From contig NZ_JGZI01000009.1 in the NCBI RefSeq assembly GCF_000741705.1, forward strand, positions 62,001 to 126,000: DNA of 64,000 nt. The letters run 5' to 3'. A model generated the notes under the pieces. That model was not told the DNA's origin and searched no databases. It saw nothing but the letters and a program-made list of their open reading frames with translations. This document shows, one piece after another, positions 1-64,000 of this stretch. This stretch comes from Bifidobacterium psychraerophilum. Lineage in GTDB: Bacteria > Actinomycetota > Actinomycetes > Actinomycetales > Bifidobacteriaceae. The translations under genes and the position numbers were made by a program. Position 1 is the first letter of the stretch. Every line of letters starts with the position of its first letter.

Positions 1-888
1 ACCGCGGCGGATGGCGAAGCCGTGGAATCGACGCGAAAGATGTCACCTGAGCAGCTGGCTGACATCAAAAGACGCATAGCTCTCGATAAAGCGGGTCTAT
101 CCGCCGCCAATCTCGGCATGACAGGCAAGGTTGCGGGCAAGCCAACGGGCAATGCGGCGAATACCACGCAGCATGACGCTGCAGGAAGCAGGGCGCGGAA
201 CGCTTCCAGCAACGCGAAAGCCCCGGTGGCCCGATCCGGGGACACCACGATCGGCGGTCAGGACGATGGTGGTCAGGATGACGATGCCGCTCATCATCGA
301 GGGGGGCACGTCGCCCGGCCCGCAGACGATGTGGATCCCTGGGCCACCCCCCAGCGGATGCCCGATGAGGCTGCGCCGGGCACCGATCAGGAGCGGATTC
401 CCGAACATCATGTCAAGAAAAGCGTTTCGGTGCCCGACCTTTCGGATGATTCCGACCCTTGGCTGAATCCTTCGACCTCGGCGAAGGCTGTTTCCACGGG
501 CCAGACGGCAAGCGATGATCCGCGCCAAAGCCAGGACGACGGCGGGCGCGACGATGGACTACAGACCGAACAACACTTTGTCGGGAACCCCGCGGCAGGG
601 GCGTTCCACGCCGACAAGCCGCGCCCGGAAATCGCAGAAGAGGACAAAGCCCCGGCGGGCGTGCACGGCGGAACGGCGAATGGGGAGACGGCAGGGCCGG
701 CAAACCCTCCGGTTTCGGCCGAGGATGACGTCTACACCATGCATGACAAGGCACTGAACAGCGGTACCGCTCTCGACCTCGATGCCCTCAAACAGATGTT
801 TGACGTGAAACAGGTGGAGACCTTTGATTCGGATGACCCACTGAACCCCATCAATGTGGAGCACAGTAAGCAGCAAGGACACGAGTAA
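1..888 (+). CDS. dnaX: C-terminal part of DNA polymerase III gamma/tau subunit (5' end outside the window)
   Basis: The frame is open to the first base of the window, so this is the 3' end of a longer gene. The visible ~295 residues are low-complexity, rich in Asp, Ala, Gly and Pro, with two similar DPW-containing segments (DDVDPWATP and DDSDPWLNP) and a short ordered-looking end. No AAA+ motor is present in the visible part. The dnaX assignment rests on context: it abuts recR with a 1-nt stop/start overlap (TAATG), the classic dnaX-recR arrangement, and actinobacterial tau subunits end in such long variable tails. The tail would contact the polymerase alpha subunit and DnaB. It could instead be another disordered protein; sequence upstream of the window would settle it. 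Confidence 0.6.
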
Positions 889-1490
889 TGGCATTGGCAT
901 ATGACGGTGCGATCCAGGATCTTATCGACGGTTTCGCCAAATTGCCCGGAATCGGGCCGAAGGGCGCGCAGCGTATCGCCTTCTACATGCTGGGTACGGA
1001 TATGCAGGAGGCCCAGGATCTGGCGGATGCGATCGTCACCGTGAAGATGAAGGTCAGATTCTGCGAGATATGCGGGAATGTGTGTGAAAGCAGCCCCTGT
1101 CCGATCTGCGAGGATCCAAGACGCGACCGAAGCGTCATCTGCGTCGTTGAAGAACCCAAGGACGTGATGAGCATCGAGAGAACACGTGAGTTCAAGGGTC
1201 TGTATCACGTGCTCGGAGGAGCCATCAACCCGATGGCGAATATCGCTCCCGCCGATCTGAGGATCGCCCAGTTGCTCAACCGTCTGAAGTCCGAGGAGGT
1301 CAAAGAGGTTATCCTCGCTCTGGATCCGAACATCGAAGGTGAGGCGACAACCACATATCTCAGCAGACTCCTCGGGCCACTTGAGTTGAAAGTCACCCGC
1401 CTGGCGAGCGGTTTGCCTGTCGGCAGTGATCTGGAATACGCGGATGAGATCACACTCGGACGTGCGCTCTCCGGACGGCGAAGCGTCTGA
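888..1490 (+). CDS. recR: Recombination protein RecR
   Basis: This 200-aa protein acts with RecF and RecO in loading RecA at single-strand gaps. All family landmarks are visible: an N-terminal helix-hairpin-helix ([14 protein letters not shown], about residues 19-32), a C4 zinc finger with cysteines 59, 62, 71 and 74, then a Toprim domain ([10 protein letters not shown] from about residue 83, [10 protein letters not shown] near 147-156). Length matches the family. The ATG overlaps the stop codon of the upstream gene by one base, indicating translational coupling with dnaX. A downstream gap of about 150 bases precedes the promoter of the aspartokinase genes, so recR is probably the last gene of its operon. 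Confidence 0.97.
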
Positions 1491-1640
1491 ACGGCGTCCC
1501 CCGGGATCGCGGTCACATGCACCACGGTATCGCCCATAACGCGTGGGGACCCTGCCCGCCGCAAGGCGCACAGGCGTGTGACCGTGGCATTCGACTGCTC
1601 ATATGCTGGGAGACGGCGGCTCTGAAGGTATGGGGACGCC

Positions 1641-1646
1641 TATAAT
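1641..1646 (+). promoter_or_regulatory. Candidate -10 box for the aspartokinase-asd operon
   Basis: A perfect TATAAT lies 61 bases upstream of the GTG start of the aspartokinase gene, in the recR-lysC intergenic space. I see no good -35 at 16-18 bases, so it is a moderate-quality call. It predicts a 5' leader of about 55 nt. Confidence 0.5.
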
Positions 1647-1706
1647 CGTCCCAATTGCGTAGAATGTCGCCAAGCGGTGCAACACCAGCTGCGAGATTGG
1701 ATAGAA

Positions 1707-2471
1707 GTGGCTCTTATCGTTCAGAAATTCGGCGGGTCCTCCGTCGCGGATTCGGATTCCATCAAGCGTGTCGCGAAGCGCATCATTGCGACCAAAAAAG
1801 CCGGTAATGATGTCGCCGTCGTGGTTTCGGCCATGGGTGACACCACCGACGACCTGATCGAGCAGGCGTTGGATATGGATTCCAACCCTCCCGCCCGTGA
1901 GATGGATATGTTGATGACCGCAGGTGAGCGCATCTCCATGAGCCTGTTGGCCATGGCCATTCATGCGCAGGGGGAGAAGGCGCATTCCTTCACCGGCTCA
2001 CAGGCGGGTTTCATGACCGACGCACGCTATGGCGCCGCGCATATCCGTGCCGTGCATCCGCATCGCGTCGCGGAAGCGCTGAGCAATGGGGAGGTCGGTA
2101 TCGTCGCAGGCTTCCAGGGGGTCAATCCCGATGGCGATGCGACGACTCTGGGCCGTGGCGGTTCGGATACGTCGGCGGTTGCCCTCGCGGTGGCGTTGCA
2201 CGCCGACGTGTGTGAGATCTACACCGACGTGGATGGTGTGTTCACCGCCGATCCGCGCATCGTCCCGACCGCTCGCAGGATCCCGATGATCTCCTACGAG
2301 GAGATGATGGAAATGGCGGCCTCCGGATCCAAGATCCTGGCCCTGCGATGCGTGGAATACGCCCAACGCTTCCATATGCCCATCCACGTTCGCAGTTCCT
2401 TCTCCCATCGTTCGGGAACGGTGATCATCCCGCAGGGAGTGAACCCGGATACCGTGCCGAACTATGAGTGA
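1707..2471 (+). CDS. lysC: Aspartokinase, stand-alone catalytic (alpha) subunit
   Basis: Phosphorylates aspartate in the first step toward lysine, threonine, methionine and diaminopimelate. The 254-aa product contains only the amino-acid-kinase fold: KFGGSS at residues 6-11, the GRGGSDTSA loop about residue 150, and [14 protein letters not shown]. It stops just after [14 protein letters not shown], which in full-length actinobacterial enzymes leads into the ACT domains; those are on the next gene. I chose GTG at 1707 because the protein then begins with the family-typical [10 protein letters not shown]; an in-frame GTG at 1677 would add ten residues. No strong ribosome-binding site is visible for either. 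It probably forms an alpha2beta2 complex with the downstream product. Confidence 0.93.
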
Positions 2472-2567
2472 GAGCCCACGTCCGCGCTTCACACACGAAG
2501 ACGCGTAGGCCAGGGCTGTACCGAAGACCACAACAGAACAACACAGCAACATATATGAGGCGGATTC

Positions 2568-4212
<1,645 letters not shown>

Positions 4213-4238
4213 GCACATCCTTGTCATCGGCCGACGGC

Positions 4239-4281
4239 ATGCAGGATGCGGATCCAGGCTTGAGGGGTCCGCATCCTGCAT
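4239..4281 (+). terminator. Hairpin terminator after asd
   Basis: Perfect 14-bp inverted repeat (ATGCAGGATGCGGA and its complement) with a 15-base loop, just after asd. There is no T-tract, which is usual for actinobacterial terminators. Confidence 0.7.
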
Positions 4282-4330
4282 CCAGGGAAGAGATATAGCG
4301 GATGGCTCGGCCATAACATCGTGATGGTGA

Positions 4331-4336
4331 GATACT
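4331..4336 (+). promoter_or_regulatory. Candidate -10 box, leaderless start of the DUF5701 gene
   Basis: GATACT ends six bases before the ATG at 4343 and no Shine-Dalgarno sequence lies between. Transcription would start at or next to the start codon. Confidence 0.4.
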
Positions 4337-4342
4337 GGGGAT

Positions 4343-4963
4343 ATGTCGAAAGCATCGCAGGAAGCGCAACGTCAACTGGATCGAATCGTCGCGCTCGGTT
4401 ACCCGGATGTGGCCGATATCAGCGCCGCAGCCTTCCGCGCCTTGGCCAAACCCCTGATTCGGGCCCTGGAACACAATGATCTTGGCGAGGGCATCCTGCT
4501 GGTGCCCACCAGGGAGCTGGTCTCGCCGGAATCGCTGATTTCACGAACCAGCATTAATCGCATGGCCGGTTTCACGACGATGCCTCCCCGCGATATCGTC
4601 AGTTTCATGCCTCAGGATGGTTTCGAACCACCGGAAGGTCCCTTCTATCTGGTGATCGAGCCGCACACGGGAACGGCGTATGTGAATCGCGAGCCGGATG
4701 TGGCCCGGAAACTCATAGATTCCGATGAACGTCTGCCCTTGACGTTGGAGGAAGGTCTGGCGATCGCCACGCAGCATCCTGAATGGCTGCGGGAGAAGAA
4801 CGGTTTCAATCTTCTGGGGTCGCGAAGCACGGATGGACGTGTGCCAAGCATCTGGATGAGCCAGAACGCCCCAAGACTCGGCTCCGTCTGGCCGAACTCC
4901 AAACATACATGGCTGGGCAACGCCTACTGTCTGGCCCGTCGTGGCATCAGCCTGTTCCACTGA
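4343..4963 (+). CDS. DUF5701-like conserved actinobacterial protein
   Basis: The 206-aa product looks like the actinobacterial DUF5701 family, whose function is unknown. It is soluble, without signal peptide or membrane segment. Visible features are a helical N-terminus (AQRQLDRIVALGY), LVPTRELVSPESLISRTSI, an FYLVIEPHTGTAYVNREPD stretch, and a C-terminal Trp/Gly-rich region (RVPSIWMSQNAPRLGSVWP, AYCLARRGISLF). It is monocistronic: the asd terminator lies upstream and leuA has its own leader and ribosome-binding site. The start codon has no ribosome-binding site but sits six bases after a GATACT box, so the mRNA may be leaderless. The family assignment is from memory of motifs, not a search. 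Confidence 0.75.
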   Translation: MSKASQEAQRQLDRIVALGYPDVADISAAAFRALAKPLIRALEHNDLGEGILLVPTRELVSPESLISRTSINRMAGFTTMPPRDIVSFMPQDGFEPPEGPFYLVIEPHTGTAYVNREPDVARKLIDSDERLPLTLEEGLAIATQHPEWLREKNGFNLLGSRSTDGRVPSIWMSQNAPRLGSVWPNSKHTWLGNAYCLARRGISLFH

Positions 4964-5159
4964 CGGATCGGGTAGGCCGGCGGCCGTCTCCACGCTTTCG
5001 GAGTCTTATCGGGCTGACCGGTGCGAGATCCTCGGCATGGGGATGGGATATGAACGTTTGGGGCATGCGGAGCCCGCCTAGATTGTAGGATGGTCAATTG
5101 TGACGCGGCAGAGCGCCGTGTTTGTGGTGTGTATTCATCTCAGAAGCAAAGGAGGAAGT

Positions 5160-7067
5160 ATGGATCGGGATCAATCATCCGTGTTTGATTTAGCCGCAGT
5201 AGCTGCGGGCTCCAACGGAGGGAATAATGACCGACTGCTGCCCCCAGCGCGATTCGTGGGCGCACCTCAACGGCCGAGCACTATGCCTTACACCAAATAC
5301 GTCGCCTACGGCAAGCAGGTGCCCTTCGACTACCCGGATCGCACATGGCCCGGGAAAACCTTGAAAAGAGCCCCTCGTTGGTGTTCGGTCGATCTGCGTG
5401 ATGGCAACCAGGCCCTGGTGGATCCGATGGATCCGGAGCGCAAGCTCCGCTTCTGGAACCTGTTGATGAGCATAGGCTTCAAAGAGGTCGAAGTGGGCTT
5501 CCCCTCGGCATCCTCAACGGATTATGACTTCATCCGTCTGCTGATCGAACGTGAACTCATCCCGGATGATGTGACGATAGTGGTGCTGACCCAGGCGCGT
5601 GAGCATCTGATCCGCAAGACCTATGAGGCCTTGCGTGGCGCCAAGCGTGCGGTCGTGCATTTCTACAATTCGGTTTCGGTGCTGCAGCGCGAGGTAGTCT
5701 TCCGCAAGGACAAGGAGTCCATCAAGAAGCTTGCGACGGATGCCGCCGAGCTCTGCAAATCCTTGGAGCATGATGCGGCAGGCACCGATCTCTACTATGA
5801 GTATTCGCCCGAATCCTTTTCCGGTGCCGAGCCGGAGTATTCGCTCGATGTGTGCAATGCGGTCATCGATGTGATCAAGCCGACCCCGGAGCATCCGATG
5901 ATCATCAATCTGCCTAATACGGTGGAGATGACCACGCCGAATGTCTTCGCCGACCAGGTGGAATACATGTCGAACAATCTCAGCAACCGTGATTCGGTCG
6001 TGTTGTCCCTCCACCCTCACAATGACGAGGGCATGGCGGTTGCCGCAACGGAATTAGGCATGCTCGCGGGTGCCGATCGTGTTGAGGGATGTCTGCTCGG
6101 TAACGGCGAGCGCACCGGCAACGTGGATGTGTGCACGATCGCGTTGAACCTTCTGGTCCAGGGTGTCGACCCACAGCTTGACTTCTCGGATATGCCCGAG
6201 CTGCGTCGTACCGTCGAGTATTGCAATCAGATCAAGATCTCCGAACGCCATCCCTATGTCGGCAGCTTCGTGTTCACCGCCTTCTCCGGTTCGCATCAGG
6301 ACGCCATCAAGAAGGGTCTTGAGGCGAGGCAGCAGGCCGCGTTGCGAGACAACGCCGATATCGAGAACTACCTCTGGCTCGTTCCTTACCTGCCGATCGA
6401 TCCGAAGGATGTCGGGGGCAGCTACGAGGCCATCATCCGTGTCAATTCGCAATCCGGCAAGGGTGGTATGGCGTATCTGCTGAAGACCAACCACAACATC
6501 GATCTTCCCAAGCGCCTGCAGGTCGAATTCGATCGCATCGTCCAGCATTTCGCGGACGAGACGAAGCGTGAGGTGCGCGACGAGGATATCTGGAGACTCT
6601 TCAAGGATGAGTACCTTCCCATTGAGAAATCAGGAAGCACTGCCGCCGCTGGTGCGGTCGCGGATCGAGAGGACTCGAGTCTGAGTCAGTGGGGCCGTCT
6701 GAAACTGCTCAAGGTGAGTGTGAGTTCGGGTGAGGATGGTTCGGATACCGAACTCAAGGCGAGCGTTCTGGATCGTGGACTGACCGGCGTCGATGAGGCG
6801 GTGGAACGTCAGATCGAAGGCAAAGGCAACGGACCTCTCGATGCCTTCCTCAACGCGCTGAGCGCCCTTGACCTGACCATCTCCGTCCAGGATTACGTCG
6901 AGCACGCCATGACCGCGGGTTCGGACGCGCTCGCGGCCTCCTATGTGGAGTGCAAGGTGGGCGAACCCGCCGAAGAGCGTGTGATCTGGGGTGTCGGCAT
7001 CGATTCCTCGGTTATCACCAGCACGCTGAAGGCCATCATCTCGGCGGTCAACCGCTTCGAGCGCTGA
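5160..7067 (+). CDS. leuA: 2-isopropylmalate synthase
   Basis: Condenses acetyl-CoA with 2-ketoisovalerate, the committed step of leucine synthesis. At 635 aa it is the long actinobacterial form. The HMGL-like TIM barrel starts at RAPRWCSVDLRDGNQALVDP and includes the metal-binding SLHPHNDEG; the C-terminal allosteric LeuA domain (WGRLKLLKVSVSSG, LTISVQDYVEHAM) follows a linker. The ATG at 5160 has a strong AAAGGAGG site six bases upstream; a start at 5100 would lack one. leuBCD are not nearby. It is convergent with the penicillin-binding-protein gene across a long hairpin. I found no leucine-rich leader peptide or T-box upstream. Confidence 0.96.
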   Translation: MDRDQSSVFDLAAVAAGSNGGNNDRLLPPARFVGAPQRPSTMPYTKYVAYGKQVPFDYPDRTWPGKTLKRAPRWCSVDLRDGNQALVDPMDPERKLRFWNLLMSIGFKEVEVGFPSASSTDYDFIRLLIERELIPDDVTIVVLTQAREHLIRKTYEALRGAKRAVVHFYNSVSVLQREVVFRKDKESIKKLATDAAELCKSLEHDAAGTDLYYEYSPESFSGAEPEYSLDVCNAVIDVIKPTPEHPMIINLPNTVEMTTPNVFADQVEYMSNNLSNRDSVVLSLHPHNDEGMAVAATELGMLAGADRVEGCLLGNGERTGNVDVCTIALNLLVQGVDPQLDFSDMPELRRTVEYCNQIKISERHPYVGSFVFTAFSGSHQDAIKKGLEARQQAALRDNADIENYLWLVPYLPIDPKDVGGSYEAIIRVNSQSGKGGMAYLLKTNHNIDLPKRLQVEFDRIVQHFADETKREVRDEDIWRLFKDEYLPIEKSGSTAAAGAVADREDSSLSQWGRLKLLKVSVSSGEDGSDTELKASVLDRGLTGVDEAVERQIEGKGNGPLDAFLNALSALDLTISVQDYVEHAMTAGSDALAASYVECKVGEPAEERVIWGVGIDSSVITSTLKAIISAVNRFER

Positions 7068-7086
7068 GGGTCAGCAGCCGAATACC

Positions 7087-7152
7087 AGAACAGTGTGCAT
7101 ATCCGCACGGGACACAGCGTATGTGTTCACTTGCGGATATGCACACTGTTCT
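7087..7152. terminator. Long bidirectional hairpin between leuA and the PBP gene
   Basis: A perfect 21-bp inverted repeat (AGAACAGTGTGCATATCCGCA and its complement) surrounds a 24-base loop that itself holds a small ACACA/TGTGT stem. It lies between two convergent genes and so can end transcription from either side. Confidence 0.85.
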
Positions 7153-7187
7153 TTGTGCGCTCCCACTCGGATTCCCGGAGAAGAATT

Positions 7188-9437
7188 CTAGCTGCCGGAA
7201 GTACTGGGAGATGGTGACGCACTTTCGGTCGACGTGTTTGTCGGAGCCTCAGTGCTCTGTTCCTGGGTGGGAGCGGCTGACGAACTCGAGGCGGATGCCG
7301 AAGGCGAGGCGGATTCGCTGGCGCTCGGTGAACTGCTGCTGCCACTCGAATCGGATTGCCGCCGGCTCTGCGAGCCGTCCGACTGCGATGAGGAGTAACC
7401 GCTGCCATAGCCCCATGTCCCGTCAGGTCCGCCGACCTTGCCGTTGTCGGTGGCGGTGGGGAACTGCTCATCCGCTACACCGGACAACGCCTGGCTCATG
7501 TATTCCGAGAAGAGATAGGCGGGGTACCCGGAGCCGTGCGAGTATCCGAGGAAGGTGGGCACTTTCTGCGCGCTTCCGTCATCGCCGGGGTACCAGATGC
7601 CGAATGTGGTGAGGACCGAAGGCGTGAAGCCCACGAAGCTCGCAGCGGTGTCGTCGTTCGCGGTTCCTGATTTTCCGGCCATCGTATTGCTGATGGAGTT
7701 CGCGACCTTGCCGGTTCCGTATTTGATGGTGCCGGTCAGCGCCTTTTGCAGCAGGGCGACGTCGTTGGAGTCGAAGACCTGCTCGGCCTTGGTCGTGGCC
7801 TTGTAGAGCTCCTTGCCCTTAGGGCTGTCGACGGTGTTGACGATATGCAGCGTGGTTTTATTACCGTCATTCGCGATGGTCGCATATCCTCTGGTGAGGT
7901 CGAGGGCACTCAGGGCGTCCACTCCCAATGCGTTGAATGTGGTCGTGTCGTCGATTTTCCCGGTGATGCCCGCGCTATGGGCGATCTCCGCGGTCTTCTT
8001 CGCCGTCACATGCTGGTTCAGATCCATGAACACGGTGTTGACCGAATGGGCTATAGCGGAATAGAGGTTCACCGTCCCGTAGCTGATGAGCCCGGAGTTC
8101 GCCACGGATTTCCCGACGCTTGTAAAGGTGCGTGGGGAGTTGCCGTTGAAGGTGGTGTTCAGACTCACATCGTCCTGGATCGCGCCGAGCAGGGTGAAGG
8201 ACTTCATCGTGGAGCCGACCTGGAAGGTGGCCTGGGATACGTTGTTGAGTTGGTGCTTGAGATAGTCGTCCCCGGCATAGAGCGAGATGATCGAGCCGTC
8301 CTTCGGGTTGACGCTGATGCCGCCCACCTGCACACCCGAGGGAAGGCCTTTGTCGCCCGCCGAAGGGCTGGCCACCTGGTACATCAGGTCCTGTTTGGAC
8401 TTGTCGATCGTCGTCACAATCGAATATCCGCCCGTTTCCAGCTCCTCCTCGGTGAAGGCCTTGTTGCTGACCAGCTCACTGCGCACCATGTTGAGCAGAT
8501 AACCTTTCGGACCCGAATACACATTCTCCTGGGTATAGGCGATTGTGGTCGGCATCTTGGCGGCGGAACGGTCTTTGGCGCTGATGTACTGATCCTCCTG
8601 CATGATGTTGAGCACGCGTTTGAAGCGGATTTCGGCCTCTTTCGCGTTGATGGCAGGGTCCCAGGTGCTGGGTGCGGGGATGATGCCCGCGAGCATGGCC
8701 GCTTCCGGCATCGTCAGGTCCTTGGCGCTCTTGCCGAAGTAGTTCTCCGCGGCGGCCTGGATGCCATATGCCCCACGTCCGAGATATATGGTGTTCATGT
8801 AATTGCACAGAATGGTGTCTTTATCCTGCGTCTGGGTGATCTTCAGAGCGAGGAGGGCCTCCCTCAGCTTGCCGGTGTAACTCGTGGTCTCCCCGAGATA
8901 ATATCGTTCGGCATACTGCTGGGTGATTGTGGAGCCGCCTTGTCTGGTGCCCTGCGTCACGTTGTTGAACAACGCTCTGCCGATGCCTTTGAGATCAAGT
9001 CCGTTGTCCTGATAGAAGCTGCGGTTCTCCGATGCGACGATCGCGTTGCCCACGTATTTGGGCAGGGTGGAGCAGTCGATGATCTCCCGGTTCTGTTCGG
9101 CGTATGAGCCGATCGGTGTTTTCCCATCGGAGTAATACACCGTGGTCTTCTGCGCGAGTGCGGTCGTTCCAGGTTCGGGAATCTCCGTGGTCGCATACAG
9201 GTATGCGAAGGCCGCGACGAATCCGATGATCAGGAAGCCCACCACGCCGAGTGTCCATTTGAGCAGCAGATGCTTCTTCTTGCCTTTGCCGTGTTTGGAC
9301 GGGCGATGCTTGCCTGTCTGGTGAGTGGGTTTCCTCGATCGGGTGGAGCGCGAGCCGGATGTCCGTGACCTGCTGCCTGTGCCCTTTGAATCGGGATGTC
9401 CCGCGGTCGAACTGACGCTTCGGGTCTGAGATGCCAT
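7188..9437 (-). CDS. Bifunctional class A penicillin-binding protein (glycosyltransferase/transpeptidase)
   Basis: Polymerises and cross-links peptidoglycan at the outer face of the membrane. The order is a cytoplasmic Ser/Lys/Arg-rich tail (~55 aa), one membrane helix (GVVGFLIIGFVAAFAYLYA), a GT51 domain (ENRSFYQDNGLDLKG, RQGGSTITQQYAERYYL), and a transpeptidase domain with STMK as SxxK, SVN as SxN and KSGTA as KTG box. The extracytoplasmic end is a ~70-residue Ser/Pro/Ala-rich tail. I use ATG 9437, preceded by GGTGGG; a GTG at 9446 would add three residues. All catalytic motifs are present. It is divergent from inositol-phosphate synthase and convergent with leuA. Confidence 0.95.
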   Translation of the reverse strand: MASQTRSVSSTAGHPDSKGTGSRSRTSGSRSTRSRKPTHQTGKHRPSKHGKGKKKHLLLKWTLGVVGFLIIGFVAAFAYLYATTEIPEPGTTALAQKTTVYYSDGKTPIGSYAEQNREIIDCSTLPKYVGNAIVASENRSFYQDNGLDLKGIGRALFNNVTQGTRQGGSTITQQYAERYYLGETTSYTGKLREALLALKITQTQDKDTILCNYMNTIYLGRGAYGIQAAAENYFGKSAKDLTMPEAAMLAGIIPAPSTWDPAINAKEAEIRFKRVLNIMQEDQYISAKDRSAAKMPTTIAYTQENVYSGPKGYLLNMVRSELVSNKAFTEEELETGGYSIVTTIDKSKQDLMYQVASPSAGDKGLPSGVQVGGISVNPKDGSIISLYAGDDYLKHQLNNVSQATFQVGSTMKSFTLLGAIQDDVSLNTTFNGNSPRTFTSVGKSVANSGLISYGTVNLYSAIAHSVNTVFMDLNQHVTAKKTAEIAHSAGITGKIDDTTTFNALGVDALSALDLTRGYATIANDGNKTTLHIVNTVDSPKGKELYKATTKAEQVFDSNDVALLQKALTGTIKYGTGKVANSISNTMAGKSGTANDDTAASFVGFTPSVLTTFGIWYPGDDGSAQKVPTFLGYSHGSGYPAYLFSEYMSQALSGVADEQFPTATDNGKVGGPDGTWGYGSGYSSSQSDGSQSRRQSDSSGSSSSPSASESASPSASASSSSAAPTQEQSTEAPTNTSTESASPSPSTSGS

Positions 9438-9660
9438 GCCCACCACGCTAACCCGTGCTCATGAAAAGCTGTCACCCGGCATCGAAATATCCATGATTCT
9501 CGTACGTTTTGTTCGTTCCTCGCGAAGAGGGAATGCTTTTCGAACACCGTGGGAAAATGTCTGAACTATGGCGAATGACGCTCCTTAACTGCCTTTATCA
9601 GGGTTCGCTATGTATGATTGAGGGTTGGAGTACTACATTCTTCATGTAAGAGGAGTTTTT

Positions 9661-10803
9661 ATGAGCATCCGCGTTGCTATCGCCGGCGTAGGCAATTGTG
9701 CCTCGTCTTTGGTGCAGGGAGTCGAATATTACAAGGACGCCGAGGACGGTGCGAAGATCCCGGGCATCATGCACGCCAACTTCGGTGGATACCGGGTCCG
9801 GGACATTGAGTTCGTCACCGCCTTTGATGTTGATGCACTCAAGGTCGGCAAGGATCTGAGCGAGGCCATCGCCGCATCGCAGAACAACACCTATAAGTTC
9901 GCCGACGTCCCGAATCTCGGCGTCGAGGTTCTGCGGGGGCCGACCAACGACGGTCTGGGGGAGTACTACCGCCAGATGATCACTGAGTCCGATGCGGAGC
10001 CGGTTGACGTCGTCAAGGAGCTGAAGGACAAGAAGGTCGACATCCTCGTCAGCTATCTGCCCGTCGGATCCGAGGCTGCGGACAAGGCCTATGCCACGGC
10101 CGCAATGGAGGCCGGCTGCGGTTTCGTCAACTGCCTGCCTGTGTTCATCGCCTCTGACCCCGAGTGGGCGCAGAAGTTCCGTGATGCCGGTGTGCCCATC
10201 GTCGGCGACGACATCAAATCCCAGGTCGGCGCCACCATCACCCACCGCGTGATGGCCCGCCTCTTCGAGGATCGCGGCGTTCGTCTCGACCGCACCTACC
10301 AGCTGAATGTCGGCGGCAACATGGACTTCATGAACATGCTGCAGCGTTCGCGCCTTGAGTCCAAGAAGATCTCCAAGACGCGCGCGGTCACCTCCGTGGT
10401 CCCTCACGATATGGAAGAGCGCAACGTGCATATCGGACCTTCCGATTACGTGGCATGGCTTGATGACCGCAAGTTCGCCTTCGTGCGTCTGGAAGGCACC
10501 ACCTTCGGTGATGTCCCTCTGAATCTGGAATACAAGCTTGAGGTATGGGATTCGCCGAACTCCGCCGGTATCGTGATCGATGCCGTTCGCGCGGCGAAGA
10601 TCGCCCTGGATCGTCACCTTTCAGGACCGATCCTGGCTCCCAGCTCCTACTTCATGAAGTCCCCGGCAGTGCAGCATGAGGATAACGAGGCACGCTGTCT
10701 GGTGGAGGAATTCATCGAAGGCCGCGTGGAATCGACCGAAGCGCAGCTCAACGCCGATGTCGCCGCGGCCAAGGCCGCAGGCAAGGATGTGTGGCGCGCC
10801 TGA
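9661..10803 (+). CDS. ino1: Inositol-1-phosphate (inositol-3-phosphate) synthase
   Basis: Converts glucose-6-phosphate to inositol phosphate with bound NAD, the source of inositol for phosphatidylinositol lipids in actinobacteria. The 380-aa protein begins with a Rossmann fingerprint ([16 protein letters not shown]) and has [28 protein letters not shown] and [13 protein letters not shown], all typical of the family. The ATG at 9661 is preceded by AAGAGGAG. A 16-bp perfect stem follows the stop. The gene is a single transcription unit, divergent from the penicillin-binding protein. Confidence 0.95.
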
Positions 10804-10818
10804 GGCAACTGTTGTGAT

Positions 10819-10859
10819 TCGGCCCTTGAACCCGACGAAACAGCGGGTTCAAGGGCCGA
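10819..10859 (+). terminator. Terminator after inositol-phosphate synthase
   Basis: Perfect 16-bp inverted repeat (TCGGCCCTTGAACCCG and complement) with a 9-base loop, followed by a short T-containing stretch. It lies between convergent genes and may serve both. Confidence 0.8.
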
Positions 10860-10946
10860 TTGCTTTCGCCGACACCCATGGGCCGTGTCGGCATCCCCAA
10901 CCGGGACGGCGCAGGCGCCTGCGCCAGTGACCGTCCGGCGAGAGGA

Positions 10947-12101
10947 TCAGAGCAAAGGCGCAACCTGCTTCTCGAAGCAGATCAAAGCACTGTTGATGAC
11001 CTGGTGCATGTCGTAATAGGCGTAGGTACCGAGTCTGCCGCCGAAAATGACCTGTTCCTCGGCTTCGGCCTTCCTCTTGTACGCCTTGTAGAGCGCCCGA
11101 TCCTCCGCTGTGTTCACCGGATAATAGGGTTCATCCCCACGCCGCGCGAAACGGGAATGCTCCTCCCACACCACCGTCTTCTCGTGATTCTGCCGATCCC
11201 GGCGCTCCGGGTTGAAGTTTTTGAATTCTATGGCGCGGGTGAAGGGCACATCCGAATCCGGGAAATTCATCACGGGGCAGCCCAGATGGTCATCCTCGTC
11301 ATAGCGGCGTTCGGTGAAATCAACCGTGCGCCATTGCAAAGCACCCAATTCGTAATCGAAATAGCGATCGACGGGGCCGGTATAGATGACAGGCACCTTG
11401 CCGACGAGCGCGGTTTTGTTGAGTGCCTGGCCGGTGTCGAAGAAATCCGTGCCCAGATGCACGTGGATGCGTTCATCGTCGATCATGCGCTCGAACCATG
11501 CGGTATAGCCGTCTTTCGGGAGTCCCTCCCACGTGTCCCTGAAATAGCGGTTGTCATAGGTGAAGCGGACGGGAAGCCTTTTGATGATAGAGGCCGGCAG
11601 CTCGCTGGGATCGGTCTGCCATTGCTTGGCGGTGTAATTCTTGATGAAGGCCTCATACAAGGGACGCCCGATAAGGCTGATGCCCTGGTCGTTCAGATTC
11701 TCGGGGTCGGTCCCTGCGAGCTCACCGGCCTGCTCATTGATCAGGGCTTTCGCCTCCTGCGGTGTGTAATGCGCACGGAAGAACTGATTGATGGTGCCGA
11801 GGTTGATCGGCAGCGGATAGACCTCGCCGTCATGGGTAGCGTATACACGGTGCACATAGTCGGTGAAAGAGGTAAAACGGTTCACATAGTCCCATACCCG
11901 TCGATTCGAGGTGTGGAAGAGGTGGGCCCCGTACTTGTGGATCTCGGCGCCGGTCTCCTCATCGAGGTAGCTGTATGCGTTACCTCCGATGTGGTCGCGG
12001 ATGTCGATGATCTCGACACGGGCGTCCGTGTGTTCGACGGCCTGTTGCGCAATGGTGAGACCAAACAGGCCCGCGCCAACAATCACCAGATCAGCATCCA
12101 T
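10947..12101 (-). CDS. glf: UDP-galactopyranose mutase
   Basis: Interconverts UDP-galactopyranose and UDP-galactofuranose using reduced FAD, supplying galactofuranose for cell-envelope polysaccharide. The 384-aa protein starts with the FAD-binding DLVIVGAGLFGLTIA, then HIGGNAYSY, KYGAHLFHTSNRRVWDYVNRF, the LPINLGTINQFF segment and a C-terminal RLGTYAYYDMHQVI. I chose the ATG at 12101, which has an AAGG site and gives the family-typical N-terminus; upstream in-frame starts would add an unrelated leader. No glycosyltransferase genes lie beside it here. A distantly similar flavoprotein sits at 44014-45603. Confidence 0.96.
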   Translation of the reverse strand: MDADLVIVGAGLFGLTIAQQAVEHTDARVEIIDIRDHIGGNAYSYLDEETGAEIHKYGAHLFHTSNRRVWDYVNRFTSFTDYVHRVYATHDGEVYPLPINLGTINQFFRAHYTPQEAKALINEQAGELAGTDPENLNDQGISLIGRPLYEAFIKNYTAKQWQTDPSELPASIIKRLPVRFTYDNRYFRDTWEGLPKDGYTAWFERMIDDERIHVHLGTDFFDTGQALNKTALVGKVPVIYTGPVDRYFDYELGALQWRTVDFTERRYDEDDHLGCPVMNFPDSDVPFTRAIEFKNFNPERRDRQNHEKTVVWEEHSRFARRGDEPYYPVNTAEDRALYKAYKRKAEAEEQVIFGGRLGTYAYYDMHQVINSALICFEKQVAPLL

Positions 12102-12306
12102 ATACAACCTTCGCTCGCATCGCTTCAGAATCACCCCAATACTACATTCCGTGATCCGACCTTTCCCTGCGACCATCAAGGGGACATCCCGGGACATGCC
12201 GCAAAGCGCCTAGGGGATGCTATCGAGCACCGGCCACGCAGGCGGCGCAGGATTCCGGATCCGTGCTGTCCGATACGCGCACAGTGGCATATCCGCTGTT
12301 CGCGGT

Positions 12307-12334
12307 TTGCGATAGTCGGGCATTCGGGTAGTAT
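12307..12334 (+). promoter_or_regulatory. Promoter of the SRP RNA gene
   Basis: TTGCGA (-35) and TAGTAT (-10) are separated by 16 bases, and the predicted start lies at about 12341, exactly where the RNA's closing helix begins. Confidence 0.65.
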
Positions 12335-12339
12335 GGTCG

Positions 12340-12428
12340 GTGCTCCTACGTGGCGTTATGTCACCCAATCCCCCCAGGGCAGGAATGCAGCAAGGGTAAG
12401 TGGCCTCTGACGGGTGCGTAGGAGTTTA
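12340..12428 (+). ncRNA. ffs: Signal recognition particle RNA (small bacterial 4.5S type)
   Basis: The conserved domain IV is present at about 12374-12396: CAGG on the 5' strand, a GGAA apical loop and AGCA on the 3' strand. The ends close through CTCCTACG (12343-12350) pairing with CGTAGGAG (12417-12424), giving a ~90-nt hairpin without an Alu domain. A T-rich stretch just after the 3' arm fits termination. A matching promoter lies directly upstream. The RNA binds Ffh and directs membrane-protein targeting. End positions are good to a few bases. Confidence 0.9.
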
Positions 12429-12583
12429 CTCTTTTTACACCGCGGACAAGGTCCGCCACCGGTGTATCCGCCGTCACCTCGATCCCGGTCTGGCCCCTCC
12501 TCGCAATCATCTTGGCCCTGCGTATTCCTGTGAACGATGTGCAGGATTCGGCCGGCAATCAGCATGCCGGGAGCTGAGAGCCG

Positions 12584-12589
12584 TACAGT
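12584..12589 (+). promoter_or_regulatory. Candidate -10 box, leaderless start of the PAP2 gene
   Basis: TACAGT ends seven bases before the ATG at 12597; the intervening CATAGGT is not a convincing ribosome-binding site. Confidence 0.4.
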
Positions 12590-12596
12590 CATAGGT

Positions 12597-13613
12597 ATGA
12601 GCAACATTTCTGATGTGCAAGATACCGAAGCGGGGCAGGAGGGCGCAACCCCGGCTGTCGAGGATCTGAGCGCGCAGCTCGCGCAGAGCGATCCGCTGAT
12701 GATCCGCCCTCATCGTTCCTCACGGGTGCTGTGCGCCGTCATCGGCGTGGTGCTGCTGCTCGCCTCGGCCATAACGTGGTGGGTCGGTGTGCGCACGGTG
12801 ACGGGGCAGGAATACGATGACCTGGTCTGGACGCATTTCCATGATGCCGTTCCCTCATGGCTCACGCCGGCGCTGAGCCTGTTCACCAACACCTATGCGG
12901 TACCCGCGGTTGCGGTCGTGCTGGCCGTGATCGTCATTGTGGTGTCGGTGCTGCGCAAGAGATGGTGGCTCCTGGGCCAGCTCTTCGTATTCATGGTGGT
13001 GTGTGCGGTGATCCCTCGATTGCTGAAGGGTGCGCTGCCTCGCCCGGTACTGATCAATTCGCTGGCAAGCCAGAGCAATTCGGCCCCATCGGGTCATACG
13101 CTTCTGGCCTGTGCGGCAGGCGTGATCCTGGTGTGTGCGGTGCCTCGGGCCTGGCGTGCCGTCGCGGCCGTGGTCGCGGTGGGGATATCCTTCCTGGTCG
13201 CACTGTCCGTCGTGGACGGCCAATGGCACCGTCCCACCGACACCATCATGGCTCTGCTGATTGCGGGTGGTCTGGCTTTCATCATGCTGGCATTCACCCG
13301 ACGGTCGGGTATGGATGCGCTCGGTACGCGTATGTCATCGGCGAGTGTGCAAATCGTCTCGAGCGTGATGATCACCGCTGGCGTGCTTGCGTGTGCATAT
13401 GGTGCCTATGTGGCGTGGCAGATACAGCCCGGTCTTGAGTTCAGCGCACAATGGGCACGTTCCGGTGCTCATATATCCTTCATGGTTATGCAGCTGGGGC
13501 TCACGGCACTGATCTTCGGTCTCCTGCTGGCGATGCGGCACATAACGGCCTCGCCCTTGAGCAAAATCGGTCTTGTGGGCGCCCCGCCCGCTCCCCCTCA
13601 AGGTGTGGCATAA
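12597..13613 (+). CDS. PAP2-superfamily membrane phosphatase
   Basis: A 338-aa integral membrane protein with the three-part PAP2 acid-phosphatase signature: KGALPRP (motif 1), PSGHT (motif 2, with its catalytic histidine) and VVDGQWHRPTD (motif 3, with the second histidine). Several hydrophobic helices surround the site (VLCAVIGVVLLLASAITWW first), followed by two or three more at the C-terminal end. Likely substrates are lipid phosphates or pyrophosphates such as undecaprenyl pyrophosphate or phosphatidylglycerol phosphate, but the sequence does not say which. A cytoplasmic N-terminus of ~40 acidic residues precedes the first helix. The gene lies between ffs and topA as a single unit. Confidence 0.88.
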   Translation: MSNISDVQDTEAGQEGATPAVEDLSAQLAQSDPLMIRPHRSSRVLCAVIGVVLLLASAITWWVGVRTVTGQEYDDLVWTHFHDAVPSWLTPALSLFTNTYAVPAVAVVLAVIVIVVSVLRKRWWLLGQLFVFMVVCAVIPRLLKGALPRPVLINSLASQSNSAPSGHTLLACAAGVILVCAVPRAWRAVAAVVAVGISFLVALSVVDGQWHRPTDTIMALLIAGGLAFIMLAFTRRSGMDALGTRMSSASVQIVSSVMITAGVLACAYGAYVAWQIQPGLEFSAQWARSGAHISFMVMQLGLTALIFGLLLAMRHITASPLSKIGLVGAPPAPPQGVA

Positions 13614-13627
13614 GCTTTCGAAAGCTT
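13612..13627 (+). other. 16-bp perfect palindrome at the end of the PAP2 gene
   Basis: AAGCTTTCGAAAGCTT, uninterrupted, overlaps the PAP2 stop region. It could be a weak terminator stem or a protein-binding site; there is no T-tract. Confidence 0.4.
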
Positions 13628-13708
13628 CTGGAACACCGTTATGTAATGTTGCGTACGTCACATGAGTATGATTACCTGCGATGGACGATAGACGATAAGG
13701 AGATGTCG

Positions 13709-16633
13709 ATGGCAACCGGCACGAAGCTCGTCATTGTGGAATCCCCCACGAAAGCGAAGAAAATAGGCGGATACCTCGGCGACGGCTATACCGTGATGGC
13801 ATCTGTCGGTCATATCCGGGATCTCGCCCAACCTTCGCAGGTGCCGGCCGCGAAAAAAGCGCAGTTCGGCAAATTCGGCGTCGATATCGACGACGATTTC
13901 ACACCGTATTACATCGTTGACGGCGATAAGAAGAAGACGGTGGCCGAGCTGAAAAGCGCATTGAAATCGGCTGATGAACTGTTCCTCGCAACTGATGAGG
14001 ATCGCGAAGGGGAAGCCATCGCGTGGCATCTCGTCCAGACGCTGAAGCCGAAGGTTCCCGTCAGGCGCATGGTCTTCCACGAGATCACCCCCGAGGCGAT
14101 CAAGGCTTCACTGAGCAAGACGCGAGACGTCGATGATCATATGGTCGATGCGCAGGAGACGCGTCGTGTGCTGGATCGGCTCTATGGCTATGAGCTTTCG
14201 CCGGTGCTCTGGCGCAAGGTCGGACCCGGATTGAGCGCGGGTCGTGTCCAGTCGGTGGCGACACGCCTGATCGTCGAGCGTGAGCGTGAGCGCATGGCAT
14301 TCGTGCGCACCGCATACTGGGATGTGATCGCATCCCTGCTCCCCAAGGATCGGGATGGGCAGGATGGCGACGCGCAGGGCTTCGACGCCAGGCTCGTCCA
14401 ACTCGACGGCAAACGTCTGGCGAGCTCCAAGGATTTTGACGAGTCGGGGAATCCGACGGCTGCGGCGGTGAAAGACGACGCGGTGCGTGTCGATCAGGAG
14501 CAGGCCGAGTCGTTGGCGCAGGACCTCAAGGACAAGGACTTCACGGTTCAAGGCATGGATACGAAGCCGTATCGCCGTCGTCCCCAGCCTCCGTTCACCA
14601 CCTCCACGCTGCAGCAGACCGCGGGCAACAGGCTGGGTATGAGTTCACGCGCCACGATGCGTGCCGCTCAGGGCCTGTATGAAAACGGCCATATCACCTA
14701 TATGCGTACCGATTCGGTGACCTTGTCGCAGGAGGCCATAGCGGCGGCGCGTGAAAGCGTTCAGGAGCGTTTCGGCAAGCAGTTCCTCTCCGAGAAACCG
14801 AAGCAATACACCACCAAGACGGCCGGAGCCCAGGAGGCCCATGAGTGCATCCGTCCGGCGGGTTCGCACTTCCGCTCACCTGACGAGCTGGCTGCCCAGC
14901 TTCCTCCCGACCAGCTGAAGCTGTATACCCTGATCTGGCGCAGGACCCTGGCATCGCAGATGGCGGATGCCACAGGTTCGACCGCGACGGTCAAAATCGA
15001 AGCGCAGAGCGCGAAGCACGGCACAGCCATATTCCAGGCATCGGGAACGGTTATCGAATTCCCCGGCTTCCTCAAGGCCTTCGGCGATGGCAAGCAACAG
15101 TCCCAGTCCGCCACGAAGCATGATGAGAAAGAGGGGTCACGCGCGGAGGAGAACAACGCCTCACTGCCCGTAATGGCCAAAGGCGATGTGCTGAGTGCTG
15201 AGGAATTGCGCGCTGACGGGCATGAGACGCAGCCGCCGGCACGCTATACCGAGGCGACCCTGGTCAAAACCCTTGAGGCCCGTGAGATCGGACGCCCGTC
15301 GACATATGCGAGCATCATCTCGACGATCATCGACCGGGGCTATGTGTATGAGCGTGGTCGCGCGCTTATCCCGTCCTGGCTGGCCTTCTCGGTGGTCACC
15401 CTCCTGGAGAGCAAGTTCCCGAAGTATGTGGACTACCAGTTCACCGCCCAGATGGAGAACGGTCTTGACATGATCGCCCATGGGAAGGAGAGCGGTAAGG
15501 ATTGGCTCACCCGCTTCTATTTCGGTACGGGTGGAGAATCCGCCCATTCCGCCGAAGACGCCCACGAAGGCCTGCAACAGCAGGTCGCTCAGCTGGGCGA
15601 GATCGACGCGCGCGCAATCAACACCATCGAGATCGGTGATGGGCTTCAGGTGCGGGTCGGACGGTACGGCCCCTATCTTGAAGACACCGTTGAACTCGAC
15701 GATGCCGGCAATCCGAAACGAGCCTCCATTCCCGAGACCATCGCGCCGGATGAGCTGACCGTGCAGGCCGGTCATGAATTGATCGCGAGCAATGCCGGAG
15801 GGCCGCGTGAACTCGGCAAGGATCCGAAAACCGGAGGCACCGTCGAGGTGCGCAAGGGACGTTTCGGACCATATGTCGCTTTGGTGCAGCCCGAGGAAGC
15901 CGCAGCGTCCGCGGTCGAGCAGGGCGCGGGAGAGGGCAAGACCAAGAAGCGGACGAAGAAAAGCACGGCGCCTAAACCCAAGATGGCATCGCTGTTCAAA
16001 ACGATGGATCCTGAAACACTGACGCTCGAGGATGCCTTGAAGTTGCTGGGCCTTCCCCGGGAGGTTGGCACCATCGAGGAGCAGGATGCCGAGAGTGGGA
16101 AGACCACCGAGGCCTCCGTCACCGCCAACAATGGCCGGTACGGCCCGTATCTGACCAAAACCGCCGCCGATGGCAGTACCGACACCCGGTCTCTGGGCAG
16201 CGAGGACGAGATATTCCTGGTCGATATCGCCAAGGCGAAGGAGCTTTTCGCCCAACCCAAATACGGGCGTAAGGCCAGGGGCTCCGCCAAGCCGCCACTG
16301 CGCGAGCTGGGTGCCGATCCGGACAATGGGAAGCCCGTCACCATCAAAGACGGCTTCTATGGCGCCTACATCACCGATGGAGAGACGAACCGGACACTCC
16401 CCAAGCAGTACACTCCCGAAGCCATCGAAGCGGCCGAGGCCTTCCGTCTGCTTGCCGAGAAGCGTGCTGCCGGCCCCAGCAAGCGCAAGAGCCGTGGTAC
16501 CCGCAAGTCGGTATCCTCGAAGTCCACCTCACGGTCATCGGCGAAGACCGCAAAGAAACCAACGAAGGCGACGGCCACGAGGAAAGCAACGAGCACGAAG
16601 CGAAAGAGCGCTTCTTCGAGCAAGCGTGGGTGA
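13709..16633 (+). CDS. topA: DNA topoisomerase I
   Basis: Type IA topoisomerase that relaxes negative supercoils. The 974-aa protein opens with the Toprim domain ([13 protein letters not shown], then [13 protein letters not shown] carrying the Mg2+-binding acidic residues) and has the catalytic tyrosine in ITYMRTDS at about residue 330. The C-terminal third holds repeated RYGPY/RFGPY-type topoisomerase C modules in place of Cys4 zinc fingers. It ends in a ~55-residue Lys/Ser/Thr/Arg-rich tail, as in other actinobacterial enzymes, which binds DNA. I prefer ATG 13709 because AAGGAG lies six bases upstream; ATG 13703 overlaps that site. tmk starts five bases after the stop, suggesting a topA-tmk-holB operon. 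Confidence 0.97.
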
Positions 16634-16637
16634 GGCT

Positions 16638-17363
16638 ATGCCTGGAGTCTTCATATCCTTCGAAGGTGTCGACGGTGTGGGTAAAACCACACAGGTCAAC
16701 CGACTGCGTGCATATGCGCTTGCCCAAGGCCTGGAGCCACTGATCACCAGGGAGCCCGGCGGGACTCCGGTCGGGCTCGCCATACGTGAACTGGTGCTGC
16801 ACGGCATCGCCGCCTTCCCCTCATTCGCTGTGGCCGGAGGCTCGGATGTGGCCGATGACCATGATGATCTCAGCCCCCGGACCGAGGCCCTGCTCTACGC
16901 AGCCGACCGCGCCCAGCATGTCGCCCAGGTCATACGGCCTGCCCTGGAACGAGGGCATCTGGTGGTCAGTGATCGCTATGTTGATTCCTCCTTGGCCTAC
17001 CAGGCCGGTGGGCGGGAACTGACCATCGAGGATATCCGGGGCTTGAGCGAGTGGGCCACAGGAGGTCTGATGCCGCAGCGCACCTATCTGCTGGACATGG
17101 ATCCCGAGCAATCCCATGCAAGGCTGCACCATCAGTTGGATCGCCTGGAAGTCGCAGGAGATGATTTCCAGGAGCGTACGCGCCAGGAGTTCCTCAGACT
17201 CGCCGAAGCCGAAGCGCAACGCTATATGGTGCTCGATGCCACGCAATCCCCGGACGAGGTGTGGGAGCTCATCCAGGAGGACTTTGACGCCCTCATTGCG
17301 CGGCAGCGCGCACAGGATGCGTCGCAGGAGCCGGTGGAAGGCATGGAGGGGCGGCGATTGTGA
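16638..17363 (+). CDS. tmk: Thymidylate kinase
   Basis: Phosphorylates dTMP to dTDP. The 241-aa protein has the P-loop ([12 protein letters not shown], residues ~8-19), the dTMP-binding REPGGTPVG and the [12 protein letters not shown] (DRY) motif. It is longer than typical enzymes (~210 aa) through an acidic insertion (about residues 62-75) and a C-terminal extension. The start is the ATG five bases after topA. Its stop overlaps the holB GTG by four bases, so the two are translationally coupled, linking dTTP supply and replication-clamp loading. Confidence 0.96.
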
Positions 17364-18520
17364 GCGTCTGGGATGCCATCGTCGGCCAGCAGCCAACAGT
17401 GGATCTGCTCTCCCAGGTCTCGCAGGTGCATGGTGACCGACGTGACGCGCTCGCCCAATCGTGGCTGATCTGCGGCCCTCCCGGATCGGGGAGATCGAAT
17501 GTGGCACGTGCCTTCGCGGCGGCCTTGGAAAGCCCCGATCATGGACTGGGCGATCAACCCACCAGAGTGACGCAGCAGGTGCTTTCGGGAACTCATCCGG
17601 ATGTGAGCATTCTGGCAACCGACACGGTGACGATAGGCATCGATCAGGTGCGTGAGTTGATCTCCACATCGGAGCAGATGCCGAGCACCGCTCCGTGGAG
17701 GATCATCATCATCGAGGACGTCGATCGCATGATGGAACGCACCACGAATGTGCTGCTGAAGGAAATCGAGGAACCCGCCGAACACACGATCTGGCTGCTG
17801 TGCGCGCCGAGCCCGCAGGACGTGCTGCCGACGATTCGTTCGCGAACCAGAGCCGTGAATCTTGCCGTGCCCACGGGTGCGGCGGTGACGGCTTTTCTGA
17901 TGGAGCACACGGATGCGGACAGACATGTGGCTGCACGTGCCGCGCGTCTGGCGGAAGGTCATATCGGGATCGCCAGATTGTATGCCACCAATGAGCGTGT
18001 CATGGCGGACAGGGACTCACTGGTGGTCGGCGTGCTCGATATGTCACGCACTTCGGATGCGGTCATGTTGGCCGAGAGACTGATCGACAGCGCCCGCGGG
18101 CAGGCTGAGGAGGATGTGGCGGCGCAGGTCACCGCCGAACAGCGCTCATTCCGCAGAGTCAACGGATTAGGTGAGGACGAGCGGATGCCCTCGAATCTGC
18201 GTTCGATGTACCATGCGATCAGCGCCAAAGAGGATATGCGGCGCAAAGTCACGCGTCGTTCGCGTGACGTCTTGGATCGCGCGCTGAATTCGGTTTCGAG
18301 CATCTATCGTGATGTGTGCGTGCTGCAGAACAACGCCGAGGATTCCGTCGGGCTGATCAACCTGGAGAACAGAACCGCAATAACCGAGCTCTCGGTTCGG
18401 CTCGATCGCGACCAAGCCATAGAGCGTCTGGGACGTATCGCCGTCGCACGCCGTCGCATCGCTGGGAATGTGGCGCCACAGCTCGTTTTCGAGGCGCTTT
18501 TCTCCAGCCTGGTCGTCTGA
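17360..18520 (+). CDS. holB: DNA polymerase III delta' subunit (clamp loader)
   Basis: Stator subunit of the sliding-clamp loader. The 386-aa protein starts [14 protein letters not shown] and has a degenerate Walker A ([14 protein letters not shown], Arg for the invariant Lys), as expected for a subunit that does not hydrolyse [27 protein letters not shown] is the Walker-B-like region, followed by RSRTRAVNL. The zinc-binding cysteines of many delta' proteins are absent. The GTG start overlaps tmk by four bases. A C-terminal helical domain fills the last ~180 residues. Confidence 0.92.
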
Positions 18521-18589
18521 GCATCCATCCTTGTATGGAATGTTCGGGCTGATATCACCAATGGGCGATGGGCCTGGAAGGCATACTGG

Positions 18590-18595
18590 CATACT
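18590..18595 (+). promoter_or_regulatory. Candidate -10 box, leaderless start of the PEBP gene
   Basis: CATACT ends six bases before the ATG at 18602. The preceding ten bases carry a second copy (GCATACTGG), and there is no Shine-Dalgarno sequence. Confidence 0.4.
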
Positions 18596-18601
18596 GGTTA
18601 T

Positions 18602-19144
18602 ATGAGGATTTCCAGTGATTTCACACAGATACCGGATGAATACGGCAAGTATGCCGAAGAAGCGGGGCGTCTGGACGGTGTCCCGGTGGTCTCCTTCCCC
18701 TTCATCGTCGAGGATGTTCCGCAGGATTGCACGGTACTGCATTGGGAACTGGTCGATCCCGATTCGATCCCGGTCTGCGGCTTCCAGTGGATTCATTGGT
18801 CTGTGGCCAATCTGTCGGTGGCGGAGCTCGGACCCGAAGAAGGCACCGTGCATGTTCCCGCCGATCTCTCACGCCGGCAGCAGATGATCGCACCGGGCGC
18901 CATCCAAGGACGAACCTCGGCCGCATCGCCGTTCGTCGGCAAAAGCAACCCTCAGGTGACCATGCGGTACAACGGGCCCCAACCGCCTGATCGGAGCCAT
19001 GAGTATCTGCTGCGGGTCTGGGCGGGCTCTCGACCCTTGGATGGGCTTCGGGAGGGTTTCTGGCTCAACGAGATGGAACGGGCGCTCCGCGCCTCGCATG
19101 CCTACCAGGCCTACGCCACCCTGCTACTGCCGAGCAGGGCTTAG
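18602..19144 (+). CDS. YbhB/YbcL-type phosphatidylethanolamine-binding-protein family
   Basis: A 180-aa cytoplasmic protein of the Raf-kinase-inhibitor-like PEBP family. Visible family features are IPDEYGKYAEEAG, VVSFPFIVEDVP, the core VDPDS segment followed by FQWIHWSVANL (the usual D-P-D...H-W pattern) and MRYNGPQPPDRSHEYLLRVWA. The biological role of bacterial members is unclear; ligand binding is assumed. No signal peptide. It follows holB after ~80 bases and probably has its own leaderless promoter. Confidence 0.87.
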   Translation: MRISSDFTQIPDEYGKYAEEAGRLDGVPVVSFPFIVEDVPQDCTVLHWELVDPDSIPVCGFQWIHWSVANLSVAELGPEEGTVHVPADLSRRQQMIAPGAIQGRTSAASPFVGKSNPQVTMRYNGPQPPDRSHEYLLRVWAGSRPLDGLREGFWLNEMERALRASHAYQAYATLLLPSRA

Positions 19145-19230
19145 CCGCCCGCCGAAGCGGACCGTTTGGCTTAGCCCGGCACTAGAGTATGCAGGGAAAG
19201 CGTGAGTCGTTGTCGGAAAGGAAGTCACGC

Positions 19231-20772
19231 ATGTCCTGCACCACAATTCTGGTCGGCAAGAATGTCAGCTACGATGGGTCCACGATTATCGCCCGCAACG
19301 AGGATTCCGGGGATGGGGAGTTCGAAGCCAAGCGTTTCGTCGTCGTGCAGCCGGATGAGCAATCGCGTCATTACACCAGCGTCATCAGTCATCTGAGCAT
19401 CGATCTTGACGATGTGTATCCCGATGATACGGCGATGAGATATACCGCGATGCCCGATGCGGTGGCCAAACAGGGCATCTGGGCAGAGGCCGGGGTCAAT
19501 GCCGAGAACATCGCGATGAGCGCGACCGAAACGATCACCAGCAATGAGCGTGTGCTCGGGGCGGATCCGCTGGTGCAGTATGCGGGCGCCAAGGGAGAGC
19601 CGGGCGACGAAGGCTACGAGGCCGAGGTTCCGGGGGGTATCGGCGAAGAGGATATGGTGACCTTGGTGCTGCCATACATCCACTCGGCGCGTCAGGGAGT
19701 CGAACGTTTGGGATCCCTGCTTGAGCGCTATGGCACCTACGAGATGAACGGCATCGCTTTCAGCGATGTGGACGAGATCTGGTGGCTTGAAACAGTGGGC
19801 GGCCATCATTGGATCGCGAAACGCGTGCCCGACGAGGCCTACGTGACCATGCCGAACCAGCTGGGTATCGATGAATTCGACATCGACGATGCCTTCGGCG
19901 AGCAGGATTCACATATGTGCTCCGAGGATCTGCGCGAATTCATCGCTGCCAACCACCTCGACCTTTCGGTGGAGAGCACCTCACCGTTCAACCCCCGTGA
20001 CGCATTCGGCTCGCATTCGGATTCGGACCATGTCTACAACACGCCCCGCGCGTGGTTCATGCAGAGATATCTCAATCCCTACGACGAGGTCTGGGACGGG
20101 CCTGATGCGGATCATTCCCCGATGTCCGACGACATCCCGTGGGCGCGTCAGCCTGAACGCAAAATCACCATCGAGGATATTCGATACGTCTTGGCATCGC
20201 ATTACCAGGGCACGCCATACGACCCATACGGCAAGTTGGGTGATGAGCGTACACGCGGCCTGTTCCGTCCGATCGGCATCAATCGCAACGGGCAGCTTGC
20301 GGTATTGCAGATACGTCCGTATATGCCGGAGTCATGCAGGTCTTTGCAGTGGATCGCATATGGTTCGAACGCCTTCAACACCCTGGTGCCCTTCTACTCG
20401 AATGTCGACGGAACTCCTGCGTACCTGGGGGACACGACCGGTCGAGTGACAACAGAGAACTTCTACTGGGCGAACAGGGTGATCGCCGCCCTGTGCGACC
20501 GGGCCTACGGCAAAACCGTCAGCGCCGTGGAGAGCTATCGGCAGGCCACGGGGGCGGCCGGTCACCAACTGGTCAAGGCCGCCGACGAACAGGTGGCCCG
20601 TCTGGGTTCACAGGACACCTCCACAGCCAATACGGAAGTCCGTGGGATTCTGGGTACCGCCAATGAGACGATGGCCAAACAGCTCAAAGAGGCCACGGAT
20701 GCATTGCTGGACGGCGTGCTGTTCACCGCCAGCATGGATATGCATAATAGCTTCCGCATGTCGGACAACTGA
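19231..20772 (+). CDS. C69-family dipeptidase (PepD-like)
   Basis: Ntn-hydrolase that cleaves dipeptides after nutrient peptides are imported. The 513-aa product begins MSCTTILVGKNVSYDGST, placing the presumed nucleophile Cys at position 3, followed by IIARNEDSG, typical for U34/C69 dipeptidases of lactobacilli and bifidobacteria. Later motifs include NAENIAMSATETITSNERVLGADP and DEIWWLETVGGHHWIAKRVPD. The ATG at 19231 has GAAAGGAAG upstream; a start at 19189 would extend beyond the catalytic cysteine, which conflicts with the mechanism. No export signal. Confidence 0.93.
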   Translation: MSCTTILVGKNVSYDGSTIIARNEDSGDGEFEAKRFVVVQPDEQSRHYTSVISHLSIDLDDVYPDDTAMRYTAMPDAVAKQGIWAEAGVNAENIAMSATETITSNERVLGADPLVQYAGAKGEPGDEGYEAEVPGGIGEEDMVTLVLPYIHSARQGVERLGSLLERYGTYEMNGIAFSDVDEIWWLETVGGHHWIAKRVPDEAYVTMPNQLGIDEFDIDDAFGEQDSHMCSEDLREFIAANHLDLSVESTSPFNPRDAFGSHSDSDHVYNTPRAWFMQRYLNPYDEVWDGPDADHSPMSDDIPWARQPERKITIEDIRYVLASHYQGTPYDPYGKLGDERTRGLFRPIGINRNGQLAVLQIRPYMPESCRSLQWIAYGSNAFNTLVPFYSNVDGTPAYLGDTTGRVTTENFYWANRVIAALCDRAYGKTVSAVESYRQATGAAGHQLVKAADEQVARLGSQDTSTANTEVRGILGTANETMAKQLKEATDALLDGVLFTASMDMHNSFRMSDN

Positions 20773-20853
20773 GGCGGGCGACCCACCCCATCCCAGTCGT
20801 CGCGCCACCAAGCCGTTCTGATCGATGAATCAGAAGCAACCAGAGAGGATCAC

Positions 20854-22386
20854 ATGACCACCTACGAGAGCTACGTCACTCAATACGGACAGGTGAAGAA
20901 AATAGATGCCTTCGCTTATCTGAGTTATCTGCACGATCATCCGCAAGAACCGCGAAAGCACGGCAAAGTCGTTCTGGTGACCGCCGATACGCCTCTCAAG
21001 GCCTCCCGCGGAGAAGGCAAGACCACAACGACCATCGCCCTGATCGACGCTCTGCGCGCACGCGGCGTCGATGCCGCCGCGGTACTCAGGCAACCGAGTA
21101 TGGGAATCACCGCAGCCGGTTCAAAAGGTGGCGCCTCCGGCGGCGGCAAGGCCTCCCTGACCCATCCTGAACTGATCGACTGGGGTCTGTGCGGAGAGAT
21201 GGCCGCGATCGCGGCGGCACAGAACCTCCTGGTCGCATTCGCGGAGAAAGCCGTCGACGACGGCCGTCTGGACACGATCGCGGTGCCACGCGTTTCGGAG
21301 ACGCCCTCGCGTTCCCTGCGTCAGATCGCAGTCGACCGCGGCAAGGGTGATGTGCCTGAGCGCACGGTCCTGACCCCGACCTGTGAGCTGATGCAGATCG
21401 TCGTGCTGTCGCGCAGCATGGAGGAGATCGCGCAGCGTGTCTCGGAGATGGTGGCGGGCAGCTTCGAAGGCAAGCCTGTCGTCTTCGGGGACTTCATCGA
21501 TCTGTGGCGTATCACCAATATCCTCGGCGACGCCGTCAAACCGGCGCTTACCGAGACCAAGCAAGGCTCCCCGGTCTATGTGCATTGCGGTCCCTTCGCC
21601 AATGTCTCGATTGGCATACCGAGCCTGGTCTCCGTGGAACTGGCGTGCGCCTTGCATGATGTGGTGGTCGTTGAGGCGGGATACGGCACGGATGCCGGTG
21701 CGCAGAAGTGGCTTGACATCGCCGCCCGTGAGTTCGGCGCGCAGTGGCCCGCCGCCGCCGTGGTGGTGACGCGCGCCACCACATGGCGCGACGATCCCAA
21801 GCTGAGCTGGCGCTACCCCTTCCACATCAACAGGCTTGAGCGGCTTGGCCTTGCGGCCTTCCCCTTGGTCAACCTGTGGGAGGGCGAGGACGATCAGGTG
21901 GGCCAGTTGCGTCAGCAGGCAGCCGATCTGGGATTCCGCACGCCGATCATCGGCAATCTCTTCCGTGATGGTGGTGACGCGCTTGCCGAACAGCTGGACG
22001 CGTTCATCGAAGCCTTGGAACAGCACGACGATGCCTCCGTGCGCGGTGACGAGTCCCTGGACAGTCACAGGGGAATGGACACCGTCGATGACATCAAGTG
22101 GATCATACGCAGTGCATACGGAGTGCCGGCCGGGCGCGTCCTGCTGCGTGAAGGCTTCGAACAATCCCTGGGGAATGCACGCGAACTCTGTGCGTCCTTG
22201 GGCAAGGACCTCGACGATATGGTCGTTGTCGCGGTGAAATCTCCAGCCACGATGACCGATGACGACAGCGCCGCCGAGCAGGACCGAAGCGTTACCTTGA
22301 AGAAGGTCGAAGTGCATGCCGGTGCCGGTCTGGTGCAGGTGAACCTCACCTCCTCCCTGACCACCCCGATGCCCAAGATCGTTTGA
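20854..22386 (+). CDS. fhs: Divergent formate-tetrahydrofolate ligase family protein
   Basis: By overall pattern this is formyl-THF synthetase, making 10-formyl-THF from formate and ATP. Recognisable parts are the N-terminal YLSYLHDHPQEPRKHGKVVLVTADTP, a P-loop GEGKTTTT, QPSMGITAAGSKGGASGGG, CGPFANVSIGIPS and EAGYGTDAGAQKW. It departs from canonical enzymes: the loop before the P-loop reads TPLKASRGEGKT rather than TPAGEGKT, the FTGDIHAI block is LCGEMAAI, and at 510 aa it is about 45 shorter. Bifidobacteria make much formate via pyruvate formate-lyase, which fits this role. The start has an AGAGAGG site. It is followed by the tRNA-Lys promoter. Confidence 0.83.
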   Translation: MTTYESYVTQYGQVKKIDAFAYLSYLHDHPQEPRKHGKVVLVTADTPLKASRGEGKTTTTIALIDALRARGVDAAAVLRQPSMGITAAGSKGGASGGGKASLTHPELIDWGLCGEMAAIAAAQNLLVAFAEKAVDDGRLDTIAVPRVSETPSRSLRQIAVDRGKGDVPERTVLTPTCELMQIVVLSRSMEEIAQRVSEMVAGSFEGKPVVFGDFIDLWRITNILGDAVKPALTETKQGSPVYVHCGPFANVSIGIPSLVSVELACALHDVVVVEAGYGTDAGAQKWLDIAAREFGAQWPAAAVVVTRATTWRDDPKLSWRYPFHINRLERLGLAAFPLVNLWEGEDDQVGQLRQQAADLGFRTPIIGNLFRDGGDALAEQLDAFIEALEQHDDASVRGDESLDSHRGMDTVDDIKWIIRSAYGVPAGRVLLREGFEQSLGNARELCASLGKDLDDMVVVAVKSPATMTDDDSAAEQDRSVTLKKVEVHAGAGLVQVNLTSSLTTPMPKIV

Positions 22387-22432
22387 TCCGCGGGCTTTGG
22401 ATAACATCCTCGGGCCGAGGACACGACACGAG

Positions 22433-22460
22433 TTGCACAATCTGAAAAACTGAGTATTGT
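22433..22460 (+). promoter_or_regulatory. Promoter of tRNA-Lys
   Basis: TTGCAC (-35) and TATTGT (-10) separated by 16 bases, about 27 bases upstream of the mature tRNA 5' end. Confidence 0.6.
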
Positions 22461-22487
22461 TGTTCCTCGGCTCAAGTGTGTGCCACT

Positions 22488-22561
22488 GCCCCTGTAGCTC
22501 AGTTGGCTAGAGCAGCTGACTCTTAATCAGCGTGTCCGGGGTTCGAGCCCCCGCGGGGGCA
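22488..22561 (+). tRNA. tRNA-Lys (anticodon CTT)
   Basis: The 74-nt cloverleaf has acceptor GCCCCTG pairing with CGGGGGC and discriminator A, D-arm TAGCTCAGTTGGCTAGAGCA, anticodon stem GCTGA/TCAGC with loop CTCTTAA (anticodon CTT, reading AAG), and T-arm with TTCGAGC. The 3' CCA is not encoded. It has its own promoter and terminator and is a single gene. No integrase or duplicated 3' end is seen nearby, so it is not marked as an attachment site. Confidence 0.95.
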
Positions 22562-22567
22562 CACATC

Positions 22568-22598
22568 ATAAGGACCCGTCTTCATGACGGGTCCTTAT
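22568..22598 (+). terminator. Terminator after tRNA-Lys
   Basis: Perfect 13-bp stem (ATAAGGACCCGTC and complement) with a 5-base loop, starting seven bases after the tRNA. Confidence 0.85.
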
Positions 22599-22707
22599 GG
22601 CGTTCAAACAACTTTTCCGATGTAAGAATGAGTCAGCCATGCAACTGGTGCAGGCTTCGCTCTTTCATGGAGAAGTCACCGGGAGAAGAACAATTTAAGG
22701 AAACATC

Positions 22708-23439
22708 GTGGATTACCCCCTGATGACCAGACTCGCCGCCGAATGCATCGGCACAGCCCTGCTTATGGTATTCGGCAATGGAGCCGTAGCCAATGTGGAG
22801 CTCAAAGCCACGAAAGGCCATCACTCGGGGTGGCTTACCATCGCCATGGGCTACGGTTTCGGTGTGATGTTCCCGGTCATGATGTTCGGAGCGGTATCAG
22901 GAGCGCAGATCAATCCGGCGATGACGCTCGCGCTTGCCGCAAACGGCTTGTTCCCGTGGAGTGAGGTGGCTCCATACATCCTCGCACAGTTGCTCGGCGC
23001 CGCAATAGGCCAGCTGATCGTGTATGTCACCTACTATCCGCATTATCGCGATACCGATCAGGCTGAGGCCATTTTCGCCAGCTTCTCCACCACCGATGCG
23101 GCCGGTTCACGCTCGAATTATTTCCTGAACGAGTTTTTCGGCACGCTGATCCTCGTGCTGGGTGCATTGTGCTGCCTCTCGCTGCCGTGGGGTCAGAAGG
23201 ACCCTGCCGTGGCGTCCCTGGTGGTCGGTTTCATCGTTTGGGGCTTGGTCACCTCTCTGGGTGGGCCGACAGGCCCGGGGCTGAACCCCGCCAGGGATCT
23301 GGTCCCCCGTCTGCTCCACCAGGTGCTGCCCATATCCCACAAAGGTTCGTCGCGGTGGAATGAAGCTTGGATTCCGGTTGTGGCACCGATCGCCGGCGCG
23401 ATCATCGGCGCCTGGATATTCCACGCGATATTCGCCTGA
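22708..23439 (+). CDS. Aquaglyceroporin (MIP family; glycerol facilitator type)
   Basis: Six-helix channel of 243 aa. The first half-helix motif is NPAM (in SGAQINPAMTLALAANG) and the second is NPARD (in GPGLNPARDLVPR). An Asp after the second NPAR is characteristic of glycerol-conducting members rather than strict water channels. The N-terminus RLAAECIGTALLMVFGNGAVAN is family-typical. The gene starts at GTG 22708 behind AAGGA. It has no glpK or glpD beside it, so the physiological solute is open (glycerol, water, or small acids, as in lactobacillar homologues). Confidence 0.92.
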   Translation: MDYPLMTRLAAECIGTALLMVFGNGAVANVELKATKGHHSGWLTIAMGYGFGVMFPVMMFGAVSGAQINPAMTLALAANGLFPWSEVAPYILAQLLGAAIGQLIVYVTYYPHYRDTDQAEAIFASFSTTDAAGSRSNYFLNEFFGTLILVLGALCCLSLPWGQKDPAVASLVVGFIVWGLVTSLGGPTGPGLNPARDLVPRLLHQVLPISHKGSSRWNEAWIPVVAPIAGAIIGAWIFHAIFA

Positions 23440-23575
23440 GATTGACACAGGCCGGTTATACTGGGCTCTCATCAGGGTTTGCCGACACATGCAGCCACTC
23501 ATCGCAGCAGCGGTGAATCGGGTGGCAACGGTACACGATGGTAATGCTTCGCGGCGATACCCCAGACAGTGAGAG

Positions 23576-24601
23576 ATGAGGGTCATGCCGTCATTCGCCG
23601 AGTGGTGCAAAGCGATGTTCCGACGGTGCAGAATGACGTGCGTTGCGGTGTTTCGGGCTGCGCGCACTCTGATATCCCCAGTGGTGTCGCGTATCGCGAC
23701 ATACTTCAGCACAAGGATGCCGGCGGCGATCAGCAGGATCACAGTGGCGCTGGGCGGACATCCCGAAGCGGCCCCGGACGGCGGGCGACCCGATGCGGCA
23801 CGCAAATCGCGTTCCAAGGAATCGCATCGGGTGTATGTGATTCGCAGGAGTGTGGCACTGCTGCTGGTCGCTGCAGCGACCGCAATGGTGATCGTCCTGA
23901 TCTCCTCGGTCGTCAATGGTCTGCAGGCGCAGGACCCGGCCACCCGAATCCAGGAACGGTCCGCGGCCTCATCCGAGCGGATACGCCAGGGTGCCGTCAT
24001 CCTCAAGCAGGCGGCGCCTTCGCCGCGTGCGGAGGGCGTACTCAGCGAAGGCCAACGCAGCGCGATTATGGTGAAGGCGCAGGAAGTCGCGCGGCGCAGC
24101 GGGAAGACCTTGCATGGGTACCACTACTGCGTCTCGTCAACAGGTGATGTCGGGGATATCAAGGTGTTCGAAAGCACCGTTTTCAAAACCCTGAATTCCA
24201 GTCTTGGGTGGCCTCGTGCAGGGGCCACCTTCTCATATGCCGCTTCGTCCGGCGGCAGCGCTTGCGATATGACCTTGATTCTGGCACAGGCGAGCGCAAT
24301 GAAATCCTTCTCTGATGGATGCAGCGAGGAATACAGTTGCAGGGTCGGCAACGATGTGATCATCAATGCCGATCGGTGGACGAGCGGAACCCCCGACTGG
24401 CTGAAGGCCGGTGGAAGCGTGGAGAGATACAGGCGTCTGGTCATCAACCACGAGGTCGGTCACCGTCTTGGGCATCTCGACAACGAGGCGAGCTGCACGG
24501 TGGCCGGTGGAGCGGCACCGGTGATGCAACAGCAGTCCGTCTCCTTGCGAGGATGCTCGCCCAACGAGTGGCCCCTTGATTCAGAACTGTGGATCGCATG
24601 A
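23576..24601 (+). CDS. DUF3152 membrane-anchored zinc-metalloprotease-like protein
   Basis: 341 aa: a basic ~90-residue cytoplasmic N-terminus, one membrane helix (SVALLLVAAATAMVIVLISSVV), a linker, then an extracytoplasmic DUF3152 domain starting near GKTLHGYHYCVSST. The domain carries NHEVGHRLGHLDNE, an HExxHxxGH metzincin-like zinc motif followed by Asp, so a peptidase fold is likely although activity is unproven for the family. It ends CSPNEWPLDSELW, conserved in actinobacterial members. Four cysteines in the outer domain could pair. The start could be nine bases later at ATG 23585. It stands alone between aquaporin and gluQ. Confidence 0.85.
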   Translation: MRVMPSFAEWCKAMFRRCRMTCVAVFRAARTLISPVVSRIATYFSTRMPAAISRITVALGGHPEAAPDGGRPDAARKSRSKESHRVYVIRRSVALLLVAAATAMVIVLISSVVNGLQAQDPATRIQERSAASSERIRQGAVILKQAAPSPRAEGVLSEGQRSAIMVKAQEVARRSGKTLHGYHYCVSSTGDVGDIKVFESTVFKTLNSSLGWPRAGATFSYAASSGGSACDMTLILAQASAMKSFSDGCSEEYSCRVGNDVIINADRWTSGTPDWLKAGGSVERYRRLVINHEVGHRLGHLDNEASCTVAGGAAPVMQQQSVSLRGCSPNEWPLDSELWIA

Positions 24602-24710
24602 GCGTGAACACCTGAGTACGATTGTCAGGGCATGATTGTTCGGATATGGCCGCATGGGTCGCCGTCACGCAGCCCGATGCGGGCAGCCGATATCTGGGCA
24701 GTCGATACCG

Positions 24711-24752
24711 AGCAACCAAAACACAGCAATCAAAACACAGCAACCAAAACAC
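24711..24752 (+). repeat. Three tandem 14-bp repeats in a C/A-rich tract upstream of gluQ
   Basis: Units AGCAACCAAAACAC, AGCAATCAAAACAC and AGCAACCAAAACAC lie head to tail. They start a ~135-base tract (to the gluQ start at 24845) that is nearly all C and A on the + strand, unlike the surrounding sequence. It would form an unstructured leader if transcribed. Confidence 0.85.
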
Positions 24753-24844
24753 CGCCCAACCCGCCCGCGACCACGACGACACCATCATTACATCGACACC
24801 ATCCACGCAGATACCATCTACACAAACACCAGCACACGGATACC

Positions 24845-25870
24845 ATGACAGCAGATTCTTCTCATTCGAACACCGAAGTAGGGCGCATCGCACCTTCGCC
24901 GACAGGGCGCATGCATATCGGCAATGTGTATGCCGCGCTCGCGGCATGGCTCGATTCACGCGCCCTCGGGGGATCCGTGCGGCTGCGCATCGAAGACATC
25001 GACACCTTCCGTGTGGTCGCCGATGCGGATCGTTGGATCATGGATGATCTGAACTGGCTCGGGCTGGATTGGGATGGCGATGCCGTATACCAATCAGCGC
25101 GTGTGGATCTATACGACGAGGTGTTCCGGTCCTTGGGGCGGCAGGTGTTATCGTCGGGCGGCCCGCTGATATACCCGTGCTTCTGTTCACGTGCGGATAT
25201 ACGTGCGGCTTCGGCGCCGAACGAAGGCGACGGTTTCCTCCTGTACCCGGGCACATGCAGGTCCATCGACGGCGAACACCGTGAACGCCGACTTGCCGCA
25301 GGGGACCGGCATTCGTGGAGGATAGCGGTGCCTGGATCCGATGGCGATGCAGATGATTCGGTGGTTTTTGATGATGAGGTTTTCGGGTCGCAACGCTTCT
25401 CTCTGTCACGCGAGCTGGGTGATGTGATCGTCCGGCGCTCGGATGGTGTATTCGCCTATCAGTTCGCCACGGCTGTCGACGATTGGCTGATGGGCGTCAC
25501 CAGAATCGTTCGAGGCAGGGATTTGCTGCGTTCGACAGCCATCCAGCTCTGGATTCGCAGACATTGCGCCGGACATCAGCAGATGGACCGGCTGTCGTCC
25601 GAATCGCACGCACAGGAGCCGGTGTTCGCGCATCTGCCCCTGATCGACGATACGGATGGCAGACGGATGGCCAAGCGTTTCGGTTCCGTGGATATGGGGG
25701 AGTTGCGCGAAGCCGGAAGAAGTCCCGAGGAGGTCATCGGCATATGCGCCTGGCTGCTTGGCCTGTTGAAGCAACCCCAGCCGCTGGGTGCACGGGATCT
25801 GCTGCGATCCTTCTCCTTCGACCATCTGCGTGGGAATCGGCAGGATCGCAGCTTGGAATCCCTGCTGTAA
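24845..25870 (+). CDS. gluQ: Glutamyl-Q tRNA(Asp) synthetase
   Basis: A truncated GluRS paralogue that attaches glutamate to queuosine at position 34 of tRNA-Asp. The 341-aa protein has the class I signature as HIGN (GRIAPSPTGRMHIGNVYAAL), the zinc ligands CFC...YPGTC, ITRIVRGRDLL and RMAKRFG in place of KMSKR. It lacks the C-terminal anticodon-binding domain, as expected. I chose ATG 24845; earlier in-frame starts would translate the C/A-rich repeat tract. A clear ribosome-binding site is missing. It could in principle be a diverged GluRS, but length and zinc motif favour GluQ. Confidence 0.9.
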   Translation: MTADSSHSNTEVGRIAPSPTGRMHIGNVYAALAAWLDSRALGGSVRLRIEDIDTFRVVADADRWIMDDLNWLGLDWDGDAVYQSARVDLYDEVFRSLGRQVLSSGGPLIYPCFCSRADIRAASAPNEGDGFLLYPGTCRSIDGEHRERRLAAGDRHSWRIAVPGSDGDADDSVVFDDEVFGSQRFSLSRELGDVIVRRSDGVFAYQFATAVDDWLMGVTRIVRGRDLLRSTAIQLWIRRHCAGHQQMDRLSSESHAQEPVFAHLPLIDDTDGRRMAKRFGSVDMGELREAGRSPEEVIGICAWLLGLLKQPQPLGARDLLRSFSFDHLRGNRQDRSLESLL

Positions 25871-25946
25871 CGAGGGTGCTACTAGCATTATCGTTGGATT
25901 GGATATCATCGGTTGGAACAGCCGGGAACCGCAGGGATGGGTGGTT

Positions 25947-26819
25947 ATGGTCGCATACATGGAGCACAAGGATCTCGCCAACGAGCGCCTGGATCCGGCA
26001 CGGGGCATCGAAATAAGCGATGGGGTGCACCGTGTTTTGGATGGGATCGCCAGTGCCGCGGACCATGCAGGCCGGCCGGCGGATTCGGTGCGGCTGCTCG
26101 CGGCGACGAAAACCCGTGACGTCGGCGAAATCATGGCGGCCATTGATGCCGGCGTGCGACTCATCGGGGAGAACAGGCCTCAGGAGATCGAGGTCAAGGC
26201 GGCGCGACTGCAGACGCTGTGCATGCAGCGCAATCTCGCTCTGGGATTCCAAGGGCAGGAAGGCGAAGGCGATACCGATGGCATCGCCACCGATGGTACC
26301 GGTGCCGGGCAGCCTGGCGGCATTCATGCCGAGCATATGGGTTTTCACCTGATCGGGCAGTTGCAAAGCAACAAGATCAACAAGGTACTGCCTGTGGTCA
26401 CGACCGTAGAATCGGTGGACGGCATGGTGCTGGCGGAGCGCATAGCCCGCAGGGCATCTGCCCGGGGCCGCTCGGTGGGCGTGCTGCTTGAGGTGAACGA
26501 ATCAGGTGAGGAATCGAAATCGGGCTGCGCTCCCGAAGAGGCTGAGGATTTGGCGTATGCCATGGCGGCGTTGGAAGGCGTCGAACTGCGCGGATTGATG
26601 ACCATCGGCGCGCATGTCGATGATGAGACGCGCATCCGGGAAGGCTTCGCCCATCTGCGTGGTCTGAGGGATCTCATCGCCGCATCCGGGGAGGACGGGA
26701 CCGGATCATGCCGGGAGCTTTCGATGGGCATGACCCACGACATGGCCTATGCGATTGAGGAGGGAACCACAATCGTTCGCGTGGGAACCGCTATTTTCGG
26801 GGCACGAGCCTTCATCTGA
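25947..26819 (+). CDS. YggS-family PLP-binding protein
   Basis: PLP-homeostasis protein of the alanine-racemase-like TIM-barrel fold, usually without own catalytic activity. Key parts: LLAATKTRDVGEIMAAIDAG with the PLP lysine, LIGENRPQEI, FHLIGQLQSNKINKVLP, LLEVNESGEESKSG, LRGLMTIGA, LSMGMTHDMAYAIEEGTTIVRVGTAIFG. At 290 aa it is ~60 longer than usual because of an acidic Gly-rich insertion (about residues 105-125, containing GEGDTDGIATDGTGAG) before the FHLIG strand. The start may be ATG 25947 or 25959. In other actinobacteria this gene is near ftsZ/sepF; here it is not. Confidence 0.92.
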   Translation: MVAYMEHKDLANERLDPARGIEISDGVHRVLDGIASAADHAGRPADSVRLLAATKTRDVGEIMAAIDAGVRLIGENRPQEIEVKAARLQTLCMQRNLALGFQGQEGEGDTDGIATDGTGAGQPGGIHAEHMGFHLIGQLQSNKINKVLPVVTTVESVDGMVLAERIARRASARGRSVGVLLEVNESGEESKSGCAPEEAEDLAYAMAALEGVELRGLMTIGAHVDDETRIREGFAHLRGLRDLIAASGEDGTGSCRELSMGMTHDMAYAIEEGTTIVRVGTAIFGARAFI

Positions 26820-26855
26820 GCGCTGCCGATCCGGTCGGAGCCCTCTGGATGAGGA

Positions 26856-27404
26856 TCAGAGCGCGTCTTCGATGGCGTTGACGAATGCATCAAGGTCATC
26901 CGGTTTGCGGGAGGTGATGAGTTTCCACCCGCTCGCGTCGTCAACGACGACCTCACGGTCCTCATGCACGCCACCGGCATTCTCGACGTCAGCCTTGATG
27001 TAGCGGCAGCTGGTGAGTGTCTTGCCTCCGAGCACGCCTGCGTTCACCAGAAGCCACGGACCGTGGCATATCGCCGCGATGGGCTTGCCTTCCTTGGCGA
27101 AATCCTTGGCCAATTCGATTGCCGAGGGATTGATGCGCAGATGGTCGACATTGCAGGTGCCTCCCGGTACGACCAGAAGATCGTAATCCGAGGCCTTCAC
27201 GTCGGAGAGCAGGGCATCGGGGGTCACCGTGACGCCGGGATAGCGATCATGCTGCACGGTTTGGACGTCTTCGGAGGTCGGTGACGCAAGTGTGACCTGT
27301 GCCCCCGCTTCGCGCAGATCGCCCAAGGGTCTGGTCAGCTCGGTCTCCTCAATGCCCCAGTCGTGAACCGCAATCAGAATCTTGCGTGAACGTATGTCTG
27401 ACAT
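26856..27404 (-). CDS. DJ-1/PfpI-family protein (type 1 glutamine amidotransferase-like)
   Basis: 182-aa cytoplasmic protein of the PfpI group, which includes protein-deglycase and protease-like members. Motifs: KILIAVHDWGIEETELTRPL, LVVPGGTCNVDHLR and the nucleophile elbow AAICHGPWLLV with its Cys-His pair, then SCRYIKADVENAGG. The ATG has a strong GGGAGGA site. It is convergent with yggS and divergent from the FAH-family gene. A role in repairing glycated or oxidised products is inferred from the family. Confidence 0.9.
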   Translation of the reverse strand: MSDIRSRKILIAVHDWGIEETELTRPLGDLREAGAQVTLASPTSEDVQTVQHDRYPGVTVTPDALLSDVKASDYDLLVVPGGTCNVDHLRINPSAIELAKDFAKEGKPIAAICHGPWLLVNAGVLGGKTLTSCRYIKADVENAGGVHEDREVVVDDASGWKLITSRKPDDLDAFVNAIEDAL

Positions 27405-27618
27405 CCTTGTCCTCCCTTTCGTGATGCTCATGATCCTGGCCGGGCCTGCAGAAAGGTTCATGCCTCGTCTTGCCTGCCGCATATTCCTTCAGCCCGAAGC
27501 CCTGTCTCCATACTGTCACCTCGATCCCGCGCAGGCATCATTTGGGGCCCATATCAGTTATGAGCGAATTCGCTGGACCGAAGTCCGGCATGAGATTTGG
27601 AGGTTGGGCCGGAGCATT

Positions 27619-28446
27619 ATGCTGGAAGGCATGAGAATCGCACGTTTTTCCTTCAATGACCGTCCCCAGTACGCCTTCGTCCAGCATGACGATGCCGACG
27701 ACAAGGATTATCTGATCGCCTTGGACGGATACCCGCTGTCTGCCCAAACGGTCAAACCAACGGGGGAGCGCCATGCCGTGGACGGTGACGGCGTTCGGCT
27801 GCTCGCCCCGGTGATTCCTTCCAAGGTGTATGGACTCGCCAAGAACTACCAGGCCCATACCGCTTTCATGGCCGAATCGGGTATGTCGGATATTACCGAG
27901 CCGCCCGAGCGGATGATGATTTTCGCCAAGCCTTCGACCGCGGTGATAGGACCTGATGATCCCATTGTGTACCCCTCCTACTCGAAGCAGATGTGCTACG
28001 AACCCGAAGTCGCTGTGATCATAGGCCGGATCGCCAAGAACGTGCCCGAGGACAAGGCGATGGATTATGTACTGGGTTTCACCTGCGTCAATGATGTGAC
28101 CTTGCGCGATCTGCAGCAGGGCGACCCGATGTGGACGCGCTCCAAAGGCTTCGACACCTCCTGCCCGCTCGGGCCATGGATCGAGACCGATCTGGATTAT
28201 GCGAACGCGCCGATTTCCTTCTCGTTGAATGGCCGGGACGTTCCCGAGGCTTCGGGCAACACCTCGAATCTGATCCATTCGATCCCCGAGCAGATCGCCT
28301 TCATATCAAGCTTCTCTACGCTCCTGCCAGGCGATGTGATTATGACCGGCACGCCGCATGCCTCCGGCGCCCTTGCGCCCCGGGATGAGGCGGTCGTCCA
28401 TATCGAAGGCATCGGAAGCCTACGTAATGTGGTGGTCTCTGCCTGA
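27619..28446 (+). CDS. Fumarylacetoacetate-hydrolase family protein
   Basis: A 275-aa metal-dependent hydrolase/decarboxylase of the FAH superfamily, probably acting on small 2-oxo or acyl-pyruvate substrates. Signature elements are KVYGLAKNYQAHT, FAKPSTAVIGPDDPI, the metal-binding EPEVAVIIG, YVLGFTCVNDVTLRDLQ, RSKGFDTSCPLGPWI and LLPGDVIMTGTPHA. Start ATG 27619 has a weak GGAG; ATG 27631 is an alternative. No aromatic-catabolism genes are nearby, so a housekeeping role such as oxaloacetate tautomerase or decarboxylase is as likely. A short hairpin follows the stop. Confidence 0.9.
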   Translation: MLEGMRIARFSFNDRPQYAFVQHDDADDKDYLIALDGYPLSAQTVKPTGERHAVDGDGVRLLAPVIPSKVYGLAKNYQAHTAFMAESGMSDITEPPERMMIFAKPSTAVIGPDDPIVYPSYSKQMCYEPEVAVIIGRIAKNVPEDKAMDYVLGFTCVNDVTLRDLQQGDPMWTRSKGFDTSCPLGPWIETDLDYANAPISFSLNGRDVPEASGNTSNLIHSIPEQIAFISSFSTLLPGDVIMTGTPHASGALAPRDEAVVHIEGIGSLRNVVVSA

Positions 28447-28487
28447 ACCATACCCTCCGCCCTCATCCCTGCGACGTGGGCTGCGGT

Positions 28488-28505
28488 CGAGGGATCTCTC
28501 CCTCG
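28488..28505 (+). terminator. Short terminator hairpin after the FAH-family gene
   Basis: CGAGGGA-TCTC-TCCCTCG, a perfect 7-bp stem with tetraloop, followed by GTGCTTT. Confidence 0.65.
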
Positions 28506-28623
28506 GTGCTTTCAGTGGGATCCTTCGACTCCGCGCCCGACTGCGCTTGGGATGCCATTGGAGAGCGCCGTTCCGATCACGATGGCGTGGTGAATCGGGC
28601 AATGGGGCCCGATGAATCAGAAA

Positions 28624-28644
28624 CTTGAGTGGATGAGACTCAAG
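28624..28644 (+). promoter_or_regulatory. HAIR operator (HspR-binding inverted repeat) of clpB
   Basis: CTTGAGT-N7-ACTCAAG is an exact match to the HAIR consensus bound by the heat-shock repressor HspR. Flanking AAA and TTT extend the symmetry. A TATAGT box lies nine bases downstream, so bound HspR would occlude the promoter. Confidence 0.93.
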
Positions 28645-28809
28645 TTTGGGAATATAGTGGTATCTCGAAGTGTTGTGCATATCAGACTTCACGGAATGTG
28701 ACCAAGGAGAATCCGGTGTAGCGGGTCGCCCGCCTCCGCTGGCAGTAGCGGAGTGGCTCCTGTCCCTCGCATTCATCGAAGGCATCAACTGAATGGTAAT
28801 GGAGGAGAT

Positions 28810-31605
28810 ATGGAACAAAAGTTCACAACCATGTCGCAGCAGGCTATTTCCGACGCAATCCAAAGCGCGTCGGCCGCGGGTAATGCGCAGGTCGATGTAT
28901 TGCATCTGTTGGACGCTCTGCTGCGCCAGCAGGATGGTTCCGTGCCTGGACTCGTCGCAGCCGCGGGTGGCGATGTACAGCGCATTGGAGCCCAGGTGCG
29001 CAACGCCTTGGTGGCATTGCCAAGTGCCAGCAGCTCGACCGCCACGCAGCCACAGGCAAGCCGTCAGCTGACCACTGCGATCGCGCAGGCGGAAAAAGAG
29101 ATGCAGGCGATGGGGGACGAATACGTCTCGACCGAGCATCTGCTGATCGCTTTGGCGGAAGGCCCCTCTCAGGTGGCCGACATCCTCAAGGGCGATGGAC
29201 TGACTCCGAAGGCCCTGCGCGATGCCGTTCCCGGTGTGCGTGGAGGTGCGAAGGTCACCAGCGCGGATGCTGAGGGCAGTTATAAATCCTTGGAGAAGTA
29301 CTCGACCGACCTGACCGCGCAGGCCAAAGAAGGCAAGCTTGATCCCGTGATCGGAAGGGATCAGGAAATCCGCCGTGTGATTCAGATCCTGAGCAGGCGA
29401 ACGAAGAACAACCCCGTATTGATCGGTGAGCCGGGCGTGGGCAAGACGGCTGTCGTCGAAGGTCTTGCCGAACGCATCGTGGCGGGCGACGTTCCGGTGG
29501 GACTGCAGGGCAAACGTCTGATTTCACTGGATATGGGCTCGATGGTTGCGGGAAGCAAGTACCGTGGCGAGTTCGAGGAGCGTCTGAAGTCGGTGCTCAA
29601 CGAGATCAAAAGCGCGGATGGCCAGATCATCACCTTCATTGACGAGCTCCATACGATTGTCGGAGCGGGTTCGGCCGAAGGCTCGATGGATGCGGGCAAT
29701 ATGCTCAAGCCGATGCTGGCCCGTGGCGAGCTCAGACTGATAGGTGCCACCACGCTGGACGAATACCGCGAGAACATCGAGAAGGATCCGGCGCTTGAGC
29801 GTCGTTTCCAGCAGGTATTCGTCGGTGAACCCTCGGTCGAGGACACCGTCGCGATACTCCGTGGACTCAAACAGCGCTACGAGGCACACCATAAGGTGAC
29901 CATCGGGGATGATGCCCTGGTTGCGGCCGCCACGCTCTCCAATCGTTACATCAGCGGGCGTCAGCTCCCCGACAAGGCCATAGACCTGGTCGATGAGGCC
30001 GCCGCGCATCTGCGTATGGAATTGGATTCGCAGCCGGAGGAGATCGATGAGCTGCAACGCAAGGTGACACGTTTCGAAATGGAGGAGATGCAACTCAAGA
30101 AGGCCGAGGATCCCTCATCCAAGAATCGCCTGGAGAAACTGCAGGCTGATCTTGCGGACACCCGTGAACGTCTCAGTGGTCTGAAGGCGCGCTGGGATGC
30201 CGAGAAAGCCGGGCATAACAAGGTCGGCGATCTGCGCGCGCAGCTTGATGCCAAGCGTGTGGAGGCGGACAAGGCGACCCGCGAGGGTGATCTGGAGAAA
30301 GCCTCGCGTATCCTCTATGGCGAGATTCCCACCATACAGAAGGAGCTGGCGATTGCGGAGGAGGATGCCGACAGTGAGAACGGTGCTGCCGGACAGACTC
30401 CCGATGGCGCGGATATCGCAGGGGGCGCAGCGAAGGAACCGATGGTTCCCGATCACGTCGATGCCGATTCCGTCGCTGAAATCGTGGCCGACTGGACCGG
30501 CATACCCGTTGGCAGGCTGATGCAGGGCGAGAACGAGAAACTGCTGCATATGGAGGACTTCCTCGGCAAACGCGTCATCGGCCAGCGCCAGGCGATCCGA
30601 GCCGTATCCGATGCCGTTCGCCGCTCGCGTGCCGGAATCTCCGACCCGGACAGGCCTACCGGTTCATTCATCTTCCTGGGGCCGACTGGTGTGGGTAAAA
30701 CCGAGCTCGCGAAAGCGCTTGCCGACTTCCTCTTTGACGATGAGAAGGCCATGGTGCGCATCGATATGAGCGAGTACATGGAGAAGGCATCCGTGTCGCG
30801 ACTGATCGGTGCGGCTCCGGGCTACATCGGTTACGAAGAGGGTGGCCAGCTGACTGAGGCGGTTCGTCGCCGTCCATACTCGGTGGTGCTGTTCGATGAG
30901 GTCGAGAAGGCCAATTCCGAGGTGTTCGACGTCCTGCTGCAGGTGCTGGACGACGGGCGTCTGACGGATGGTCAGGGCAGAACGGTCGATTTCAGGAACA
31001 CGATCCTGATCATGACCTCGAACCTCGGCTCACAGTTCCTGGTGAGCGACACCTTGGACAGTGAGGCCAAGTACCGGGCGGTTATGGATGCGGTGCATGC
31101 GCAATTCAAGCCGGAGTTCATCAACCGCCTCGATGAGCTGGTCGTCTTCGATCCGCTGACGCGTGATGAGCTCGGCAGCATCGTCGATATCCAGGTCGCC
31201 CAGGTCGCCAAACGTCTGACCGATCGCCGGATAAGCCTCGACGTGACCGATGCGGCGCGAGAGTGGCTTGCCGATGCGGGCTACGATCCGGCATATGGCG
31301 CCCGTCCCTTGCGGCGTCTGGTGCAGACCGAGGTCGGCGACCAACTCGCACGCATGCTGCTCGCCGGGGGTGTGCATGATGGCGACACCGTTCTGGTTGA
31401 TCAGACCGGCGGCGAACATCTGGAACTCACGGTATGGCCAACGGACACGCTGGTCGACGATGAGGCCGTCCGGCATATCACCGCCGGCGAGCCTCAGTCC
31501 CGACCGGATGATCCGCATGCCGCTGGTGATAGCGGTGCTGCCGGCACAGATGGTACGGCCGGTGCGCCCGGTGGAACGGAGCAGTCAGGTTCTGCCGGCC
31601 TGTGA
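28810..31605 (+). CDS. clpB: ATP-dependent disaggregase ClpB
   Basis: Hsp100 hexamer that pulls proteins out of aggregates with DnaK. The 931-aa protein has an N-domain with Clp repeats, AAA+ module 1 (Walker A GEPGVGKT at about residue 205), a coiled-coil M domain, and module 2 (GPTGVGKT at about 623). Two lineage-specific additions are visible: an acidic Gly/Ala insert between M domain and module 2 ([17 protein letters not shown]) and a ~60-residue disordered Gly/Asp/Ala C-terminal tail beyond the usual end (typical length ~860). ATG 28810 follows GGAGGAG. The upstream HAIR element puts it under HspR. Confidence 0.97.
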
Positions 31606-31640
31606 TGCAGGGTGCGGTGAATCGGCGATAGCCATTCGAA

Positions 31641-33644
31641 TCAGGCGCCAATGAGTCGTGGTTCCCTGGGCTTGGCCGATGTGACGGCTGCGCCGCCGGT
31701 GATGCGAATCACCTGGTGGCGCAGCCGTCTTGCGTTAAGCACCACACACAGGGATGACAAGGCCATGGCCACGGCGGCGACGACGGGATTCAGCAACCAG
31801 CCTGTGAAGGGGTACAGCACTCCCACCGCGAGGGCGATGGCCACCAGGTTGAATGACAGCGCCCACGCGAAGTTCTCGCGGATGTTGCGCACGGTGATAT
31901 CGCATAATTGGATGGCTTTGGGTATGCCCCGCAAATCCCCGTTGACGAGCGTGACATCGGCGGACCGAAGCATCCCGTCGATTCCGGAACCGATCGCGAA
32001 GCCCAGATCAGCCTCGTTCAAGGCCGCGGCATTCTCGATGCCGTCACTCGCCAAGGCCACGAGATCGCCATCCTCCGAGACCTCCTTGAAACGCCTGATC
32101 CAGGATTCCTTGTCATCCTGACGCACTGAAGCGACCACCTCGTCAATGCCCAGGCTTTTCGCGACGCCGAGCGCCGTCTGCGCATCGCTGCTGCTCAGCA
32201 GAATGGTGTGTATGCCCGAACGACGAAGGGTGTCGACCGCATCCGCAGCGTCGCCGGACGGTTGGCCGTCACCGCCCTCGCGCTCGTCCGAGGACTGCGA
32301 ATCCACCGTATGCATGGTCACGGCCTGATCGATGACCACGGTTCGTATGTGCGTCCCCTGTTGCAGGACCTGTGCGGAAGACAGCAGAATGCCGTTTGAG
32401 GCTCCAAGGCTGACCGCGGCGCTCACGGACAGAGGCGTGACCAGGCCCAATGCGCAGGGGCAGGCGATAATCAGCACGTTCACCGCGGTCACAACCGCAT
32501 GTGAGAGACGGGGTTGCGGTCCGGTCACAATCCATATCGCGAAGGTCCATACCGCGATCAGCATGACCACCGGAACCAGGATGCGGGAGATGTTGTCGGT
32601 CAGACCTTGCACGGGTGCCTTGCTCCGCTGGGCGTGAGAGGCCACGTCGACGATGTTCCCCAAGGTGCTGTCGCGTCCCGCGCGCGTGCATCGCATCACG
32701 ATTGTGCCGCTTACGGCCGAGGTCCCGGCGAAGACCTGGCTTCCCGATTCCCGTTTCACACCCGCCGCATTGCCGGTGATGATCGATTCATCGAGGATGG
32801 CCTCGCCTGCCGTCACGACACCATCGGCGGGTATCGACTCCCCGGCGGGAACAAGGAGCAGATCCCCTCTGGAGAGCGTGCTGGACGCCACGGTTCTGGC
32901 CAGGTCTTCGGCGCTGTCGGAATGGTCGTCAGGGAGATACCCCCGGGGCAGGATATGCGCTGTATCGGGGATGAGCCCGGCCAATTGCTGAACCGAGGTA
33001 TCCGACAGCGCCCGGGCCTTGGTCTCCATAAGTCTTCCGAGCAGCACCAAGGTGATGGTTACGCCGACCGATTCGAAATATGGTTCCCGCGAGCCTTCCG
33101 GCATCAGATCGGATGCTATGCACACCGCGAGGCTGTATATATACGCCGCCCATGTTCCGATGGAGATCAGGGAGTTCATGTCGGGCGATCTGCGTGCAAT
33201 GGCTGTACGGCCGATATGGTGGATCGGCCTGCCGCAATAGAACATGACCGGCGTGATCAGAATCGCCTGAAGCCAGGGACTCTGTATCCAGGCTGCCTGC
33301 AGCCATGCCGGTGATCCATCGGAGCCCAGAAGGGACAACAGGGCGAGGACGAAGACGATCGCGGTAAGCGTCGTTCCCACAATGACCAGTCTGCTGAGGC
33401 CGGCTGCCTCCTCCTGCCGGCTGCCGAACATCTCCGCATAGGCCTGGTCGGTTGAAGGATGTTGCGCATCCCCTGCGTGCCTGTCCGCATGCGCGGCGGG
33501 GGAGGGTGATGTATGTGAGGAATCCGATGCATCTGCCGGGGTGTCGGACACGTCGCTTTCGGAGAAGAAGTACCAGAGCACGAACCAGGTCACCGCTCCT
33601 GCGGCGACGATTGTGGCTCCAAGCATGAAGATATCGAATCCCAT
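31641..33644 (-). CDS. Catalytically degenerate P1B-type (copper-transporter-like) ATPase homologue
   Basis: The 667-aa protein keeps the P1B transmembrane plan: LVLLGRLMETKARALS, the CPC metal site (residues 395-397 in ACPCALGL), and the last helices (YPFTGWLLNP, MALSSLCVVLNARR). Every catalytic motif is altered: TGES is TGNA (290-293), DKTGT is DQAVT (439-443) so the phosphorylated Asp is followed by the wrong residues, the N-domain with its HP motif is missing (about 30 residues where ~130 are normal), and GDGINDAPAL is SDGIENAAAL (533-542). An extra N-terminal helix and a His-containing outer loop (31-80) replace the usual HMA domain. ATG 33644 has AAGGAGGA. The reading frame is intact, arguing against recent decay. 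Divergent from rmuC. Confidence 0.88.
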   Translation of the reverse strand: MGFDIFMLGATIVAAGAVTWFVLWYFFSESDVSDTPADASDSSHTSPSPAAHADRHAGDAQHPSTDQAYAEMFGSRQEEAAGLSRLVIVGTTLTAIVFVLALLSLLGSDGSPAWLQAAWIQSPWLQAILITPVMFYCGRPIHHIGRTAIARRSPDMNSLISIGTWAAYIYSLAVCIASDLMPEGSREPYFESVGVTITLVLLGRLMETKARALSDTSVQQLAGLIPDTAHILPRGYLPDDHSDSAEDLARTVASSTLSRGDLLLVPAGESIPADGVVTAGEAILDESIITGNAAGVKRESGSQVFAGTSAVSGTIVMRCTRAGRDSTLGNIVDVASHAQRSKAPVQGLTDNISRILVPVVMLIAVWTFAIWIVTGPQPRLSHAVVTAVNVLIIACPCALGLVTPLSVSAAVSLGASNGILLSSAQVLQQGTHIRTVVIDQAVTMHTVDSQSSDEREGGDGQPSGDAADAVDTLRRSGIHTILLSSSDAQTALGVAKSLGIDEVVASVRQDDKESWIRRFKEVSEDGDLVALASDGIENAAALNEADLGFAIGSGIDGMLRSADVTLVNGDLRGIPKAIQLCDITVRNIRENFAWALSFNLVAIALAVGVLYPFTGWLLNPVVAAVAMALSSLCVVLNARRLRHQVIRITGGAAVTSAKPREPRLIGA

Positions 33645-33845
33645 GAATGTCCTCCTTCGACTCTTTATCATCTCATTGTGCACTCTACAAGGAGCCCGGG
33701 GAATCACATTGTTACACGGAGACCACGTATTTACCGGCCATCCATCCCGAACGTCCTTCACACCTCAGCATCCGGATATGGTGCGGATGGGCCGGGGCGG
33801 CATGGGGATGCCCCGAGGTCCAGCGATGCTGATTTCATAGAACAT

Positions 33846-35219
33846 ATGTTCGACAATGCTTCATCACCTATGACCATTCTTCTGATCGTCCTCGCAATCC
33901 TGCTCGCCCCGCTCGCCGGCTATCTGCTGGGTCGTGCCTCGGCGTCGAAGTCTTCGGTCGGGCAGGATGCCGATGCGGGTGATGAATTGGCGCAGCGTTT
34001 CGAGCTTCAGCAGCAGGAACTGCAGGAGGCCAATGCCAGAGTGGTCGAATTCTCCACTCGTGCGGAGGGTCTGCAACAGCAGCTGGAATACGTCAAGGCA
34101 CAGCTGACACAGTCCCAGCGGGCCGAACAGAACCGTCTTGAACACGACCAGGAGCGCACCCGACAGGAAGCGGAACAGCGCGAGCAACGGCAGCGGGCCG
34201 CGTTGCAGGAGCAAAGCAAGGTGTTGAGCGCTCTGTCACCGGTTCAGAAGAATCTTGAGGCATTGCAGCAGAAGGTCGCGCAGATCGAGGAAGGCCGCAA
34301 GCACGAGATGGGCATGCTTGGTGAGCAGCTCAAAGGTCTGGGGGAGCAGCAGACGCGTCTCGACAAGGAAACCAGCTCCTTGGCTTCGGCCCTGCGCGAC
34401 AACAAGATCAGGGGCGCCTGGGGTGAGGCCCAGCTCAAGAACATCGTGGAATCAGCGGGTCTGCTTGAGCATGTCGACTTTGATACGCAGGTCGTGGTGA
34501 CGGATGCGCAGGGGCATATCCAGCGCCCGGACATGATCGTGCACCTGCCGGGAGGGAAGACCATCCCGATTGACGCGAAGGCGCCGTATGCCAATTACCA
34601 GAGGGCCTGCGACATACCGGACACCGCTCCGCAGGATGAACTCGCCCGCAGGTCCGCCCTGTTGAAGGCCCATGCCAAAGATTTGCGCGAGCATGTCAAA
34701 ACGCTGGGTGACAAGGCCTATTGGAACGCTTTCGAAACGGCTCCTGATTTCGTGGTGGCATTCATTCCCAACGAGTCCCTGCTGCAGGCGGCTTTGAACG
34801 CCGATCCGACATTGATGGACGACGCGTTCGCACAGAAGGTGGCGCTCACATCACCGGTCACGCTTTGGGCGGTGCTCAAATCCGTCGCGTACGCCTGGCA
34901 GCAGCAAAGCCTCACCGATGACGCCAAAACCCTGTTCACACTTTCCCGTGAACTGTATGAGCGTTTCGTGGTACTTGGCGGCCGTGCGAACGCCTTGGGC
35001 AAGGCGATCACGAAAACGGTCGGAGCATACAACCAATTCGCCTCATCTCTGGAATCCCGTGTGCTGGTAACGGCACGTAAGCTGCAGAAACTCGATCAGT
35101 CCAAAATTATCGATGAGGTTGATCTGATCGATTCCGAGCAGGCGAATATCAGAGAGCTCACCGCTCCCGAAGTCCAGGAAGGCAATCCCGAAGAGGATTC
35201 CAACCCCACCCAGTCATGA
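33846..35219 (+). CDS. rmuC: DNA recombination protein RmuC homologue
   Basis: The 457-aa protein has an N-terminal membrane helix (MTILLIVLAILLAPLAGYLLG), a long Gln/Glu/Arg-rich coiled coil (about residues 45-190) and the RmuC nuclease-like domain (RGAWGEAQLKNIVESAGLLEH, RPDMIVHLPGGKTIPIDAKAPYANY, FVVAFIPNESLLQAAL). RmuC limits inversions at short repeats in E. coli. Neither ATG 33846 nor ATG 33870 has a ribosome-binding site; I use the first. The gene lies head to head with the degenerate ATPase, about 200 bases apart. Confidence 0.9.
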   Translation: MFDNASSPMTILLIVLAILLAPLAGYLLGRASASKSSVGQDADAGDELAQRFELQQQELQEANARVVEFSTRAEGLQQQLEYVKAQLTQSQRAEQNRLEHDQERTRQEAEQREQRQRAALQEQSKVLSALSPVQKNLEALQQKVAQIEEGRKHEMGMLGEQLKGLGEQQTRLDKETSSLASALRDNKIRGAWGEAQLKNIVESAGLLEHVDFDTQVVVTDAQGHIQRPDMIVHLPGGKTIPIDAKAPYANYQRACDIPDTAPQDELARRSALLKAHAKDLREHVKTLGDKAYWNAFETAPDFVVAFIPNESLLQAALNADPTLMDDAFAQKVALTSPVTLWAVLKSVAYAWQQQSLTDDAKTLFTLSRELYERFVVLGGRANALGKAITKTVGAYNQFASSLESRVLVTARKLQKLDQSKIIDEVDLIDSEQANIRELTAPEVQEGNPEEDSNPTQS

Positions 35220-35273
35220 TGCTGGGCATGTGGGTCGGTGCTTCTCGCCCAATCGGATGACCGCGAGTCGCTA

Positions 35274-35279
35274 TACAGT
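35274..35279 (+). promoter_or_regulatory. Candidate -10 box, leaderless start of the PyrE-like gene
   Basis: TACAGT ends seven bases before the ATG at 35287, with no Shine-Dalgarno sequence between. Confidence 0.4.
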
Positions 35280-35286
35280 GGTAACC

Positions 35287-36003
35287 ATGGCATCCCAAAG
35301 CACATCAGGATCATTCAGGTCCACAGGCGCGCCGGAAGTGCGCGTTTCGCAGGAGCAGCAGGGCCTCGAGGCACTGGACACCCGGGAACAGCTCAAGCGT
35401 CTGTTGGAGCGGGAAGTGGCGAACAAGCCCTTCAGTGAACTCTCCGCAGTCACCTACCAGCATCGCGGCTCACAATTGGCCGGGCATCTGCTGCTGGACA
35501 CACTTGAGGACGCGGGCTTCGGGATTGACGATTTCGATGCCGTGGGAGCGTTGACGGCAGCTTCCATCCCCCTGGCCATCTCGATGCTGCAGGCTGCGGC
35601 ATCCAGAGGTCAGGATCTCGATGCCTTCGTGATGGACTTCGTGTATCCGAGCATCAAAGGCCCTTCCATACAAGGCAAAAGGGTTATCCTGCTGGACGCG
35701 TGGTTGAGTGAGAAATCCTATGTCCAGACTTCCTCACTGGTCACCTTGCGCAACGGCAACGAGCTCGGTCTCGACTTCAGCATCCTGGGCCATGAGGGTG
35801 CACAGGTGCTGGGCATCGCCGCATTGATAGGCTCCACACCATCCGTTGAGGGCATCGAGGTGGTTAATCCCCTGACTGAGGAAGGGCATATGCTGCCCTT
35901 CATCCGGGTATACGACGAGCAGGAGTTCAAGCTTGGGACGGCCCGGGAGAGCGCGGCCGGCGATGGCGATGACGGCGGTGCCAGTGGCGAGGTTGAGGAG
36001 TGA
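35287..36003 (+). CDS. PyrE-like phosphoribosyltransferase-fold protein with altered PRPP loop
   Basis: 238 aa. The middle follows the orotate phosphoribosyltransferase pattern: FDAVGALTAASIPLAISMLQ matches the first strand-helix, and LDAFVMDFVYPSIKGPSIQGKRVILLDAWL the hood and the start of the PRPP-binding strand. Where active enzymes have DD-x-x-TTG-x-S/T, this protein reads DAWLSEKSYVQTSS (137-150), lacking the second Asp and the TTG turn; the R-K-x-x-K catalytic segment is also missing. The C-terminus is a 25-residue acidic Gly-rich tail. It is probably not an active transferase. Its stop overlaps the next gene by four bases, tying it to an RNA methyltransferase. Confidence 0.7.
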   Translation: MASQSTSGSFRSTGAPEVRVSQEQQGLEALDTREQLKRLLEREVANKPFSELSAVTYQHRGSQLAGHLLLDTLEDAGFGIDDFDAVGALTAASIPLAISMLQAAASRGQDLDAFVMDFVYPSIKGPSIQGKRVILLDAWLSEKSYVQTSSLVTLRNGNELGLDFSILGHEGAQVLGIAALIGSTPSVEGIEVVNPLTEEGHMLPFIRVYDEQEFKLGTARESAAGDGDDGGASGEVEE

Positions 36004-36713
36004 AAGAGGCCTCAGCCATAACGCAGGCTGCGATGAATTCGGGTGAACCGCATTTCCGCGTGGTCGGAGTCGGACCTTGGTCCCAGACCCACCCCGGTGA
36101 AGGGCGACCGGACGATCCATCCTCTGCGAACTATGATCCCCGATTCGATTCTGAGCTCTTGGATGAGGGCGACAGACGCAACGTGCTGGACCGTTTCCGC
36201 TACTGGAGTGTGCAGGCCATACGAGACGATCTTGACCGGCAGGGACGTCACCCCTTTGAGGTGGCCGTCGAGAACTGGACCCACGATTTCAACATCGGTT
36301 CCATCGTGAGGACGGCCAATGCCTTCGCGGCCGCCAAGGTCCATATCGTCGGACCCCATAAATGGAACCGCAAGGGTGCGCTGATGACCGAGCTGTATCA
36401 GCATGTCGAGCAGCATCCGTCGATCCAGGAGCTCTTGGAGCAGACACGGCTGGGAGATGCCCGGAATCCCGACGAGGGCCCGACACGGATTATCGCCATC
36501 GATAATGTGCCTGGTGCCGTTCCCATCGAGAGCTATGCATTCCCCGAACGTTGTCTGCTGATTTTCGGCGCCGAGGGCCCCGGTCTTTCGCAAGGGGCCC
36601 TGGATGCCGCCGATGACGTGGTCTTCATCTCCCAGTTCGGCTCGGTGCGCTCCATCAACGCGGGGGCCGCAGCGGCCATCGCGATGCACTCCTGGATTGT
36701 GCAGCACGGCTGA
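36000..36713 (+). CDS. SpoU/TrmH-family RNA 2'-O-ribose methyltransferase
   Basis: 237 aa with the three SPOUT motifs: NFNIGSIVRTANAFAAAKVHIVG (motif 1), CLLIFGAEGPGLS (motif 2) and ISQFGSVRSINAGAAAAIAMHSW (motif 3), forming the trefoil-knot SAM site. The N-terminal ~80 residues hold a substrate-binding extension. tRNA or rRNA is the likely target; the sequence does not identify the nucleotide. The GTG start overlaps the stop of the PyrE-like gene by four bases, so both are expressed from one message. Confidence 0.9.
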   Translation: MKEASAITQAAMNSGEPHFRVVGVGPWSQTHPGEGRPDDPSSANYDPRFDSELLDEGDRRNVLDRFRYWSVQAIRDDLDRQGRHPFEVAVENWTHDFNIGSIVRTANAFAAAKVHIVGPHKWNRKGALMTELYQHVEQHPSIQELLEQTRLGDARNPDEGPTRIIAIDNVPGAVPIESYAFPERCLLIFGAEGPGLSQGALDAADDVVFISQFGSVRSINAGAAAAIAMHSWIVQHG

Positions 36714-36874
36714 TGACATCCGACCGCGGTCCCCGTTCCACCGGGTGACGGCATGCGCACCGGCCCGGGGCGCTTCTCCTCCCATCCCGATCGCACCGTG
36801 CAAGGATATGGTGTCATGCTCCTGGCACGGCCCTCTTCCGGGGCGCTGCATACCCGAAGCTTGGAATATGCTGA

Positions 36875-36880
36875 TAAATT
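36875..36880 (+). promoter_or_regulatory. Candidate -10 box, leaderless start of the ABC ATPase gene
   Basis: TAAATT ends six bases before the GTG at 36887; the intervening GAAGAT is a poor ribosome-binding site. Confidence 0.4.
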
Positions 36881-36886
36881 GAAGAT

Positions 36887-37873
36887 GTGATTGAAATCGA
36901 GCATTTGAGCAAACGCTTCAACGGCAAGATGGCTGTGGACGATGTCACCTTCACGGCAGCAGATGGTAGGGTGACGGGATTTCTGGGGCCCAATGGCGCT
37001 GGTAAATCCACGACGATGCGTGCCGCACTGGGGCTGATCAAACCGAGCGGGGGTCGCGCCCTGATCGACGGGCAGCCCTTCACCTCCATGCGCGCACCGA
37101 TGTCCCAGGTCGGAGCCGTTCTGGACGCGAAGTCGGCGCATAAGGGACGTTCGGCATACGCCCATCTGCTGTCCCTGGCCTTGAGCAATGCGATACCGAA
37201 GTCCCGGGTGGATGAGGTCATCGACATAACAGGTATCGCGAATGTGAAGAAACGCCGCGCAGGAGCCTTCTCGCTGGGTATGGGCCAACGTCTTTCCATA
37301 GCCGCCGCTTTGCTGGGCGACCCCCACAACCTGGTGCTGGACGAGCCCATCAACGGTCTGGACCCCGAAGGCGTGAGATGGGTGCGGGAACTTTGCCGCT
37401 ATTACGCGAGTCAAGGAAGAGCTGTTCTGCTCAGCTCCCATCTGATGAGCGAAGTGGCCCTCACCGCCGATGACCTGGTGATCATCGGCCAGGGTCGTGT
37501 GTTGGAGAAGACCTCCGTCAACGCCTTCATACAGGAGCATTCCAGTTCGGCGATACGTGTGGCCACGCCGGATGGGGAGCTGCTGCAACGCTTGTTCTCC
37601 TCGATGCAGGGTACGCGGGTGGAGCCGATCGCCCCCACCTCGGTCGATCCGCAAGGCGTCCACGTATTCCATATCTGGGGAGCGACATTGGAGACGGTGG
37701 CAAGGAGTTTCGCTCAATCGAACATCGCGATATACGAGCTCGCCACCGAGCATTCCTCGCTTGAACAGGCCTATATGGAGCTGACACATGCCCATGTGGA
37801 ATACGCGGCTCAGGAGCTTCCCGGGCAGCAGGTCGCCACGCCGGTGGCGGCACGAGGGGAGGACGTACGATGA
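36887..37873 (+). CDS. ABC transporter ATP-binding protein (DrrA/CcmA-like exporter type)
   Basis: 328 aa with Walker A GPNGAGKST (about residue 36), a Q-loop region, signature FSLGMGQR, Walker B NLVLDEPINGLDPEG and the H-loop LLSSHLMSE, followed by a ~110-residue accessory C-terminal domain usual for drug or bacteriocin-self-protection exporters. It pairs with the overlapping permease gene (four-base overlap). Substrate unknown; no lanthipeptide or antibiotic genes adjoin, so general membrane stress or export is a guess. Confidence 0.93.
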   Translation: MIEIEHLSKRFNGKMAVDDVTFTAADGRVTGFLGPNGAGKSTTMRAALGLIKPSGGRALIDGQPFTSMRAPMSQVGAVLDAKSAHKGRSAYAHLLSLALSNAIPKSRVDEVIDITGIANVKKRRAGAFSLGMGQRLSIAAALLGDPHNLVLDEPINGLDPEGVRWVRELCRYYASQGRAVLLSSHLMSEVALTADDLVIIGQGRVLEKTSVNAFIQEHSSSAIRVATPDGELLQRLFSSMQGTRVEPIAPTSVDPQGVHVFHIWGATLETVARSFAQSNIAIYELATEHSSLEQAYMELTHAHVEYAAQELPGQQVATPVAARGEDVR

Positions 37874-38814
37874 GTTCGACGAACAGCGCGCAGACACAAC
37901 GATCGCAGGGACATGGGTACAACACAGGCCGTCGCATGTCATCGCGGCGCATCCATCTCAGTTTTCCCGGCAGCGTCCATGCCGAAATCGTCAAGGTCCT
38001 GAGTCTTCGCTCCAGTTACATCCTGTTGGTGATCAACACCGTACTGATACCTTTGGGGACGGCCCTCGCCGCATGGAGCATCAAAACCCTGAACAGCATG
38101 GGCGAAGACGGCAAGACCTTGAGCAGACCGCGGGCTTTGGACGCCGCCGATCTATGGATGTCCGTGGGCGCATTCGTGAGCACGGCAGTGCTCGCTGTGG
38201 GCATTCTCGCCATTCTGTCCCTGACATCCGAATTCGCCAACTCCTCGATCCAAGCCTCATTGACCGCCAACCCGCGCAGGGCCATGTTCATGGGAGCCAA
38301 AACCGTGGCGGTCTCGGCATTCACCGCTGCCTCCACGCTGATCGGCATGCTGCTCGCCTGGGGTACTGCCCATATGGTGCTGGCAGGCACGACGATAACG
38401 CCCCTGTCCGATGCCCACCGTTTCGCACCATGGGTGGTCATCATCGGGGCACCGATCGCATCCGTGCTGATCGCGATCATGGCCATCGGCATCGGCGGGA
38501 TCTGCCGTTCCACCGTGGGTGCCGTATTCGCCTTCATTGGCGTCATGATGATCGTCCCGCAGCTGCTCTCGGTGGCCGCACTGTTCGGCAACGGATTCCG
38601 TTGGCTGAACGTGGTGACAGCCGTGCTGCCCAACTCGCTGATGGATGGATTCCTGGGAGCCGATCTGAACACCGGTATGTTGGCCTCCACGACGAGCGCG
38701 ACGTCAAGCAGCTTCGATCCGAACTGGTGGCAGAGCGCCCTTCTGCTGGCCCTGTGGTCGCTTGTGGTGTACCTCATTGGCACGGTGCTCGTCAAACGCC
38801 GGGACATCGCCTAG
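37870..38814 (+). CDS. ABC-2 type membrane permease, partner of the upstream ATPase
   Basis: 314 aa with about six hydrophobic segments (YILLVINTVLIPLGTALAAW, FVSTAVLAVGILAILSL, TLIGMLLAWGTAHMVLAG, VIIGAPIASVLIAIMAIGIGGI, AFIGVMMIVPQLLSVAALFG, ALLLALWSLVVYLIGTVLV). The SEFANSSIQASLTANPRR stretch between helices is typical of ABC-2 permeases and likely contacts the ATPase. The N-terminal ~45 residues are cytoplasmic. Translation is coupled to the ATPase gene. A hairpin without T-tract follows. Confidence 0.88.
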   Translation: MSSTNSAQTQRSQGHGYNTGRRMSSRRIHLSFPGSVHAEIVKVLSLRSSYILLVINTVLIPLGTALAAWSIKTLNSMGEDGKTLSRPRALDAADLWMSVGAFVSTAVLAVGILAILSLTSEFANSSIQASLTANPRRAMFMGAKTVAVSAFTAASTLIGMLLAWGTAHMVLAGTTITPLSDAHRFAPWVVIIGAPIASVLIAIMAIGIGGICRSTVGAVFAFIGVMMIVPQLLSVAALFGNGFRWLNVVTAVLPNSLMDGFLGADLNTGMLASTTSATSSSFDPNWWQSALLLALWSLVVYLIGTVLVKRRDIA

Positions 38815-38828
38815 CATCCGCATCCTCT

Positions 38829-38879
38829 GATTCGAAACGGCGGGATTGGTGCTCTGATATGCCCCACCCGCCGCGAATC
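38829..38879 (+). terminator. Hairpin after the ABC permease
   Basis: GATTCG plus CGGCGGG on the left (split by AAA) pair with the continuous CCCGCCG-CGAATC on the right, 13 bp in total around a 22-base loop. Confidence 0.55.
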
Positions 38880-38933
38880 CCACCGCATCGCTTGATGCCC
38901 GGCCCGCTATACAGCTGTGTCACACTCGACACA

Positions 38934-38939
38934 TATAGT
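38934..38939 (+). promoter_or_regulatory. Candidate -10 box, leaderless start of gatC
   Basis: TATAGT ends seven bases before the gatC ATG. An inverted repeat TGTGTC-N6-GACACA (38916-38933) abuts it and could be an operator. Confidence 0.5.
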
Positions 38940-38946
38940 GAGTGCT

Positions 38947-39243
38947 ATGCCAACATTCACACGAGAAGAAATCGAGCATTTGGGAGACCTGGCTCGTATC
39001 GCACTCACCGATGACGAGATCACCCGACTCCAGGGCGAGCTCAATGTGATCGCGGAGTCGATTGCAAAAGTCCAGGAGGTCGCCGGTGAGGACGTGCCTC
39101 CCACGGCGAATCCCGTTCCCCTCGAAGCCTATCTGCGACCTGATGTGGCGGAGCGTCCGCTGACCCAGGAAGAGGCCTTGGCCGCGGCTCCGGCGACTGA
39201 ATCCGGGATGTTCGTGGCACCGCGCATTTTGGGTGAGGAGTGA
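38947..39243 (+). CDS. gatC: Asp/Glu-tRNA amidotransferase subunit C
   Basis: 98-aa belt subunit that wraps GatA and GatB in the enzyme converting Glu-tRNA(Gln) and/or Asp-tRNA(Asn). The N-terminus [22 protein letters not shown] and the central [15 protein letters not shown] are family-typical, as is the short C-terminal RILGEE. The start has no ribosome-binding site and lies seven bases after a TATAGT box, so the gatCAB message is probably leaderless. gatA follows with its Shine-Dalgarno inside the gatC end. Confidence 0.94.
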
Positions 39244-39251
39244 GGGAATCA

Positions 39252-40793
39252 ATGACACAGCAAACTGAACTCGTTACACTCAGCGCCGCCCAGATGGCGG
39301 AAGCGATCAACGCAGGCGAGGTCTCAAGCCGGGAGCTTGTGGAGGCGCAACTCGCTGCCATCGATGCGGCCGAGCCGAGCATTCAGGCCTTCCTTCAGGT
39401 ATCCCGTGATCAGGCCCTGCAACAGGCTGATGATTTCGATGCGCGACGCCAATCCGGTGACGTGGATGGGCTGCCCGAGTTGGCCGGCGTCCCGATCGCC
39501 GTCAAGGACATGATTGTGACGAAGGGCATTGCGACCACCGCGGCATCGAAGATCCTGGAAGGTTGGATTCCTCCTTACGACGCGACCGTGGTGCGCAAAC
39601 TGAAGCATGCGGGAATGCCGATTCTCGGCAAGACCAATCTCGATGAGTTCGCCCAGGGCTCGTCAACCGAGCACAGCGCTTACCAGACCACGCACAACCC
39701 ATGGGACACCAGCCGTGTGCCGGGCGGTTCAGGTGGCGGTTCCGCCTCCGCAGTGGCCGCCTTCGAGGCGCCTTTGGCCCTCGGCACCGACACCGGCGGT
39801 TCCATCCGTCAGCCAGGTGCTTTGACGGGAACGGTCGGTGTGAAGCCCACCTATGGTGGTGTCTCACGGTTCGGAGCCATCGCGATGGCTTCCTCGCTCG
39901 ATCAGATAGGACCAGTTTCACGCACCGTTCTCGATGCGGCATTGCTGCATGAGGTCATCGGTGGATATGACGAGCGTGACTCCACATCGATCCCCAAGCC
40001 ACTCGGGAAGCTGGCTGATGCCGCTCGTGAAGGCCAGCGACAGGATCTGCATGGCATGCGTGTCGGTCTGGTCAAGGAAATCGGCGGTGAGGGCTTCCAA
40101 CCTGGCGTCGAGGCTCGTTTCCGTGAAGCGGTCAGTGCCCTTGAGGCGATGGGCGCGGAGGTCGTTGAAGTCTCATGTCCTCATTTCTCGTACTCGCTTG
40201 GCGCGTACTACATCATCATGCCTTCCGAGGTCTCTAGCAATCTCGCACGCTACGATGGCATGCGCTATGGTCTGCGCGTGATGCCACCGGAAGGCAAGGC
40301 GCAAACGGCGGCCAACATGATGGCAGCCACCCGTGAACAGGGCTTCGGCGATGAGGTCAAGCGTCGCATCATCCTCGGCACCTACGCCCTTTCAGCGGGA
40401 TACTACGATGCTTGGTATGGTTCGGCGCAGAAGGTGCGCACGCTGATCATCCGCGACTTCGCCCAGGCATTCGAGCAGGTTGACGTGCTGGTCTCCCCGA
40501 CGAGCCCGAGCACGGCATTCAAATTCGGCGAGAAAATGGATGACCCTCTGACGATGTATCTCAACGATGTGGCCACCATCCCCGCGAATCTCGCAGGCGT
40601 CCCTGCCATGTCCATACCTGCAGGCCTCAGCGATGACGGTCTGCCCGTAGGCTTCCAGTTCTTCGCACCCCAGATGAAGGATGAAGTGATGTACAAGCCT
40701 GCGGCGGCACTGGAGGCCGCACTGCTCGAACAGCAGCATGGTCCGATCTGGCAGTCCATGAACACCCCTTGGCTTGATGGCCTGAACAAGTAA
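39252..40793 (+). CDS. gatA: Asp/Glu-tRNA amidotransferase subunit A
   Basis: The amidase subunit (513 aa) releases ammonia from glutamine. The Lys-cisSer-Ser triad is present: Lys in [14 protein letters not shown], Ser in the Gly/Ser-rich [13 protein letters not shown], and Ser in [17 protein letters not shown] 39252 has GAGGAGTGAGG upstream, overlapping the end of gatC; a GTG at 39240 is also in frame. It lies between gatC and gatB in the order C-A-B. Confidence 0.97.
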
Positions 40794-40816
40794 GCATCGG
40801 AAGGATTACATTCGAT

Positions 40817-42319
40817 ATGGCTGATAAATTGATGAAGTACGCCGATGCCGTCTCCAAGTTCGACCCGGTTTTCGGTCTTGAGGTCCATGTGGAGCTCAGC
40901 ACGAACACGAAACTGTTCTGCCCTGCGCACATTGAATTCGGCGGCGAACCGAACTCGCAGCTCACCCCGGTCTCCCTTGGTCTGCCCGGCAGCCTGCCGG
41001 TGGTGAACAAAACCGCGATCGACTACGCGGTCAAGCTGGGCTTGGCATTGCACTGCGAGATCGCGGAATGGAGCCAGTTCGCCCGCAAGAACTACTTCTA
41101 CCCGGATATGCCCCGCGACTATCAGATCTCCCAGTATGACAAGCCACTGAACGGCAACGGCTATCTGGATGTGGAACTGGATGACGGTGAGATCTTCCGC
41201 GTGCAGATCGAACGTGCCCACGTCGAGGATGATGCAGGGAAGAACACCCATGTCGGTGGTGCGGACGGCCGCATCGAGGGCGCCGACCATTCATTGTGCG
41301 ATTACAACCGCGCAGGGGTGCCCCTGGTTGAAATCGTGACCAAGCCAGTCGAGGGCGCCGGTGAACGCGCCCCGGAAATAGCCGGTGCATATGTGCGCGC
41401 CATACGCGATATCGTCAAGGCCCTGAACATCTCACACGCCCGCATGGAGCAGGGCAATATGAGGGCCGATGTCAACGTCTCGCTGCGCAGGAACGAGGGC
41501 GATCCTCTGGGAACCCGCTCGGAGACCAAGAACGTGAACACCTTCAAGGGCATCGAGAAGACGATGGCCTACGAGATTCGCAGACAGGCCGCCATTCTCG
41601 ATGCAGGTGGCGAAATTCTTCAGGAGACGCGCCACTGGGATGAGTCGTCACAGAGCACGGCCGGTGGCCGCGTGAAGTCCGACGCCGATGATTACCGTTA
41701 TTTCCCCGATCCCGATCTGGTCATGGTGCATGTCACCAGCGACCACATCGAGGAGCTGGCCAAGCAGATGCCCGAGATGCCACGCGAGCGTCGTGCCAGG
41801 TTGAAGTCCGAATGGGGATTCTCCGATCTGGAGATGAGGGATGCGGTCAATGCCGATGCCCTCGATCTGATCGAAGCCACGGTCCAGGCAGGTGCCAAAG
41901 CCTCGGGTGCGCGCAAATGGTGGATGGGAGAATTGTCCCGCGAAGCCAATGCCAGGGATCTGACCCTTGCCGAGTTGCCGATCACCCCGGAGGATGTGGC
42001 TCAGGTGGAGGCGCTGATCGCCAAGGGCTCCTTGAACGACAAACTCGCCAAGCAGACCGTATCCGGTGTGCTCGCCGGTGAGGGAACCCCTGAGGAGGTC
42101 GTGAGCAAGCACGGCTATCAGGTGGTTTCCGATGATGGTGCGTTGCTCGCGGCGATCGACGAAGCCTTCGCCGCCAACCCGGATATCGTCGAAAAGCTCA
42201 AAGCGGGCAATATGAAGCCGATGGGTGCGATCATCGGTTCGGTGATGAAGGCGACGCATGGTCAGGCCGATGCGAAGGCGGTACGCAGCATCGTTTCGGA
42301 AAAAATCGCATCGCTCTGA
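40817..42319 (+). CDS. gatB: Asp/Glu-tRNA amidotransferase subunit B
   Basis: The 500-aa subunit activates the misacylated tRNA with [23 protein letters not shown] opens the cradle domain; [54 protein letters not shown] and [11 protein letters not shown] follow, then the helical and tail (YqeY-like) domains ending [21 protein letters not shown] site precedes the ATG. With gluQ and valS this makes the window rich in tRNA-charging functions. Confidence 0.97.
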
Positions 42320-42402
42320 TGTACACTGTGATGCGCGCGATTCCATCGAGACGTAAAATTCTTGAGTGGTTTCCAAGTCACTAGCAACTACGAAGGCGGC
42401 AC

Positions 42403-43557
42403 ATGGTACAAGCCAACGAGGTCACAGGGCCGGAGTCGGAACAGACCAGGGAGCTTCCGGAGCGTCTGATCATTCCTGAGATCAAAGGGGAGATGGTTCA
42501 TCTGCGCCCGGCAGGTCTTGACGACCTGGCGTATATGGATCAGCTTGAAGCCTTCTACAATGCTTCGGGCATCACAGGCAAGGGCCCCCAGGCGGAACGG
42601 GCCGTTGTGCACACCTGGGTGCGTCGTTCGGTCGCATGGAGTTGGGGGCAAACCGCCGGCGAATCCGGTGTGGGTGATCCCGAATCCCGCAGGACGGTGG
42701 CATGGGCGATGCTCGCCAGCTCCGAGGCGAACGATGATGCCGCCGATTCCGCGGACACGGATGGCGATGCCATCATCGGCATGATTTTCCTGATCGACAT
42801 CGACGGTTGGGCCCGCTCGGCGCGCATACAGGTGGTGCTGGGCAAGAACTACCGTGGCCGTGGGTATTCACGTGACGCCATGCCTCGTGTGATGACATAC
42901 GGTTTTGCCCCCGAGCCGGCCGGACTCGGCCTGCACCGTATCTGGGTCAGCGTGCCCGAGAAGAACACGCGTTCAACCTCGGTCTACCAGTCGCTCGGAT
43001 TCGTGCCGCAGGGAACGTCACGTGACGCCTTGTGGGATGCCGAGAACGGGAAGTACCAGGATCTTATCGTCATGGACACGCTCGTCGATGAGTACGACCC
43101 GATCCAGTCGCTTGATGCATTCGGAATGCATGTGATCGAGGATAACCCGGGTGTGCGCGAGGCCCTGAGTGCCAAAGAGCATTCCCTGGCTCTGAGACTG
43201 AACGGCGAAGGGCTTCGTGGGGCGCATGCCAACGGCGTGCATGCCGATGCCGATCGTAAGGGGAAGAAGCCCTCCGGACAGGGTTCCGCCGACCGATCCG
43301 ATCCCCGATCCTCGTCAGCGCATGATGCAGACGAAGCTCTCTCCGAGGCCGCAGCCTCCGAAGAGGTCGCCAGGCTGCAGCGGGCCGGGCATGAGGCCGC
43401 AGGCCGTGCGGATACCGAGAACAGCTCCCAGGAGGAACATCCCGACGACCAGGCGGATTGGCCATACAACCAGAGCAGCCGCAAGACTTCCAAGCGCGCA
43501 TGGTGGAGGAATATCGGCCGTGGACGCAGCCGTACGGATGAAGGTCAAAAGGACTGA
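42403..43557 (+). CDS. GNAT-family N-acetyltransferase with long disordered C-terminal tail
   Basis: 384 aa. Residues ~20-235 form a RimJ/RimL-like GNAT domain: MVHLRPAGLDDLAYMD, VVLGKNYRGRGYSRDAMPRVMTYGF (acetyl-CoA binding), LGLHRIWVSVPEKNTRSTSVYQSLGFVPQG. The last ~120 residues are hydrophilic, rich in Ser, Glu, Asp and Ala, predicted disordered, ending in a basic Trp-containing segment (RAWWRNIGRGRSR). A Gly/Asp-rich loop (EANDDAADSADTDGD) interrupts the domain. Substrate unknown. DUF2469 follows after four bases, suggesting co-translation. Confidence 0.85.
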   Translation: MVQANEVTGPESEQTRELPERLIIPEIKGEMVHLRPAGLDDLAYMDQLEAFYNASGITGKGPQAERAVVHTWVRRSVAWSWGQTAGESGVGDPESRRTVAWAMLASSEANDDAADSADTDGDAIIGMIFLIDIDGWARSARIQVVLGKNYRGRGYSRDAMPRVMTYGFAPEPAGLGLHRIWVSVPEKNTRSTSVYQSLGFVPQGTSRDALWDAENGKYQDLIVMDTLVDEYDPIQSLDAFGMHVIEDNPGVREALSAKEHSLALRLNGEGLRGAHANGVHADADRKGKKPSGQGSADRSDPRSSSAHDADEALSEAAASEEVARLQRAGHEAAGRADTENSSQEEHPDDQADWPYNQSSRKTSKRAWWRNIGRGRSRTDEGQKD

Positions 43558-43561
43558 AGCA

Positions 43562-43876
43562 ATGAGTGCTGAAGATTTGGATAACTACGAGACCGACGCG
43601 GAGTTGGCGCTGTACCGCGAGTATCGCGATGTAATCAAGCTGTTCACCTATGTGGTTGAAACGGAACGCAGATTCTATCTGGCGAACAAGGTGGATTTCA
43701 ATGTCCGCAGCGCAGGTCAGGATGTCTATTTCGACGTTCGGTTGACGGATGCCTGGGTCTGGGATGTGTATCGGCCCAGTCGTTTCGTGAAGAATGTCCG
43801 CATTGTCACATTCAAGGATGTCAATGTGGAAGAGGTTCAGAAATCGGATATCGATATCCCCGATTCCATGGAGTGA
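43562..43876 (+). CDS. DUF2469 conserved actinobacterial protein
   Basis: 104-aa acidic protein matching the actinobacterial DUF2469 family: SAEDLDNYETDAELALYREYRDV, FTYVVETERRFYLANKVD, VYFDVRLTDAWVWDVYRPSRFVKNVRIVTFKDVNVEEV. Function unknown; in other actinobacteria it sits beside rnhB or YraN genes, which are absent here. ATG 43562 starts four bases after the GNAT gene's stop and is preceded by a weak purine run. Soluble, with no cysteines or membrane segment. Confidence 0.88.
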   Translation: MSAEDLDNYETDAELALYREYRDVIKLFTYVVETERRFYLANKVDFNVRSAGQDVYFDVRLTDAWVWDVYRPSRFVKNVRIVTFKDVNVEEVQKSDIDIPDSME

Positions 43877-44013
43877 TGGGCCTGCAAGGGAAACCTCCGC
43901 GACGGCGCGGGCGTATTGTTGTGTGAGGGAATATTGGGCATTGCCTGCCGCCATCCATGATGCGGCGCTGCTCATATAGACTGAGGAAGATTATCTGCGT
44001 GCAGGAGGTTAAG

Positions 44014-45603
44014 GTGACGAATAAGCAATCCGTTGTAATCATCGGCGGTGGACCGGCTGGTCTGACGGCGGCATGGGAGCTCGCCAAAGACGGCGGCAGT
44101 GAACGATACGATGTGACCGTGCTGGAAGCCACCAAGCAGTTCGGTGGTATTTCGCGCACCGTCAAACACAACGGCAACCGGATGGATATCGGTGGGCACC
44201 GTTTCTTCTCCAAGGACGACAGGATCATGGACTGGTGGAAGAACGTCCTTCCGCTGCAGGGTGCGCCTTCGTACGACGACAAGAAACTCGGACGTCACCA
44301 TGATCTGGAGCCCGGTGGTCCGGATCCGGAGAAAACAGACAAGGTGCTGCTTAAGCGACACCGTGTATCGAGGATCTACTGGAACCATCATTTCTTTGAT
44401 TATCCGATCTCACTGTCCTGGAACACTTTGAAGGCGCTTGGCTTCAGGTTGACGATGGTCGCCGGATTCAGCTACCTCAAATCGGTGTTCCACAAGCTGC
44501 CCGAAGACAATCTGGAGAACTTCTACATCAATCGTTTCGGACGGAAGCTGTACTCGATGTTCTTTGCCGGGTACACCGAGAAACTCTGGGGCAGAGCCCC
44601 GAAGGAGATCAGTGCGGACTGGGGTGCGCAGAGGGTCAAAGGCCTGAGCATCATGGGCGTGCTGAAGAACGCCGTGCAGAAGATGCTGCCGAAGAAACGT
44701 GACTCGCATGAGGTGGAGACGAGTCTCATCGAAGAGTTCTGGTACCCGAAGCTGGGGCCGGGGCAACTCTGGGAGACCGTGGAGGCCAACTGCCGCGAGG
44801 TCGGCGTGCATGTCATCACCGATGCCAAAGTGGTCGAACTGGATCAGCGGGATGGCCGTCTTTCCTCCGTGGTCTACCTCGATGCCGAAGGCAAGAAGGT
44901 CTCGCTTGAGGCCGATGAGGTCATATCCTCGATGCCGATCAAGGATCTCGTCAACGCGGTCAAGGCTTCCCCCCAATCAGCTCCGAAGGATATGGCGGAG
45001 ATCGCCAATGGTCTGCCGTACCGTGACTTCGTGACCGTGGGGCTGCTCGTCAAGAAACTGCGCATCCGCAACACCACGGACACCCCTACGCTGGGTAATC
45101 CGCCGATCGTCCCCGATTGCTGGATCTACGTTCAGGATCCGGGATTCAAGGTCGGCCGTCTGCAGATGTTCAACAACTGGAGTCCGTATCTCGTCAAGGA
45201 TGTTGATGACACGGTCTGGATCGGTCTTGAGTACTTCTGTGAGGAAGGCGATGACTTCTGGAACCTCAGCGATGAGAAGGCTACGGCATTCGCCGTCGAC
45301 GAGTTGACCCGCATGGGGATCATCAACGGTCCGCAGGATGTGATGGATTCGCATCGTGAGCGGGTCCCCAAGGCCTACCCGGCATACTTCGACACCTACG
45401 ACCGTATGCCCGAGCTGGTCGAATGGCTTGACTCCTTCGGCAATCTGTACTGCGTCGGGCGCAACGGGCAGCACCACTACAACAACCAGGACCATTCGAT
45501 GGCCACTTCAATGGAGGCTGTCGATAACATTCGCACCGGAAGAACATCGAAGACGAATGTCTGGAATGTCAACACCGAGAAGAGCTACCACGAGGAGAAG
45601 TAG
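44014..45603 (+). CDS. FAD-dependent oxidoreductase, amine-oxidase/UDP-galactopyranose-mutase-like
   Basis: 529 aa. The N-terminus has a dinucleotide fold ([17 protein letters not shown]) with [14 protein letters not shown] and DIGGHRFFS, the second FAD contact of NAD(P)-binding-8 flavoproteins. [24 protein letters not shown] is the most conserved block; the C-terminal FAD-binding segment is [25 protein letters not shown]. It resembles proteins annotated as UGM-like but is ~145 aa longer than Glf and lacks its HLFHTSN motif, so a different sugar-nucleotide or lipid substrate is likely. GTG 44014 follows CAGGAGG. A 20-bp stem hairpin ends the unit. Confidence 0.82.
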
Positions 45604-45685
45604 GTAGCGGTCAGCAGGTAGATCCAAGCGGGATTCCGCCGCGCATCCCATCGGGCCTTCGGCCCGCACCGACGCGGCATGTGAT

Positions 45686-45737
45686 ATGACGGCGGTTGCC
45701 CATCATTGCCGAGAGGCTGATGGGCAACCGCCGTCAT
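45686..45737 (+). terminator. Long hairpin terminator upstream of rho
   Basis: Perfect 20-bp inverted repeat (ATGACGGCGGTTGCCCATCA and complement) around a 12-base loop, followed by TGTGC. Confidence 0.85.
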
Positions 45738-45830
45738 TGTGCATCGGTCCGGATGCGTCTTGCGGGGACTGGCGGCCGAATCGATGCGCTCGGACGGGAA
45801 CCGAACTGGACATGCTTCTGGCGTTTCGTT

Positions 45831-45859
45831 TTGCATGATGTGCGCTGCCGTTGTAAGGT
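45831..45859 (+). promoter_or_regulatory. Promoter of rho
   Basis: TTGCAT (-35) and TAAGGT (-10) with a 17-base spacer. The predicted start near 45866 gives a leader of about 110 nt. Confidence 0.65.
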
Positions 45860-45900
45860 ATTGGAAGTTCGGAATGCTGAGACAGCTTCGGACTTCCAAT
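45860..45900 (+). promoter_or_regulatory. Inverted repeat at the start of the rho leader
   Basis: ATTGGAAGT (45860-45868) pairs with ACTTCCAAT (45892-45900); inside, GCTG-AGA-CAGC can form a second stem. It overlaps the predicted transcription start, so it could be an operator or, in part, a leader hairpin. Confidence 0.5.
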
Positions 45901-45976
45901 ATGCGGATATTCCGCCATTATTCTCTAGCCACGTCAGACTATGTGTCGACGAAGCGGTAGGAAAGGCATAATTACT

Positions 45977-47926
45977 GTGGCAACAAGCCAAAAACTTACT
46001 GAGATGAAACTGCCTGAGCTCAAGGAGCTCGCCAAGCAGCTGGGTCTGCGGGGCACCTCCACGATGCGTAAGCCCGCTCTGATAGCGACCATTGAAGCTG
46101 CACGTTCCGGCGGTGCTGCACCCGCCGGCGTGACCGTACGGACGGTAAACGCCAGCCAGCAGCCCGATGATTCCTCAAACAAGCAGGACATCGACGAGCA
46201 GGCATCGAAATCCGAGCAGCATGCAGAGGAACAGTCGGATTCATCCAGCGATCCTTTTGCGGTCTCGGACATCGTCAAAGGCGATGCGGGCAGTGCCCCG
46301 ACCAAGAAGGCCACGCATGAGCGGCACACCGTCGAAGAAGAGGAGCCGTTGCAGCTGCCACGACGCAGGCGCAACCGTGCTCAACCCGCACATGACGAGA
46401 CGGCCGAGCACGGTGCGGTCCGCGATCTTGATGACATCCTGGCGGTTCTGCCCAACCGCAATGAGCGCAGCCAGCAGCACTCCGCCGATACGGAGGGTGC
46501 GGGCGAGGAGCGCGAATTCGTACGTCGCGGGCGACGTGATCGCGGGGATCGCAACAACGAGCGCGGTGGCCGCGGTGAACGTAACAGTGACCGCAACAAC
46601 GAGCGCAACAATGACCGCGGCGAGCGTGGCGACAGAGGCAGCGAGCGCAACGGCAGGAATGATCGTGGCGACCGCAATGACCGCAATAATGAGCGCAACA
46701 GCGAACGCCGCAACCGTAACCGTCGTGACCGCTCGGGGGAATACGAGTCCAGGGAAGAGGACCGTCGTGACGATTCCCAGCAGGAGGATCTGGTTCCTGT
46801 GGCGGGCATCGTTGATGTGCTGGATTCCTACGCATTCATCAGGACTTCGGGCTATCTTCCCGGTCCGAATGACGTGTACGTCTCGATGGGGCAGGTCCGC
46901 AAGTACGCCTTGCGCAAGGGTGACGCCGTTCATGGCGCGATTCGCCCACCGCGCGAGGGAGACAGGCGCAATCAGCGCCAGAAGTTCGTACCGCTGCAAT
47001 CCATCGACTCCGTCAATGGCATGAGCGTCGACGATGCTGCCGGCAGGGCGCACTTCAACAAGCTCACCCCGCTCTACCCGCAGGATCGTCTACGCATGGA
47101 GACGCAACCCAATAAGATCACCGGTCGTTTGATCGATATCATCTCGCCGATCGGCAAGGGTCAGCGTGGTTTGATCGTGTCCCCTCCGAAGGCGGGCAAG
47201 ACCATCACGCTGCAGAACATCGCCAACTCCATTTCGACGAATAACCCCGAGGTCCATCTGATGGTGGTCCTGGTGGATGAGCGCCCGGAGGAAGTCACCG
47301 ATATGGAGCGCACCGTCCAGGGAGAAGTCATCTCATCGACCTTCGACCGTCCTGCTTCCGACCACACCACGGTCGCCGAGCTGGCGATCGAACGTGCGAA
47401 GCGCCTGGTCGAACTGGGCCAGGATGTCGTGGTTCTGCTTGATTCGATGACCCGTCTCGCACGTGCTTACAACATCGCCGCCCCGGCTTCAGGACGTATC
47501 CTGTCCGGTGGTGTGGATGCCCAGGCGCTGTATCCGCCGAAGAAGTTCTTCGGCGCCGCCCGGAACATCGAGAACGGCGGATCGCTGACGATTATCGCCT
47601 CCGCTTTGGTGGAGACCGGCTCCAAGATGGACGAGGTCATATTCGAGGAGTTCAAGGGAACCGGCAATATGGAATTGCGTCTCTCCCGCGAGCTGGCCGA
47701 CAAGAGGCTCTTCCCCGCGATCGACATCATCTCCTCCGGCACGCGCCGGGAGGAGCTCATCACGCCTCCGGAGGAGCTGGCCGTGGTCTACCGCCTGCGT
47801 CGCGCCTTCGGTGGCATGGAGCCTGAGCAGGCCTACCAGACCTTGGTCCCGCGTCTGAAGAAGACCGCCACCAACCGTGATTTTCTGGCCGCGATCACAT
47901 CCACGATGCCTCAGATGAAGCAGTAG
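45977..47926 (+). CDS. rho: Transcription termination factor Rho
   Basis: Hexameric RNA helicase that ends transcription. The 649-aa protein begins with a SAP-like Rho-N motif (LTEMKLPELKELAKQLGLRG) and, after an acidic stretch, has an actinobacterial insertion of ~75 residues (about 182-258) made almost only of Arg, Asn, Asp, Gly and Glu. The RNA-binding cold-shock fold (VAGIVDVLDSYAFIRTSGYLPG) and ATPase core follow: Walker A PPKAGKT, VLVDERPEEVTDM, LLDSMTRLARAYN, the Q/R loop SGGVDAQALYPPKKFFGAARN. GTG 45977 is in frame, with AGGAAAGG ~9 bases upstream. Confidence 0.96.
   Translation: MATSQKLTEMKLPELKELAKQLGLRGTSTMRKPALIATIEAARSGGAAPAGVTVRTVNASQQPDDSSNKQDIDEQASKSEQHAEEQSDSSSDPFAVSDIVKGDAGSAPTKKATHERHTVEEEEPLQLPRRRRNRAQPAHDETAEHGAVRDLDDILAVLPNRNERSQQHSADTEGAGEEREFVRRGRRDRGDRNNERGGRGERNSDRNNERNNDRGERGDRGSERNGRNDRGDRNDRNNERNSERRNRNRRDRSGEYESREEDRRDDSQQEDLVPVAGIVDVLDSYAFIRTSGYLPGPNDVYVSMGQVRKYALRKGDAVHGAIRPPREGDRRNQRQKFVPLQSIDSVNGMSVDDAAGRAHFNKLTPLYPQDRLRMETQPNKITGRLIDIISPIGKGQRGLIVSPPKAGKTITLQNIANSISTNNPEVHLMVVLVDERPEEVTDMERTVQGEVISSTFDRPASDHTTVAELAIERAKRLVELGQDVVVLLDSMTRLARAYNIAAPASGRILSGGVDAQALYPPKKFFGAARNIENGGSLTIIASALVETGSKMDEVIFEEFKGTGNMELRLSRELADKRLFPAIDIISSGTRREELITPPEELAVVYRLRRAFGGMEPEQAYQTLVPRLKKTATNRDFLAAITSTMPQMKQ
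46520..46770 (+). repeat. Repetitive coding stretch for the Arg/Asn/Asp-rich insert of Rho
   Basis: Imperfect short repeats of CGCAACAACGAGCGC type encode alternating Arg, Asn, Asp, Glu and Gly. It is prone to length variation by slippage. Confidence 0.75.
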
Positions 47927-47931
47927 ATCAG

Positions 47932-47977
47932 CGATCTCGGGTGCCCGGCGCCGACAGGCATCAGGCACCCGAGATCG
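47932..47977 (+). terminator. Terminator after rho
   Basis: Perfect 14-bp stem (CGATCTCGGGTGCC and complement) with an 18-base loop, six bases after the rho stop. Confidence 0.8.
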
Positions 47978-48075
47978 AATCACCCATGCATCGCTTCCAT
48001 CCAGCGGAGTCATCCGCAGGGCTGTCATGATGTTCATTGCCGGTGTCGTCTCATTTTCCTTGATTGTTCTGGTTG

Positions 48076-48081
48076 TATTCT
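48076..48081 (+). promoter_or_regulatory. Candidate -10 box, leaderless start of the chorismate mutase gene
   Basis: TATTCT ends seven bases before the ATG at 48089; the bases between (AGAAATC) are not a ribosome-binding site. Confidence 0.4.
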
Positions 48082-48088
48082 AGAAATC

Positions 48089-48520
48089 ATGAAAGATGAA
48101 GACGACACCGGCAATTGGCTTCGGCCACAGGACAGCACCGAGGGGTCCGAAGAGGCCTCCACCACGATAGATGCACAGGCCGCGGACGGTAATCCGGAAA
48201 TAGCGCGCTATGTTCAACAGATAGAAGCCCTGCGGCAATCCATAGACAATGTCGACACCGCGATCGTCTCACTGCTGGCCGAACGCTTCAAATACACATC
48301 CCGTGTGGGAGTGCTCAAGGCCCACGCAGGATTCGAACCCGCAGACTATCAGCGTGAGCACGCCCAGATCCAACGTCTCCATCGCATCGCCGAAGATGCG
48401 GGCCTTGATACGGATATTGCGGAGATGTACAGGGAATTCGTCGTCACCGAAACGAAAAAACGTCATAGAAGAATAGCCCAGGCCGGTGGCGACCCGGGTG
48501 TGCTCGATGTCTTCGCCTGA
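48089..48520 (+). CDS. Chorismate mutase (AroQ type)
   Basis: 143-aa all-helical enzyme converting chorismate to prephenate. The core ALRQSIDNVDTAIVSLLAERFKYTSRVGVLKAH carries the expected Arg and Lys ligands, followed by YQREHAQIQRL and a C-terminal helix EMYREFVVTETKKRHRRI. The first ~40 residues are acidic and probably disordered. It is stand-alone, not fused to prephenate dehydratase or DAHP synthase. The message may be leaderless. A strong bidirectional hairpin separates it from valS. Confidence 0.9.
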   Translation: MKDEDDTGNWLRPQDSTEGSEEASTTIDAQAADGNPEIARYVQQIEALRQSIDNVDTAIVSLLAERFKYTSRVGVLKAHAGFEPADYQREHAQIQRLHRIAEDAGLDTDIAEMYREFVVTETKKRHRRIAQAGGDPGVLDVFA

Positions 48521-48538
48521 GCGGAGGGGCCACCGAGG

Positions 48539-48583
48539 CGAGAGGCCTCCTGCCTGTCAATGTTGACGGCAGGAGGCCTCTCG
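48539..48583. terminator. Bidirectional terminator between chorismate mutase and valS
   Basis: CGAGAGGCCTCCTGCC pairs with its exact complement, with one bulged T and then GTCAA/TTGAC closing a 2-base loop: 21 pairs in all. Confidence 0.85.
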
Positions 48584-48642
48584 ATATTGAGCTGAGTCAC
48601 CAAGCGGCGCTCAGCGTGCCCCGGTACGGGCCGGTCGCTGTT

Positions 48643-51375
48643 TCAGTGCTTCGGCTTTTTCGCCGGGGGTTCGCCGAGTTCGCTGTCGCGGACGGTTATG
48701 ACTGCCTCGTCTTCGCCGTCAGCACCCGTATTCGCGGCTGCCTCGGCGATGTTCAGCGCGCCGGTGACCCGCCCCGCCTCGGCGATGTCCCCGAGTGAAT
48801 CACGAATCGCCGCCATGGCGGCCTCCGGAACGCTGAGTGTGGCCTGCAGCACGGGGGTTTTCATCGAGACCTTGGCTTCGGATTTGATTTTGCGTATCTC
48901 CGCCAAGGCCTGTCCGGCCCAGTCAAGGGTTTTCGGATCGGTACCCTCAGCGGCTTGGGCATACACACCGGGAAGCGGCCAGGCCGAACGATGCACTGAC
49001 CCCTCTCCTTGATGCATCCACCCCCAGATCTCTTCGCAGGCGAAAGGCAGATAGGGTGCCAAAAGGCGTGCAAAGGCATCCAGGACGAGCCCCAGTGTCG
49101 TACGCGCGGAATTGACGGCATGGTCGGAAGGGACCTGTCCTGAGGCGTCTGCCGTGCCGTAAGCCCGGTTCTTCGCGAGCTCGATGTAGTCATCGCAGAA
49201 ATCCCAGAAGAAGCTCTCGATGCTTTCCAGGGCCTTGGAATGCTCATATGACTCAAGGCTCTTCGTGGCCTGGGTGATGACCTCGGCCAGGCGAGCCAAG
49301 ACCGAACGATCGAGTGCTTCGCTCACATCCGCCGGATCCCAGTCGATCTGCGCCGCCGAAGCGACATGATGGTTCTCGTCCTCGCGGCCGATGGCCAAAG
49401 CGAATTTCGTGGCATTGAGCAATTTGATGGCCAGGCGTCGGCCGATCTTCATCTGACCTTCGTCATACGTGGCGTCAAGCCCGAGCTTCGCCGATGACGC
49501 CCAGTAGCGCACGGCATCGGCACCGAATTTGGCGATCGGCTCATTCGGCACGACCACATTGCCCTTTGACTTGCTCATCTTCTTGTGGTCGGGGTCAAGG
49601 ATCCAGCCCGAGAGCGCCGTATGCGACCAGGGGAGGCATCCGTTCTCAAGGTGAGCGCGCGCCACCGAGCTGAAGAGCCAGGTGCGGATGATGTCCTGTC
49701 CTTGGGGCCTGAGATCCATCGGGAAGGTGGCCTTGTGCAAGGCCTCGTTCTCTTCGCCCGGCTCGCCCCAGCGCGTGACGATCTGGGGGGTCAATGAGCT
49801 GGTCGCCCAGGTGTCCATGATGTCACGCTCCGCGGTGAAGCCCTCGGGCTGGTCGCGCTGCGACTCATCGAAGCCTTCCGGCACATCGGTGGTGGGATCT
49901 ATGGGCAGTTGCTCTTCCTTCGGCGTGATGGGCCTCGTGAAATCGGCATTGCCCTGCCCATCCACCTGATACCACAGAGGGAATGGGACACCGAAGAAGC
50001 GTTGGCGTGAGATCAGCCAATCGCCGTTGAGTCCATGCACCCAGTTGTCGTAGCGGACGCGCATGAAGTCGGGATGGAAGTTCAGTTCCTCGCCACGCTT
50101 GATGAGCTGTGCGTTCAGAGCCGCATCGGTGCCGCCGTTGCGTAGGTACCATTGGCGTGACGTGACGATTTCGAGGGGCTTGTCGCCCTTTTCGTAGAAA
50201 TTCGTCATACGCTTCGTCGGTGTGGGTTCACCATCGAGATCGCCCGCTTCACGCAGCGCGTCCACGATGATCTTGCGCGCGGTGAACACTGTTTTGCCTT
50301 CGGTCTCTTCGAAGAGGGCACGTCCCGCCTCATCGGTGATCCAGTCGGGCACATCCATGATGATGCGACCGTTGCGTTGAATGATCGAACGAGTGGGGAG
50401 ATGCAGCTCACGCCACCATTGCACATCGGTGATGTCACCGAAGGTGCAGCACATGGCGATGCCGGCGCCCTTCTCCATCTCGGCTGCGGGATGGGCCAGG
50501 ATCGGGACCTCCACGTGGAACAGCGGGGAGTAGACCTTCTCCCCGAAGTGCTCCTTGTAGCGTTCATCGTCGGGATGGGCGATCAGCGCACCGCATGCGG
50601 CCAACAGTTCAGGTCTCGTCGTCTCTATGTAGAGCGGTGTCCCGTCCGCGAAGCGGAACGCTATCTTGTGGTAGAAGCCGGGGTATTCGCGTGATTCCAA
50701 CTCCGCCTGCGCAACGGCCGTCTGGAAGGTGACGTCCCATAGTCCCGGAGCTTCCTGCTGGTAGGCCTCGCCGCGTGACAGATTGCGCAGGAAGGCCTTC
50801 TGGGCCACGCGACGGGGATGCTCACCGATCGTGTGGTAGGTCTGGGTCCAATCCACCGAGAGCCCCAATGACTTCCACAAGGCCTCGAAGAGTTTCTCGT
50901 CCTCGCCGGTGAGGCGCTCGCACAATTCGATGAAGTTCTGGCGTGAAACAGGAACCTGATCGCGGGCTTCCACCTTCTTGCCCTCGGTGCCTTCGAATGG
51001 GGGTTTGAAATCGGGGTCGTATTTGAGCGAGGTGTCGACACGCACCCCGTAGTAGTTCTGCACGCGGCGTTCCGTCGGCAGGCCGTTGTCATCCCATCCC
51101 ATCGGATAGAAGACGTCGAAGCCCTGCATGCGCTTGAAACGTGCCATCACATCCGTATGGGTGTATGAGAACACATGGCCTACATGCAGATGACCGGAAA
51201 CCGTTGGGGGAGGGGTGTCGATCGAATATACGCCGCTGCGTTCGGTGGTGTGCCGGAAACGGTAGGTTCCCGAGTCCTCCCACTGCTTGCACCACTTGTC
51301 TTCCAATCCGTCCACGCCCACATGGTCGGGCAGCGCAGTCAGGTTGGCATGTATGCTATCTGTGTTCTCGCTCAT
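48643..51375 (-). CDS. valS: Valyl-tRNA synthetase
   Basis: Class I synthetase of 910 aa. HIGH is HVGH (64-67, in TVSGHLHVGHVFSYTHTDV), KMSKS is exact (DHKKMSKSKGNVVVPNEP), and the editing domain (IETTRPELLAACGALIAHPDDERY) is present. The C-terminus (EIRKIKSEAKVSMKTPVLQATLSVPE) ends without the coiled-coil arm found in most bacterial ValRS, resembling the archaeal-like form used by many actinobacteria. It ends in an acidic, then Lys/Pro-rich tail. The start has no clear ribosome-binding site; TAAACT lies eight bases upstream, so it too may be leaderless. No T-box was recognised. Confidence 0.96.
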   Translation of the reverse strand: MSENTDSIHANLTALPDHVGVDGLEDKWCKQWEDSGTYRFRHTTERSGVYSIDTPPPTVSGHLHVGHVFSYTHTDVMARFKRMQGFDVFYPMGWDDNGLPTERRVQNYYGVRVDTSLKYDPDFKPPFEGTEGKKVEARDQVPVSRQNFIELCERLTGEDEKLFEALWKSLGLSVDWTQTYHTIGEHPRRVAQKAFLRNLSRGEAYQQEAPGLWDVTFQTAVAQAELESREYPGFYHKIAFRFADGTPLYIETTRPELLAACGALIAHPDDERYKEHFGEKVYSPLFHVEVPILAHPAAEMEKGAGIAMCCTFGDITDVQWWRELHLPTRSIIQRNGRIIMDVPDWITDEAGRALFEETEGKTVFTARKIIVDALREAGDLDGEPTPTKRMTNFYEKGDKPLEIVTSRQWYLRNGGTDAALNAQLIKRGEELNFHPDFMRVRYDNWVHGLNGDWLISRQRFFGVPFPLWYQVDGQGNADFTRPITPKEEQLPIDPTTDVPEGFDESQRDQPEGFTAERDIMDTWATSSLTPQIVTRWGEPGEENEALHKATFPMDLRPQGQDIIRTWLFSSVARAHLENGCLPWSHTALSGWILDPDHKKMSKSKGNVVVPNEPIAKFGADAVRYWASSAKLGLDATYDEGQMKIGRRLAIKLLNATKFALAIGREDENHHVASAAQIDWDPADVSEALDRSVLARLAEVITQATKSLESYEHSKALESIESFFWDFCDDYIELAKNRAYGTADASGQVPSDHAVNSARTTLGLVLDAFARLLAPYLPFACEEIWGWMHQGEGSVHRSAWPLPGVYAQAAEGTDPKTLDWAGQALAEIRKIKSEAKVSMKTPVLQATLSVPEAAMAAIRDSLGDIAEAGRVTGALNIAEAAANTGADGEDEAVITVRDSELGEPPAKKPKH

Positions 51376-51453
51376 AGGGCATAAGTTTATGAATCCAGCG
51401 TGACATGTGGGGCTTGCGGCCTCACCATGTATCCGGGTCCACCCTGCGGATCT

Positions 51454-52992
51454 TCACTGTGATGAGATATTCCACAGCGGAAGGTAGCTGTCCGTCATAT
51501 TGCTGGGCATGCCGCTTATCTTCCTCACCGAGGCGGTCACCGGCACTTTCATGAACAGCCAGTCCGCCGGTGCCTCCTGGGCGACGGTTCTGGCATAGGA
51601 TTTGAGCGCGGCCGTGTATGCCTCGTCGCTGGTGGAGGCCTGGGCCTTCTTGTAGGACTCCTGGGCGGTGGGGCTGTCGTATTTGGTGATGGTGTCGGAA
51701 GGATTGGCGAAGCTCCCGGCATCCGTGCCTGAGGACATCGTGATGAGGGTCATATCAAAAGCCCGCTGGGATTCCACGGTCTGTTTCCAATCGGCTTCGC
51801 TGATCATGCTCACCGTCACCGGGATGCCTCCTTTGGCGAGCTGCTCCTTGATGAGCTGCCCGAGCTGCGCACCATAGGATTCGGGGTATATGAAGCGCAG
51901 ACTGCCGCCATAATATGACGGTGGGAAGTATGAGGCCAAGGACGTTCCCTTGGCCGGATCCAAAGGAAAGAGTCCGGTCAGGTCTTCGTATCCGGCGTCC
52001 AAGGGTGTGAAAGGTCCTCCGATGGCCGCACCCAAGCCCTGTTGCGCCTTGACGATCCCATCGCTGTCGATCAGGTATCTGATGGCCTGGCGAAGACGCT
52101 GATCGGAGAGCACCGAAGCGGTGTCCGTGTTGAAGGCCAGCACTACCGAGTCCTGGCTGACGCCTTTGCCTACCGTGAGGGATGTATTGTTCTCCGCCTT
52201 CTGCAGGCCGCCCGCATCGAGTCCTGTGGCAGCGTCGAGCTCTCCGGATTCCAAGGCCTTGGACATCGTCGAGGCCGAGCCGAAGTAGCGCAGGGTCACC
52301 GATTCCACCTTCGCCTGGCTGCCCCAATACCGCTGGTTCCTGATAAGCTTGAGGCTTTCGCCATTGCGCCAGTCCGCGACCTGATACGGCCCGGAACCCG
52401 CTGCCTGCGTGGAATAGTTGATCTTGGCCTGTTCATCGTAAACGATCCCGGCACGTCCGGAAAGCGTCCGCAACAGTGCGGGGTCAGGGGATTTGAGTGT
52501 TATCCGCACGGTGTCCGCAGCGGTGGCATCGACCGAAGCCAGTAATGTCAGGTCATCCGCACCTGCATACTGCTTGGTGATCGTCTGTTGCAACGACCAC
52601 ACCACATCCTCGGAGTCGAGCACATGCCCGTTGCTGAAGTGCATGCCGTCGTTGAGATGGAAGGTATAGGTCAAGGCATCCTTGGATATGTCCCATGAAC
52701 GCGCGATACCGGGTGCCGGCGCATTGTCGGCGTTCTTGCCCACGATGGTCTGATAGACATTGCCGAGCAGCGCCTGGGTGACGGCATCGTTGTCCTCACT
52801 GCGGATATCGAGGGATTTCGGTGGGGTGACGGCACCGATGGTGATGCCGGCCTGGGACACCACGGTGTTGTTCGGCAGCAGGCTCCGGTGATTCAGCAAG
52901 GACCATCCCACCCAGGCGACTGCGCTGAGCAGCACAAGCGCCACAAGGAATATGATGCCGGACTTCCATGAGCCCCGTTCGTTCCTCTCCAT
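51454..52992 (-). CDS. Peptide-type (family 5) extracellular solute-binding protein, membrane-anchored
   Basis: 512 aa of SBP family 5 fold: FHLNDGMHFSNGHVLDSEDVVWSLQ, GSGPYQVADWRNGESLKLIRN, STMSKALESGELDAATGL, RLRQAIRYLIDSDGIV. The N-terminus is an uncleaved-looking helix (IIFLVALVLLSAVAWVGWSLL) without a lipobox cysteine, so it is probably anchored by its signal helix, not as a lipoprotein. No ABC permease or ATPase genes adjoin, so it likely serves a transporter encoded elsewhere. Ligand unknown, probably oligopeptides. Confidence 0.88.
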   Translation of the reverse strand: MERNERGSWKSGIIFLVALVLLSAVAWVGWSLLNHRSLLPNNTVVSQAGITIGAVTPPKSLDIRSEDNDAVTQALLGNVYQTIVGKNADNAPAPGIARSWDISKDALTYTFHLNDGMHFSNGHVLDSEDVVWSLQQTITKQYAGADDLTLLASVDATAADTVRITLKSPDPALLRTLSGRAGIVYDEQAKINYSTQAAGSGPYQVADWRNGESLKLIRNQRYWGSQAKVESVTLRYFGSASTMSKALESGELDAATGLDAGGLQKAENNTSLTVGKGVSQDSVVLAFNTDTASVLSDQRLRQAIRYLIDSDGIVKAQQGLGAAIGGPFTPLDAGYEDLTGLFPLDPAKGTSLASYFPPSYYGGSLRFIYPESYGAQLGQLIKEQLAKGGIPVTVSMISEADWKQTVESQRAFDMTLITMSSGTDAGSFANPSDTITKYDSPTAQESYKKAQASTSDEAYTAALKSYARTVAQEAPADWLFMKVPVTASVRKISGMPSNMTDSYLPLWNISSQ

Positions 52993-53035
52993 AGCCTCCG
53001 AGTCTATAACCTGGGGCTGTCTTCACACGGCGCTC

Positions 53036-53710
53036 TCAGCGGGTGGGGGTGATCTCCGCGCTCGGGCAGCTTTCGGCCAGAGGGCAGCGGTTGCATTCGG
53101 GTTTGCGCGCATGGCAGATGTCACGTCCGTGGAGGATCAGACGATGTGAGAGATCGGTCCATTCCTCGGGTGGGAAGCAGGCCGTGATCTCTTTTTCGAT
53201 ATGTGCGGGATCGGGATGCGGGGCATGCCAATCCGTGCGCCATCGCAGTCTTCCGCTGACACGGATGACGTGGGTGTCCACAGGGAATCCCGGGATGCCG
53301 AAGGCGTTGCCGAGTACGACGTTGGCGGTTTTCCTGCCGACGCCCGGCAGACTGGTGAGCTCCTGCATCGTGCGCGGGACCTCGCCGCCGAAACGTTGTT
53401 CGAGTGCGGATCCCAGTCCGATCAGATGCCGTGCCTTGGCATGGTAGAAGCCGGTCGAATGGATGATGTCCTCCAATTCGGTGGGATTCGCCCGGGCCAG
53501 GTCGGCGGCGGTGGGATAGGTGTCGAAGAGTTCGGGCGTGACCATATTGACGCGCACATCGGTCGTCTGGGCGCTGAGCACAGTGGCGACGAGCAGCTGC
53601 AATGGGGTCGAGAAATTCAATGCCGATCGGGGAGCCGGATACATCAGGCACAGTTTGGCATACTCCTCATGCATGCGTGCCAGCCGATGGGATTTCGATT
53701 CTCTGACCAA
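53036..53710 (-). CDS. nth: Endonuclease III (bifunctional DNA glycosylase/AP lyase)
   Basis: Removes oxidised pyrimidines. The 224-aa protein has ELLV-type LQLLVATVLSAQTTDVRVN, the helix-hairpin-helix LPGVGRKTANVVLG with the catalytic Lys, FPVDTHVIRVSGRL with the catalytic Asp, and the 4Fe-4S loop C-x6-C-x2-C-x5-C at the C-terminus (CHARKPECNRCPLAESC). The start is TTG 53710, kept because residues upstream of the internal Met13 match the family. It begins 12 bases after glnR, so both are probably co-transcribed. Confidence 0.95.
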   Translation of the reverse strand: MVRESKSHRLARMHEEYAKLCLMYPAPRSALNFSTPLQLLVATVLSAQTTDVRVNMVTPELFDTYPTAADLARANPTELEDIIHSTGFYHAKARHLIGLGSALEQRFGGEVPRTMQELTSLPGVGRKTANVVLGNAFGIPGFPVDTHVIRVSGRLRWRTDWHAPHPDPAHIEKEITACFPPEEWTDLSHRLILHGRDICHARKPECNRCPLAESCPSAEITPTR

Positions 53711-53722
53711 AACCAGCCCCGC

Positions 53723-54496
53723 TTATTCCCCGTCGACCGGGATGTCGTCAGGCAGCGATGCAATCGCCTGCGCCCGGGCGACATCGTCCTGAAGTTCACC
53801 TTCCGGAGGGTCGAAACGGTAGCCGACATTGCGCACGGTGCCGATGAGGTGTTCGTATTCCCCACCGAGTTTGGCGCGCAGGCGCCTGATGTGCACATCC
53901 ACCGTGCGGGTGCCGCCGTAGTAGTCGTATCCCCAAACCTCCTGCAGCAGCTGAGCCCGGGTGAACACCCGCCCCGGGTGCTGGACGAGGTACTTCAGCA
54001 GCTCGAATTCCTTATAGGCCAGATCGATCGGACGCCCATGCAGGCTTGCGGTGTAGCCGTTGGTATCCACCAGCAGGTCGCCGGACCTGATCTGTCCGTC
54101 TATCCCCTCGATCTTCGCCCCGGTGGGGGCTGAAGTGTCCGCAACGGAATTGCCCCGTTCGGATACCAGTCGCAAGCGGGCCTCGACCTCCGCGGGGGAG
54201 GCCGAGGACACGACCACATCGCTGATGCCCCATTGGGAATTCACCACGGTGAATCCGCCTTCGGTCAGTACCAGCACGATCGGAGTGGAGAGTCCTGAAG
54301 CATGGATCAGACGGCACAATGTTTTGGCGGTAGCCAAATCATCTCTGGCATCCAGGAACAGAATCGTGTTCTCCGGCATCTTCACCAGTGAGGCGGCATC
54401 CATCGGCAATACCCGAACACGGTGGGAAAGCAGCGCAAGCGAAGGCAACACGGTTGCAGGATCACCCGCAAACGTCATCAACGTCAAGTCGGTCAC
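53723..54496 (-). CDS. glnR: GlnR-type orphan response regulator of nitrogen metabolism
   Basis: 257-aa OmpR-class regulator. The receiver-like domain has [19 protein letters not shown] and [20 protein letters not shown], specific to actinobacterial GlnR. It lacks the second acidic residue and the conserved Lys of phosphorylated receivers, fitting GlnR's phosphorylation-independent dimer. The winged-helix domain ([55 protein letters not shown]) binds DNA. No sensor kinase adjoins. GTG 54496 follows AAAGGGGA. Expected targets are amt, glnA and glnK, none of which is in this window. Confidence 0.88.
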
Positions 54497-54678
54497 GCCG
54501 GTTCCCCTTTGATCTTAAGGATGGATTGCTGTTGAACGATTGTGTTTCATTGTACAGTCGCAGCAACAATTGCTTTATTTTGTAATAGGTGTGGTGGACA
54601 CTTCGCGCTAGATTGGAGTCCTACGCAACTCGTGTGACCATCGCGGGGGAAGCAATCGAGGAATCGAAGGGTGCGGTT

Positions 54679-55419
54679 ATGAGTGGAGAAGAGGTACGCG
54701 AGAGGGATGTTCGTACTCCTCGCAGCGCAAAAGGAGTGGTCATCACCCAACTCGTCGCGTATGCGGCGCTCCTGATCGTTGCGGCGTTGGTCTCCATATG
54801 GCCATCCGATCCGGTCCTTATCGTATGGACGATCCTGGTCGCCGTCACGGGGCTGGGAGCCTTGCTGCGCTGGTGGCCTTTCGATGACACCTTCAGGACG
54901 AGTGTCGTCGAGCGCATGGTTTCGGGCCTTGCGGGCATATGCGCGTTCGTGGCAGCGGGAATGGTCGTTCCCCATCTCGTCCGGGATCCGGGAGCCGCCA
55001 CCTCAAGGGCCTCCATCACTTCGTGGGCGGTTGTCTTCGGCATACTCGTGACCGTTCTGGTGATCGTCGGATTCATAACGCAGATGTTGCGCACGGTGCG
55101 CTCCCATCTCATCAGATCGTTGTCGCATGCCGTTTTCGGCGGCATCGCATGCGTATCGGCCGCAGGATGGTGCTTCCTTCCGGTCTTCATCGCGATAGCC
55201 CTGACGTCGGGCGGCGGGAAGCATGTCGCAGGTGTGGTCATCGTGATGGCGGTTGTGCTGCTGATTCTGCTGTCCTTGGGGGCTGCTGCCGCATCCTGGT
55301 GGCGTGAGGGAGCCGAGGACGGTTCACACGACTATATAGGGGTGGCTCTCCTGCCGGTGATGATCGGTGGCATCGCCATGTATATGGCAACCCTGGCCAT
55401 GTATTTCCTCATCTTCTGA
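54679..55419 (+). CDS. Multi-pass membrane protein of unknown function
   Basis: 246 aa with about six or seven hydrophobic helices (GVVITQLVAYAALLIVAALVS, VLIVWTILVAVTGLGALL, MVSGLAGICAFVAAGMVV, VVFGILVTVLVIVGFITQM, GWCFLPVFIAIALTSG, HVAGVVIVMAVVLLILLSLG, VALLPVMIGGIAMYMATLAM). A short hydrophilic N-terminus (MSGEEVRERDVRTP) leads. I recognise no family, catalytic motif or ligand site. ATG 54679 has GAAGG at a normal distance; upstream in-frame starts would add a non-conserved leader. It is divergent from glnR and convergent with ppa. It may be lineage-specific. Confidence 0.75.
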   Translation: MSGEEVRERDVRTPRSAKGVVITQLVAYAALLIVAALVSIWPSDPVLIVWTILVAVTGLGALLRWWPFDDTFRTSVVERMVSGLAGICAFVAAGMVVPHLVRDPGAATSRASITSWAVVFGILVTVLVIVGFITQMLRTVRSHLIRSLSHAVFGGIACVSAAGWCFLPVFIAIALTSGGGKHVAGVVIVMAVVLLILLSLGAAAASWWREGAEDGSHDYIGVALLPVMIGGIAMYMATLAMYFLIF

Positions 55420-55512
55420 CGATCGGTCCTTCTCTTCGCTGGGATGGTCCGGGATCCTCGGCTCAGGCGGCAACGCACACCAGGGCAAGGCATGGGGAGG
55501 TATGCGGCCGAG

Positions 55513-55579
55513 CATACAGGAGCGGCGGGGAGGTTGCACGGTAATCACCGTCGTGCAACCTCGCCGCCGCTCCTGTATG
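55513..55579. terminator. Long bidirectional hairpin between the membrane protein gene and ppa
   Basis: A 28-bp inverted repeat with one mismatch (arms 55513-55540 and 55552-55579) and an 11-base loop lies between convergent genes. Confidence 0.85.
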
Positions 55580-55589
55580 TCCTGTGTCT

Positions 55590-56084
55590 CTACCGTTCGG
55601 ACTCGGCCAGACGCTCCACGGCCTTCACGATTTCCTTCTTCGCGGCTTCGGCATCGGTCCAGAAATCACCTGGCTGCACTTCCTTGCCCGGTTCAAGAGC
55701 CTTGTACTGCTCGAAGAAGTGCTTGATTTCAGCCTTGTGGAAATCAGAGACATCGGAGACGTCCTTGATGTCGTCAAAACGGACATCAGCCGGGACGCAG
55801 AGCACCTTGTCGTCCCCACCCGCCTCATCGACCATATGGTACAGGCCGACGGCGCGGCATTCGATGATGCAGCCCGGGAACACCGAATTCGGAATCATGA
55901 CGAGAGCATCCAAGGGATCCCCGTCCTCGCCGAGCGTGCCCTCGATGTATCCGTAATCATCGGGGTAGCCCATTGAGGTGAACAGGGTGCGGTCGAGTTT
56001 GATGCGGCCTGATTCATGATCCACCTCGTACTTGTTGCGTGAACCGCGTGGGATCTCAACGACCACATCGAATGTTTCTGCCAT
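55590..56084 (-). CDS. ppa: Inorganic pyrophosphatase (family I)
   Basis: Hydrolyses pyrophosphate, pulling biosynthetic reactions forward. 164 aa with [52 protein letters not shown], which contains the metal-binding D-x-D-P-x-D signature, and the [16 protein letters not shown] segment. Actinobacterial length. The ATG is preceded by AAGGAG. It ends 11 bases from the bidirectional hairpin and is followed upstream by glgE in the same orientation, 118 bases away. Confidence 0.97.
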
Positions 56085-56202
56085 GTCGTCTCCTTGCTAA
56101 TAGTCAATGAGTGCCTTACGGCAACCACAATACCCGTTGCGGGCGAAAGCCTCAGGTGCGTGCCTTCACCCCGTCGTCCTCCCGGATCGCATGACGCGGC
56201 GA

Positions 56203-58377
56203 CTATGAAGGCCGGACGGTGAGGACGTGGGCCACATCCGCCCAAGGGGCCAAAGACACGTAGTCATCCCCCGTCCAGCTGAAATCGCGTCCGCTCAATT
56301 CGTCATGCACATCGAGGCTCTGTCCGGGGTCGAATCCGAAATCGGCGGGATCGAAATGCACACCGGAGGAGTGGGCGTTATGGCCGTCGAGATTGACCAC
56401 GACGAAGAGGGTGTCGTCGCGGCCGTTCTCGGTGAAGTCGGCAGGGGTGTGCCTGGCGAAGGCGATGATGGAGGGGTCATCGGTACGCAGCACCGTGAGG
56501 TTGTGGTAGCCCTGGCAGCTGGGGTGTCTGCGACGGATATCGTTGAGGGTTGTGAGCAAAACCGATATGCCCAGCCGATCGGCGCTGGACCAATCGCGCA
56601 GCTTGATCTCGTACTTCTCATTGTCGATCTGTTCCTCGAATCCGGGTCGCTGCCGGTTCTCGATGAGTTCGTATCCGCTGTATATGCCCCAACTCGGTGA
56701 GCCCAGTGCCGCGAGGACCGCGCGTACCGCATGGCCGGCTATGCCGTTGTCGCGAAGATAATCGGTGAGGATATCCGGGGTGGTCGGCCAGAAGGAGTTG
56801 TGCTGGTAATACCCCATATCGCTATTGGTGAGTTCCAGATACTCCTGCAGCTCCTCCTTGGTGTTGCGCCAAGGGAAATAGCAGTGTGACTGGGTGAAGC
56901 CCACGTAGCTCAGCGCGAGCATCATGCCGGGACGTGTGAAGGCCTCCGCGAGGAAGAGGATCTCCGGGTGCCTTGCGGTTATGGTGGATATCACATCCTG
57001 CCAGAAGCGTACGGGTTTGGTATGCGGATTGTCGATGCGGAAGATCGTGACACCCGCGTCGATCCACAGCTCCAGAATCCGTATGACCTCGCGTTCGATG
57101 CCGGCCATATCCTTATCGAAATCGATCGGGTAGATGTCCTGGTATTTCTTCGGAGGGTTTTCGGCGAAGGCGATGCTGCCGTCCGCCTTGTGTCGGAACC
57201 AGTCGGGATGCTGCTTCACCCAGGGATGATCCGGGGAGCATTGCAGGGCGAAGTCCAAGGCGATTTCAAGGCCGAGGGCGTGGGCTGATCCGACAAAGGA
57301 ACGGAAATCATCCATGGTGCCGAGCTTCGGGTCCACAGTATCGTGGCCGCCGAGGGCCGAGCCGATGCCGAAGGGTGAACCGGGGTCGGTCGGCCCAGCG
57401 ATCAGGGCATTGTTGCGCCCTTTGCGGTTACTCCGACCGATGGGGAAGATCGGGGGAAGATAGACGATGTCGAAGCCTTCCTTCCTGGCCCGTTCAAGAC
57501 CTGCCGCGGCGGAGAGGAAATTGCCCTGCACGATCTGATGGCTGCGCGGATCCAGATAGGCTCCTTCGGAGCGTGGGAAGAACTGATACCAGGATGCGAA
57601 GCTCGACTTCGGACGTTGAACCCGGAACACCTTGGCTTGGCTTTCACTGATATGGTCCCTCAGGGGGTTGCTGTCATGCAGCCGGTGTATTTCCGGTGAA
57701 TCGGCGGCCGCGAATCGTTTCGCGATATCCACCGAAGGATCCGCGATATCTCGGGCAGCCTTCAACAACACCTTCTTCGCACGCGCACCGAGTCCTGCAT
57801 CAGCGTCCTCAGCCCAACGCGTGAGTATCGAAGCCCCCTCGTCGAGGGCGTTTGCGACGTCGTCATTGACCTGGACCTTGATCGCGGCGTCATGGAGCCA
57901 TAAGGCATAGCGGTCCTCCCATCCTTCGATGGTGACGGACCACAGGCCGAGTTGCCGTTTGACGGCGGCAAAAGCCTTATCCCAGGGCAATGCATCGCTG
58001 TGCTTGCCCGCCTGCAACCGCACGGACCATCTGTCGAGCCCGGCATTGACGCAGCTCATCGCACGACGTTGGACGACGCGGCCCTGCGGGTTGCGGAGCA
58101 CCGCGGTCGCACCCACCTTCATGCGACCTTCAATGAAAAGCTGAGCGCTGACGGTGATCGTCTCGCCTATCTCAACGCGGGCGGGGAAGGCATCGCCCTC
58201 CTGTGAGGGTGTGATGTCCAGAATCACGACACGTCCGAAGCGGACATCCACGGTGCTGTGTGCCGAGGCTTTCGGAGCATGGGCCTTCGTCTTCTTCGCG
58301 CGCGAAGAGCTCCTTGTTGATGTGCCGGATGAGTCGGGCTCGGCTGCGTGCGCCCCGCTGCGATGTGGTGCTGTCAT
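56203..58377 (-). CDS. glgE: Alpha-1,4-glucan:maltose-1-phosphate maltosyltransferase
   Basis: GH13 subfamily 3 enzyme that adds maltosyl units from maltose-1-phosphate to alpha-glucan. 724 aa: a disordered Ser/Lys N-terminus, DUF3416-like domain (RVVILDITPSQEGDAFPARVEIGE), then the barrel with YLPPIFPIG, GSALGGHDTVDPKLG, EIALDFALQCSPDHPWV, nucleophile D449 in IFRIDNPHTKP and acid/base E478 in LFLAEAFTRP. ATG 58377 lies six bases after a TACAAT box on the same strand, so the message is probably leaderless; a start at 58500 would cross that promoter. treS, mak and glgB are not in the window. Two palindromes overlap the promoter. Confidence 0.95.
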   Translation of the reverse strand: MTAPHRSGAHAAEPDSSGTSTRSSSRAKKTKAHAPKASAHSTVDVRFGRVVILDITPSQEGDAFPARVEIGETITVSAQLFIEGRMKVGATAVLRNPQGRVVQRRAMSCVNAGLDRWSVRLQAGKHSDALPWDKAFAAVKRQLGLWSVTIEGWEDRYALWLHDAAIKVQVNDDVANALDEGASILTRWAEDADAGLGARAKKVLLKAARDIADPSVDIAKRFAAADSPEIHRLHDSNPLRDHISESQAKVFRVQRPKSSFASWYQFFPRSEGAYLDPRSHQIVQGNFLSAAAGLERARKEGFDIVYLPPIFPIGRSNRKGRNNALIAGPTDPGSPFGIGSALGGHDTVDPKLGTMDDFRSFVGSAHALGLEIALDFALQCSPDHPWVKQHPDWFRHKADGSIAFAENPPKKYQDIYPIDFDKDMAGIEREVIRILELWIDAGVTIFRIDNPHTKPVRFWQDVISTITARHPEILFLAEAFTRPGMMLALSYVGFTQSHCYFPWRNTKEELQEYLELTNSDMGYYQHNSFWPTTPDILTDYLRDNGIAGHAVRAVLAALGSPSWGIYSGYELIENRQRPGFEEQIDNEKYEIKLRDWSSADRLGISVLLTTLNDIRRRHPSCQGYHNLTVLRTDDPSIIAFARHTPADFTENGRDDTLFVVVNLDGHNAHSSGVHFDPADFGFDPGQSLDVHDELSGRDFSWTGDDYVSLAPWADVAHVLTVRPS

Positions 58378-58408
58378 ACAACCATTGTATGAAGCAAACG
58401 AGCGTTTG
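58375..58408. promoter_or_regulatory. glgE promoter with two overlapping palindromes (candidate operators)
   Basis: On the - strand, GCGACA and TACAAT are spaced by 17 bases, with the glgE ATG six bases later. CATACAA-CCA-TTGTATG (58375-58391) covers the -10 and start codon, and CAAACG-AG-CGTTTG (58395-58408) fills the spacer. The second has the look of a LacI-family site. Confidence 0.55.
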
Positions 58409-58419
58409 TCGCCAACTCT

Positions 58420-58447
58420 TTGACTGCTTGTCCACTTTTTATATGAT
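58420..58447 (+). promoter_or_regulatory. Promoter of the LARTG surface-protein gene
   Basis: TTGACT (-35) and TATGAT (-10) with 16 bases between, back to back with the glgE promoter. It predicts a leader of about 98 nt. Confidence 0.7.
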
Positions 58448-58551
58448 CCCCGAAGTTCGACCACACCGGAAAGCCTTGTTGGGCGTAGGAATTCGAACAT
58501 GGAAATCTCTTAGCACCGCGGGCTGCGCGGACTGTCGCAAAGGAGAGAGTT

Positions 58552-60828
58552 ATGGGTATTCATGTCCATCGCCGAAGGGCGTTAAGCATCATATCGATGA
58601 TCTGCGTGTTCGCAGTGGCATTCGTGTTCGCGGCGTCATCGGCCGCCGATGTGGGTCTGTATCCGGTGGATCCAGCCAATACCGTGAGCTTCATGCATCA
58701 GGGTGTGACGTATCGGATCGGCCCCATGGCGGTTGACGGGCAGGGGAGGAAGGCATACTGCATGGAAACCGGCACACCCGACGAGCTGTGGTATGCGCAG
58801 GAGCTGCCGATTGAGGATTCGGAGCCGGCACGCTCCGTCGCCCATCTCGCCGGGGCTCTGCAGGATGATGACGATCCACTGAACCAGGCCGCGCTCGCGG
58901 TGCTGGTCCACGATCATCTGGACCTTCAGGCGGATGCCTGGAAGAGCCGGCGCAGCAGCCTGGGATCCGATCGCCCCGACGTGCTGGCGAGGGCCGAGCG
59001 TCTATGGGAGCAGGCGCGCGAGGAGACTCCGGTCGATGGGCGGCTTGGCGTGAGCTTCACCGAAGGCACGAGGAAGGGGGTCGTGAATGTCCGTGTCACC
59101 AACGCGGGAGGAGGGGCCGCTGTTGGTGTCCCCTTCACCCTGACCTTGAAAGGGCCGGCGGTGTTCACCGCCAATGGGAAGTCGACCATCCAAGGCACAT
59201 CCATCTCCGGCGGTATTGATCTGGAGTGGTCGGCAACGGGGGATGGGACGGTTGAGGCCAAACTGCACTATGAGATCACGGGAGCGCAGCATCTGATCAG
59301 TAGCCAGGACTATTTCAGGATTTCAGGGCCCCGTCAGGCCGAGGCCGTGGCGGAGGTCTTCCAAGTGCGGAAATCCTTCTCCCCGACCTTGTCCTCCGTG
59401 GTGCCCGACAAAGTCGTGAATCACGGCGCAGCCGTGCAGGACACCGTGATCTCGGGAACCAAGGCCGGGGATGTGTGGGCATCCGGGGTTGATGTGGAGG
59501 CGCAAGGTTATTACTTCGACGCGCTCACGCCACAGACCCTGGGCGAGGACTTCAGTGAGACCGGTGCATCCGGCACGGCTTATCTCGATGAGCTCAAGCG
59601 GGCCGGGCATACTCCCAACGCCTATGCTTCGGCTGTGTTCGGCCGCTCCGGCGAGTCGGTCACGGTCTCCGCCACCACAGATCGGGAAGGGACGCAGAAC
59701 TATGTGGCGCCGCTTTCGGGTGGCTTCGGGACCTGGGTATGGATCATAGCGGTGGACGGGCAGCCGAAGCAGACGAGGGAGTTTCTTCAGGAGGATGTCG
59801 TCACGCGTTTTCCGGAGCCCTCGGAAACGCTCTCCGCCAGGGCGATGGTGGCTGTCGATTCCACGGTGACGGAGCACTCCGCATCCGAGGGCAGCGTGAT
59901 CAGCGATACCATCAGCGTCTCGGGGTTCCCTGATGACCATGGCGTTTTCGCGGGGAATGCCGGTTTCGGCTTCGTTGCGGATGTGCCGATAGCCACGGTG
60001 AGCGTGGTGTGGTCCGGTGACGTGAATGATCAGGATAAGGATGCGTTGTACGAACCGCGGACCGTTGAGGTCCCCACAGAGGACGCCCATCATCGCGTCA
60101 TCGGGACCTGGGAGTATCCGGCACGTAACGGTGCGATCAAGGTCGGTGGAGGGGCTCCCGACGCGCATGGCGATCCGGTGAGTATCGTCGCCCAATCGCA
60201 CGGCTATTACGTGTTTGTGTACAGCTTCCCCGGTGACGATCGTGCCATGGCCGTCACCAGTGCCTATGACGATGCCTGGGAGAGGGTCAGGGTGGATCAA
60301 AGGCCACATGGTGCACAACCTTCACTGACCACGATGGTGAGCCCGATGCAGGTGGGCGTAGCGGATGCCTTCCACGACACGGCGTTGGTGAGAGGCAGCG
60401 TCGAAGAGGGATCCTATGTGACATTCAGCGCCTATGAAGCCCTTGAAGGCAGCGGGCTGCCATCACCGGCCGGTAGAAGGATCATGAATGAGGAGCGTGT
60501 GCCGCTCGATTACTCCCTGACGACGCAGACGGTCCGCAGTCCTGCCGCGAAGGCGCGGAAGGAGGGATCGGTGTTCTGGAAAGCCACGCTCTGGAACAAG
60601 GACGGCGACATCCTTGATGCGCATTACCTCGGCATTGATGGCGAGACGACGACGATAAGCTCCGATGAGCGTGCCGAAGGGGAGAGGGCCTCCTCGTCCG
60701 TCACGCAACCGGTGAAATCACTGGCGCGAACAGGGGTTGGTCTGCTGATCGCGCTCGCCATCGTGGTCTTGGTCGCTTCAGGAGTGGGGGCGCTTATGGT
60801 GGCGGCCATCAGGAGGAGGTCGGGTTGA
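58552..60828 (+). CDS. Secreted, sortase-anchored surface protein with possible thioester domain
   Basis: 758 aa: signal peptide (helix 11-30, likely cleavage after AASSAA), a large extracellular part, and a C-terminal sorting signal LARTG (724-728), hydrophobic helix and RRRSG tail. The mature chain has one cysteine, Cys70 in KAYCMETG, and Gln112 in LNQAALAVLVHD. A Y-C-hydrophobic segment followed ~40 residues later by a hydrophobic-Q-x-A block recalls thioester domains of Gram-positive adhesins, where Cys and Gln side chains bond. The middle (about 180-690) is beta-rich with Ser/Thr/Gly repeats and no family I can name. ATG has GGAGAGAG. I am sure of export and anchoring, less of the thioester. 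Confidence 0.75.
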   Translation: MGIHVHRRRALSIISMICVFAVAFVFAASSAADVGLYPVDPANTVSFMHQGVTYRIGPMAVDGQGRKAYCMETGTPDELWYAQELPIEDSEPARSVAHLAGALQDDDDPLNQAALAVLVHDHLDLQADAWKSRRSSLGSDRPDVLARAERLWEQAREETPVDGRLGVSFTEGTRKGVVNVRVTNAGGGAAVGVPFTLTLKGPAVFTANGKSTIQGTSISGGIDLEWSATGDGTVEAKLHYEITGAQHLISSQDYFRISGPRQAEAVAEVFQVRKSFSPTLSSVVPDKVVNHGAAVQDTVISGTKAGDVWASGVDVEAQGYYFDALTPQTLGEDFSETGASGTAYLDELKRAGHTPNAYASAVFGRSGESVTVSATTDREGTQNYVAPLSGGFGTWVWIIAVDGQPKQTREFLQEDVVTRFPEPSETLSARAMVAVDSTVTEHSASEGSVISDTISVSGFPDDHGVFAGNAGFGFVADVPIATVSVVWSGDVNDQDKDALYEPRTVEVPTEDAHHRVIGTWEYPARNGAIKVGGGAPDAHGDPVSIVAQSHGYYVFVYSFPGDDRAMAVTSAYDDAWERVRVDQRPHGAQPSLTTMVSPMQVGVADAFHDTALVRGSVEEGSYVTFSAYEALEGSGLPSPAGRRIMNEERVPLDYSLTTQTVRSPAAKARKEGSVFWKATLWNKDGDILDAHYLGIDGETTTISSDERAEGERASSSVTQPVKSLARTGVGLLIALAIVVLVASGVGALMVAAIRRRSG

Positions 60829-60921
60829 TCGTCTGCGCCTGGCTCGTGCGCTACAGGGCAGGACTCAGGCAGAGGGAGGGGCTGCGGCGATTATCCGCAT
60901 GAATGCCTGCTCCATACGCGA

Positions 60922-60965
60922 AAGCCCCGGGACGATGACCGACATCCGGCATCGTCCCGGGGCTT
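60922..60965. terminator. Bidirectional terminator between the two surface-protein genes
   Basis: Perfect 16-bp stem (AAGCCCCGGGACGATG and complement) with a 12-base loop, in the gap between convergent genes. Confidence 0.85.
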
Positions 60966-61027
60966 CCATGGGTAACCCGGGCTCTATGACCGCTGAGCTA
61001 GCGGTGTTTCACCCTGCAGTGTTCCAT

Positions 61028-64000
61028 CTAGCGGTGCTTCAACTGGCGGATTCGATACGATATGCCCGCCGCGATGACAAGCAGCAGGACGACCGCCAGA
61101 ATCGATCCGACGCTCACGCCGCTTCGTGCCAGCACTCCTGTCTTCACCTGCGACTGTGCGGTGTCGGACTGTCCGCTGCCGGACTGCGCATTCGCATGTG
61201 AACCGCCGCCTGATCCCGTCCCCTTCGAGGACGGATCGTCACTCGGCTGCGGTGTATCCGAGTCCTGCAGATACAGGAAGGGGAGCACGACCTGTGACTT
61301 GTCGAGGCTCATCAGCTTGGCCTGGCTTTGCTTCCCGGAGAACACGTCGATGGCATTGCTGTCCGTGGTGATGCTGTCATGTGCCGCATTGTCCGCCACG
61401 ACGCCGAGGCCCCCGCCAAAGCGGTATTGCTGGACGAAGCTTCCGCATGATTCTTGCCCGTCCCAGCACGCCTTGCTGTAGACAGGCCTTACATTGCCGA
61501 TGCCTTCCGAATCTTCAGCGCTGCTGAACATCGCAATCTGGTATCCCGCCTTGCTCAGATCGATGCCCGCCAAGGAACTGGCCGGAAGGGAAGCGACGAT
61601 CGCATTGCCTTGCACGACGCTCACACTCACGTCCGCGGACTTTTCGGGGGCCGATCCGGGATTGTACACGCCGCTCTCATAGCGGGAGCCGTTGTTGCGT
61701 CCATCCACCACGATCGCTTTCTGCCAGGCACCCTGGGTGAAGGTGTTCGTGCCGGGAAGCTCGGCTGTGGCGGTCGAAGCGGAACGGGCATTCGCCTTGG
61801 CGGCAGCGCGCAGATAGATGTTCAGCCTTTGGGTGCTCATGCCGTTGCCTCCCCATGCGTTGGAGATGGCACCGTCAACTGTGGTCACGAAACGCACCGT
61901 ATCCCCGTCGCGATAGATGGAGAAGGAACGCAGATCGAAACTTCCTTTGCTGAAGGCCCCGTTGCTTGGATACACATAGCTGCCCGGGCCGTTGTCGTCA
62001 CCCTTGGGGTCGCTGAGACTTCCGGTCAGACTGCCGAAGGCATAGACGGTGTAACGCTTGACCGTCATCACCCCGTTGCTGCCGACCGCTGTGATGCGCA
62101 CGGTGTTGGAGACTTCCGGGAGTGTGATCGCAGTGCTGAATTTCCCTTCTCCAAGGGTTACGGGCACATCCTCGCCGTTGTTCACCGAAATGCGCACGCT
62201 GGCGGCATCGCTCTCACCGGATACGGGAAGTTTGCGTTGCTCCGCCGTCTCCCCGTCGGTGACGCCGGTGACGGAGAGCTCCGGTGCCTGCCCCTGGGGT
62301 TCATCATCGGCGGTGGCGTCCCAGTTGTCCCAGAGCGCGGCGTCGAAGTTCAGGCGTCCGAGTTCCTGGGAGGCCCAATTGTCTCCGGATTTGGTGATCG
62401 AAGTGTTGCCGACCGTGTAGTTGTGGAGCAGCAGACCGCTGTTCTCCGTGGTCTGGTTTCCGATGGTGACGGATTTGCCGGTGCTGTCGGTGAAGGCCTT
62501 GAAGAAGTTCTGTTGAGCGTCGACGCTGAGCTTGTTCCAGGCATCCACATGCAGCCCATCGATGCGGATGTTCTTCGTGTTCTGCATCGAATATATTCGT
62601 GCCACGCAGTTGACCATGCCTTCAACATTGGTATTGGTGAAGGTCATGTTCTGGAAGGTTTTCGAGGTGTCGGCCAGATTCGTCGCCCCCATGTCCAGAT
62701 ATGAGGAGGAGGAGTTGAAGACGCAGGTGTTGTACTTCTGATCGTTCCAATACATGCGGTTGTGGATGATGTCGGTGTCTGCGACGGATACCTTGTCGAC
62801 ATCGCGGGAAGCCCATCCCCATTGGAATACCGGTCCGTTCTCGTTCTTCCAGATCACGTTGTTATTCACCGTGACGTTGGAATGGTAGAGCTTGATCACA
62901 TCATCATTGGAATGGAAGAAGGAGTTGCTCAGTGTGCTGCCCTTGTACATCTCCAGGCCGTCGGTCTGCCAGTACCAGCCACCGATCTGCTGGTAGTTGT
63001 TGACCGTCATGGCGAAGGGGCCATCCTCGTCACCGTACATGACGAAGGTGTGATAGGGAGGGTTGGCCACGGTGACGCCTTGCAGATCCAGGGTCTGAGG
63101 AGTTCCTGAGGACTCGAATTGGAGCATTTTCACACATGAGCTGTGGCAGTCGGATTTGTTCGGGTCAAGGTGCTTGTAGCCGTTTTCGGTATCCGCCTCA
63201 TACACGTACTGTTCCCCGGAGAGGACACCATACCCGGTGACCTTGAAACTCGCGGTATCCGAGAGGAATTCGAATGCACCCTTGACGTAGGCCCCGGGAG
63301 CGAGATAGACCCACTTGATGTTCGCCGGCAGTTGAGCACGGTATTGTGAGCCCATCCAATAGGTTCCCGGACCGAAATAGAGTGTGTCGATGTTTTCGTC
63401 GATGCTATCGAGGTCGTTGACCGCGCCGGTGCTGATTTGCTTGACGTTCGAAGCGTCCTTGTCCGGAATATGCTCGCTGGCCTTGCTGCCGGTGAGCATC
63501 GGCTGTGCGAATACGAGCATCGCGTTGCGTGGTTCGGTGCTGACCGCCATGCCGCTGGACGGGTCGGTGGTCAGGGCGCCTGAGCCTCCGGAATTATCGT
63601 TGTATGAGGTGAAGAGCTGCGGTTCGAATTCCACCGAGAAGCGGTATCCCGCATCGCTGTACGGAACGCTGATACGAACGGTGTGATCGTTGATCAGGGT
63701 CTTCTTGAAGTTGTCGCTGGTCGGGCGGATGGTCACCTGATCGGGTGACGTGATGCTCTGCCCAGTATCTAGGCTGACATCGACCTGGGCATCGGCCGAG
63801 TACTCGAATGTCGACCATGACATCGACAGATTGCTGTCCGCGGCGAATTCGGCGCCGTCCTGCTCCGTGTACCCGACTTTACCGTTGCCACTGCGCGGGA
63901 GACTGATGTAGGTGAATGATTTGTATGACGTCTGCTCATCTCCCGACTGGGAGACCGAGGTCGAGTAGTACGGTGATTCGCGGACCGTACCGTCCGCAAT
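61028..64000 (-). CDS. Cell-wall-anchored GH49 enzyme (dextranase/isopullulanase type), 5' end outside the window
   Basis: The frame is open to the end of the window, so the N-terminus is missing. Counting from the internal Met at 63823, a right-handed beta-helix follows an Ig-like domain. WYWQTDGLEMY and FFHSNDDVIKLY place Asp at 288, 307 and 308; the 19/20-residue spacing equals that of the catalytic Asp trio of GH49 dextranase. FQWGWASRDVDKVSV is another GH49 signature. C-terminal to it lie an Ig-like stretch and a glucodextranase-C/DOMON-like domain (GSYVYPSNGAFSKGSFDLRSFSIYRDGD). It ends in a Ser/Gly linker, LARSG, a helix and a basic tail. Probable substrate is extracellular dextran or pullulan; I cannot choose from sequence. 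Confidence 0.85.
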   Translation of the reverse strand: MADGTVRESPYYSTSVSQSGDEQTSYKSFTYISLPRSGNGKVGYTEQDGAEFAADSNLSMSWSTFEYSADAQVDVSLDTGQSITSPDQVTIRPTSDNFKKTLINDHTVRISVPYSDAGYRFSVEFEPQLFTSYNDNSGGSGALTTDPSSGMAVSTEPRNAMLVFAQPMLTGSKASEHIPDKDASNVKQISTGAVNDLDSIDENIDTLYFGPGTYWMGSQYRAQLPANIKWVYLAPGAYVKGAFEFLSDTASFKVTGYGVLSGEQYVYEADTENGYKHLDPNKSDCHSSCVKMLQFESSGTPQTLDLQGVTVANPPYHTFVMYGDEDGPFAMTVNNYQQIGGWYWQTDGLEMYKGSTLSNSFFHSNDDVIKLYHSNVTVNNNVIWKNENGPVFQWGWASRDVDKVSVADTDIIHNRMYWNDQKYNTCVFNSSSSYLDMGATNLADTSKTFQNMTFTNTNVEGMVNCVARIYSMQNTKNIRIDGLHVDAWNKLSVDAQQNFFKAFTDSTGKSVTIGNQTTENSGLLLHNYTVGNTSITKSGDNWASQELGRLNFDAALWDNWDATADDEPQGQAPELSVTGVTDGETAEQRKLPVSGESDAASVRISVNNGEDVPVTLGEGKFSTAITLPEVSNTVRITAVGSNGVMTVKRYTVYAFGSLTGSLSDPKGDDNGPGSYVYPSNGAFSKGSFDLRSFSIYRDGDTVRFVTTVDGAISNAWGGNGMSTQRLNIYLRAAAKANARSASTATAELPGTNTFTQGAWQKAIVVDGRNNGSRYESGVYNPGSAPEKSADVSVSVVQGNAIVASLPASSLAGIDLSKAGYQIAMFSSAEDSEGIGNVRPVYSKACWDGQESCGSFVQQYRFGGGLGVVADNAAHDSITTDSNAIDVFSGKQSQAKLMSLDKSQVVLPFLYLQDSDTPQPSDDPSSKGTGSGGGSHANAQSGSGQSDTAQSQVKTGVLARSGVSVGSILAVVLLLVIAAGISYRIRQLKHR

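Follow-up and report, generated by a model that had tools for sequence, protein, structure and literature searches.

The window analysed here, a stretch of 64,000 nucleotides from the 2.6 Mb genome of Bifidobacterium psychraerophilum (contig C9:62001-126000), cuts at its edge through a gene for a protein of glycoside hydrolase family 49 (GH49). The complete open reading frame of 1072 residues was read from a genome stretch across the window edge (L002; window coordinate = L002 + 55999), where it occupies L002:5029-8247 on the minus strand with its start at L002:8247, or 64246 on the window scale. The N-terminus carries a signal-peptide-like stretch ending APASA-AEN, as judged by eye, and a search of the genome found a single copy of GH49. 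The features of the protein and the genes next to it are listed in Table 1.

Table 1. Features of the GH49 gene (window coordinates) and neighbouring genes beyond the window edge (L002 coordinates). 
Feature	Position	Strand	Evidence or remark
C-terminal 990 residues and stop codon of the 1072-residue GH49 protein	61028..64000	minus	frame open to window edge
N-terminal Ig-like domain, in-window part, residues 84-250	63497..63997	minus	PF17433, E 9.3e-70, 234.5 bits (cut-off 21.3)
Beta-helix catalytic domain, residues 251-650	62297..63496	minus	PF03718, E 4.1e-30; PF18783, E 7.3e-11; 6nzs, 770 bits
Pfam Glyco_hydro_49 (PF03718) match, residues 522-644	62315-62683	minus	104.6 bits (cut-off 27)
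Catalytic Asp D429 (AoDex D420, Dex49A D376)	62960..62962	minus	alignment; catalytic role per PMC6723167
Catalytic Asp D448 and D449 (AoDex D439, D440; Dex49A D395, D396)	62900..62905	minus	alignment; PMC6723167
Glucodextranase B-like module, residues 655-735	62042..62284	minus	PF09136 Glucodextran_B, E 1.6e-7
Glucodextranase C-like module, residues 744-926	61469..62017	minus	PF09985 Glucodextran_C, E 4.8e-33; 1ug9, 215 bits, C-terminal part
Low-complexity Ser/Gly-rich stretch before sorting motif, residues 1000-1038	61133..61249	minus	sequence; low model confidence
Sorting motif LARSG, residues 1039-1043	61118..61132	minus	sequence; relatives LASTG, LAHTG, LAKTG, LANTG, LPATG
Hydrophobic stretch and basic tail, residues 1044-1072	61031..61117	minus	sequence; model helix at 1053-1078 of P0001
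LacI-type regulator	L002:8541-9554	minus	
Lipoprotein solute-binding protein	L002:9721-11391	plus	lipobox LSAC
GH13, oligo-1,6-glucosidase-like	L002:11541-13361		
Permease 1	L002:13282-14334		
Permease 2	L002:14347-15318		
GH31	L002:15497-18022		
DUF624 protein	L002:18189-18890		

Judged by its sequence, the window protein is a GH49 enzyme. The original prediction had named this family together with an Asp spacing of 19 and 20, as for GH49 dextranase, and both hold: PF17433 and PF03718 score over their curated cut-offs, the dextranase AoDex (6nzs) is the best solved match, and D429, D448 and D449 have the expected spacing, in columns that are identical in all 14 aligned rows, of which the window protein is one, as well as in AoDex, Dex49A and isopullulanase. 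The PF17433 match begins at residue 60, outside the window. The extra modules that had been described are likewise present, as matches to Glucodextran_B and Glucodextran_C. Of the two solenoid repeat profiles, that of isopullulanase (IPU_b_solenoid) reaches 42.3 bits, over its cut-off of 30.2, and that of dextranase 21.8 bits, under its cut-off of 30; a comparison of the whole protein with NCBIfam gave no match up to E 0.001. Among solved proteins the scores are 770 bits for AoDex (57.3% identity over 579 positions), 297 and 296 bits for isopullulanase (36.8%, 514 positions), 285 bits for Dex49A (35.1%, 542 positions) and 215 bits for 1ug9.

In a full-length model predicted from 13 sequences (mean pLDDT 70.4), the catalytic part is for the most part well modelled and large portions of the C module and linker are poor, for which reason we rely on the catalytic part only. 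The predicted fold combines an Ig-like N-terminal domain with a right-handed beta-helix, as in GH49, and matches 6nzs with Z 52.4 and rmsd 1.8 over 585 aligned residues. In the same list, which represents a second look at the Foldseek ranking, 1wmr has Z 46.3, 1ogm 44.1 and 1ug9 20.6, compared with at most 19.0 for polygalacturonases. A pectinase-type (GH28) or other beta-helix family, which the original prediction had named as a refuting case, is absent from the Pfam matches up to E 1 and was rejected.

The family also includes isopullulanases, and the question of substrate arises within it. In a tree of 74 GH49 catalytic domains (2 fungal and 72 bacterial rows) the fungal pair, isopullulanase and Dex49A, separates from the bacterial rows at 100/100; as this places an isopullulanase and a dextranase together, specificity cannot be read from the position in the tree. 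The solved enzymes were compared over matched search stretches only, so that two Trp near the end are not judgeable for isopullulanase. Twelve of 14 residues published as conserved in GH49 dextranases of bacteria and fungi are the same as in AoDex (list from the excerpted text of PMC6723167). Y516, also among the 14, equals Dex49A, and G564 stands at the position of AoDex Asn555, which is Asn in all three solved enzymes. Asn470 is as in both dextranases, whereas isopullulanase has Val.

For the GH49 protein a dextranase (EC 3.2.1.11) is favoured over an isopullulanase (EC 3.2.1.57), although not proven. A surface isopullulanase that converts pullulan to isopanose and supplies the importer encoded next to it would be in keeping with the family membership, with the IPU_b_solenoid score over its cut-off and with the 1wmr match at Z 46.3, but we consider it very unlikely: identity to isopullulanase is 36.8% compared to 57.3% for AoDex, residue 470 is Asn instead of the isopullulanase Val, and dextran fits better than pullulan both with a GH13 protein nearest oligo-1,6-glucosidases and with a GH31 protein nearest an alpha-1,3- and not an alpha-1,4-glucosidase. 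The mode of attack, endo or exo, is not settled by sequence similarity alone, and exo-acting dextranases exist in GH49 (PMC10316084, in excerpt). An exo-acting enzyme of the isomaltotriose-releasing type in the same locus nevertheless seems unlikely to us, as the main end products of the nearest characterised enzyme, AoDex/DexKQ, are isomalto-oligosaccharides (PMC6723167, in excerpt), in a comparison that included no exo-type GH49 sequence.

The genes beyond the window edge provide the context for the proposed endo-dextranase. The solute-binding protein, which has no match in Pfam or NCBIfam, was recognised via its solved relatives 3omb (410 bits) and 6fth (384 bits). The GH13 protein is most similar to oligo-1,6-glucosidases and dextran glucosidases (1uok, 553 bits; 2zic, 496 bits), and its nucleophile Asp is followed by Val (GFRMDVI), as in 14 of 14 rows checked, three of which are second copies of the same contig. 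Val in this place is a mark of alpha-1,6 preference. The GH31 protein scores 661 bits against 7wj9, its best solved match, and 145 against the next different protein. The entry 7wj9 is tied to the Lactococcus lactis enzyme LlGH31_u1 through one mention in PMC9061262, whose excerpted text reports a preference for nigerose, with kcat/Km relative to nigerose of 13% for kojibiose and 2.1% for maltose. The nucleophile (341 in LlGH31_u1 numbering), D394, Q343 and H427 are conserved in 7/7 rows of the GH31 protein, and position Y99 is Tyr in this genome, Phe in five rows and His in one. From the GH13 and GH31 similarities we infer that the cargo of the importer is likely to be isomalto-oligosaccharides with alpha-1,3 branches.

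By gene order and protein family, a putative extracellular dextranase, a putative uptake system, a presumably intracellular alpha-1,6-glucosidase-like GH13 and a LacI-type regulator stand side by side. This neighbourhood looks like a dextran-utilisation locus, and its substrate would probably be alpha-1,3-branched dextran. The original prediction had suggested that an anchored enzyme would let the cell take up the breakdown products directly, an idea that gains support from the importer cluster beside the GH49 gene. As a separate matter, the organism was considered as its own dextran maker; this candidate was set aside after a GH70 search of the genome that gave no match, with a weak control (below cut-off in one genome).

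Promoters at loci of this type share a short palindrome. The core TTNCGNAA occurs in 11 of 13 promoter segments from seven loci, either upstream of GH49 or in the gap that separates LacI from the binding protein, compared with a mean of 1.15 and a maximum of 6 in 500 dinucleotide shuffles, none of which reached 11. This control is optimistic, because the looser core was chosen from the matches of a strict search, in which a CG-centred 16-base palindrome had few matches. The promoter sites in this genome are at L002:8349 and 9644; they are two of nine sites in 19 kb of L002, as the core is also found inside genes. A longer form of the palindrome is not enriched genome-wide, with 13 matches versus 14 in the reversed control. 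In ten further loci inspected by eye, TTNCGNAA lies upstream of the binding-protein gene in seven and is absent in L148, L154 and L155. The motif was picked after the matches had been seen and the loci are related, and for these reasons it is a lead only.

The GH49 gene had originally been placed in a bifidobacterial core region, which is wrong for this gene. It is accessory: within the genus, GH49 is present in 5 of 27 genomes, counting this one, and within the family in 12 of 189, where one of the 12 has a split gene. The binding protein at 58% identity or above, a cut placed at a gap in the identity list after the list was seen, is found in 17 of the 189 family genomes, and counting weaker relatives (≤50% identity) raises the number to 58. 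This close binding protein occurs in 10 of 12 GH49 genomes compared with 7 of 177 others (p = 9e-11 by Fisher's exact test, treating genomes as independent of kinship). Two GH49 genomes lack it, G023 and G135 (an assembly in 360 contigs); in two others (G185 and G186) the binding protein is far from GH49, yet 74% identical. In the seven importer-only genomes, the stretches around the binding protein contain both permeases in all seven, LacI in six, GH13 in six and GH31 in five.

At the level of the order, 297 evenly drawn genomes yielded matches to the whole-protein query in 8, of which G412 and this genome cover the catalytic part and six only the modules or the tail. A scan of named genomes produced 62 GH49 loci, six of them contigs already counted. 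A close importer, here defined as a binding protein with at least 57% identity and both permeases with more than 70% identity, also adjoins GH49 in Actinomyces succiniciruminis, A. ruminicola, Trueperella pyogenes, Actinomyces sp. ph3 and Arthrobacter sp. MYb23. The co-occurrence bears on a further scenario, in which the enzyme loosens the glucan biofilm of competitors and feeding is secondary. Dextranases disperse glucan biofilms (see also PMC5852479), but an enzyme that shares its locus and co-occurs with an importer and two intracellular glucosidases makes such a primary role highly improbable in our view.

In the GH49 tree, which has several long terminal branches, AoDex is placed among Micrococcaceae. 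The window protein belongs to a clade of eight Bifidobacteriaceae rows (100/99), whose sister joins six Actinomycetaceae rows to the remaining five from bifidobacteria (97/100 for all 19). The row of G023, a genome with the same genus label, falls with B. mongoliense and G135 (100/99) and not with the others of its genus, a placement suggestive of transfer or uneven loss. G023 shares sequence with a contig of Bifidobacterium polysaccharolyticum W8117; B. polysaccharolyticum is a bee-gut species.

The sorting signal of the original prediction stands in its layout, with LARSG, a hydrophobic stretch and a basic tail at 61031-61132, and departs from the usual form in one residue: LARSG is a variant of LAXTG with Ser in the fourth place, where Thr is usual, and this weakens the case for sorting. 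We counted the motif L[PA]x[TSA]G near the end of 71 GH49 ORFs, a set from which five duplicate loci and all ORFs with 350 or fewer aligned residues, including the split B. bombi gene, were excluded. The motif is present in 10 and the C module in 27 of the 71, and all 10 motif-bearing ORFs are among the 27 with the C module. Among 13 Bifidobacteriaceae rows, six have the C-terminal motif, five do not, and two are cut before the end (L040 and the third copy in L036). The other four motif-bearing proteins are from Herbiconiux, Mycetocola and two Actinomyces (one cut by a contig end), and the two from Actinomyces likewise have Ser (LPVSG and LAASG).

The genome contains two sortases, one of class E (258.9 bits to NF033747, cut-off 160) and one of class C (231 bits). 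The class C sortase gene adjoins an ORF that has LARTG close to its end. The reported recognition motif of class E sortases is LAXTG (PMC5148588), and the B. bifidum class E sortase has been proposed to anchor glycoside hydrolases, with the presumed signal [L/I/V][S/A/P]XTG (PMC8603203), both according to excerpts of these papers. From its tail, the GH49 enzyme appears to be placed at the cell surface. The same enzyme and locus could operate without linkage to the wall, with the protein held in the membrane by its C-terminal segment or shed, and this would not be exclusive with the other steps. The Ser in LARSG and the distribution of the motif (6 of 13 family rows, with none in 5 and 2 cut before the end) would agree with such an arrangement; against it are the motifs of relatives at the corresponding place (Table 1), the complete tail layout along with a class E sortase in the genome, and the Ser in the two Actinomyces proteins. 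We regard it as unlikely.

We consider it quite likely that the protein is a cell-surface GH49 endo-dextranase and the outermost enzyme of a branched-dextran utilisation locus. The family, triad, modules, tail, gene neighbourhood, co-occurrence and shared short palindrome are read directly from the sequences, and from there we infer the activity, endo mode, substrate, anchoring, role of the modules and regulation. In the proposed mechanism, the enzyme would be exported by its signal peptide and then held at the surface by the class E sortase, or otherwise by its own C-terminal membrane segment. The beta-helix would cleave alpha-1,6 linkages in dextran that other microbes produce, and the B and C modules may hold the polymer or space the enzyme from the wall. 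The resulting isomalto-oligosaccharides would be caught by the lipoprotein binding protein and imported via the two permeases. Inside the cell, GH13 would take off alpha-1,6-linked glucose and GH31 the alpha-1,3-linked branch glucose, with the LacI-type regulator controlling both promoters.

These results lead us to speculate about a two-tier economy of branched dextran in the Bifidobacteriaceae, a scenario that is possible but that we hold only tentatively. Species with GH49, the importer and the alpha-1,3-debranching GH31 would attack the polymer and importer-only species would live on the fragments of their neighbours, with the manner in which GH49 is held in each lineage setting the leak of products to the importer-only species. 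Lineages do appear to differ in GH49 retention, some having a C-terminal sorting signal, some an N-terminal hydrophobic segment with a long linker, and some no evident anchor. The setting could perhaps be the guts of insects whose lactic acid bacteria convert sucrose to dextran; glucan-making Apilactobacillus are reported from bee guts (PMC9147854, in excerpt), and a bee habitat for the organism of the window is a guess on our part.

The gene cluster suggests how bifidobacteria could feed on branched dextran from other microbes. Many lactic acid bacteria produce dextran and branched dextrans, polymers that are under study as prebiotics, and the complete-looking gene set offers a directly testable route for attack on dextran from the bifidobacterial surface. 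The importer-only relatives provide a way to test whether a surface-held enzyme limits the sharing of products.

Published work already mentions GH49 in bifidobacteria, and other actinobacteria too have GH49 proteins with sorting-signal tails. According to excerpts, GH49 has been reported for B. castoris (PMC9723756) and, with a count of 8/786, as more likely to occur in B. pseudolongum (PMC8535030). Neither the excerpted text of these two genome surveys nor the titles and abstract beginnings of open-licence literature on GH49 or dextran use in bifidobacteria contained a description of the locus.

Among known enzymes, AoDex/DexKQ of Arthrobacter oxydans KQ11 (6nzs) has the catalytic and N-terminal domains and the triad in common with the window protein. 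Its chain in 6nzs comprises 587 residues and ends at the catalytic domain, whereas the window protein continues with B and C modules and a sorting tail. The Aspergillus niger isopullulanase (1wmr, 3wwg) is alike in GH49 fold and triad and differs in its Val at the position of N470 and its more distant sequence (36.8% identity). The B and C modules (PF09136, PF09985) are shared with the glucodextranase of Arthrobacter globiformis I42 (1ug9), whose catalytic domain we take to be GH15, unlike that of the window protein. The GH49 proteins of Herbiconiux, Mycetocola, Actinomyces provencensis and A. polynesiensis likewise combine a C module with a sorting-type tail (in A. polynesiensis the row stops at a contig end), but in the stretches examined, some of them short, the close importer was unmatched at the usual identity. 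For the GH31 of the locus, the nearest solved relative is the nigerose-specific alpha-1,3-glucosidase LlGH31_u1 of Lactococcus lactis (7wj9), whose catalytic Asp pair, Q343, H427 and Y99 are kept in this genome. FjDexUL of Flavobacterium johnsoniae works alike, with an outside dextranase, oligosaccharide uptake and debranching glucosidases, but it differs in its SusC/D uptake and its GH66, GH31, GH97 and GH65 enzymes, with no GH49 among its eight genes (PMC10316084, in excerpt), and the two are unrelated as loci. Each component, from enzyme family and modules to sorting-type tail and type of locus, is of a known kind, and the system described here is a well-supported member of these kinds rather than a new system.

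Within the genus, the window organism, G016 and G024 each have a gene for a GlgE-like maltosyltransferase in the vicinity of GH49. The LARTG-tailed secreted protein encoded near the window GH49 gene gave nothing over the cut-off in Pfam or NCBIfam; a 48% relative occupies the equivalent position in G016 (stretch L031), and none was found in the G024 stretch (L034). The class C sortase and the LARTG ORF that it adjoins on the contig of the window probably constitute a pilus locus.

Coordinates of the features discussed
Feature	Location	Strand	Details
GlgE-like maltosyltransferase	window 56203-58500	-	PF11896, PF21702
Secreted protein	window 58552-60828	+	758 residues; LARTG, hydrophobic stretch and basic tail, in that order
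Class C sortase adjoining ORF with LARTG close to its end	L107:17-2055 (G000:C9, near 312904)		
GH49, B. polysaccharolyticum W8117 (G023)	L033:12975-15017		680 residues; start lost at contig end

The GH49 protein of B. polysaccharolyticum W8117 lacks the glucodextranase-like B and C modules and the C-terminal sorting-type motif; it has a hydrophobic segment at its N-terminal side, and importer genes do not adjoin its gene. In Alloscardovia theropitheci (G035), a single contig carries three GH49 genes (L036:2110-20000 and L037). In two of the proteins, which are without the C-terminal motif, a hydrophobic segment lies on the N-terminal side, some 190 residues ahead of the catalytic domain; the third gene is incomplete, being cut off by the edge of the fetched stretch.

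Three short ORFs together cover GH49 in Bifidobacterium bombi DSM 19703 (G052, L038:8612-10364), reflecting either decay or a sequencing error; the LacI, binding protein, GH13 and permease genes of this locus are apparently intact. Seven genomes (G120, G062, G070, G118, G119, G005 and G030; L147 to L153) have the importer cluster and no GH49 match, and it is possible that these organisms use fragments that others release.
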